Source: an uncultured Geobacteraceae bacterium
Lineage (GTDB): Bacteria > Desulfobacterota > Desulfuromonadia > Geobacterales > CAIOGM01
Assembly (NCBI GenBank): GCA_903902345.1
Contig: CAIUUR010000367.1
Span: forward strand, 1 to 33,802
Length of the DNA stretch: 33,802 bases
Direction of reading: 5' to 3'
Positions within the stretch are counted from its first letter, which is position 1. Each line of letters opens with the position of its first letter. Position numbers and translations under genes: made by a program. Shown here piece after piece: positions 1-33,802 of this stretch. The notes under the pieces are model-generated. The model was not told the DNA's origin and searched no databases. It was given only the letters and a program-made list of their open reading frames with translations.

Positions 1-189
1 AGGATTTAATGCGATCGCGCCAATACGCAGGAATTATTCCTCCGTCACAGGAGATAACCGGAGAGAAATGATGAGCAAACCAAGCAACGCACTACGGCTA
101 TTTTTTTCGATTGCGTAACATAATTCAGGTCAAACAGAATACAAGGAGCCAGGCGGCAAGGAGGAAATGAACGGTTGACATGTCTTCCC
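1..189. other. Left-edge intergenic stretch, no gene recognised
   Basis: No convincing gene is seen. A 16-codon ORF at 69-119 (plus) follows a purine-rich stretch, but nothing else supports it. This is the region downstream of the flx-hdr operon, and no clear hairpin plus T-run is visible just after the flxA stop. Confidence 0.4.
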
Positions 190-1035
190 TCAGAACTCCT
201 GGGGCATGGCCTTTACCTGGCGGGCGGTAAAGACCGGGCCATCCTTGCAGACGTAGATGTTTCCCACGTTACAGCGGCCGCACTTCCCCAGGCCGCATTT
301 CATCCGGTTCTCCAGGGTCGTGTAGATGGCGTCGTCGGAGAAGCCGAGTTTCTCCAGGACGGGGAGGGTGAACTTGATCATGATGGGGGGGCCGCAGACC
401 AGGGCGATGCAGTTCTCCGATGAGGGGGTCGCCTGTTCCAGCACCGTGGGGACGAAGCCAACCTTGCCGTCCCAAGTCGGACCATTGCCGCCGGGGTCCA
501 CGGTCTTTACCAGGTTGACGTCGGGGCGCTCCTCCCACTCCTTCAGTTCATGCTTGTAGACCAGATCTCCCTCGGAACGGGCGCCGTAGACGATGGTGAT
601 GTCGCCGAACTTGTCCCGCTGATCCAGGCAGTTCCAGATGACGGTGCGCAGGGGGGGGAGGGCGATCCCTCCGGTGACGAAGAGCATGTTCTTGCCGTAG
701 AATTCTTCCATGGGGAAGGAGTTGCCGTAGGGGCCGCGAACGCCGATGGTGTCCCCCACCTCCAGCGCCCGGAGGGCGTCGGTCACCCGCCCCACGGAGC
801 GGAAGCAGCATTCGATGTAGCCGCTCCGCGTGGGCGAGGAGGCGATGCAGAAGGTCGCCTCGCCCGCCCCGAAGGCGGAATATTCAGCAAACTGCCCGGA
901 GCGGAAGGTGAAGCTGTCGCGCAGCTTCTCGTCCTGGAAGACCAGTCTGAAGGAGCGGATATCCGCGGTCTCGTCCCGCATCTCGGTGATGGTGGCCAGA
1001 TGGGGGAGGTAGATGTTTTTGTTTGTTTCACACAT
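190..1035 (-). CDS. flxA: FlxA-like FAD/NAD(P)H oxidoreductase subunit with 2Fe-2S cluster
   Basis: This 281-residue protein belongs to the ferredoxin-NADP reductase/dihydroorotate dehydrogenase electron-transfer family. It has an N-terminal FAD-binding barrel (CIASSP in the flavin loop, then GPYGNSFP), an NAD(P)-binding half (FVTGGIALPPLR, later CGPPIMI), and a C-terminal 2Fe-2S motif (CGLGKCGRC followed by a further Cys at YVC). It is the last gene of the operon and should be the NADH entry point, feeding electrons to the FlxB/FlxC iron-sulfur subunits. The start at 1035 (MCETNKN) is preferred to an upstream ATG at 1062, because the upstream one lies in the CACGAAG repeat and would add repeat-derived residues. 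AAAAAGG lies just upstream of 1035. Family assignment is firm; the physiological direction of electron flow is inferred. Confidence 0.92.
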   Translation of the reverse strand: MCETNKNIYLPHLATITEMRDETADIRSFRLVFQDEKLRDSFTFRSGQFAEYSAFGAGEATFCIASSPTRSGYIECCFRSVGRVTDALRALEVGDTIGVRGPYGNSFPMEEFYGKNMLFVTGGIALPPLRTVIWNCLDQRDKFGDITIVYGARSEGDLVYKHELKEWEERPDVNLVKTVDPGGNGPTWDGKVGFVPTVLEQATPSSENCIALVCGPPIMIKFTLPVLEKLGFSDDAIYTTLENRMKCGLGKCGRCNVGNIYVCKDGPVFTARQVKAMPQEF

Positions 1036-1044
1036 AAAAACCTT

Positions 1045-1491
1045 TTTATCCACGAAGGACACGAAGTTACACGAAGGTGAACGTCAGAGGATCAAGCGTT
1101 TCCACTCCAACTTGCCCTGACTTCCGAAATTGATGAGTAATCCCACTCTCATGCCGGTAGCTTTCAGGTAGTTGATAACCTGTGACTCCTCATTGCCACT
1201 TAATTTCTGTAAAGCTTTCAGCTCGACAATGATACTGCCGAAACAAACCAGATCTGCACAGTATTCCTTGATCAGGGGAAAAAATCGTCAAAGACTGCTG
1301 CGAGGTAAAGGGGATGAGGTGCGATGCAAGTTCACGTTCAAAGGCTTCCTGATAAACAGCTTCAAGGAATCCGCAGCCCAGTTCCCGGTGGACTTCAATC
1401 GCTGCCCCGATTATCCGATAAACCTCGTCTTTGAACAACAGCTCATCCATGGTGGTTTTCTTCGTGACCCTTCGTGTCCTTCGTGGATAAA
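1045..1491. repeat. Inverted-repeat element A1 (CACGAAG cores) enclosing a GxxExxY gene remnant
   Basis: The left arm at 1045-1076 has three CACGAAG cores; the right arm at 1460-1491 is its reverse complement with small changes. On the coding strand the right arm lies inside the end of flxB, and the left arm ends directly against the AAGG ribosome-binding site of flxA. It is the longest of the four type-A elements in the operon (447 bases) because it holds the GxxExxY gene. Confidence 0.85.
1084..1450 (-). pseudogene. Frameshifted GxxExxY protein (PD-(D/E)XK-like, PF13366 type)
   Basis: From the ATG at 1450 the frame reads MDELLFKDEVYRIIGAAIEV and continues through the family signature HRELGCGFLEAVYQ, then leaves frame near 1279 (a T6C4 run on the coding strand). 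In the next frame the family pattern resumes ([20 protein letters not shown], then a typical ending LEWKRLIL) and stops at 1084-1086. The join lacks a few residues usual for the family, so a small deletion is more likely than a simple sequencing error. Proteins of this family resemble PD-(D/E)XK nucleases; their role is unknown. The gene lies wholly between the arms of a CACGAAG inverted repeat and overlaps the end of flxB by 8 bases. It looks like inserted cargo, not an operon member. Confidence 0.85.
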
Positions 1492-2495
1492 GCTTTTTTG
1501 CCGATTTCTTCCAATATCCCCTTGATGTCGATCCCCACGGGGCAGTAGCGGATGCAACGGCCGCAGCCGGTGCAGAGGGTCTTGCCGAACTTGTCGTCGT
1601 AGTACTTGAACTTGTGCATGAACCGGTTACGATACCGCTTGTTCTGGACATCCCGGGGATTGTGCCCCGAGGCGTGGTTGGTGAACTTGCTGAAGGCGCA
1701 GGCGTCCCAGTTTTTTCGCCGACTCCCACTCTGTTCCGTTCCCTCATCTACGATGTCAAAGCAGTGGCAGGCGGGGCAGAGGAAGGCACAGGCGCCGCAG
1801 CCGACACAGCGGTCGGCAACCTCCTCCCAGATCTCGTCCTCGAAATGCTCTTCCAGCCAGAGCTTCACCTTTGCCAGATCCACCGGCGTTCCTTCCGGCT
1901 CCGCCGGGGGTACCGGTGTGACGGTGGCGGCTTCGGCAAAGAGCTCCGGGTATCCGGCCAGGAACTCCTTGCCACGGTCGCTGACGACCTGGCAGGAGTA
2001 GCCTCCCCCCGCCAGCGGGGTCAGGAAGAGGTCGGAACCCATTGTATCAGTGGGGGCAAGTCCCACCAGGGTGCAAAAACAGGAATCGTCGGCGGACGTG
2101 CAGGAAAGGCCGACGATGACCGTCCGCCGCCGCCGCTCCAGGTAGAATTCGTCCTTGTAATCCCAGGAGAAGACCGCGTCCATGACCTGGGGGGCCGCCG
2201 CGTCGCAGGGGAGCGCCCCCAGGAGAACCGTCCGGGGGAAGGCGTTGGTATCCACATCCTCCACCTTCAGCCCTTCCTTCCCCTTTTGAAAGGAGAGGAT
2301 GGTTTCGCTCAAGGGGAAGAACGCCTCCTTGGCGGAGCGGCGGGGGAGGGTTCCGGGAGCGAGTTCGGCGCCACTGGTCAGCGGCTCGTAGACCGTCATC
2401 TCCCCGGCTACTTTCGGCCCGACGACGCGCGCGCCGTCCTTGACCAGCCGGTCCACGAGTTTCCGGAGGTTTTCTTCGGTTATGGTTAACGCCAT
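1443..2495 (-). CDS. flxB: FlxB-like iron-sulfur subunit (two 4Fe-4S clusters)
   Basis: This 350-residue protein resembles the beta subunits of anaerobic sulfite reductase/sulfhydrogenase complexes. The N-terminal two thirds has no clear catalytic motif. The C-terminal part has two ferredoxin-type motifs, CVGCGACAFLCPACHC and CTGCGRCIRYCP, so it should carry two 4Fe-4S clusters between FlxA and the Hdr part. The gene's 3' end runs into the CACGAAG repeat: the last 15 or so residues (from LSTKDTKGHEE on) are encoded by the repeat arm, and the stop lies beyond it. The natural end was probably near EEIGKKA. The start ATG at 2495 has AAGGGT about 9 bases upstream, directly next to another repeat arm. 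Role from family knowledge and operon context. Confidence 0.9.
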   Translation of the reverse strand: MALTITEENLRKLVDRLVKDGARVVGPKVAGEMTVYEPLTSGAELAPGTLPRRSAKEAFFPLSETILSFQKGKEGLKVEDVDTNAFPRTVLLGALPCDAAAPQVMDAVFSWDYKDEFYLERRRRTVIVGLSCTSADDSCFCTLVGLAPTDTMGSDLFLTPLAGGGYSCQVVSDRGKEFLAGYPELFAEAATVTPVPPAEPEGTPVDLAKVKLWLEEHFEDEIWEEVADRCVGCGACAFLCPACHCFDIVDEGTEQSGSRRKNWDACAFSKFTNHASGHNPRDVQNKRYRNRFMHKFKYYDDKFGKTLCTGCGRCIRYCPVGIDIKGILEEIGKKALSTKDTKGHEENHHG

Positions 2496-2506
2496 TAGTC
2501 AAACCC

Positions 2507-2640
2507 TTTATCCACGAAGGACACGAAGAATCACGAAGTTTTTGGTTACTCCATGCGCGCCATGTGGTCCTTTGGCTTCTGAGTTACAGATTATCACAGG
2601 CATGCTTTTCTTCGTGTACCTTCGTGTCCTTCGTGGATAA
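2507..2640. repeat. Inverted-repeat element A2 between flxC and flxB
   Basis: Arms at 2507-2538 and 2610-2640 are reverse complements with three CACGAAG cores each. The element starts 5 bases after the flxC stop and its other arm ends at the flxB ribosome-binding site, so it nearly fills the gap. The inner 71 bases hold no gene and do not resemble the interiors of A3 or A4. Confidence 0.85.
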
Positions 2641-2645
2641 GCCTT

Positions 2646-3593
2646 TTATTTTATGAAACTCTGATCGTCCTTCTCGTCGTAGCTGGTGAGCGGTCCCTTC
2701 TCCACCGGCTTCATGCCGGCCTCGTAGTGATAGAGCTCCTTCAATTCCTCGGCCATCTTCCGGTTGAGGAGGTTGAGGGGGATATCCATGGGGCAGACCC
2801 GTTCGCATTCGGCGCAACCGGCGCAGCGACCGGCCAGATGCATGGCCCGGACAATGTGCCATCCCATGTTCCCGGAGGGGCGGGGAGAGGTGTCCACCGC
2901 CTGGGGGCGCCCCCGGTCGCAGAGGCACTGCTCGCAGTAGCAGAAGGGGCAGACCTGGCGGCAGGCCAGACAGCGGATGCAGCGGGTGAACTGCTCCTTC
3001 CAGAATTCCCACCGCAGAGCCGGGGTCATGGCGTCCAGCTTTTCCATGAGCTCCTTTTCCTTGGGGGGAAGGTCGGGCAACGGGGGGAGTTTTCCCACGA
3101 CCAGATCGGCCTCATCGGGGATATGGACTGAGCATTCCCGGCACTTTTTGGCGATGGTGCTGTTGGTGAGCGGTTCGCCGGGCTGAATTCCGGCGCGGTG
3201 AACCCCGGCGCAGGATACGCCGATAATGACCACCTCTTCCCGCTTGAACTGGGATTCTCCCACCAATCCCGCCAGGGCGCGCAGGTCGCACCCCTTGGCC
3301 ACCACGGCCAGCTTCCCCTTGGCGCGGATCTCTTTCTTGGCCTTGGTGAGGTAGATTGAGAGGTTATTGACGCAGGCCGGGGAGAAGAGAAGCTTCTCCG
3401 CCTGGGCCGGATCGGTGATGATCACCGGCACGGCGCTCCCTTTCCGGCGCCCGGCCTGATACCCCACCACGGCGTCCACGATCTTCTCCGTGAGAAGCCG
3501 TTTCGCCTCGCTCCGGATCTCGGCCGTGGCGACGTCGTAGCCGCTAATGTCGATGGTGACGGCTTGTTCTGCTTTTTCCGTACTATTATTCAT
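2646..3593 (-). CDS. flxC: FlxC-like iron-sulfur subunit
   Basis: A 315-residue protein with two C-terminal cysteine clusters, CIRCLACRQVCPFCYC (followed by more Cys in EQCLC) and CAGCAECERVCPMD, consistent with two 4Fe-4S clusters. The N-terminal half has several isolated Cys residues in short conserved-looking blocks (SPACVNN, AKGCDLRAL, GVSCAGV). In the known FlxABCD-HdrABC arrangement this subunit lies between FlxD and FlxB and relays electrons. The start at 3593 (MNNSTEK) is chosen over 3632, because the longer version begins in the CACGAAG repeat; AGGGT lies about 10 bases upstream. The stop is 5 bases before the next repeat element. Subunit identity rests on gene order plus cluster pattern. 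Confidence 0.88.
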   Translation of the reverse strand: MNNSTEKAEQAVTIDISGYDVATAEIRSEAKRLLTEKIVDAVVGYQAGRRKGSAVPVIITDPAQAEKLLFSPACVNNLSIYLTKAKKEIRAKGKLAVVAKGCDLRALAGLVGESQFKREEVVIIGVSCAGVHRAGIQPGEPLTNSTIAKKCRECSVHIPDEADLVVGKLPPLPDLPPKEKELMEKLDAMTPALRWEFWKEQFTRCIRCLACRQVCPFCYCEQCLCDRGRPQAVDTSPRPSGNMGWHIVRAMHLAGRCAGCAECERVCPMDIPLNLLNRKMAEELKELYHYEAGMKPVEKGPLTSYDEKDDQSFIK

Positions 3594-3606
3594 GATTTTC
3601 AAACCC

Positions 3607-3726
3607 TTTATCCACGAAGGACACGAAGACACACGAAGTAAGGCAAAGTTAAAACCATAAGTAAGGATCTAAAACCAATGCCGTTTTCGGGTGTTCTTCG
3701 TGCTCCTTCGTGTCATTCGTGGACAA
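3607..3726. repeat. Inverted-repeat element A3 between flxD and flxC
   Basis: The arm at 3607-3638 has three CACGAAG cores; the opposite arm at 3696-3726 is a more diverged inverted copy (CATTCG in place of CCTTCG, and GGACAA at the end). It begins 12 bases after the flxD stop and ends at the flxC ribosome-binding site. The 57-base interior has no gene. Confidence 0.8.
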
Positions 3727-3738
3727 GCATTTCGGTTG

Positions 3739-4224
3739 TTAAACCTGGTCGTAGACCGCCTTGAGTTCCGGGTTGCTGAGAGCTCCGGACCACTGTTCCT
3801 CGTCGGCCAGGTCGGTGAACTGGGTGAGCGGCCCCATCTTCCTGATCTTTTGGGTCAGGTCGGTGACGATCTCCACCCATTTCCCCCCCTCGGCGGCGGA
3901 GACCCAGGAGAACTCCAGCCGGTTCAGGTCCACACCGATGAATTCCAGCAGCTTCCGGAAAACGGCGAAGCGTCGTCGGGCGTGGAAGTTCCCGGCCATA
4001 TAGTGGCAGTCGCCGGGGTGGCAGCCGGAGACGAGGATGCCGTCGGCCCCTTTCTGGAAGGCCTTGAGGATAAAAACCGGATCGATGCGTCCGGTGCAGG
4101 GGAACTTGACTACCCGCACATTGGAGGGATAGATCATTCGGCTCGTTCCGGCCAGGTCAGCTCCGGCGTAGGTGCACCAGGTGCAGACAAAGGCCACAAT
4201 TTTCGGTTCAAAGTCATGTTTCAT
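3739..4224 (-). CDS. flxD: FlxD, MvhD-type hydrogenase delta subunit family iron-sulfur protein
   Basis: This 161-residue protein matches the MvhD/FlpD family (methyl-viologen-reducing hydrogenase delta subunit), which carries a 2Fe-2S cluster and hands electrons to HdrA. Visible family features are the N-terminal VAFVCTWCTYAGADLAG, the central KFPCTGRIDP, and GILVSGCHPGDCHY with conserved Cys. Length is normal for a stand-alone subunit. It lies directly downstream of hdrA, as expected for the electron link between the Flx and Hdr modules. The start at 4224 has a weak AGGGATC upstream. The gap to hdrA is occupied by a GTTCAGG/CTTGAAC inverted repeat. Confidence 0.93.
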   Translation of the reverse strand: MKHDFEPKIVAFVCTWCTYAGADLAGTSRMIYPSNVRVVKFPCTGRIDPVFILKAFQKGADGILVSGCHPGDCHYMAGNFHARRRFAVFRKLLEFIGVDLNRLEFSWVSAAEGGKWVEIVTDLTQKIRKMGPLTQFTDLADEEQWSGALSNPELKAVYDQV

Positions 4225-4233
4225 AAGATCCCT

Positions 4234-4292
4234 GTTCAGGGTTCAGGGTTCAAGGTCAATAACTTTGAACCTTGAACGTAGAACTTTGAACC
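4234..4292. repeat. GTTCAGG/CTTGAAC heptad inverted repeat (type B) between hdrA and flxD
   Basis: Tandem period-7 units GTTCAGG, GTTCAGG, GTTCAAG at 4234-4254 face inverted units TTTGAAC, CTTGAAC and TTTGAACC at 4264-4292. They could pair as a hairpin in the operon transcript. The unit sequence differs from the CACGAAG elements, but the position (stop to next start) is the same. Confidence 0.75.
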
Positions 4293-4295
4293 GCT

Positions 4296-6293
4296 TTATA
4301 ATGTATCCAGCATGGCCATGACCTGCTCGTCGGTGTAGCCGTCCAGTTCCACGCTCTTGGAGGGGCAGGTGGCCTGACAGGTGCCGCAGCCGGAGCAGAG
4401 TCCGGGATTGACGTAGGCGACGACCCGGATCAGGTTCCCCTGCCGGTCCCGGATCTCCTTTTCCTCCACGGCGCCGTAGGCGCAGACCTTCTTGCAGGCC
4501 AGGCAGCCGACGCAGAATTTCTCGTTGACCCGGGCAACGATGGGTTCCCGCTCCAGCTGATCCTTGGAGAAGAGGGTCATGACTTTGGCCGCTGCGGCGG
4601 AAGCCTGGGCAACGGTGTCCGGGATATCCTTGGGTCCCTGGCAGGCCCCGGCCAGGTAAATCCCGGCGGTGGCGCACTCCACGGGGCGGAGCTTGGCGTG
4701 GGCTTCCGAGTAGAAATTGTACTTGTCGTAGGAGATTCCCAGCTTCTGGGCCAGGGTGTCGGCGCCGTCCCGGGGCTGGATCGCCGTGGCCAGGACTACC
4801 AGGTCGGCCTCGATCTCCACCTGGACCCCCACCGCGATGTCGCTCCCCATGACCACCACCTTGTCCCCCTTCTGGTAGACCCGGGAGACCATGCCGCGGA
4901 CATAGACCGCCTCTTCCTCTTCAATGGCTCGTCGCCAGAACTCGTCATAGCTCTTGCCCGGGGTTCGGGCGTCCATGAAGAAGACGTAGGCCTGACCGTC
5001 ATGGACCTTATGTTTGTAGAGCATGGTATGCTTGGCGGTATACATGCAGCAGACCTTGGAGCAGTAGGAGATCCCCTTCTCCCGGGCCCGGGAGCCGACG
5101 CACTGGACGAAGACCACCTGCTTCGGTTCCTTGCCGTCGGAGGGGCGGACGATCTTGCCCCCCGTGGGACCGCTGGCGGAAGCCAGTCGCTCGAAGGTGA
5201 GGCCGTCGATGACATCGGGGATCTTGCCGTGGCCGAACTCGCCGTACCCCTTGATGGCCGATCCTTTGGGTTTTTCCGTGATGTCGTAGAGCTTGAAGCC
5301 GGTGGCCACCACGATGGCCCCCACCTGCTCCACGACCAGTTGGTCCTGCTGCTCGTAATCCACCGCGCCGGGACCGCAGACTTTCTGGCAGACCCCGCAC
5401 TTGCCGTTGATGAACTTGGTGCAGTGCTCCCGGTCGATGACCGGGGTGTTGGGGACCGCCTGGGGGAACGGGACATAGATGGCGGGGCGGAATCCCAGGT
5501 TCTTGTCGAATTCGTTGGGGATCTTCTTCTGGGGGCACTTTTCCATACAGACCCCGCAACCGGTACACTTGGCCATGTCAACGGAGCGGGCCTTCTTCTT
5601 GATCGTGATGGAGAAGTTGCCGATATAACCGTCCACACACTCGATTTCCGAGTAGGTATGCAGGGTGATCCTGGGGTGGTTGATCACGTCCACCATCCGG
5701 GGGGTCATGATGCACTGGGAACAGTCCAGGGTGGGAAAGGTTTCCGAGAGCATGGCCATATGGCCGCCGATGGAAGGTTCCCGTTCTACCAGTACCACTT
5801 GGTGACCGCAATCGGCGATGTCCAGCGCCGCCTGAATCCCCGCGATGCCGCCACCGATAACCAGAGCCCGCTTGGTCACCGGCACGGTGATGGGGACCAG
5901 TTTCTTGTTTTTTCGAACCCGCTCCACCAGCATTCGGACGATGTCGGTTGCCTTGGTCGTGGCCTCTGCCCGGTCATCGTGGACCCAGGAGCAGTGTTCG
6001 CGGATGTTGGCCATCTCGCAGAGAAACGGGTTCAGCCCGGCGGCTTGGGCCGCATTGCGGAAGGTCTTCTCGTGCATCCGGGGGGAGCAGGCTGCCACTA
6101 CGATCCCTTCCAGCTTATGTTCGGCCACCGCCTTCTTGAGCAGGGTCTGGCCGGGGTCGGAACACATATACTTGTAGTCGCAGGCGTAAGCCACACCGGT
6201 CATCTGTCGGGCCGCCTGGGCCACCTGCTCCACATCCACCGTGCGGGAGATGTTCTCACCGCAGTGACAGATAAAGACACCAATTCTCGACAT
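4296..6293 (-). CDS. hdrA: HdrA-like electron-bifurcating flavoprotein
   Basis: This 665-residue protein has the full HdrA layout: N-terminal ICHCGENIS, a thioredoxin-reductase-like FAD fold (VIGGGIAGIQAALDIADCG and VLVEREPSIGGHMAMLSE), a Cys-rich insert around CSQCIMTPRM, a ferredoxin motif CTGCGVCMEKCP, a further CGVCQKVC block, and two C-terminal 4Fe-4S motifs, FCVGCLACKKVC and CSGCGTCQATCP. HdrA carries the flavin at which electrons bifurcate toward ferredoxin and HdrBC. The start at 6293 is chosen because AAGGA lies 5 bases upstream and the family begins MxRIGVFICHCG; a longer reading to 6368 would come from the repeat and spacer. Stop at 4296, next to the type-B repeat. Identification is firm; bifurcation is family knowledge. 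Confidence 0.96.
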   Translation of the reverse strand: MSRIGVFICHCGENISRTVDVEQVAQAARQMTGVAYACDYKYMCSDPGQTLLKKAVAEHKLEGIVVAACSPRMHEKTFRNAAQAAGLNPFLCEMANIREHCSWVHDDRAEATTKATDIVRMLVERVRKNKKLVPITVPVTKRALVIGGGIAGIQAALDIADCGHQVVLVEREPSIGGHMAMLSETFPTLDCSQCIMTPRMVDVINHPRITLHTYSEIECVDGYIGNFSITIKKKARSVDMAKCTGCGVCMEKCPQKKIPNEFDKNLGFRPAIYVPFPQAVPNTPVIDREHCTKFINGKCGVCQKVCGPGAVDYEQQDQLVVEQVGAIVVATGFKLYDITEKPKGSAIKGYGEFGHGKIPDVIDGLTFERLASASGPTGGKIVRPSDGKEPKQVVFVQCVGSRAREKGISYCSKVCCMYTAKHTMLYKHKVHDGQAYVFFMDARTPGKSYDEFWRRAIEEEEAVYVRGMVSRVYQKGDKVVVMGSDIAVGVQVEIEADLVVLATAIQPRDGADTLAQKLGISYDKYNFYSEAHAKLRPVECATAGIYLAGACQGPKDIPDTVAQASAAAAKVMTLFSKDQLEREPIVARVNEKFCVGCLACKKVCAYGAVEEKEIRDRQGNLIRVVAYVNPGLCSGCGTCQATCPSKSVELDGYTDEQVMAMLDTL

Positions 6294-6301
6294 CTCAGTC
6301 C

Positions 6302-6463
6302 TTTTTGTCCACGAAGGACACGAAGTGGCACGAAGAAAGGCAACCAGGAAGCGTAAGCAAAAAAACATGACTCACAAAAAAACTTGATGAATCTGTTGCT
6401 GATGTTGACAGATCGTCAATGAGTTCAGCCTGCTTCGTGTTTCTTCGTGTCCTTCGTGGATAA
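6302..6463. repeat. Inverted-repeat element A4 between hdrB and hdrA
   Basis: Arms at 6302-6335 and 6433-6463 each have three CACGAAG-type cores in opposite orientation. The element begins 4 bases after the hdrB stop and its far arm abuts the AAGGA ribosome-binding site of hdrA. The 97-base interior has no recognisable gene. Confidence 0.85.
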
Positions 6464-6466
6464 GGG

Positions 6467-7357
6467 TTAGATTAGATTTTTTTCCTTCAATAACGGCGTC
6501 GGGTTGACGATCATGCTGTTGAAGCCGAGTTTCCCGGGGGGAACGCCGCAGGCCAGGGCCAGAAGCTGGGTGATATAGAAGACCGGCATATGGTACTCCT
6601 CGCCGGTGGCCTCTTCGATCTCTTTCTGCCGGATATCCAGGTTGCCGTGACAGAGGGGACAGGCGACCACCAGGCAGTCGGCGCCGGCCCGTTTGGCCGA
6701 AGCGAGGATGTCGCCGGTGAGCTTCAGAACCACGCCGGGGCGCGACAGGGTGAAGTTGGCGCCGCAGCACTCCAATCGGTGACTCCAGGCGACGGTCTCG
6801 GCCCCGGTGGTTTCCAGGACCCGCTCCATGATGGTGGGGGCCTCGGTGCAATCCAGTTGCGGGACATCGGGTGGTCGGGTCAGGAGGCAGCCGTAGTAGG
6901 TGGCGATCTTCAATCCGGAGAGAGGTTTTTTGACCGACTTCTGCAGGTTTTCCAGCCCGAAGTCGCGGGCAAGGATCTCCAGGAGATGCTTCACCGGCTT
7001 GTCCAGGGAAACCTTGGCGTCGATGGCCTGTTCCACCTGCTTACGTTTGACTTCATTTTCTCCCAGCTTATGTTGGGTGGTCTTGAGTCGGGAAAAACAG
7101 GCGGCGCAGGCCACTGCCAGATCCCCTTCCACCGCGTCGGCCAGTTCCAGGTTCTTGGCGCAGAGGGCCAGGGAGAGGAGTTCATCCACGTTGTGCGCGG
7201 GAGTCGCCCCGCAGCAAAACCAGTCAGGAACCTCCTGGAGCCCGATCTTCAGCGCCTTGAAGAGCCCGCGGGCGGATTCGTCGTACTCCTTCCCCGAGGC
7301 ATGGAGGGAGCAGCCGGGGTAATAGGAGTAGTTCAGTACATTTTTAGTCGGACTCAT
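6467..7357 (-). CDS. hdrB: HdrB-like heterodisulfide reductase subunit (CCG domains)
   Basis: A 296-residue protein with two cysteine-rich CCG domains: YYPGCSLH, then FCCGATPAHN and ACAACFSRLK; and a second set YYGCLLTRPP, then CCGANFTLSRP and ACPLCHGNLD. In HdrB these bind the unusual non-cubane 4Fe-4S clusters where the disulfide is reduced. All Cys of both domains are present, so the catalytic subunit looks intact. The start at 7357 (MSPTKN) has AGAGGAA upstream; an earlier in-frame start at 7393 would overlap the GTTCACC array. In bacteria lacking coenzyme M the disulfide substrate is uncertain; DsrC-like carriers have been proposed for related systems. Confidence 0.95.
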   Translation of the reverse strand: MSPTKNVLNYSYYPGCSLHASGKEYDESARGLFKALKIGLQEVPDWFCCGATPAHNVDELLSLALCAKNLELADAVEGDLAVACAACFSRLKTTQHKLGENEVKRKQVEQAIDAKVSLDKPVKHLLEILARDFGLENLQKSVKKPLSGLKIATYYGCLLTRPPDVPQLDCTEAPTIMERVLETTGAETVAWSHRLECCGANFTLSRPGVVLKLTGDILASAKRAGADCLVVACPLCHGNLDIRQKEIEEATGEEYHMPVFYITQLLALACGVPPGKLGFNSMIVNPTPLLKEKNLI

Positions 7358-7380
7358 TTCGTTCCTCTGACGGTTAAGCC

Positions 7381-7438
7381 GTTCACCGTTCACCGTTCAC
7401 CGTTCACCGTTCACCGGTAAACGGAAAACGGTGAACGG
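7381..7438. repeat. GTTCACC tandem heptad array with inverted copy (type C) between hdrC and hdrB
   Basis: Five perfect tandem GTTCACC units fill 7381-7415, followed by inverted units within 7416-7438 (GGTAAAC, then GGTGAAC). The array fills most of the hdrC-hdrB gap. A shorter inverted version lies at 25008-25026. Confidence 0.85.
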
Positions 7439-7440
7439 TT

Positions 7441-8034
7441 TTACGGTGCGTCACCATTTTTTCGCATCTCTTCGATCCTGTTGAAGATCTTTTCGATCTC
7501 CGCCAGGTTCTTGTTTTTCGAGTGGAACATCTTGAGCTTCCCCTTGGAGAGGAGTTTCGGCCCCAGCATCAGGTCCTTGAGGAACTGACCGCTCTTTACG
7601 TTGAACACCGCCGCCAGGCGCATCTCGTACTGACGGCCGTACTGCTTGATGTTGTTGATGAAGAGCTTGTTGGCAAGCTGCACATAGCTCTCTTTGGAGG
7701 GGCCGTCGGCATCCCAGGAGAGTTTTCGTAAGGCGTCCATGATGGCAGCCAGGTCCACCTTGTTGGGGCAGCGGGTGGAACAGGTCTCGCAGGAGGCGCA
7801 GTACCAGATGCTCCGCCCTGCCAGGACCCGTTCCCACTGACCCAGCTGGATGAGGCGGACGATCCGGTTGGGGGGATGATCCATGAAGGAGCGCATGGGG
7901 CAGCCGGCAGAGCATTTGCCGCACTGAAAGCAGCGTCGGACGGAACTTCCCGACAGCGCCTCCACCTTCTTGATGAACCCCACGTTCATCGTTTCCTGGG
8001 AGAGTTCCATCTTGGTGTTTTTGATATTTTTCAT
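7441..8034 (-). CDS. hdrC: HdrC-like iron-sulfur subunit
   Basis: A protein of about 197 residues with two ferredoxin motifs, CFQCGKCSAGCPM and CASCETCSTRCP, separated by an alpha-helical stretch, as in HdrC. It passes electrons from HdrA to HdrB and is the first gene of the operon. The start is uncertain: 8034 (MKNIKNT) is preferred because the family begins shortly before the first Cys motif, with 8010 (MELSQ) as an alternative; the open frame reaches 8145 but that leader looks non-coding. The promoter is expected between 8035 and about 8200; TATAAC near 8125-8130 on the minus strand is a possible -10 but has no good -35. Confidence 0.93.
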   Translation of the reverse strand: MKNIKNTKMELSQETMNVGFIKKVEALSGSSVRRCFQCGKCSAGCPMRSFMDHPPNRIVRLIQLGQWERVLAGRSIWYCASCETCSTRCPNKVDLAAIMDALRKLSWDADGPSKESYVQLANKLFINNIKQYGRQYEMRLAAVFNVKSGQFLKDLMLGPKLLSKGKLKMFHSKNKNLAEIEKIFNRIEEMRKNGDAP

Positions 8035-8464
8035 CCGCACCGTCTCCGTGGCAGTTCCGCCGTTTTCCGACGTATCTGGTGAATCTAGCAAAAGCCGGGC
8101 CAAGGGCCGTGAGCTCATAACGTTATAAAAAACAACAAGAAGCACAACGTCGGTGGTGTATTCGAGTGGTTCGTGCTGTGGAAAAAGTACCCATTGTAGC
8201 GTTTTTACCCGTTACTGATGAGGGTGATACGCCACCATTCGCCTCGCCACCCGAGGAATGTAACGCCGAAAGAGGGCGCCAAGGGAGCGGTAGTTCTTGT
8301 CGTGATGAAAACAGCCGAAAAATGACAGGAAGCAGGGGTGGAAGCGGTTGACAGATTCATTAACAGTGAAATCCGTATCATGCCTCAGTGGAACTTGTCA
8401 ACATGAATTCGGTTGGCCCATAGCCGGAGCTCTCGTCCCCGGCCTGACAGTGCCGAGCGTTTTT

Positions 8465-8521
8465 GTAGGTTGGGGGATCGGCTTCATCGTGAACCCCAAC
8501 AGTGCGCCGTTGGGGTTCACG
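8465..8521. repeat. REP-like GTAGGTTGGGG/CCCCAAC palindromic repeat (type K1)
   Basis: GTAGGTTGGGG at 8465 is followed by CGTGAACCCCAAC at 8488-8500, which also forms a perfect 13-bp stem with 8509-8521 around an 8-base loop. The same motif, with GTAGGTTGGGG and CACGAACCCCAAC, occurs at 33604-33632, so this is a dispersed repeat and not just a terminator. Confidence 0.7.
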
Positions 8522-8551
8522 GAAAGGCTGTTCACCCCATATGCCAACGCA

Positions 8552-8579
8552 AAAGGGGGAAAGATCCCTTTCCCCCTTT
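8552..8579 (-). terminator. Terminator-like hairpin downstream of hsp20
   Basis: A perfect 12-bp stem (8552-8563 with 8568-8579) closes a 4-base loop. Read on the minus strand it follows the hsp20 stop by about 45 bases and is followed by a short T-rich end (CCCCCTTTTG), consistent with an intrinsic terminator. Confidence 0.6.
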
Positions 8580-8624
8580 CCCGGGCTGGTAGGCCCGTTT
8601 CGGCGCTCGCTCGGAGTGCCCACC

Positions 8625-9176
8625 TCAGCTGATGTCGATATGTACGACCGGTTTCCTTGCTTCACCGTGCGGGATATGAACCTCCAAGACACCGTCCTTG
8701 AGGGTGGCAGTGATCTCTTCCACATTCACCCCTTCAGGCAACGGAATACTCCTGCTGAAGGTCCCCACACTTCGTTCGACCCGCAGATACTCTTTCCGCT
8801 CCACCTTCTCCCCATGCCGACGCTCACCACTGATGAGGAGATTACCCTCCACTATCCTGATATTGAGATCCTCCCTGGCGACCCCCGGAAGATCAGCCTT
8901 CACCACCAGCGCGGCATCCTCATCATACATATCAAGCTTAATACCCCCCTCGCCACCGAATCCGACCTCACGCATGAGACGATCCCACGGCGCCCCGAAC
9001 CGACCCCAGTGCTCCCCACGGAACACCTCGTCCATCATCCGCTCCATCCGATCGAACACCGCCGGGATAGTCCCCCCACGAACCTCTTCGCCCCCCCGCA
9101 AAACCGACTCGTCTCTTTCCACCGGAATCGACGGGGATTCTTCTCTTCTCACCGACCGTAACGCGCTGCCTCTCAT
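8625..9176 (-). CDS. Hsp20/alpha-crystallin family small heat shock protein
   Basis: This 183-residue protein has a variable N-terminal arm (about residues 1-75) and an alpha-crystallin domain: DMYDEDAALVVKADLPGV, EDLNIRIVEGNLLISGER, then the conserved GTFSRSIPLPEGVNVEEITA and LKDGVLEVHIP. Such proteins form oligomers and hold unfolding proteins without ATP. The start at 9176 (MRGSALRS) is preferred to 9212 because AAGGGGGTG lies about 8 bases upstream. It is monocistronic, with a terminator-like hairpin after it. The C-terminal IXI-type motif is not obvious (ends VVHIDIS). Confidence 0.92.
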   Translation of the reverse strand: MRGSALRSVRREESPSIPVERDESVLRGGEEVRGGTIPAVFDRMERMMDEVFRGEHWGRFGAPWDRLMREVGFGGEGGIKLDMYDEDAALVVKADLPGVAREDLNIRIVEGNLLISGERRHGEKVERKEYLRVERSVGTFSRSIPLPEGVNVEEITATLKDGVLEVHIPHGEARKPVVHIDIS

Positions 9177-9211
9177 GACCGAACACCCCCTTTCGATGTA
9201 TTCTTGGTGCA

Positions 9212-9240
9212 TCTATAGAGTAGCATTTGGAAAGTGAAAA
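9212..9240 (-). promoter_or_regulatory. Possible sigma-70-type promoter of hsp20
   Basis: On the minus strand TTTTCA (9235-9240), a 17-base spacer and TATAGA (9212-9217) lie about 35 bases before the hsp20 start. The -35 match is modest. No convincing sigma-32 consensus or CIRCE palindrome was seen. Confidence 0.3.
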
Positions 9241-9335
9241 TCAATATCAATACCCGAACGAAATGGCGCCGATTGATCTTATATTCTTTGACAGGAGTCG
9301 GGGAAATCACGTACAAACAGATAGACACCACAACC

Positions 9336-9366
9336 TTTGAACCGCAAAGACGCAAAGTACGCGAAG
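9336..9366. repeat. Single arm of a CGCAAAG-core repeat (type F)
   Basis: AACCG followed by CGCAAAG, CGCAAAG and CGCGAAG cores with 1-2 base spacers. It has the same three-core design as the CACGAAG, CACGGAG and CACAGAG elements, but no inverted partner is seen nearby, so it looks like a half element. Confidence 0.6.
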
Positions 9367-9441
9367 AAAACAGGGAGAAACGACAGAACCCGGATTCTTA
9401 AGGAGTAACCTATCAAGGAGCTGACCCGATTACTGGGCTAC

Positions 9442-11169
9442 ATGAGGGGGTGTCGGAACGCGTACCTTCTCGGCCTGTTCCTGCTGCTGCTCACCAATGC
9501 CTTTGCGCTTTTCATCCCCTGGCTCCTGAAGCTTGCGGTGCAGAGTCTCCAACACCCCGGCTCAGGCCGTTCGCCGGGGGTGTATGCGGGGCTCATCATC
9601 CTTGCCGCCCTGTTTCACGGTATCATCCGGATCTTCTCCCGGACCACGATGCTGAACGCGGGGCGGATTATCGAATTCCGGATCAGGGAGGAGCTTTACG
9701 CAAAGCTGTTGCTCCTGGATCTGCCGTACTTCTCCGGGGAACGAACCGGCGACATCCTCTCACGCTTCTCCAATGATCTCACCAATGTGAGAATGCTCCT
9801 GGGGTTCGGCGTCCAGAGCAGCATCAACACCTGCATCCTCTACCTGGCGGCGCTGATGGTCATGGGGAGCATCAACCCTCTCCTGACCTGCTGCGCCGTG
9901 GCTCCCTTTCCGGTGATGATCCTCCTGGTAAAACGGGTCAGCCAGAGAATCTTCCGCCGTTCCCTGCAGGTTCAGGAGCAACTGGCCGCCCTCTCCAACC
10001 AGATCCAGGAAAATGTGACCGCTGCCGCCGTCATCAGGGGGTATTGTCGCGAGGGTGCGGAGTGCGCCACGTTCCGCGACGTGAATGAACGGTACCGGGA
10101 CCTCAGCATGAAGTTGGCGCGGATGAGGGGGTTCGTTATCCCCATCATGGGGGGAGCCACCGGCGTGGGGACGCTCATTGTCCTCTTCCTGGGGGGGAGC
10201 ATGGTCATCAAGGGGACCATTACCCTGGGAGAGTTCGTGGCCTTCAACGGCTACCTGACCATGCTCGTCTGGCCTACGATCATGATGGGGTGGATTCTCA
10301 ACCTGATCCAGCGGGGAGCCGCCTCATTGAGCAGGATCACCGTACTGCTGGATGCGGAGGCCACCGTAAGGGATGATGTCGACCCCGTTTCATGGACTCC
10401 CATCCGGGGAGATATCCGGTTCCAGGGAGTGACTTTCGGTTACGGTGACAACGGCCCGGTGCTCTACGATATCTCCCTGCATCTTCCGGCGGGAACGAAA
10501 ACAGGAATAGTGGGGCCGGTGGGGAGCGGCAAGTCCACTCTCGTCCGGCTCATCGCCCGACTACTCCCACTCCCGGATGGGGCGCTGTTCATCGACGGAA
10601 TTGATGTCAACCGGATGGCGTTGGCCCGCCTGAGGAAGGTCATTGGCTTTGTCCCCCAGGAAGGGTTTCTCTTCTCCCGCTCCATCCGGGAGAACATCGC
10701 CAGCGGCAGGGAGGGGGCCACGGAGGAGGAAATCGTCGCTGCCGCCTCCCTGGCGCAGCTGAACAATGAAATCGCCGCCTTCCCCGACGGCTATGATACC
10801 CAGGTGGGCGAACGGGGGGTAACCCTCTCGGGGGGACAGAAGCAGCGCACCGCCATCGCCCGGGCACTTCTTGCTGATCCGTCGATTCTGATCCTGGACG
10901 ATCCTCTCTCCGCCGTGGACGCCGCCACCGAGGAGGCGATCCTTGCCGGGCTCGGCGATTACTACGGTGGGAGAAGTGCCGTCATTGTCTCCCATCGACT
11001 CTCGGCGGTTCAGGGATGCGATCTGATCGTGGTATTGGAGGAGGGGCGGATTGTGGAGCAGGGGAGTCCGGCGCAGCTCCTCGCCATGGGGGGACGTTAC
11101 GCGGCGCTCCATCTTGAACAGCAGTTGCGGCAGGAGATCCGGAGATTCGGTGAGGGGGGGGGAGCATGA
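9442..11169 (+). CDS. ABC exporter, fused permease and ATPase (MsbA/MdlB type)
   Basis: This 575-residue half-transporter has a six-helix exporter membrane domain (about residues 10-290) and an ATPase domain with Walker A GPVGSGKST, Q-loop FVPQEGF, signature LSGGQKQR, Walker B ILILDDPLSAVD and the switch His in VSHRLSAV. It should act as a dimer; the substrate cannot be told from sequence. The first ATG is at 9442, but no ribosome-binding site is placed for it. AAGGAG at 9400-9405 lies 6 bases before an in-frame ATC at 9412, and the extra residues (KELTRLLGY after the first) resemble the usual family N-terminus, so a rare ATC start is possible. Its stop overlaps the NUDIX gene. Confidence 0.92.
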   Translation: MRGCRNAYLLGLFLLLLTNAFALFIPWLLKLAVQSLQHPGSGRSPGVYAGLIILAALFHGIIRIFSRTTMLNAGRIIEFRIREELYAKLLLLDLPYFSGERTGDILSRFSNDLTNVRMLLGFGVQSSINTCILYLAALMVMGSINPLLTCCAVAPFPVMILLVKRVSQRIFRRSLQVQEQLAALSNQIQENVTAAAVIRGYCREGAECATFRDVNERYRDLSMKLARMRGFVIPIMGGATGVGTLIVLFLGGSMVIKGTITLGEFVAFNGYLTMLVWPTIMMGWILNLIQRGAASLSRITVLLDAEATVRDDVDPVSWTPIRGDIRFQGVTFGYGDNGPVLYDISLHLPAGTKTGIVGPVGSGKSTLVRLIARLLPLPDGALFIDGIDVNRMALARLRKVIGFVPQEGFLFSRSIRENIASGREGATEEEIVAAASLAQLNNEIAAFPDGYDTQVGERGVTLSGGQKQRTAIARALLADPSILILDDPLSAVDAATEEAILAGLGDYYGGRSAVIVSHRLSAVQGCDLIVVLEEGRIVEQGSPAQLLAMGGRYAALHLEQQLRQEIRRFGEGGGA

Positions 11170-11735
11170 TGAATCTGGAGAATATCACTCGCCGGATGGC
11201 CGGACATCGCCCGATCCTTCTGCCGACGGGACCCGGGACCCAGGCGGCGGTGGCCCTCATTCTCCGGGGAACGGAGAAAGGCCCGGAAGGGCTCTTCATC
11301 CTTCGTGCCCATCGTGACGGGGACCCCTGGTCCGGAAATGTGGGGTTGCCCGGCGGGAGGGTCGAACCGGCTGACGGTTCGCTGCGGGTGACCGCTGTAC
11401 GGGAGAGCCGCGAGGAGGTGGGAGTGGAACTCTCCGGAAAGGTTGAGCTGGGGCGACTTTCCGACATCGCCGGCGCCCACCGGCCGGTGCAGGTCGCCTG
11501 TTTCGTCTACCTTGTGTGCGGTGACCCGCCACTGTTGCTCAGCGACGAGGTGACGGAAGCCTTCTGGGTTCCGCTGGAGGAGCTGGCGCTTCCGGAGCGT
11601 CGGATCACCGCGCAGATCAGGTTCTGCCAGGAGACGATCACGTCTCCGGCAATCATCCTTCCCCAGCCGGAGAAACCGCTCCTCTGGGGGATCACCTATC
11701 GGTTGATATCCGAATTTCTGGAGATCGTGGGGTAG
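11166..11735 (+). CDS. NUDIX hydrolase, CoA-pyrophosphatase-like
   Basis: A 189-residue protein with a NUDIX box: LPGGRVEP, then RESREEVGVE, which supplies the metal-binding REXXEE core. The spacing is one residue longer than in MutT and has Asp where MutT has the first Glu, as in the NudL/CoA pyrophosphatase branch. Such enzymes cleave nucleoside-diphosphate-linked substrates such as CoA in the cytoplasm. The ATG at 11166 overlaps the stop of the ABC exporter (ATGA), with GGGGGAG just upstream, so the two are translationally coupled. The substrate call is tentative. Confidence 0.87.
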   Translation: MMNLENITRRMAGHRPILLPTGPGTQAAVALILRGTEKGPEGLFILRAHRDGDPWSGNVGLPGGRVEPADGSLRVTAVRESREEVGVELSGKVELGRLSDIAGAHRPVQVACFVYLVCGDPPLLLSDEVTEAFWVPLEELALPERRITAQIRFCQETITSPAIILPQPEKPLLWGITYRLISEFLEIVG

Positions 11736-11742
11736 GGGTAAC

Positions 11743-12570
11743 TCAGTAGATTGCGTAGTTTTCCGGGTCGGAGAAGAGTTTGCGCAGAAAGAGGTTGTTG
11801 AGGTGGTGACCGCTCTTGTGCGCCTCCACCCGCCCCAGAATTCGATAACCACTGGTGTAGAAGTCGCCGATGAGGTCCAGAATCTTGTGGTTCACCAGCT
11901 CTTTACGGTAGCGGAGCCCGTCGGGATTCATCACCCCCTCCGCATCCACTACCACCGCGTTATCCAGAGACCCCCCCTTGGCCAGCCCCATCTTCCGGAT
12001 CGCCTCGATCTCCTCCACCATGGTGAAAGTGCGGGAATTGATGATGGCAAAGGCGTTCTCCACATCAAGAAGCCGGCGTTTCTGCCGTCCCACCGGATCA
12101 CGGAATTCGATGGACATGGTGATATCGAAGGAATTCAGCGGTTTCATCCGGACGTAGGCATCCCCCAAGGAGAGCTCCACGGGGCGAAGAAGCTGGAGAT
12201 AGCTCCCCGTCTCGGGAAATTCGTAGATCCCCACCCGCCACATCTCCTGGTAGAATTCCCAGGCTGAACCGTCCATGATGGGAACCTCGGGGCCGTCGAT
12301 GTAGACGGTGCAGTTGGTGATTCCGGAAAAATAGAAGGCCGCCATGAGGTGTTCGATGGTGGAGACCGTGGCCCCACCCCCCGCGATGAGGGTGGAAAGG
12401 CGGGTGTCGGCCACCTGATCGTAGCGTGCAGAGATGAACTGTCCGTCCCGGACGAAGACGATGCCGTGCTCCCGGCGAGGGATGAATTCCAGATTGACCT
12501 CCTTGCCGGTGTGGAGGCCGATCCCCTTCATCCTGAAGATCCTGTTGATGGTTGTCTGATGTGTTTTCAT
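11743..12570 (-). CDS. lpxC: UDP-3-O-acyl-N-acetylglucosamine deacetylase (LpxC)
   Basis: LpxC catalyses the committed step of lipid A synthesis, removing the N-acetyl group from UDP-3-O-acyl-GlcNAc. The 275-residue protein shows the family blocks: GIGLHTG near residues 16-22, STIEHLMAA with Glu73 and zinc ligand His74, GGSLDNAVV, NHKILDLIGD with zinc ligands His228 and Asp232, and HKSGHHLNN with catalytic His255. It is somewhat shorter than the E. coli enzyme (305 residues) but has every catalytic residue. It converges on the NUDIX gene (7-base gap) and is divergent from the spermidine-synthase-like gene. It supports an outer membrane containing lipopolysaccharide. Confidence 0.96.
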   Translation of the reverse strand: MKTHQTTINRIFRMKGIGLHTGKEVNLEFIPRREHGIVFVRDGQFISARYDQVADTRLSTLIAGGGATVSTIEHLMAAFYFSGITNCTVYIDGPEVPIMDGSAWEFYQEMWRVGIYEFPETGSYLQLLRPVELSLGDAYVRMKPLNSFDITMSIEFRDPVGRQKRRLLDVENAFAIINSRTFTMVEEIEAIRKMGLAKGGSLDNAVVVDAEGVMNPDGLRYRKELVNHKILDLIGDFYTSGYRILGRVEAHKSGHHLNNLFLRKLFSDPENYAIY

Positions 12571-12717
12571 GGAGGAACTATTGCAGATTTCCCCAACGTC
12601 GTCAAGGGGACAAACGACGAGCCCGCTCCTTCGTCGTGGGAATCAGGTGGCATTTGGTGGGTGAAGTGGTGTATGGTGCCTCTCTCCGTCAGTACCGCAG
12701 CAGCAGGAGGATTCGTC

Positions 12718-13410
12718 ATGGCACAACCCTGGAAAATCATCGAAAGCGTTTCCACGGACGAAGGGATTCTGGAACTTCGCCAGCGGGGGGTGCGTGACTT
12801 TTTGATCACCATCGGTCCCCAGATACTCATGAACAGTTTGTCCAATCGGTCGGAGGTGGTTCTGGGACAACTGGGGTGTCGTCACCTGAAGGAACACCCC
12901 AATCCGCGGGTTCTGGTGGGGGGATTGGGAATGGGGTTTACTCTCAGGGGGGTGCTGGAGAGCCTTCCCGTCACGGCCACGGTAGTTGTGGCCGAACTGA
13001 ATCCGGTCGTCACCGCCTGGTGTCGCGCTCCTCTGGCCGAACTCACGGGGAGCGCTGCCACTGACCCCCGCGTTACGGTGGAGATCGGCGATGTGGCCCG
13101 GCTGATCCGCTCCACCGCCTCCGCTGGCGGGGACAGCCGTTTCGATGCCATCGTCCTGGATCTGTACCGGGGGCCCCATGCGGGGACGCACGTCCATGAC
13201 GATCCACTGTACGGCCTGCGGGCCATCCGGAACACCAAGGGGGCCCTCAACCCCAACGGGATGCTCGCCGTCTGGGGCGAACAGTATGATGAGGGGTTTG
13301 TCAAACGGCTGGAAAGCGTCGGCTTCGCGGTGACGGTCCAGCGCCCCGGCAGGGGAGGGTATCGTCACGCCCTCTTCCTGGCACGGTTGAGCCCTTCCGG
13401 AAAAGATTAA
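12718..13410 (+). CDS. Spermidine-synthase-like SAM-fold protein
   Basis: A 230-residue protein with a Rossmann methyltransferase/spermidine-synthase fold: VLVGGLGMGFTLRGVL (nucleotide-binding glycine loop), VVVAELNPVV (acidic residue at the end of strand 2), and FDAIVLDLYRGP. It lacks an obvious N-terminal beta-sheet domain of true SpeE, so polyamine synthesis is unproven and a methyltransferase-like role is possible. The start at 12718 is fixed by AGGAGG 8-9 bases upstream; the same frame is open back to 12349 only because it runs antisense to lpxC. A CACGGAG inverted repeat follows the stop. Confidence 0.82.
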   Translation: MAQPWKIIESVSTDEGILELRQRGVRDFLITIGPQILMNSLSNRSEVVLGQLGCRHLKEHPNPRVLVGGLGMGFTLRGVLESLPVTATVVVAELNPVVTAWCRAPLAELTGSAATDPRVTVEIGDVARLIRSTASAGGDSRFDAIVLDLYRGPHAGTHVHDDPLYGLRAIRNTKGALNPNGMLAVWGEQYDEGFVKRLESVGFAVTVQRPGRGGYRHALFLARLSPSGKD

Positions 13411-13428
13411 ACCAGGAAACGGAATTTG

Positions 13429-13579
13429 AACCACGGAGACACTGAGACACGGAGGACTTCACGGAGAAAAACGAATTACTTTTTCTCCCAAAAAGTTATC
13501 AGAAACATGTTTCATGAAAAACTGTCACTATCCACTGTTAAGAGAGTTTTTCTCTGTGCCTCCGTGTCTCCGTGGTGGA
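13429..13579. repeat. CACGGAG-core inverted-repeat element (type D)
   Basis: The left arm at 13429-13466 has cores CACGGAG, CACTGAG, CACGGAG, CACGGAG; the right arm at 13551-13579 is inverted with one core fewer. It fills the gap between the spermidine-synthase-like gene and the S1 protein gene. The loss or gain of one core between the arms is visible. Confidence 0.8.
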
Positions 13580-13634
13580 CTGTTTTTTGGACTGTAAAAT
13601 ACCATGCAGTTAACTCAATTATTCAAGAGGTCCC

Positions 13635-14465
13635 ATGCTCCGTGTTGGTGAGTACAATCGGTTGACCATATCCAGAATCAACGCCACCGGCGCTTTCCTG
13701 GAAACTGAAGAAGGGGATCTGCTCCTCCCCGGTAAGTTCATTCCTGCTGGGGCTGCACCGGGGATGGAGCTGAACGTCTTCGTCCACTGCGACTCCGAGG
13801 ACCGACTGGTGGCCACGACCCAGAGGCCCAAGGGGGTGGTGGGGGATTTCGTCCTGCTGAGGGTGAAGGATCTCCATGCCGATATCGGCGCCTTTCTTGA
13901 TTGGGGGCTGGACAAGGACCTGCTCCTTCCCTTCGCCGAGCAGCCTGCCCCGCTAGTGCCGGGGGAGCAGATCCTGGTGCGGCTCTACCTGGACCATAGT
14001 GGCCGGGTTGCCGCCTCCGCTCGGCTGAACAAGTTCCTGTGCCCCGCGGACAGCTCCCTGGGGGTGGGGGATGAGGTGCAACTCATCGCCTATGCCGCCA
14101 CGGAATTGGGGGTCAAGGTCGTTATCAACAACCGCCATGACGGTCTCCTTTTTCGTAATGAACTACTCCATACCCCCGCCCGGGGAGAGCGGCTGAAGGG
14201 GTACGTCAGAAAGATTCGAAGTGACGGGAAGATCGACGTCACCCTGCGCAAGGGGGGGGGGCAGGATACGGCCAAGGATCGGGAAACCATCCTGCACGCG
14301 CTCCGGAGTCGCGACGGTTTCCTCCCTCTCACCGATAAGAGCGCACCGGAAGAGATCGCCGGTATACTCTCCCTCAGCAAGAAGAGTTTCAAGAAAGCAG
14401 TGGGAGGGCTGTACAAGGACGGGCTGATCCGGATGACCGATCAGGGGATCACCCTTTCAGAATAA
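13635..14465 (+). CDS. CvfB-like S1 RNA-binding protein
   Basis: This 276-residue protein matches the CvfB/YitL family: tandem S1-type OB folds (about residues 1-65, 66-135 and 140-210) followed by a winged-helix-like C-terminus (IAGILSLSKKSFKKAVGGLY, then a KDGLI strand). CvfB in Gram-positive bacteria binds RNA and affects virulence gene expression; in this type of organism its role is unknown. The start at 13635 has AAGAGGT upstream. It lies between two inverted-repeat elements of different core sequence, so it may be transcribed alone or with the genes either side. Confidence 0.88.
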   Translation: MLRVGEYNRLTISRINATGAFLETEEGDLLLPGKFIPAGAAPGMELNVFVHCDSEDRLVATTQRPKGVVGDFVLLRVKDLHADIGAFLDWGLDKDLLLPFAEQPAPLVPGEQILVRLYLDHSGRVAASARLNKFLCPADSSLGVGDEVQLIAYAATELGVKVVINNRHDGLLFRNELLHTPARGERLKGYVRKIRSDGKIDVTLRKGGGQDTAKDRETILHALRSRDGFLPLTDKSAPEEIAGILSLSKKSFKKAVGGLYKDGLIRMTDQGITLSE

Positions 14466-14520
14466 GGCCAATAACGGCGATTGCACCAGTCGTAGAGAAA
14501 TCATCAAAAAACGGCATCTT

Positions 14521-14674
14521 AACCACTGAGGCACAGAGAACACAGAGGAATCAGTGGAGAAAACGTAAGAGAGGCGTTCACCTTATGGGTGAACCCAGAA
14601 TTAAGAACATAGACGATATAACTATAGGATTTTCATATGTTTTATCTCTGTGTTCTCTGTGCCTCTGTGGTGGA
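14521..14674. repeat. CACAGAG-core inverted-repeat element (type E)
   Basis: The arm at 14521-14548 (AACCACTGAGG, then two CACAGAG cores) is the near-perfect inverse of the arm at 14645-14674. The interior of about 96 bases has no gene. A longer reading of the downstream cytochrome gene from 14637 would begin inside this arm and is rejected. Confidence 0.82.
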
Positions 14675-14711
14675 TTGTTTTTTTAGGAGCATTGAAAAAA
14701 CGGAGAACTTC

Positions 14712-14984
14712 ATGAAACCGACCAGGAGGGATCTCTTTGCAGTCGCAGTCGTTGTCTTCATCCTCGGCTTCCTGTTGCTGAGTGGCGTCATGAATAAGGC
14801 CCGACCGGTTCCCGGTGACGCCAGTCACCGTCCCCTCCTATGGCGGCTTGCCGCCGGGGGAGTTCGCTCCGAGCTGGAGCGGGAGTGTACCTCTTGCCAC
14901 TCACCCGGGGGAGGAACACCCCTTTCCTCGACGCATCCTCCCAAGGAGCAGTGCCTCATTTGTCACCCCGTAACGAAGGAGTGA
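14712..14984 (+). CDS. Small membrane-anchored diheme c-type cytochrome
   Basis: A 90-residue protein with one N-terminal membrane segment (residues 8-27, LFAVAVVVFILGFLLLSGV, probably an uncleaved anchor or signal) and two c-type heme motifs, CTSCH and CLICH, in the periplasmic part. Extra His residues (SHRP and STHPP) could serve as distal ligands. Such proteins carry electrons across the periplasm, but no partner is apparent. The start at 14712 has GGAG about 6-7 bases upstream, and the earlier start at 14637 is repeat-derived. The methyltransferase gene follows after 7 bases and probably shares the transcript. Confidence 0.82.
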   Translation: MKPTRRDLFAVAVVVFILGFLLLSGVMNKARPVPGDASHRPLLWRLAAGGVRSELERECTSCHSPGGGTPLSSTHPPKEQCLICHPVTKE

Positions 14985-14991
14985 ACCGGCT

Positions 14992-15648
14992 ATGGACCGC
15001 TCTTCCCGCAGCCGGCTGAACGAAAGGCTCCTCTTCCAGTTTCCCGGCGAATCGCTCTTTGACCGGATTGCCCGTTCGGTCTGTCGGGCCGGCTGTCTCC
15101 CCCGCAAGGAGCTGTATGAGGCGTGGGAGGTGGCTCGTCGGGTGCGGCGCCGATTCCGGGGGGGGAGAGTGGTTGACCTGGCCTGCGGACACGGTCTCCT
15201 GGGTTTCATCCTCCTGCTGCTGGATGACAGCTCTCCCGTCGCTCTGGGGATCGATCGCCGGCTTCCCTCAAGTTCGGCCCGGCTGTCGGTGGTTCTGGAG
15301 GAGGAGTGGCCGCGGTTGCAGGGGCGGGTGGAGCTGCGGGAAGCGGAGTTGGAGAGTGTGCCGTTGAGCCGGGATGATCTGGTGGTTTCGGTACACGCCT
15401 GCGGTGGGCTGACCGACCTGGTGCTGGAGCGCGCGGTGAAGGCGGGAGCGAGAGTGGCGCTCCTCCCCTGCTGTCATGATCTGGATGGGAGAGATTTGGG
15501 CGGTCTGGGGGGGTGGGTGGACGGGGCGCTGGCCCTGGATATCCTCCGGGCGGAGCGATTGCGCTCCGCCGGGTACAAGGTTACGACTCAGCTGATTCCC
15601 GGCGATATCACTCCCAAGAATCGTCTGTTGCTGGCGGAGCGGGAATAA
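14992..15648 (+). CDS. SAM-dependent methyltransferase-like protein
   Basis: A 218-residue protein with a class I methyltransferase core: motif I VVDLACGHGLLGF (about residues 60-72), an acidic residue after strand 2 (LGIDRRLP), then VVSVHACGGLTD and a conserved-looking ALLPCCHD. The ACGG and PCCHD pattern recalls the Methyltransf_32 family, whose substrates are largely unknown (RNA is possible). AAGGAG in the end of the cytochrome gene is its likely ribosome-binding site. It is followed 14 bases later by a tRNA-modifying DTW enzyme, which would fit a role in RNA modification, but that is inference. Confidence 0.75.
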   Translation: MDRSSRSRLNERLLFQFPGESLFDRIARSVCRAGCLPRKELYEAWEVARRVRRRFRGGRVVDLACGHGLLGFILLLLDDSSPVALGIDRRLPSSSARLSVVLEEEWPRLQGRVELREAELESVPLSRDDLVVSVHACGGLTDLVLERAVKAGARVALLPCCHDLDGRDLGGLGGWVDGALALDILRAERLRSAGYKVTTQLIPGDITPKNRLLLAERE

Positions 15649-15662
15649 AAAAGAGAGACTAT

Positions 15663-16268
15663 ATGGGTTCCAGAACGAAACAGAGTGAACGTTGTCAACG
15701 GTGCCGGATGCGAATGGACCTCTGCTTCTGCCCGTCGATTCCGATATATGATCTTCCCACCCGCCTGGTCCTGGTGATGCACTATCGCGAAATCCCCAAG
15801 ACCACCGCCACGGGACCCCTGGCTCTGGTGGCGCTCCCCAACAGTGAGCTCCGGGTCCAGGGGGTTCGGGAGCAGATCCTGGATTTCGGGGATCTCAATA
15901 TCCCCGAAAGAAGGACCCTCTTTCTCTACCCGGACGAAGAGTCACCTGTTCTCAGTAGAGATTTTTTGGAGCAGGATCCCCGACCGATCACCCTGGTGGT
16001 TCCCGATGGAACCTGGTCCCAGGCGGCGCGCATGGGGAAACGGCTCCCCGGGTTGGAGCATGCGGAGAGAGTCCGGTTGCCCGAGGGGCGCCGTACACAA
16101 TGGGGCATCCGCAATGAGCCACATCCTCACGGACTGGCCACCTTCGAGGCCATTGCCCGGGCCTTCGGCATCATCGAATCACCGGATGTTCAGGCGGGAC
16201 TGGAAGAGCTCTTTCTGCTGATGGTGCGGAAGACGATTCAAGGGCAGAACCCGCAAAAAAAGTTGTAG
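15663..16268 (+). CDS. DTW-domain protein, tRNA-uridine aminocarboxypropyltransferase-like
   Basis: A 201-residue DTW-domain protein. DTW enzymes transfer the aminocarboxypropyl group of SAM to uridine in tRNA (acp3U; TapT/TuaA in E. coli). Evidence: N-terminal Cys cluster CQRCRMRMDLCFC, VLVMHYREIPKTTATG, the name-giving VPDGTWSQA, and the C-terminal RNEPHPHGLATFEAIA. The start at 15663 is chosen because the family begins just before the Cys cluster; AGAGAGA lies upstream. The enzyme should be cytoplasmic. A small element with terminal inverted repeats follows the stop. Confidence 0.88.
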   Translation: MGSRTKQSERCQRCRMRMDLCFCPSIPIYDLPTRLVLVMHYREIPKTTATGPLALVALPNSELRVQGVREQILDFGDLNIPERRTLFLYPDEESPVLSRDFLEQDPRPITLVVPDGTWSQAARMGKRLPGLEHAERVRLPEGRRTQWGIRNEPHPHGLATFEAIARAFGIIESPDVQAGLEELFLLMVRKTIQGQNPQKKL

Positions 16269-16277
16269 TATCCTAGA

Positions 16278-16462
16278 CCCCGTCCAGCTTAACGTTTCGG
16301 AACAATGGAACTATTCACCATACAGCTAAATGCTTTTAAAAAGCCTGTCGTCCCCGAAATCTTCTATCGGGGACCCATGGTTTTCAACGTCTGGATTCCC
16401 GATTACACCCTCGGGAATGACAACCGTTCACGGCAGACACCGAAAAAATAAGCTGGACGGGG
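16278..16462. mobile_element. MITE-like element with 14-bp terminal inverted repeats
   Basis: CCCCGTCCAGCTTA at 16278-16291 is the exact inverse of 16449-16462. Inside are two further perfect 8-bp hairpins, around GTCCCCGA/TCGGGGAC and ATTCCCGA/TCGGGAAT. The 185-base element has no coding potential and fills the space between the convergent DTW and exosortase genes. No target-site duplication was established. It may also act as a two-way terminator. Confidence 0.65.
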
Positions 16463-16464
16463 TA

Positions 16465-18084
16465 CTAACCGCGGACTCCGTAGCTGGGGAGGAGCGGGGC
16501 AAGCCGCTTGACGAAGTCGGTTACCTCTCCGAGGCATACGCCGAGATCTGTGGTTACATCGGTCTCCACGGTGACCACATACTGGGCACCCAGGAGTACA
16601 TCGGGGGAGTGCCACGACTCCAGCATCTGCCGGAAACGGCCGGCGGCCGTAGCGGGAAACGTGGTGAGTCCGCCGGGGGCGTCGACCTGAGAGGTGAAAT
16701 AGAGTAGGAGCCGTTTTCTCCCGTCCTTGGCGAAGAGCCTGACCTGAATGTCCCGGCCGGGGATGATTCCCACCAGTTTTTCCGAAGCGATGGGGAGCCG
16801 GTTCCATCCGGCGGCGGGATAGCACCCGTCCGGTTTATGAGGGTTGAGGCTCCAGCCGCTTTTTTTCCCGCGGTACGGCTCCCAGTAGAGGCTCCAGAGA
16901 TTGATGAGGGTACCCTGCTCCGTACGGTAGGTACGGTTCAGTCTGTCCGTGGGTCTCAGAAGATCCAGCTGGCTCTCCACAAACTCTCCCGAGCCCGTTT
17001 CGGCAAAGTTGCCGATATGGTTCGGCATATCCTTGAACGGCTTTCTTTCCGTCAGCGGCAGATGCCGGACATAGTGCCTCGCCATGACGGGCTGAATGAT
17101 CCCCCCCCCCACAAGGATGATCCCCAACGACGTCACCAGCAGATACTGGGGCATACGCCAGGGGAGCGCGACTCCGGATGATTCCTTCGTCACTTCCGGA
17201 CCCCGGGCTGCAACTGCTTTTTGCTCTCCCCGCGCAAGTATCCAGCCGATGGCCACCAGAGTCATCACTCCCAGTAGAAAGACAACGGCGCCGGTCATTT
17301 CGTGACGGCTCCCCATGGCGTACTGTGGCCCCAACTGGGCAACCATCAGCGCGGTGGCGACTACCCTGATAATGTTGAACAGTACCGCCAGGGGAATCGC
17401 CATGGCAGAAAGGAGCAGGGTGCGGAGCGGACCACAGCAGAGGAAGTAGCCGAAAGCGGCGGCGGTCGCCAGCATGATCCAGAGAGAGCGTATTCCGCTG
17501 CAGGCGTCGGCGACCCCCAGGGAGGTTGTCGCCAGATGCAGCATATTCCCTTCCTGAAAGACCGGAATCCCGCATTCGCGGACGATCCGGGTGGCGGCAG
17601 TGGAGACGACGCTCCGGAGCGGCAGGGTGATCTGATTCGTCATGTTCTCCGGCAACGGCACGCAGAAGCAGAGAAAGAGAAGTGGAAAAATGAACCGGGC
17701 AACCAGCGCTTTTCCTCCCAAGGATAAGCTGAGCCCGTAGATGACGATCAGCAGGCCGAGTCCGGTGATGCATTGCACTCCCAGTCCCCCCGGCAAAAGG
17801 GCATAGCGGTACCAGAGCCCCACCACCACCAGGGTTGCACCGGTACCGACAACGGGTACCCCCCACCAGGATGGCGTATAACTCTCATGGGGATATTTTT
17901 TTCTGATTTCATAGGCGGCATACAGCGAAACCAGAGGGACGACGAAACCGTGGGAATAATCTTCGACTCCCTGGTACACATCCACGAGGAGGGAAACGGT
18001 TGCCCAGCCGAAAGCCGCAAGGGTGCATACCAGGATAAGGGTAGAGAGGGCAAAGGGGGTAAGCAGACTCTTTTTCATGTTCAC
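16465..18084 (-). CDS. Exosortase fused to an EpsI domain
   Basis: Exosortases are multi-span membrane proteases thought to cut PEP-CTERM-like sorting signals. The N-terminal half (about residues 10-285) is mostly membrane segments and has the catalytic set: Cys195 in VADACSGIRS, Arg240 in FNIIRVVAT and His261 in GSRHEMTGA. After another membrane segment (about 313-335) comes an EpsI-type domain (about 345-535) with an aromatic-rich block LWSLYWEPY. Fusions of this kind occur in known exosortase subtypes. The start codon is GTG at 18084, which overlaps the TPR gene stop (GTGA); an ATG at 18078 is an alternative. No PEP-CTERM substrate gene is seen in the window. Confidence 0.92.
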   Translation of the reverse strand: MNMKKSLLTPFALSTLILVCTLAAFGWATVSLLVDVYQGVEDYSHGFVVPLVSLYAAYEIRKKYPHESYTPSWWGVPVVGTGATLVVVGLWYRYALLPGGLGVQCITGLGLLIVIYGLSLSLGGKALVARFIFPLLFLCFCVPLPENMTNQITLPLRSVVSTAATRIVRECGIPVFQEGNMLHLATTSLGVADACSGIRSLWIMLATAAAFGYFLCCGPLRTLLLSAMAIPLAVLFNIIRVVATALMVAQLGPQYAMGSRHEMTGAVVFLLGVMTLVAIGWILARGEQKAVAARGPEVTKESSGVALPWRMPQYLLVTSLGIILVGGGIIQPVMARHYVRHLPLTERKPFKDMPNHIGNFAETGSGEFVESQLDLLRPTDRLNRTYRTEQGTLINLWSLYWEPYRGKKSGWSLNPHKPDGCYPAAGWNRLPIASEKLVGIIPGRDIQVRLFAKDGRKRLLLYFTSQVDAPGGLTTFPATAAGRFRQMLESWHSPDVLLGAQYVVTVETDVTTDLGVCLGEVTDFVKRLAPLLPSYGVRG

Positions 18085-19655
18085 AATTTCCCTTTCTGCA
18101 TCAAATCGCGCGCCTGAATCGCGCCGTCAAAAGTGCCCGAGATCCGGAGCGCTGCCGCCAGTTCCCTTTTCCCTGCATCCTGTCTACCGCTCTTGATGAG
18201 CGCCGCTCCCAGATGGTAATGGTGGAGCGGGTTGCCGGGCATCCCTACCGTCGCCTGTTTCAGGAGCGGCAGGGCGGTGTCGATCTTTCCCTGCCGGAAC
18301 AGGGTCCACCCCAGGGTATCGGCCACCGTGGGATCCTTGGGATGTTTATTATAGAGCCGCGCCGCCAGGGGGGCCGACCGCTCCATATCGAAGCCATGCT
18401 CAGCGTTGAGACTGGCGACATTGTTCATGGCCCGTTCGTGGTTCGGCGCCCGCTTCAGGGCCTCTTCATACTCTTTCAGGGCGGCGATATACTCCTTGTG
18501 TCGCATCTTCAGGTCCCCCAGGGCGAGGCAGGGCTCCGGAGATGGTGATTCGGAGGCGATGGCCCGGAGTACGCTTTCGGCGTCACCGGAACGATCCACC
18601 CCCTCCAGCGCCTGGGCCTGCAGGTACTTCAGCTGCTGGTCATGGGGGTTCTTCTTCAGTCCGGCGTCGATCGCCTGGAGAGCTTCGGAGAAGACGCGCT
18701 GTCGCAGCAGGAGGGTAATCAGCTGCTGCCGCAGTTCCGGTGAGGCGAACTCCTTTCCCATGATTGCGCGGCACTCTGCCAGGGCTTGCTCCTGTTTTCC
18801 CATTGAGCTGTAGGTCTGGGCCAGCAGCAGGGTGGGTTCTAGTTGGTCCGGAGCCAGCCGGGCTGCTTCCCGGGCCTCCGCCAGAGCCGTTGTCGGATCC
18901 TTCAGGGCAAAGGCCAGGCGCCCCAGCTCCAGGTGGGCCGAGAACGATTTCGGATCGATCCGGAGCGACTCCCGGTAGGCGTCGCGGGCTTCGGCCGGGC
19001 TTCCCAGTTGCCAGTAGGAGCGGGCCAGCCAGAGATGTGCTTCCGAATCACCCCGGTTCTGCTTGATGGCGTTGCGCAGTTCCAGGGTCGCCTCCCGGAA
19101 TTTCTTTTCCTTGTAGTACTGTTGGGCGCTGGCCATGTAGCCGGAGCTCTCGGACGTAAGCTGCAGCGAGTTGTTGTAGCGGTTTACCCCCCAGGCTCCC
19201 CCCAGGATAGTGCAGGCTAACACTCCCACAACAGAGAACTTCATGATATTTTTTCTGAGCCACCACCGGTAAAAATTTGTTCCGGCCTGATTCTCTCCTC
19301 TGCGGTTGCGGTAGTACTGCCGGGCCATGACGAGGTCCAGGGTAACGAAGGCGGTTACGAGCAGGAGCAGTCCGCCACCCCAGAGCGCCTTTTTTGTGCC
19401 TGCCAGGCGGACTAGGGCAATGGGCATGACGAAGGTATGCTTCTGCAGGAGGAGGGCGAGGGAAACAACCACCGTCACGCATCCGATGAGGGTGAGTTTG
19501 GCCCTGTTCTCCGCCGCCCACCACCGGATAAAGGGCCATCCCCCCACGGCGCGACTCCGGGTGTTACGATAAAAACTCCAGGCCATATTCAGGTCGAAGA
19601 AGAGAAGCCCGGCAACCACCAGGATCAGCAGCGACCATATCATCATAAGCGACAT
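18081..19655 (-). CDS. Membrane-anchored TPR protein of an exosortase locus
   Basis: A 524-residue protein. Its N-terminus has an internal duplication: residues 9-67 and 95-153 each hold a membrane helix ending in DLxMA, then YRNxR, an RWW motif and a second helix. Residues from about 165 to 510 are tandem TPR helices (for example AEARDAYRESLRIDPKSFSA, and ALKEYEEALKRAPNHERAMN). TPR proteins often accompany exosortases in exopolysaccharide and PEP-CTERM loci and probably act as scaffolds. GAGGT lies 7-8 bases before the ATG at 19655. The stop overlaps the exosortase start, so the two are coupled. The exact role is not known. Confidence 0.88.
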   Translation of the reverse strand: MSLMMIWSLLILVVAGLLFFDLNMAWSFYRNTRSRAVGGWPFIRWWAAENRAKLTLIGCVTVVVSLALLLQKHTFVMPIALVRLAGTKKALWGGGLLLLVTAFVTLDLVMARQYYRNRRGENQAGTNFYRWWLRKNIMKFSVVGVLACTILGGAWGVNRYNNSLQLTSESSGYMASAQQYYKEKKFREATLELRNAIKQNRGDSEAHLWLARSYWQLGSPAEARDAYRESLRIDPKSFSAHLELGRLAFALKDPTTALAEAREAARLAPDQLEPTLLLAQTYSSMGKQEQALAECRAIMGKEFASPELRQQLITLLLRQRVFSEALQAIDAGLKKNPHDQQLKYLQAQALEGVDRSGDAESVLRAIASESPSPEPCLALGDLKMRHKEYIAALKEYEEALKRAPNHERAMNNVASLNAEHGFDMERSAPLAARLYNKHPKDPTVADTLGWTLFRQGKIDTALPLLKQATVGMPGNPLHHYHLGAALIKSGRQDAGKRELAAALRISGTFDGAIQARDLMQKGKL

Positions 19656-19830
19656 ACTGGGTACCTCGTTGGAGAGTCTGATTTTCCGGTGCGGCGAGAA
19701 TGGGCACGGGGAATAAAGCTAACACTATACATCATGTCTTAGCGGTTGAGTATAGATTATCAACGGAATTGATCCCGTGGGTGGGACATCATCCCGGAGA
19801 TTTGTCCTGAGCGGAGTGGAAGGGAGTGGG
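19656..19830. other. Upstream region of the TPR-exosortase operon
   Basis: No gene is supported. On the minus strand TATAGT (19724-19729) is a possible -10 box for the TPR gene, but the -35 match is poor. At 19803-19825 a CCTGAGC...GAAGGG stretch resembles one diverged unit of the tandem repeat at the right edge of the window. Confidence 0.35.
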
Positions 19831-19950
19831 ATGACCTATCGCCTGGAGAGTGTACAGAAGGTGGGACACGCGATCATGGCGGAGACAACGAAGGATCCCG
19901 GCGCCTACGGTATTCTGACGCGACAGCTGCGGGAGGTGGCGGAACGTTGA
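19831..19950 (+). CDS. Short ORF, possible 3' gene fragment
   Basis: Thirty-nine codons (MTYRLESVQKVGHAIMAETT, ending LTRQLREVAER). The composition looks protein-like, with an amphipathic helix pattern, but it is not recognised. The frame is open upstream only to 19756, through a repeat-like stretch and without a good start. It ends exactly where similarity to hsdS on the other strand breaks off, so it may be the tail of a gene left by a rearrangement. Confidence 0.3.
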   Translation: MTYRLESVQKVGHAIMAETTKDPGAYGILTRQLREVAER

Positions 19951-20163
19951 CCACACCCAGCCATTTGGCAAACTGAAATACTCTTCAGTATCTGCAATTT
20001 CTGGTAGTGGCACTTGTTTCGTAAGTATTCCTCGTTGTGTCAGGTGCGCTTTCTCCTTTGTGATTCTCCCCAAAAGAACGCCGGCTGGTTCGTCATCAGG
20101 ATCTTGCGGCGCCAACTTCCCGCGCACGGCCAACTCCGAAATAAACCCACATTCATCAGTCAT
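19951..20163 (-). pseudogene. Truncated hsdS (type I restriction specificity subunit, 5' stub)
   Basis: From the ATG at 20163 the frame gives ISELAVRGKLAPQDPDDEPA, then LLGRITKEKAHL, PLPEIAD and FSLPNGWVWST, the standard opening of many HsdS proteins up to the start of the first target-recognition domain. Similarity ends at about residue 70 of a usual 400 or more. The frame runs on to 19789 through unrelated sequence. It overlaps the RhuM-Fic stop by a few bases, the expected order for such loci. No hsdM is seen. This is clearly non-functional as a specificity subunit. Confidence 0.85.
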
Positions 20164-21130
20164 TACTCCGGTTGATGAGGTTGACGATGACCTTGACGAT
20201 AGCCTCTTTCTCGTCTGGACGGCTCCCGGCAATGAGCAGGGTGAGCGCCACCAGGGCATTGTCAGCCAGTCGTTTGGTGCCGTCGGGCCGGTAGAGGATA
20301 TCATTGCGGCTGAGGAAATAGATGAACAGTGCAGCAGCAATCCGTTTGTTCCCGTCGCTGAAGGCGTGGTTTTTGACTATGAAGTAAAGGAGATTAGCGG
20401 CTTTCTCCTCAACGCTGGGATAAAGCTCCTTGCCGTCGAAGGTCTGGTAGATGGTGGCGAGGGCACTCTTGAATCCCTGGTCTTTTTCTATGCCGAAGAG
20501 ACCGTCAAATTCACCCTTCATGCCGGTGACAATGGTTATCCCCTCTTCGTAGCCAATGGTGTAACGCAACTCACCGGTGAGTCCTTCGATTGTCAGCGTG
20601 CCGTGATCGTACCGGTCAAGCAGCGTCAGGGCATAGGCATAGTCGGTGATGACCGCAAGGACATCCTTGCCGGTATCAGTAACCAGTTCATGGCTGGTCA
20701 GGGTGCGGGCCAGCAGTTCCATGGTCTGCCGCATCTCCCGAAGTTTGGTGCTCTCCTCGCGTAGCCGCTGTTCGTTAACCGTGTACCCGTTCACGATGTG
20801 AGAGTGCAGAATTCGGGTGGCCCACTGGCGAAAGCGGGTACCCTGTTGGGATTTGACCCGGTAGCCGACGGAGATGATGACATCAAGATTGAAATAGTCG
20901 ACTTGATATGTTTTCCCGTCCGATGCAGTTGTTGCAAATTTTGCAACAACTGCATCGTGGGCTAACTCTCCTTCCAAAAAAACATTACGCAGATGTCTGG
21001 AGATAACCGATTTGTCTCGGCTGAAGAGTTCCGTCATCTGATTGAGAGAAAGCCAGACGGTTTCCTGATCCAGATGAACCTGAAGGCCGGATTCGCCGTT
21101 AGTGGATTGATAAATGACAACGTCACCCAT
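20156..21130 (-). CDS. RhuM-family protein with C-terminal Fic/Doc domain
   Basis: A 324-residue protein. The N-terminal part (about 5-125) is RhuM-like: VWLSLNQMTELFSRDKSVIS, DYFNLDVIISVGYRVKS and TRFRQWATRILHSHI. The C-terminal part (about 190-324) is a Fic/Doc domain whose active-site loop HAFSDGNKR lies at residues 255-263, with catalytic His255 intact. Fic domains usually transfer AMP or phosphate to proteins. Such fusions are common inside type I restriction loci, often between hsdR and hsdS, as here. The ATG at 21130 is preferred (AGAGGGGGG upstream) over GTG at 21136, which overlaps the hsdR stop. It is the only intact gene in a decayed locus. Confidence 0.9.
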   Translation of the reverse strand: MGDVVIYQSTNGESGLQVHLDQETVWLSLNQMTELFSRDKSVISRHLRNVFLEGELAHDAVVAKFATTASDGKTYQVDYFNLDVIISVGYRVKSQQGTRFRQWATRILHSHIVNGYTVNEQRLREESTKLREMRQTMELLARTLTSHELVTDTGKDVLAVITDYAYALTLLDRYDHGTLTIEGLTGELRYTIGYEEGITIVTGMKGEFDGLFGIEKDQGFKSALATIYQTFDGKELYPSVEEKAANLLYFIVKNHAFSDGNKRIAAALFIYFLSRNDILYRPDGTKRLADNALVALTLLIAGSRPDEKEAIVKVIVNLINRSND

Positions 21131-21132
21131 GG

Positions 21133-21951
21133 TCACCCCCCTCTTCCCAACGCCGCCGTCAGTTGAGCCTTCAACCGTTCACGTATATCATCCGCTTCGG
21201 CCATGATCCGCCGATAGTTGGCCAGCAGTTCATCGGGGTCACGGATAATCCGCTCGTAGATGCCGCCGAAGGTATGGCGGTCACCGCTGTTGTTGAAGTC
21301 GATCTCGCTGATCTTGTTGATCACCTGGCGCAGCAGCGTGCCGGACTTCATGTAGTTGCAGGCGTCCTCGAACACATTGCGCACGACTCTGGCGCGCTCG
21401 CCTGCCGGTCCGTGGATGACCAGTTTCTCCTTCAACGTGGGGAAGAGCTGGGAGTTGACGAACTCCGACAGGGTATCGCCGGTAATCCCCTCGGGATCTT
21501 CGGCCCAGGCTCGCCGGCGCAGCTGCTCCGGTAGCGGCGAGCCGCCAGATGATCTGGAAGGTTGTATAGGTCTTTCCTGTGCCGGTCGCCATGACAAGGA
21601 GCACGCGCCTTTGACCGTTGGCCACTGCCTCAATGGTCCGGTTAATGGCGTCGATCTGATAGTAACGAGGCTCTTTTCCGGTTAGATCTTCGTGGTAGGG
21701 CTGAACGACAAGTTTCTCCGCTTCATCCTTGATGCCGCGAAACGTTTTATAGCGTCTCCAGAGCTCTTCCGGAGGGGGAAATAAAGGAAGGGGAAATTCC
21801 GTCTCGATATCTTCGCCCGTGGCTGACAGTATGATTGTTGTCCTTGGCTTCCACGATGGCGACAGGGACGCCCGGCGCCCTGTAGGGCAGCGGTAATGAA
21901 CAGATTGCAGATATCCGCTTCACTGAGCTTTTTTCTCTCTGTGCTCTTCAT
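21133..21951 (-). pseudogene. hsdR (type I restriction endonuclease subunit), reduced by several internal deletions and frameshifts
   Basis: Pieces of one HsdR appear in order but in three frames: the N-terminus from 21951 (MKSTERKKLSEADICNLFI); a short block with the nuclease-core motif VAIVEAKDNNHTVSHG near 21860-21815; a block from about 21810 to 21545 (EPRYYQIDAINRTIEAV, then Walker A in VMATGTGKTYTT); and the C-terminal part from about 21540 to the stop at 21133 (GDTLSEFVNSQLFPTL, then VINKISEIDFNN). A whole HsdR has roughly 750-1000 residues; about 270 codons remain. The gene begins 15 bases after the slyX stop. It cannot encode an active translocase. Confidence 0.88.
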
Positions 21952-21966
21952 GGGAAACTCGATAGT

Positions 21967-22170
21967 TCAGTAGTGGGGCGGCGGCTCTTCCTCTTCCTCC
22001 GTCCGGTTCATGGAGGGGAGCGCCTGCCGCATCTGCTCCCGAATTTGCGCCATCTCCTGCTCCAGTCTTTCCAGCGCCAACTCCTGCCTGCAGACGATAT
22101 CGTTCAGCTCCTGAATCGTCCGCTCCTGGTGCATGAAGCGGATCTCCAGGTCGGTAATCTGTTCCTTCAT
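21967..22170 (-). CDS. slyX: SlyX family protein
   Basis: A 67-residue, mostly coiled-coil protein (residues about 3-50, LEIRFMHQERTIQELNDIV followed by heptad leucines) with the Pro-rich, acidic C-terminus ending PPPHY that is typical of SlyX. The function of the family is unknown. Its ATG at 22170 directly follows the stop of the response regulator (22171-22173), so it is probably the third gene of the kinase-regulator operon. Confidence 0.88.
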   Translation of the reverse strand: MKEQITDLEIRFMHQERTIQELNDIVCRQELALERLEQEMAQIREQMRQALPSMNRTEEEEEPPPHY

Positions 22171-23553
22171 CTAATCCTCCCGCCGTTTTCCCGGCTTGTT
22201 CATGCCGAATTTTTCCAGGCGGTACTGGAGAGTCTTGTAGGACATCCCCAGAAGTTGAGCCGCCCGGCCAATGACACCGTTGGCCCGCTCCATCGCCTTG
22301 GCAATGAGCTCCCGCTCCAGCTCCTCGAACTGGATACCCTCCGGCGGCAGGTCGAAGGAGAGCCCTCCCATCCCCCCCGGCCCCTCCCGCAGCTCCAGGG
22401 GGAGATCTTCCGGCTGGATGTAATCGCTCTCCGCCATGAGCACCCCCCGCTCCACCACCGACTCCAGTTCCCGCACGTTGCCGGGCCAGGGGTAGTTCAT
22501 GATCAGCTTCAGGGCCGGCTTGGCGATCCCCTTCAGCGGGACCGCGGCATGCTTGTTGAACTTGTTAACAAAAAAGTCGGCCAGGGTCACGATGTCGTTC
22601 CCCCGGTCCCGTAAGGGGGGGAGGGTGATCCGGATGACGTTGAGCCGGTAGAAGAGATCCTCGCGGAAGTTCCCCTTCTTGATCTCCTGCTCCAGACCCT
22701 TGTTGGTGGCGGAGATGATCCGGACGTCGATGGGGACGTTGACCTTTCCCCCCACCCTCCGGATCTCCTTCTCCTGGATGGCGCGAAGGAGCTTCACCTG
22801 CATCCCCATGCTGATCTCGCCGATCTCATCCAAAAAGACTGTTCCCCCCGATGCGGCCTCGAAGATCCCGATCTCGCGGCTGCTGGCGCCGGTGAAGGAG
22901 CCCTTTTCGTGGCCGAAGAGCTCGCTCTCGATGAGGGTCTCGGGGATGGCGGCGCAGTTGATGGCGAAGAAGAGCTTTTCCCGGCGGTGGCTGTTGTCGT
23001 GAATGGCACGGGCCACCAGCTCCTTCCCCGTCCCCGACTCGCCGTAGATGAGGGCCGTGGAGGTGGAGGGGGCGATCTTCTTGATGATCCGAAAGACCTC
23101 CCGCATGGTGGGATGGTCGCCGATGATGGTGGGGATGTGATGGGTTTCCGCCAGCTTTCGGTTCAGCGCCTCGTTCTCCCGGAGCAGCATCAGGTGGTCA
23201 AATGCCCGCTGCAGGGTCAGGAGGAGATCCTGGCGTTCCAGCGGCTTTTCCAGATAGTCGAAGGCCCCCTTCTTCATCGCCTCCACAGCGGAGTCGATGG
23301 TGCCATGGGCGGTCATCATCACCACAGTCTGTTGAGTATTGGCTTCAATCACCGCCTCCAGGAGTTCCATTCCCGACATCCCCTGCATCTTCAGGTCGGT
23401 GAGGATAACGTCAAAGGAGCTCCCTTCCAGCGCCAGAAGCGCCTCGCGTCCCCCCGGCACAGCGACAACCCCGTACCCGGACCCCTTCAGGATGGTTGAG
23501 AGGATCTCCCGCTGTCCCCGTTCATCGTCAACGATCAGAATCGTACCGCTCAT
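22171..23553 (-). CDS. Sigma-54-dependent response regulator (NtrC/ZraR type)
   Basis: A 460-residue activator with three domains: a receiver (1-120) with acidic pocket DDE at 9-11 and phospho-acceptor Asp53; a central AAA+ domain (about 140-380) with Walker A GESGTGKE at 171-178, the sigma-54 contact loop GSFTGA at 218-223, and Walker B GGTVFLDEIGE; and a C-terminal Fis-type helix-turn-helix (AAQLLGMSYKTLQYRLEKFG). The loop has Ser where most members have Ala (GAFTGA). The start overlaps the stop of the kinase gene by 4 bases (ATGA). It should activate sigma-54 promoters when phosphorylated by the neighbouring kinase; the targets are unknown. Confidence 0.95.
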   Translation of the reverse strand: MSGTILIVDDERGQREILSTILKGSGYGVVAVPGGREALLALEGSSFDVILTDLKMQGMSGMELLEAVIEANTQQTVVMMTAHGTIDSAVEAMKKGAFDYLEKPLERQDLLLTLQRAFDHLMLLRENEALNRKLAETHHIPTIIGDHPTMREVFRIIKKIAPSTSTALIYGESGTGKELVARAIHDNSHRREKLFFAINCAAIPETLIESELFGHEKGSFTGASSREIGIFEAASGGTVFLDEIGEISMGMQVKLLRAIQEKEIRRVGGKVNVPIDVRIISATNKGLEQEIKKGNFREDLFYRLNVIRITLPPLRDRGNDIVTLADFFVNKFNKHAAVPLKGIAKPALKLIMNYPWPGNVRELESVVERGVLMAESDYIQPEDLPLELREGPGGMGGLSFDLPPEGIQFEELERELIAKAMERANGVIGRAAQLLGMSYKTLQYRLEKFGMNKPGKRRED

Positions 23554-24986
23554 GCTTCATCTCTCCGGAGTTTTCGGGGGAGGACGACCGTAAAGAGCGT
23601 CCCCTTGTCGGGTTCGCTGGAAACCAGGATGCTTCCCCGGTGTTCCTTTACGATCCGCTCGGTGATGGCGAGTCCCAGGCCGATCCCCGCCTCCTTGGTG
23701 GTAAAATAGGGCTGGAAGATTTTTCCCAGCTCCTCCGGGGCAATCCCCTTCCCTTCGTCGGCAACCGTCAGGCGGAAGCTCTCCGTTTCGGGGTCGTAGC
23801 CGGCGCCCAGGGTCACCGTTCCCCCCTCATCCATGGCTTGGGCCGCATTGGTAATGAAATTTACCAGGCAGTTGCGCATCAGCTCCGGGTCGATCTCCAG
23901 GGGAGGGAGGTCGTCGGGAAGCTCTATGACGACCTTCACACGCTGCTCGGTGAGCTTTTCCTGCACCAGCGGGAGGAGTTTGGCGATGAATGCCCGGTAT
24001 TCCACGGTGGCGGGGCGCAGCTTCAGTGGTCGGCCATAGTTCATGAAATTGAGAACCATGTAGTTGGCTCGCCGGACCTCTTCCTTGATCTTCCCGGTGA
24101 GATCCAGCAGCTCCCCGCTCCGCTCGCCACAGATCGGGAGCATTTCGCTCCGGAGGTGGTCCACGGCCAGGCTGATGTAGTTCAGCGGATTCCGGATCTC
24201 GTGGGCGATACCCGAGGCCAGTTGCCCCACCTTGGAGAGATGTTCCGCTTCGTAGAGCCGCTTCTCCAGATGCTCCCGCTCCCGGAGCTGGTTCACCATC
24301 TCGTTGAAGCTCTCGGCCAGTTCGCCGATCTCGTCACGGGTTTCCACCGGCATGGTGACGGTCAGATCCCCTCCCGAGACCCGTTTGACCCCCTCCACCA
24401 GGCGCCGGATCGGCATGGTATACCGTTGGGCCAGGAAGAAGGTCAGCATGATGCCGAACATGAAGAGGAGCGAGGTGGCAAGGAGCCGGCGGAGAAAGTT
24501 GTCGTGCTGGATCTCCCGGATGTTGTCCAGGAGGAGGTTGACCTGCACATACCCCAACTGCTCGTCACCCACGATGACCGGCACCACCAGGTCGTACGGT
24601 TTCAGTGAGCCTCCCCCGGCGCCGGCCTGTCTCCCCCCCCGCACCGCCTTGAGACCGGTCCCGATCTTTTTCAGGTCCCGTTTCTTTCCCACCAGCGCGG
24701 GGTCGGAGGAGTTGATGATCTCACCATCGTTGTCGATGATATTGATCTCGTTGATCCCCTTCTTGCGGGCCTGCTGGAGATACTCCTTGAGCCGGGAATT
24801 CTCCGCATCCGATTCGGAGGTGAGATCCTCCACGCTGAGCTGGATCGCCTTGGAGACCTCGTTGGAGCTCTCCTGGATCTCCCGGACCAGGTCGTTCTGG
24901 CTGAACTGGTTCAGGATGAAGAGGACCAGGATGGCCAACACCAGCAGCGACAGCATCATGGTGATGAGTTTGGCGTTAAGTTTCAT
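23550..24986 (-). CDS. Membrane sensor histidine kinase
   Basis: A 478-residue kinase: membrane helix at 8-27, a periplasmic sensor region (about 28-165) of PAS/Cache-like character (INIIDNDGEIINSS, YDLVVPVIVGDEQLGYVQV), a second helix at 167-187, a HAMP domain (about 188-240), the H-box GIAHEIRNPLN with His262, and a C-terminal ATPase domain with N-box NFITNAAQAM and G-boxes DEGKGIAPEE and GIGLGLAI. The layout is that of ZraS/AtoS-type kinases paired with NtrC-type regulators. The signal cannot be told. A GGTGAAC repeat lies just upstream. Confidence 0.95.
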   Translation of the reverse strand: MKLNAKLITMMLSLLVLAILVLFILNQFSQNDLVREIQESSNEVSKAIQLSVEDLTSESDAENSRLKEYLQQARKKGINEINIIDNDGEIINSSDPALVGKKRDLKKIGTGLKAVRGGRQAGAGGGSLKPYDLVVPVIVGDEQLGYVQVNLLLDNIREIQHDNFLRRLLATSLLFMFGIMLTFFLAQRYTMPIRRLVEGVKRVSGGDLTVTMPVETRDEIGELAESFNEMVNQLREREHLEKRLYEAEHLSKVGQLASGIAHEIRNPLNYISLAVDHLRSEMLPICGERSGELLDLTGKIKEEVRRANYMVLNFMNYGRPLKLRPATVEYRAFIAKLLPLVQEKLTEQRVKVVIELPDDLPPLEIDPELMRNCLVNFITNAAQAMDEGGTVTLGAGYDPETESFRLTVADEGKGIAPEELGKIFQPYFTTKEAGIGLGLAITERIVKEHRGSILVSSEPDKGTLFTVVLPRKLRRDEA

Positions 24987-25007
24987 GGGAAAACCCTGTG
25001 ACCTGAG

Positions 25008-25044
25008 AACGGTGAACGGTGAACGGCAGTTTCATGGTTCACGG
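25008..25044. repeat. GGTGAAC heptad repeat (type G)
   Basis: Overlapping period-7 units (AACGGTGAACGGTGAACGG) fill 25008-25026, and a partial inverted copy GGTTCACGG lies at 25036-25044. It matches the inverted units of the hdrC-hdrB array. It lies between the SDR stop and the kinase start. Confidence 0.6.
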
Positions 25045-25045
25045 C

Positions 25046-25912
25046 TCACACGCACGCACGTATCCCTTCCGCCAGGGTCGGGTAGCGGAGCGTGACACCA
25101 AGCTCTTCCCGTATTTTCCGGTTGTCCATCCGTCGGGACTCGGCAACGTAGGAGAGCATGAGCGGTGACATGACCTGACGTGCTTCCTCCCAAGATACTT
25201 GAGGGGGGCGCGGGAGCCCGAGGAAGTCGGCTGCGGCGTTGAAGTAGTCGGTCATGGTGGTGGGGTGACCATCACTGACGTTGTAGATCTGGTCCCTTTC
25301 CCCCCGGTCGGCCGCCGCGCGGCAGACTGCAGTCAGATCGTCAGCGTGAATCCGATTGGTCAGGTTGGCGATTCCGACCTCCAGCACCGGCTGTCCGGTG
25401 GTGAGTTGGCTCACCGGGAGTCGGCCAGGTCCGTAGATGCCGGTTACTCGGAGGATGATTACGGGGACGTTTCTCTCCGCACCCCACTCCCGCCAGAGCG
25501 ACTCGGCGTGGAGGCGGCGTTTCCCCCGGGCGGTGAGGGGAATCGCCGGACTACCCTCGGTGACCGTATTGTCGCCGCAATCACCGTAAACCCCGCTGGT
25601 ACTCATATAGACGGTTCGCGCCGGTTCGTCACCCGGCGCCATCGCCTGGCAGAGATTCCGAACCCTCGGATCCTGGTGCCCTCCTCCGGGGGGAGGGGCG
25701 AAATAGAGCAGGATTGCTCCCGCGGTGGGAAGTCCGGTGAGGGTCGCGGGGTCATCCAGGTCGGCGATGACGGTTCGGATTCCCATTGACTCCAGCGCTG
25801 CTCCCTTTTCCAGAGAGCGGACCAGAGCCGAAACCGGCACCCCCTCGGCCAGATACTCCCGCGCCACACGTTTCCCCATGTCGCCGCATCCCACGATGAA
25901 AACAGAAGTCAT
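25046..25912 (-). CDS. NAD(P)-binding SDR-like protein (YeeZ type)
   Basis: A 288-residue protein with an N-terminal Rossmann motif (VFIVGCGDMGKRV) and an extended/atypical SDR pattern: VYMSTSGVYGDCGDNTVTE, LRVTGIYGPGR, NRIHADDLTAVC and YNVSDGHPTTM. The usual YxxxK pair is absent (RGKRRLHAE at that point), as in YeeZ-like atypical SDRs, so classical dehydrogenase activity is doubtful. AGGAG lies 7 bases before the start at 25912. It may be an epimerase-like or NAD(P)-sensing protein. The 10-base gap to the upstream gene suggests they are co-transcribed. Confidence 0.82.
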   Translation of the reverse strand: MTSVFIVGCGDMGKRVAREYLAEGVPVSALVRSLEKGAALESMGIRTVIADLDDPATLTGLPTAGAILLYFAPPPGGGHQDPRVRNLCQAMAPGDEPARTVYMSTSGVYGDCGDNTVTEGSPAIPLTARGKRRLHAESLWREWGAERNVPVIILRVTGIYGPGRLPVSQLTTGQPVLEVGIANLTNRIHADDLTAVCRAAADRGERDQIYNVSDGHPTTMTDYFNAAADFLGLPRPPQVSWEEARQVMSPLMLSYVAESRRMDNRKIREELGVTLRYPTLAEGIRACV

Positions 25913-25922
25913 CAGACTGCTC

Positions 25923-26510
25923 CTAATTGAAATTCAACTGGAACCGTATTCCCATCCGATCCTCGGTACGTCCCGCTGTTCCCCCCGTGAGGGGTGTCGT
26001 GACCTTGTCATAGTAAAAGAAGGAGCGGAAACCCGTTCCGAAATGGGTGCCGACCTCTCCGCTCCAGGTCAGATTGCTCCCTGTGGGGTTCAGGATATCC
26101 AGGCCGCCACGTCCCGTGGAGGCGGCGGCAGAGCCGGAAGGAACGGTGCTGGAGTTCTGGAAGGAGTAGAGAGGGTATTTCAGCGCAGCGGAGAGATACA
26201 TCCCCTCCAGGATACTGATCCTCCCTCCTGCCTGAGCAGTGATACTGTGGGCTGATTCCTTGGCAAGGAGGCTGAGGTCTCTATGTTGCATATCATGGCC
26301 GAGTCCCAGGAGCGGTTCCAGCATGATCTCCTCCGAGGGGTGAAAGTTGACCCCTCCACTGGAAAGATAGAAGGGACGGCTCAACACCTCTTCGGCGCTG
26401 CTTTTTTCGTGGAGAGTCGCCCTGACGGTTTCATCCCCTTGCGCCGGCCCACCCCCTAGCAGCAGGAGAAGAGCGCCGCATCCTCCCATGATCCGCGCCA
26501 TTATCCCCAT
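25923..26510 (-). CDS. Exported, probably outer-membrane beta-strand-rich protein
   Basis: A 195-residue protein with a signal peptide (residues 1-25, MARIMGGCGALLLLLGGGPA, cut expected near AQG-DE) and a C-terminus RFQLNFN rich in alternating hydrophobic/aromatic residues, reminiscent of beta-barrel ends. The middle has alternating-pattern strands (MYLSAALKYPLYSF, WSGEVGTHFGTGFRSFFYY). No family is recognised. The start at 26510 is likely, with 26501 as an alternative. It could be a small transport or structural barrel, but no function is claimed. Confidence 0.7.
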   Translation of the reverse strand: MGIMARIMGGCGALLLLLGGGPAQGDETVRATLHEKSSAEEVLSRPFYLSSGGVNFHPSEEIMLEPLLGLGHDMQHRDLSLLAKESAHSITAQAGGRISILEGMYLSAALKYPLYSFQNSSTVPSGSAAASTGRGGLDILNPTGSNLTWSGEVGTHFGTGFRSFFYYDKVTTPLTGGTAGRTEDRMGIRFQLNFN

Positions 26511-26535
26511 GAGGATACCCCTGCAACGGGTGAAA

Positions 26536-26910
26536 TCAGTGACCGAACTCTCTTGGACCAGGCTTCATGGCGCCCTGACCCTGCTGGAGAAATTCCAGCT
26601 CCTTGATCTTCTCGCCCAACCAGGCGTGGAGATTCAGGGCGTTGTCGTAGTTGAGTATGATTCCGGTGGAGACGGCACGGACGAAGCTGTTCCGCATGTC
26701 GGCGGGCTCTTCAGCGATTTCGCCACCGATGGTTCCGCCGGGGGTGATCTCGTTGGCCACCATCGTCGGGAGAACCGGTTTCTCGAAGAAGAAATTGGCG
26801 ATGATCTCCCCCCGTGGCGAGACTCCACCCAGGGCGCCGTTGACGTAATGGGGGCCGTACCCCTCCTCATACTGGTAGGTGAAACGAATTTCCGGGTTTT
26901 TCAGCGACAT
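26536..26910 (-). CDS. Conserved hypothetical protein, DUF3467-like
   Basis: A 124-residue soluble protein. It begins with IRFTYQYEEGYGPHYVNGAL, continues with GEIIANFFFEKPVLPT, and ends with a helix (NLHAWLGEKIKELEFL), a pattern reminiscent of DUF3467 proteins, whose function is unknown. The assignment is from memory of the pattern and should be taken as tentative. It lies between the outer-membrane-like gene and the HNH gene, on the same strand. Confidence 0.65.
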   Translation of the reverse strand: MSLKNPEIRFTYQYEEGYGPHYVNGALGGVSPRGEIIANFFFEKPVLPTMVANEITPGGTIGGEIAEEPADMRNSFVRAVSTGIILNYDNALNLHAWLGEKIKELEFLQQGQGAMKPGPREFGH

Positions 26911-26944
26911 TTGCTCTCCTTTACGTGTGTGGTGCTCCCCGTCA

Positions 26945-27271
26945 TTAGCGCCCTTTTGTCAGGTACTCCCCCAGGAGTCCCCGGCTGTGCTCGTCATCGT
27001 GACAGTAGGAGCAGAGGTTTTCCCAGTTGCTTCCGTCGGCCGGGTTGTTCTGGTGATTGCCGTCCCTGTGGTGTACCGTCAGGAGGTGAAGGTTGGCAAG
27101 TTCGAACTCCCGGGCGCAGCGGGCGCAGATCCAGCCGTTGATCTTCAGCGACCGCTCCCGGTAATTGATCCCCTTATCCTGTCCGCTTCTCATCAGGCGG
27201 ACCAGCTCCTCGGCCTCTGCCGCGGATTTCGTGGGGGGGACCGGTCGTTTGTGTCTGAAACTCTGTCCCAT
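26945..27271 (-). CDS. yajD: YajD family HNH nuclease
   Basis: A 108-residue protein with the HNH layout CARCAREFELANLHLLTVHH, then HRDGNHQNNPADG and NLCSYCHDDEH: two CxxC zinc-binding pairs around a His-Asp/Asn active site. This matches YajD, a small putative HNH endonuclease of unknown target. The start at 27271 has GGGAGGA upstream; the frame is open upstream to 27493 but that part is antisense to the next gene's end and is rejected. It lies 22 bases after the stop of the large uncharacterised gene. Confidence 0.87.
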   Translation of the reverse strand: MGQSFRHKRPVPPTKSAAEAEELVRLMRSGQDKGINYRERSLKINGWICARCAREFELANLHLLTVHHRDGNHQNNPADGSNWENLCSYCHDDEHSRGLLGEYLTKGR

Positions 27272-27293
27272 GGAAATCCTCCCTGCGTTGTCG

Positions 27294-28565
27294 TTACCCT
27301 GCCAGCAGCGCCAGGAACTTTTCCACGGTCCTGATATCCTCGAGATCGCAAAATTCCCGATAACCGTCGCTTCCCTCACTTCCCAACCCCCGATAGAACC
27401 GGGGGAAGTCGTTCCTGAGCCCCGCCAGCACCGAACTTGTGGCGTGGTCGTCGGAGGTGAAGGGGGCCGCCCGGCGGCGGAGTCCACGGACAAGGCTGTA
27501 TCCCAGCTGGAAAAGCTGCTTCAGGTAATTGTTGGCCACACTATCCAGGGCGCGGGCATCGTCATCACCCCCCAGGTATTCCAGGGCGATGGTCAGGTAG
27601 CCATGTACCCGGAGCAATATCGCCTCGGCCCGCTCGTCATCGTCGCTATCCGGATCTTCCACCACCAGGGCGCAGGTTATGAGATACTGGAGTTCCCGGA
27701 GCAGATCGGGGGAATCCGCCCGCCGCAGGGTTCTCCCCAGCAGGGAGTCATCGTGGCGGAAGAGGGAGGGTAGCACCGGGTCCCGATCCGCCGAGAAGAA
27801 TTTTTTGGCCCCTTCCGGCCGGAACGATTCCGGATCCACCACGCTGTAGATCGTGAGGGCATCCAGCCGTTCGGGAAAACCGAAGTCGGCCAGCCTTCCG
27901 GAGCGGTACCGGCGGCAATGCTCTTCAACCTCGCTGCTTACCTCGTTTTTCGCCCCCTGCATGAGCGCCAGGTAGAGGTCCTTGTCGCTCCGGAAGACAA
28001 GATCCAGAAACCTCCCCACCAGGTCATTGGTGTGGTCATGGCGGTAGGTGATCATGAAAATGTTGTCGAAGGAGTGATCCCACTCCGTCTGGCGCTCGTC
28101 GTCGGTGGTGAGGTCGCCGATTCCCCCCCCCACGGTGATTTCCTGCATGATTATGAGAAGGAGGAGAGCGAAATCCAGATGGGGGAGGAGGCTGATCAGG
28201 TCATCTTCTTCCTCTGCGGCCATGAGGAGTGTCAGCCACTGCATCCCTCTCTGGGGAAGATACTCGTCGTGGCGCCAGAGCTCCCGGTCCAGGCAGAAGG
28301 TGAGCTGTTCCGGCGTGGCCAGTGGCAGGAGTGCATAGGAGTCGTCCAGCCCGATCTCCCGCAGGAGAAGGTGGTACTCCTGTGGTTCCAGCACCGCCAC
28401 CAGGCCGGCAGGGTCCGGGTCCTCCAGAATCAGGGCCAGCCGTTTCTGGGGAGGGAGATCGCGGAGAAGTGCTACTCTGCCATGGAGCGACAGATCCGGC
28501 AGCAGCTTACCCTGTCGTTCTCTCGGTAGTGTCGACAGGCCCCGTTGTCCAGTATGTTCCGTCAT
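27294..28565 (-). CDS. Large uncharacterised, Leu-rich helical protein (DUF6178-like)
   Basis: A 423-residue protein without signal peptide or cysteine motifs. The N-terminal part has repeated short helical blocks with a ...LxxLPPQKRLALILEDPD... character (residues about 30-110: LPPQKRLALILEDPDPAGLV, LEPQEYHLLLREIGLDDSYA), then acidic stretches (AAEEEDDLISLL). The composition and blocks recall a family of unknown function found in Geobacter relatives (DUF6178 as far as can be remembered). It may be a scaffold or regulator; no function is claimed. It begins the five-gene minus-strand run down to the SDR gene. Confidence 0.7.
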   Translation of the reverse strand: MTEHTGQRGLSTLPRERQGKLLPDLSLHGRVALLRDLPPQKRLALILEDPDPAGLVAVLEPQEYHLLLREIGLDDSYALLPLATPEQLTFCLDRELWRHDEYLPQRGMQWLTLLMAAEEEDDLISLLPHLDFALLLLIIMQEITVGGGIGDLTTDDERQTEWDHSFDNIFMITYRHDHTNDLVGRFLDLVFRSDKDLYLALMQGAKNEVSSEVEEHCRRYRSGRLADFGFPERLDALTIYSVVDPESFRPEGAKKFFSADRDPVLPSLFRHDDSLLGRTLRRADSPDLLRELQYLITCALVVEDPDSDDDERAEAILLRVHGYLTIALEYLGGDDDARALDSVANNYLKQLFQLGYSLVRGLRRRAAPFTSDDHATSSVLAGLRNDFPRFYRGLGSEGSDGYREFCDLEDIRTVEKFLALLAG

Positions 28566-28845
28566 GGTTGTACCTTATCCTGATTGAAAGAATCGTATAT
28601 TTTTATACCATATCGGCCGGTCGTTTACAAACCGCATCTGTCGTGGGGGGAACAGTTGCCATTAACAGAATCATTGTGTACTGTTTGGCGATGTTTGTAC
28701 AGAGCGGAGACAACGTGGGATTAAAAGAGATGGCAGGATGGGAAAAGGTGTTTGTCGTCCGCCGGTGGTATCCTGGCGCAGAAGAAACTCTTGAACCGTA
28801 GACCGTTTCCCTGTAGCTTGATACCTTAAGGATGGGTGACGATCA
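28566..28845. other. Divergent promoter region between the large hypothetical gene and uvsE
   Basis: This is 280 bases without a supported gene. It includes an AT-rich stretch near 28590-28615 (GTATATTTTTATACC), which could hold promoters for either direction. No clear operator palindrome beyond that AT-rich dyad (TATATTTTTATA) was recognised. Confidence 0.4.
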
Positions 28846-29796
28846 ATGCGTACCGGCCTCTGCTGCCTGTTCAAAGAAGAAAAGGTTTCCTTCCGGACGA
28901 CCACCGCCAAGGTTCTCTCCTCCCTGCCCCGAGGGGAGCAACTGGCCAAGCTCTCCGGTATCTGCCATGACAACGTCCGGAACCTGCAGTTGGCCCTGGA
29001 AGCCGTCCGGCGGCTGGGGATCGGCGCCTTCCGGATCATGTCGCCGCTCTTTCCCCGGATGACCCATCCCCAGGTGGGGTACGAAATAGCCGATCTCCCT
29101 TCCGGGGATCTCATCAGCGGACTCCTGGAGGATGTGGGGAACTATGCCCGATTGCACGATATCCGTCTCAGCTTTCATCCGGACCAGTTCGTCGTGTTGT
29201 CGTCGCCTCATCCCCATGTGGTTGCCAATTCCATCCGGGAGTTGGCGTATCAGGCCCGGTTGGGGGAGGCGCTGGGGGCCGATCTGATCAACATTCATGC
29301 CGGCGGCGTCTATGGCGACAAACAGCAGGCGCTGGAACGGTTTCGCCGGCACTTTTTCCACCTGCCGGAAACCGTCAGAAGCCGACTGACCCTGGAAAAT
29401 GATGACGTGAGCTATACCGTGCGGGATCTCCTTCCCACCTGCCGGATGCTGGGGATCCCACTCGTGTACGATGTCCACCACCATCGTTGCAACCCCGACG
29501 GACTCACCGTGGAGGAGGCGACCGAACTGGCGGGGGAAACCTGGCAGGGGGTGGGAAAGGAGCAGTACTGTCACCTCTCATCGCCGCGGGGTGGGTGGGG
29601 AGGTGGTGATTCCAGGCCCCATGCCGATTACATCGATCCGGAAGACCTTCCCCCCTGCTGGCGTGGGAGGGGGATGACGGTGGATATCGAGGCCAAGGCC
29701 AAGGAGCTGGCGGTGGTCCGGCTCATGGAACAGATGAACCAAAAAACGGCTGTTATCCACGAAGGACACGAAGAAAGACCAAGAAACCTATTGTGA
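28846..29796 (+). CDS. uvsE: UV damage endonuclease (UvsE/UVDE family)
   Basis: UVDE enzymes nick DNA 5' of UV photoproducts, using a TIM barrel with a metal cluster. The 316-residue protein shows the family's metal-binding blocks: SFHPDQFVVL, NIHAGGVYGDK, LENDDVSYT, and YDVHHHRCNP, followed by HLSSPRGGW and MTVDIEAKAKE. The last 13 or so residues (AVIHEGHEERPRNLL) are encoded by a CACGAAG repeat arm and replace the normal end. AAGGATG lies about 13 bases before the ATG at 28846. The CBS-domain gene follows after 16 bases. Confidence 0.93.
   Translation: MRTGLCCLFKEEKVSFRTTTAKVLSSLPRGEQLAKLSGICHDNVRNLQLALEAVRRLGIGAFRIMSPLFPRMTHPQVGYEIADLPSGDLISGLLEDVGNYARLHDIRLSFHPDQFVVLSSPHPHVVANSIRELAYQARLGEALGADLINIHAGGVYGDKQQALERFRRHFFHLPETVRSRLTLENDDVSYTVRDLLPTCRMLGIPLVYDVHHHRCNPDGLTVEEATELAGETWQGVGKEQYCHLSSPRGGWGGGDSRPHADYIDPEDLPPCWRGRGMTVDIEAKAKELAVVRLMEQMNQKTAVIHEGHEERPRNLL
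29753..29786. repeat. Single arm of the CACGAAG repeat (type A5) at the 3' end of uvsE
   Basis: TTATCCACGAAGGACACGAAG followed by degraded cores, in the orientation of the left arms of A1-A4. It lies inside the end of uvsE and just before the CBS gene. No inverted partner is seen, so it is a solitary arm. Confidence 0.7.
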
Positions 29797-29812
29797 CCCA
29801 AGAGGAACTATC

Positions 29813-30445
29813 ATGTTTTTGATCTACGGTCTCAGCGGACAGACCTTCAAGGGGACGCTGGAGGAGATGATCCGGGTTCGTTCACTGGAAAAAATTCGGC
29901 CGAATCGCCCTGTAGCTCATGAAGGATGGGAGGCGGGGGTGGATCTCCACGGCAGGTCGGCTGGCGGAGCCCACGATGATGCTGTCCGGGCCTACCGGGA
30001 GGTCGTGAAGGATGAAATCCAACGGGGGCCTCTGTACCATGCCAACCAGATCATGCAGCGCCCGGTCATCACCATTTTCTCCGGCGATGATGTGGCGCAG
30101 GCGTGGCGGATTTTGCGGGATCACCATATCCATCAGGCGCCGGTGCTGGATGATACGTCGCGCATCGTCGGTATTGTCACCGAGCGGGATCTCCTCACCG
30201 CCATAAACATCGATGAGGGGCGGGTCATGGAGTATCTCAAGCGTCGGGTGAGTGATGTCATGACCACTCCGGTAGTGGCGGCCGAACCGGTGACCGATAT
30301 CCGGCGTATAGCCGCGGTCATGCTGGAGACCGGGGTTGCCGGTACCCCCATCACCAGCGGTAGTGGGGAGCTGGTGGGGTTTGTCTCCCGCAGCGATATT
30401 CTTCGCGCGGTGGTCACTGATCCCCCCTTGAGTCTCTGGCGTTGA
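29813..30445 (+). CDS. CBS-domain protein upstream of fetAB
   Basis: A 210-residue cytoplasmic protein with a variable N-terminal third (residues 1-75, opening MFLIYGLSGQTFKGTLEEMI) and a pair of CBS domains (about 80-140, IMQRPVITIFSGDDVAQAWR to IVGIVTERDLL; and about 148-205, VMTTPVVAAEPVTDIRRIAA to LVGFVSRSDIL). CBS pairs often bind adenosine nucleotides. The stop overlaps the TTG start of fetA, so it is coupled to the transporter and may sense a ligand for it; that is inference. Confidence 0.87.
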   Translation: MFLIYGLSGQTFKGTLEEMIRVRSLEKIRPNRPVAHEGWEAGVDLHGRSAGGAHDDAVRAYREVVKDEIQRGPLYHANQIMQRPVITIFSGDDVAQAWRILRDHHIHQAPVLDDTSRIVGIVTERDLLTAINIDEGRVMEYLKRRVSDVMTTPVVAAEPVTDIRRIAAVMLETGVAGTPITSGSGELVGFVSRSDILRAVVTDPPLSLWR

Positions 30446-31182
30446 TCCGGCTGGAGAATATCGGGGTTACTCGCAGGAACCGCAGCGGGGAAGACGCCGT
30501 CATTCTTGAGGACATCTCGTTGTCGGCGCTCCGGGGAAAAATAACCTGTATCGTGGGGCCTTCCGGAAGCGGGAAGAGCACGCTCCTCCGCTTGGTTAAC
30601 CGCCTGGAAGAACCGACGACAGGTCGTCTCCTCCTGGAGGGAGAGGATATGGCGTTGTTGGAGCCGTTGGCGCTCCGCCGGAGGGTGGCCATGGTTCTGC
30701 AGAAACCATTCATGTTCGAGGGGACGGTCCTCTCCAACCTGCAGCAACCGTTCCGTTATCGCAACCTCCCCCTTCCGGTGGCGGGGAGCGGAGAGGTCGC
30801 CCGTTCTCTGAAGCTGGCCCGTATCTCCCCGGAGCTTTTGGAACGGGATGCCCGTACCCTCTCCGGTGGCGAGCAGCAGCGGGTCAGTCTGGCCCGGGCT
30901 CTTATCTCCTCCCCGCAGGTTCTCCTCCTGGACGAACCGACCAGCGCCCTTGACCGCCCTGCCACTGATAAGCTCGCAATGGCGCTCCATGACAGCTGTC
31001 GTCAGGAACAGCTTGCCATAATTCTCGTGACCCACGACCTCCGTCTGGCCGGGCGGATTGCGGATGTTCTGATGTATCTGGAACGGGGAAAGATTCTTGA
31101 AGAGGGAGTGGGGAGTGAAATGCTGGCGCTACCGCGCAGCGAGGCGTTCCGGCGCTTTCTGGCGGAGCCGGGAAAGGAGTAG
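30442..31182 (+). CDS. fetA: ABC transporter ATPase, FetA-like iron exporter subunit
   Basis: A 246-residue stand-alone ATPase with Walker A GPSGSGKST, Q-loop MVLQKPFMFEG, signature LSGGEQQRVSLA, Walker B VLLLDEPTSALD and switch His in LVTHDLRL. It pairs with the FetB-type permease 6 bases downstream. FetAB in E. coli exports iron and protects from oxidative stress. The start codon is TTG at 30442, overlapping the CBS stop (TTGA); no strong ribosome-binding site is visible, consistent with coupling. Without the permease, a phosphate-type (PstB-like) ATPase would have been an alternative. Confidence 0.9.
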   Translation: MIRLENIGVTRRNRSGEDAVILEDISLSALRGKITCIVGPSGSGKSTLLRLVNRLEEPTTGRLLLEGEDMALLEPLALRRRVAMVLQKPFMFEGTVLSNLQQPFRYRNLPLPVAGSGEVARSLKLARISPELLERDARTLSGGEQQRVSLARALISSPQVLLLDEPTSALDRPATDKLAMALHDSCRQEQLAIILVTHDLRLAGRIADVLMYLERGKILEEGVGSEMLALPRSEAFRRFLAEPGKE

Positions 31183-31188
31183 GAGCAG

Positions 31189-31974
31189 ATGGAGAATCAG
31201 CATATTGTCCCCATGGAGTTGCTGCAGCTGGTCTACGCCTACGCTCTCATTCTTCTCTCCGCAGCTCTCGCCCGTTTTCGACGGATCGGTCAGGAAAAGC
31301 AGCTCCTCTGGGCGTCCATCCGGATGGTGCTGCAACTGATCGGGGTGGGGTATCTCCTGCAGCTGGTTTTTGCCGTTCGCTCCCCCGCGCCGGTGCTCCT
31401 CATGCTGTTGGCCATGACCGGTTTTTCGCTTCAGATCGCCGGAAAGCGGAGCAGGAAACGGATGCCCCACTTTTATCGGGTGGTGGGGAGTTCCCTCGTC
31501 ATCGGCAGTGGGGGGGTTACGTTCTATTTCTGTCTGTTGGTCGTCGGCTATACCCCCTGGTTTGATCCCCGTTACCTGATTCCCTTGGCGGGGATGATCA
31601 TCGGCAACGCCATGAACGGCGCCAGTCTGGCGGCGGAACGTCTTGCCAGCGAGATGCACGACCGTCGGGAAGAGATCGAAACGGCCATCTGTCTCGGAGC
31701 CACCGCCCGTCAGGCCTCCGAACCGGCGCTCCGGACCGCCTATGGCGCATCCCTGATCCCCACCATGAACACCATGGCCGCCACCGGTATCGTGGCTCTT
31801 CCCGGCATGATGACCGGCCAGATCCTCTCCGGGACGGCGCCGGTGGTGGCGGTCCGTTACCAGATCGCCATCATCTGCGCCATCACCGCTGCGGTGGCCA
31901 TAACCTCTTTTTTGATCCTGCTTCAGGGGTATCGAACCTATTTTACCGAGGCTCATCAGCTGAAGGGGGAGTAG
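31189..31974 (+). CDS. fetB: FetB-like iron export permease (UPF0014 family)
   Basis: A 261-residue inner-membrane protein with about seven hydrophobic segments. Family features are ASIRMVLQLIGVGYLLQLVF near residues 43-62, a LIPLAGMIIGNAMNGASLA block, then LGATARQASEPALRTAYGAS and ALPGMMTGQILSGTAPVVAV. AGGAG lies a few bases before the ATG. A perfect 10-bp hairpin includes the stop codon in its loop. The metal specificity is from the family, not from residues seen here. Confidence 0.93.
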   Translation: MENQHIVPMELLQLVYAYALILLSAALARFRRIGQEKQLLWASIRMVLQLIGVGYLLQLVFAVRSPAPVLLMLLAMTGFSLQIAGKRSRKRMPHFYRVVGSSLVIGSGGVTFYFCLLVVGYTPWFDPRYLIPLAGMIIGNAMNGASLAAERLASEMHDRREEIETAICLGATARQASEPALRTAYGASLIPTMNTMAATGIVALPGMMTGQILSGTAPVVAVRYQIAIICAITAAVAITSFLILLQGYRTYFTEAHQLKGE

Positions 31975-31986
31975 TACCCCTTCAGC
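31959..31986 (+). terminator. Hairpin spanning the fetB stop
   Basis: GCTGAAGGGG at 31959-31968 pairs perfectly with 31977-31986; the loop holds the TAG stop codon. No T-run follows, so it may be a weak or factor-dependent terminator or a 3'-end protector. Confidence 0.45.
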
Positions 31987-32074
31987 CATTATGGGCGGAA
32001 TAGCGGCTAAACAATTAAGGCGGCAGATGTTTATGCGGATAATTACTCATTTTAGTGACTAAGGATGAAGGTTT

Positions 32075-32719
32075 ATGTGGAATACTCTTCGAAACATACG
32101 TGCCAAATTGCTGAATAAAAGAGCGCTTACAAAAGTAAAGAGAGACATCGAATCAATAGAAGATGTCGAGTTTTGTATAATATCCAGCAATTGTATCGGC
32201 AGTAAAATATATCAGATGCTCAATCTGACCTATAATACGCCCACCGTAGGTCTGTTTTTATATGCGCCTTGTTTCGTCAAATTTGCGTCGGATTTGGCGC
32301 TGTACTTAGGGAAAGAACTTGTTTTTTCGGAACATTCTCTTTATCCGGAAGGTGATGGCAACAGGGCGAATAACGGTAATTATCCATTGGGACGTCTTGG
32401 CGATATTGAAATCCATTTCCTGCATTACAAGGACCAAAAAACAGCCAAACAGACATGGAATTCATTGTGTTCACGTGTAGATTATGACCGTTTATTTTTC
32501 ATATTTACCGATAGAGACCTTTGCACGCCGTCATTACTAGAATCGTTTGATAACATTCCCCACAAATACAAAGTCTGCTTTACGGCTAAAAAATATGATT
32601 TCAAGTCATGTGTGCAGATCGAAAAATATTGTGGACAGGAATACATCGGTGATATTTATACCGAATATGGGAATTTTTATAAAAATTTCAGTTTTTCCAA
32701 GTGGTTGGATAAAAAATGA
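32075..32719 (+). CDS. DUF1919-like protein in an AT-rich patch
   Basis: A 214-residue protein reminiscent of DUF1919 (found in exopolysaccharide and capsule gene clusters): CIISSNCIGSKIYQMLNLTY, a VGLFLYAPCFVKFASDL block, PLGRLGDIEIHFLHYKD, then LFFIFTDRDLCTP and a C-terminal Lys/Tyr/Phe-rich end. Its codons favour A and T in the third position, unlike all genes to the left, which points to recent transfer. GAAGG lies just before the ATG. It may be a glycan-processing enzyme, but the catalytic role is unproven. Confidence 0.78.
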   Translation: MWNTLRNIRAKLLNKRALTKVKRDIESIEDVEFCIISSNCIGSKIYQMLNLTYNTPTVGLFLYAPCFVKFASDLALYLGKELVFSEHSLYPEGDGNRANNGNYPLGRLGDIEIHFLHYKDQKTAKQTWNSLCSRVDYDRLFFIFTDRDLCTPSLLESFDNIPHKYKVCFTAKKYDFKSCVQIEKYCGQEYIGDIYTEYGNFYKNFSFSKWLDKK

Positions 32720-32769
32720 TTCTTTGCTTGCTGATGTCCGCCTGCAGATTGTACCCACGGAGTTGCCTG

Positions 32770-32855
32770 ACCCCAACGGGTTATCATCGGTGACGGAGAT
32801 CAAAGGCGGCGAAGCAAAGAGGGCGAAGCAGATGAAACTTGCTTCGCCACTACGA
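32770..32855. repeat. Left copy of a direct repeat flanking the Rpn-like gene
   Basis: ACCCCAAC, then GTTATCATCG, and at 32821-32848 a 28-base block with a 9-bp hairpin (GGCGAAGCA/TGCTTCGCC), ending TACGA. The same features, in the same order and spacing, occur at 33625-33711, with the middle part diverged. Confidence 0.75.
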
Positions 32856-32871
32856 CACACATCTAAACCCG

Positions 32872-32902
32872 CTCTATGTTCTATGATCTATGTTCAAGGT
32901 TC
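32872..32902. repeat. Degenerate heptad array (type H)
   Basis: Period-7 units CTCTATG, TTCTATG, ATCTATG, TTCAAGG, ending in TTC: a drifted GTTC-type tandem heptad array lying between the DUF1919-like gene and the Rpn-like gene. Confidence 0.5.
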
Positions 32903-32922
32903 TTTAAACCTTTCACTGCCTT

Positions 32923-33642
32923 TCAATTATCCGCCGTTTCGTGTTCCTTCAACCATTGTTCCAACTCATCGCGGCGCGTGAATTCAAGCAAGGCATCGCC
33001 CAGTTCTTCCAGGCGCGGCTGACTCAACACATGAATGGCGTTCACCACGGGACGGGGAAGTTCTCCCAACTTGCGGTTAAGTAAACGAATAACAAGAGTC
33101 GCTTCACCCTGCCGTATCCCCTGTTGCATTCCCTGTTGCATTCCCTGTGCAATGCCTTTTTCCATCCATGATGTTACTATTTCCATAATCGTCTCCCTTG
33201 TTTTTTGCGGTGTCGATTCGAGTTCACGCTTAAAAAGTTCATTTTCCGCTTCCGTAAGGCGCAGGTAAATGTCTACAAATCCGGATATCATACGCAGCCG
33301 TGCCGGGTCAAGACGCAGAGTGGCCAGCAGCCGCAGACATTCAAGCTTTACTCTGGCGCGGTCTTCCGGCGCTATCCGCATCTTGGACATCAACGCCGCA
33401 GCAATCGGATTCCGTTTGTCCAGGAAATCTCGCCAGTTTAAACGATTAAGCTGTATTGCCCGATAGGAAAAATTCAAGACCACACGGTCAGGAAAAGTTA
33501 CAGTATGGTTCTCTTCAGCTGGCGTCAAGGGTGTTTCATATGAAAAAACGGCCACGGGATACACGGGTATATTGAATTTATCATAGAGCCGCATAAAATA
33601 GTAGTAGGTTGGGGTGAGGCACGAACCCCAACTCGTTATCAT
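32923..33642 (-). pseudogene. 5'-truncated Rpn-family/PD-(D/E)XK transposase-like gene with DUF4351-type C-terminus
   Basis: The 239-codon frame matches the middle and end of Rpn/PDDEXK transposase-like proteins: VYPVAVFSYETPLTP, IQLNRLNWRDFL, NPIAAALMSKM, then a Gln/Gly-rich linker (GMQQGMQQGIRQGE) and a DUF4351-like end (LLNRKLGELPRPVVNAI). The N-terminal nuclease core (the Asp and Glu-x-Lys residues) is missing. The first 15 or so residues (MITSWGSCLTPTYYY) are encoded by the K-type palindrome at 33604-33632, which cuts the gene. It lies between two direct repeats of about 86 bases. Probably non-functional as a nuclease. Confidence 0.8.
33604..33632. repeat. REP-like palindromic repeat (type K2)
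   Basis: GTAGGTTGGGG and CACGAACCCCAAC surround a short spacer; GTTGGGGT at 33608-33615 pairs with ACCCCAAC at 33625-33632. It is the second copy of the motif at 8465-8500 and marks the break point in the Rpn-like gene. Confidence 0.75.
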
Positions 33643-33711
33643 CGATGTTCAACAATCACGCAGAGCACAGTAAAAAGGGCGAAGCAGATGAAACTTGCTT
33701 CGCCCCTACGA
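33625..33711. repeat. Right copy of the direct repeat flanking the Rpn-like gene
   Basis: ACCCCAAC, GTTATCATCG and the 28-base hairpin block at 33677-33704 (identical to 32821-32848), ending TACGA. The length is 87 bases against 86 on the left. It partly overlaps the K2 palindrome. Confidence 0.75.
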
Positions 33712-33721
33712 AAATCCCTTC

Positions 33722-33802
33722 CCCTTCGACAAGCTCAGGGACCACCCTTCGACAAGCTCAGGGACCACCCTTCGACAAGCTCAGGGACCACCCTTCGACA
33801 AG
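33722..33802. repeat. 23-bp tandem repeat at the right edge
   Basis: Units starting CCCTTCGACAAGCTCAGGG begin at 33722, 33745, 33768 and 33791, exactly 23 bases apart; the last is cut by the window end. CCCT/AGGG at the unit ends can pair. There are no variable spacers, so this is not a CRISPR array. Confidence 0.85.

Follow-up and report, generated by a model that had tools for sequence, protein, structure and literature searches.

A 5′-truncated rpn gene between mosaics of REP-type hairpins, with a possible leftover antitoxin frame

Near the end of a 33,802-nucleotide contig of an uncultured Geobacteraceae bacterium (this whole stretch is called the window here), an rpn gene truncated at its 5′ end lies between two mosaics of REP hairpins. 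We consider it probable that a REP together with the loss of the upstream DNA removed the toxin part of this gene, and that what was left includes a possible antitoxin of 87 residues. The truncation of this rpn gene at a REP, within a REP-rich stretch, is real and mostly ordinary, and the one idea that its sequence suggests is that of the leftover antitoxin. The features are collected in Table 1.

Table 1. Features of the truncated rpn locus and its flanks
Feature	Position in the window	Strand	Basis or remark
Left flank: last 8 nt of the K palindrome and K tail GTTATCATCG	32770..32792	+	flank alignment
28-nt block, left copy, a GTAG-footed REP hairpin (GTAGTGGCGAAGCA...)	32821..32854	-	alignment, folding
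rpn remnant, matching the intact congener protein over residues ~95-331	32923..33600	-	homology to congener G002
RpnS-like frame, 87 aa: 4-residue repeats then DUF4351, with its own internal ATG at 33186	32923..33186	-	
GMQQ-type 4-residue repeats	33109..33144	-	12 residues (three repeats) fewer than congener
Internal Shine-Dalgarno sequence (AAGGGAG), 6 nt upstream of ATG 33186	33193..33199	-	
K palindrome, a GTAG REP, at the cut point of the gene	33604..33632	+	folding, genome copies
K tail, common to the left flank and contig C509	33633..33647	+	alignment
28-nt block, right copy, a GTAG REP hairpin	33677..33710	-	alignment, folding, genome copies

Results

The rpn gene ends at a palindrome

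The minus-strand frame at 32923-33642 matched DUF4351 at 67.9 bits, and an intact version of 331 residues was found in a congener genome (G002), whose protein passes the Pfam cut-off for Transposase_31/YhgA-like (23.3 versus 21 bits, residues 8-104); the first-pass annotation was thus right in calling the gene Rpn-like. The window copy lacks the first ~94 residues and with them most of the YhgA-like nuclease domain. Since the N-terminal nuclease domain PF04754 is absent here and present in the intact congener, the window gene is a remnant rather than a complete Rpn. The first base homologous to the intact gene is 33600 and K starts at 33604, which bears out the claim that the gene is cut by this palindrome, itself a dispersed repeat. 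With its start at 33642, the large ORF extends beyond K and would include residues encoded by K; no Shine-Dalgarno sequence was seen before this start on inspection of the sequence. The intact G002 gene sits on another contig, at a different place from the window rpn, and congener homology to the DNA upstream of the window locus ends near 31967, short of rpn.

When the intact congener gene was used as a DNA query, the missing 5′ part was not found elsewhere in the assembly. This result bears on the explanation that the K junction is an artefact joining two unrelated places of a fragmented metagenome assembly. The assembly does consist of 568 contigs, K is repeated and could hence allow a false join, and a tandem repeat at the contig end recurs at the start of two other contigs. 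However, the junction is internal to the contig, with about 200 bases between it and the contig end, and the missing rpn part was found on no other contig; we regard an artefact as unlikely.

Several further observations concern the surroundings and the other rpn sequences of this genome. A DUF1919 gene (32075-32719, 165.8 bits) lies just where the congener homology ends; its G+C content is 37% compared with 59% for the window, and it was probably acquired. A second rpn 3′ fragment, small and broken, is found on contig C478 (463-576), next to a pair of other GTAG hairpins and abutting a deaminase-like gene, which we take to be of the tadA type. Contig C490 carries a full-length Rpn of another type (342-aa frame, PF04754 at 122.8 bits), near which direct repeats with GACCCCACGCAGGGGTGGACTGCTTTTAAC are spaced roughly 70-75 bases apart (3100-3289). 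A PADLOC match (C3a178, putative invertase) covers part of the protein only.

The flanks share ordered blocks but are not a uniform repeat

The gene had been described as bracketed by 86-bp direct repeats carrying the same ordered blocks. The left (32770-32855) and right (33625-33711) flanks do hold two blocks each in that order, and the blocks are real, with 23 nt conserved at 87% and 43 nt at 93%, but about 20 unlike bases lie in between and only 67 of 87 columns are identical in a global alignment, so the repeat is not uniform. The local score of flank against flank was 77, compared with a maximum of 29 among 1000 dinucleotide shuffles, and each flank scored at most 28 against the rest of the window. 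The left flank holds the last 8 nt of K only (ACCCCAAC), and the full palindrome is therefore on the right side alone. The hairpin of the 28-nt block was confirmed by folding z values of -5.3 and -5.5 for the two copies, and K with its surroundings gave -2.6. Beyond the right flank, a 23-bp tandem repeat (CCCTTCGACAAGCTCAGGGACCA) runs from 33712 to the contig end at 33802; it also opens contigs C509 and C327 and is likely an assembly break.

K and the 28-nt block are dispersed GTAG-type hairpins

K consists of GTAG followed by GTTGGGGT...ACCCCAAC, and the 28-nt block, on the minus strand, of GTAG followed by GGGCGAAGCA...TGCTTCGCCC. In the part of the GTAG REP literature covered here (PMC3733652), a GTAG end on a small palindrome is the definition of the superfamily, and inverted pairs are described as head-head dimers. 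Both the 5′ GTAG with an imperfect hairpin of 20-40 bp and the dispersed copies, often as inverted dimers, were found for our elements, the latter at low copy numbers. At up to 3 mismatches in its own genome, K has 11 copies there, 11 in G002 and 1 in G003, and it has none in the congener G001 or in 15 genomes from other genera of the order; controls with the reversed pattern gave 0 matches. The 28-nt block has 5 copies in its own genome. An inverted partner follows K closely in 3 of the 11 own copies and in 7 of the 10 congener copies viewed. The related sites L015 and L121 resemble each other in K and in the first part of the spacer, but the partner is retained in L121 only. A 57-nt stretch of K with its tail recurs on contig C509, where a block-like hairpin of the opposite orientation comes next, and a translated search found no rpn match at this locus. 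Given that both elements are dispersed, each flank is a mosaic of elements from two families of GTAG-type REP hairpins rather than the edge of an rpn unit.

For K, no RAYT gene with the same hairpins on its flanks was found: no K core lay beside any of 15 Y1_Tnp loci (4 in its own genome and 11 in G001-G003), which counts against our preferred explanation. REPtrons can be missing in some species, according to the sections of the REP literature covered here. One block-like hairpin was located near a Y1_Tnp gene in G001 (L132). Other hairpin families were seen beside such genes: at least 19 copies of one GTAG hairpin stand ~71 bp apart next to a Y1_Tnp gene in G002 (contig C54, 1039-2330), Y1_Tnp genes lie amid several GTAG hairpins of their own families in a REPtron-like manner on G002 contig C87 (L139) and G001 contig C90 (L140), and the short Y1_Tnp gene of the window's own genome (L027) has a hairpin of the L139 type.

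The repeats are mostly found without rpn

The first-pass annotation had proposed a mobile unit or an rpn-driven duplication, in which flank, rpn and flank move or are duplicated as one piece. The ordered blocks on both sides of the gene and the different place of the congener rpn would agree with such a unit. However, the genome-wide search that it had suggested returned the 5 block and 11 K copies with rpn, by translated searches, at only 2 and 1 of them, all within this window, which leaves 3 block and 10 K loci without the gene. The 10 K loci inspected in congeners carry no rpn, homology to K or the block is absent from the intact rpn locus of G002, and the left K is incomplete. Moreover, the surroundings of 67 rpn homologues show no enrichment of GTAG/GTGG hairpins (4 in 118 kb close by versus 24 in 344 kb farther away), and this low density argues against a general tie between rpn and REPs. 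Because the repeats lack rpn at most loci and the intact congener rpn lacks the repeats, a mobile rpn unit is not supported, and we rejected it as very improbable. The annotation had also named the observation that would speak against it, repeats abundant everywhere with no link to rpn; the link is indeed lacking, which brings the proposal close to refutation, but the copies are moderate in number and not abundant everywhere.

The remnant keeps an RpnS-like frame with an internal start

RpnS has been described as a product of an internal start that comprises the C-terminal portion of Rpn and blocks the toxic full-length protein; its 4-residue repeats begin 8-20 residues after the start and vary in number, which can set specificity, and it can also be a separate gene annotated DUF4351 (Zhong et al. 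2023, PMC10327210, in the part covered here). The window remnant has this arrangement, with DUF4351 after 4-residue repeats and an internal Shine-Dalgarno sequence and start, and the first G of the GIAQ-GMQQ run comes 10 residues after the ATG at 33186. Among 67 homologues, an SD-like box was found at 43 of 57 ATGs in the repeat zone (4-24 codons before the repeats) and at 24 of 499 elsewhere, where the 15 homologues without a located repeat run were counted as elsewhere only. In a non-redundant set cut at 60% identity (43 representatives including the window, 37 with a repeat zone), the box was present at 27/43 zone ATGs versus 10/309 elsewhere (Fisher 3e-21), and 27 of the 37 DUF4351-type Rpn genes with a located repeat zone had at least one SD-bearing zone ATG. 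Among relatives of the gene, this signal is strongly conserved. At Glu codons 2-4 positions before the ATG, GAG was used in 23/32 cases compared with 288/771 in the rest (p 1.4e-4), indicating that the internal-start signal lies in the nucleotides and not in the residues alone. The Rpn of C490 likewise has AGGAG 8 nt before an internal ATG.

An internal promoter was considered and rejected: the scan gave no promoter-like site on the minus strand, and its sole match, a weak one against 0.7 expected from shuffles, fell on the plus strand. The lack of a minus-strand match counts against our preferred explanation. The structure predicted for the RpnS-like protein is all-helical with a long first helix (mean pLDDT 78). 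Foldseek gave no match at E 0.001 or better, with RpnA-S 7TH0 not among the matches listed, and there was no Rpn chain among the matches listed in PDB sequence searches; both results likewise count against our preferred explanation. Ten of the 67 loci, chosen mainly for short frames, were checked for an upstream rpn piece (a match located upstream of the frame and starting before residue 150 of the query), and the four not at a contig edge (L060, L069, L093 and L094) had none; since the search query itself lacks the N-terminus, we make no claim of asymmetry for other 5′-truncated genes that keep the RpnS part.

Low dN/dS fits either constraint or recent truncation

The dN/dS of the remnant against the intact gene was 0.146 (bootstrap 0.092-0.231). 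The idea that the antitoxin part is under tighter constraint than the middle part was rejected, with values of 0.14 and 0.15, respectively, and given no difference between the parts, present function is not separable from recent truncation. With five cyanobacterial outgroups, the amino-acid changes of the middle part were assigned to the window branch (6) and the G002 branch (6), with 8 placed on neither, and those of the RpnS part likewise (4 and 3, with 9 on neither). The window branch thus shows no excess of change (10 versus 9). Accordingly, the remnant would either have been truncated recently or still be constrained.

That the remnant is simply a dead pseudogene, decaying, with a frame that is open only because it is recent and with no RpnS made, is an explanation we find slightly favoured. 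Most of the catalytic part is gone, the second rpn fragment of this genome is broken up, and a low dN/dS would be inherited from before a recent truncation and is also expected from it. Against this, the frame is open throughout, the Shine-Dalgarno sequence and ATG are intact, and the window branch has no excess of changes. The weights that we give to this explanation and to a truncation that left a possible antitoxin overlap, since the truncation is common to both and the sole difference is whether RpnS is still produced.

Discussion

We propose that a K-type REP came to lie inside the rpn gene and that either a deletion or recombination with other REP-rich DNA may have removed the upstream part; the dispersal of the REPs would be due to RAYT-type transposases, as the literature has it. 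Such a truncation would take the catalytic part of the toxin and leave the antitoxin frame with its ribosome-binding site, since Rpn genes hold RpnS at the C-terminal end and read it from an internal start. It is possible, rather than probable, that the remnant still makes a solitary RpnS-like protein of 87 residues. More tentatively, and somewhat unlikely in our view, the REP hairpin might have disarmed a gene-within-gene toxin-antitoxin whose antitoxin was kept as a working solitary gene, which could neutralise resident or incoming Rpn toxins.

If this is true, a small dispersed hairpin can split an overlapping toxin-antitoxin gene so that the antitoxin part alone survives; otherwise, the locus represents ordinary genome wear. 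The internal start found in 27 of 37 Rpn genes supports the gene-within-gene model of 2023 in cyanobacteria and in further groups, beyond the species named in the covered part of that paper. In the titles and abstracts of the open-licence REP and Rpn literature, searched with limited terms, we found no description of a REP-truncated rpn gene.

Compared with the GTAG REPs as described in the covered part of PMC3733652, a paper whose text makes no mention of Geobacter, Pelobacter or Desulfuromonas, K and the 28-nt block are alike in the GTAG foot on an imperfect hairpin, the dispersed copies, the inverted dimers with spacers, the hybrid dimers of two families and the occasional copies inside genes. 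They differ in their low copy number (11 and 5) and in that no matching RAYT was found for K. Compared with RpnL/RpnS in the corresponding part of Zhong et al. (PMC10327210), the window gene is similar in its C-terminal DUF4351 after 4-residue repeats, in the variation of the repeat number among relatives and, judged by its sequence, in the internal ribosome site and start. However, the separate RpnS genes described there are second copies downstream of an rpn gene, whereas the window gene has lost its L part at a REP hairpin.
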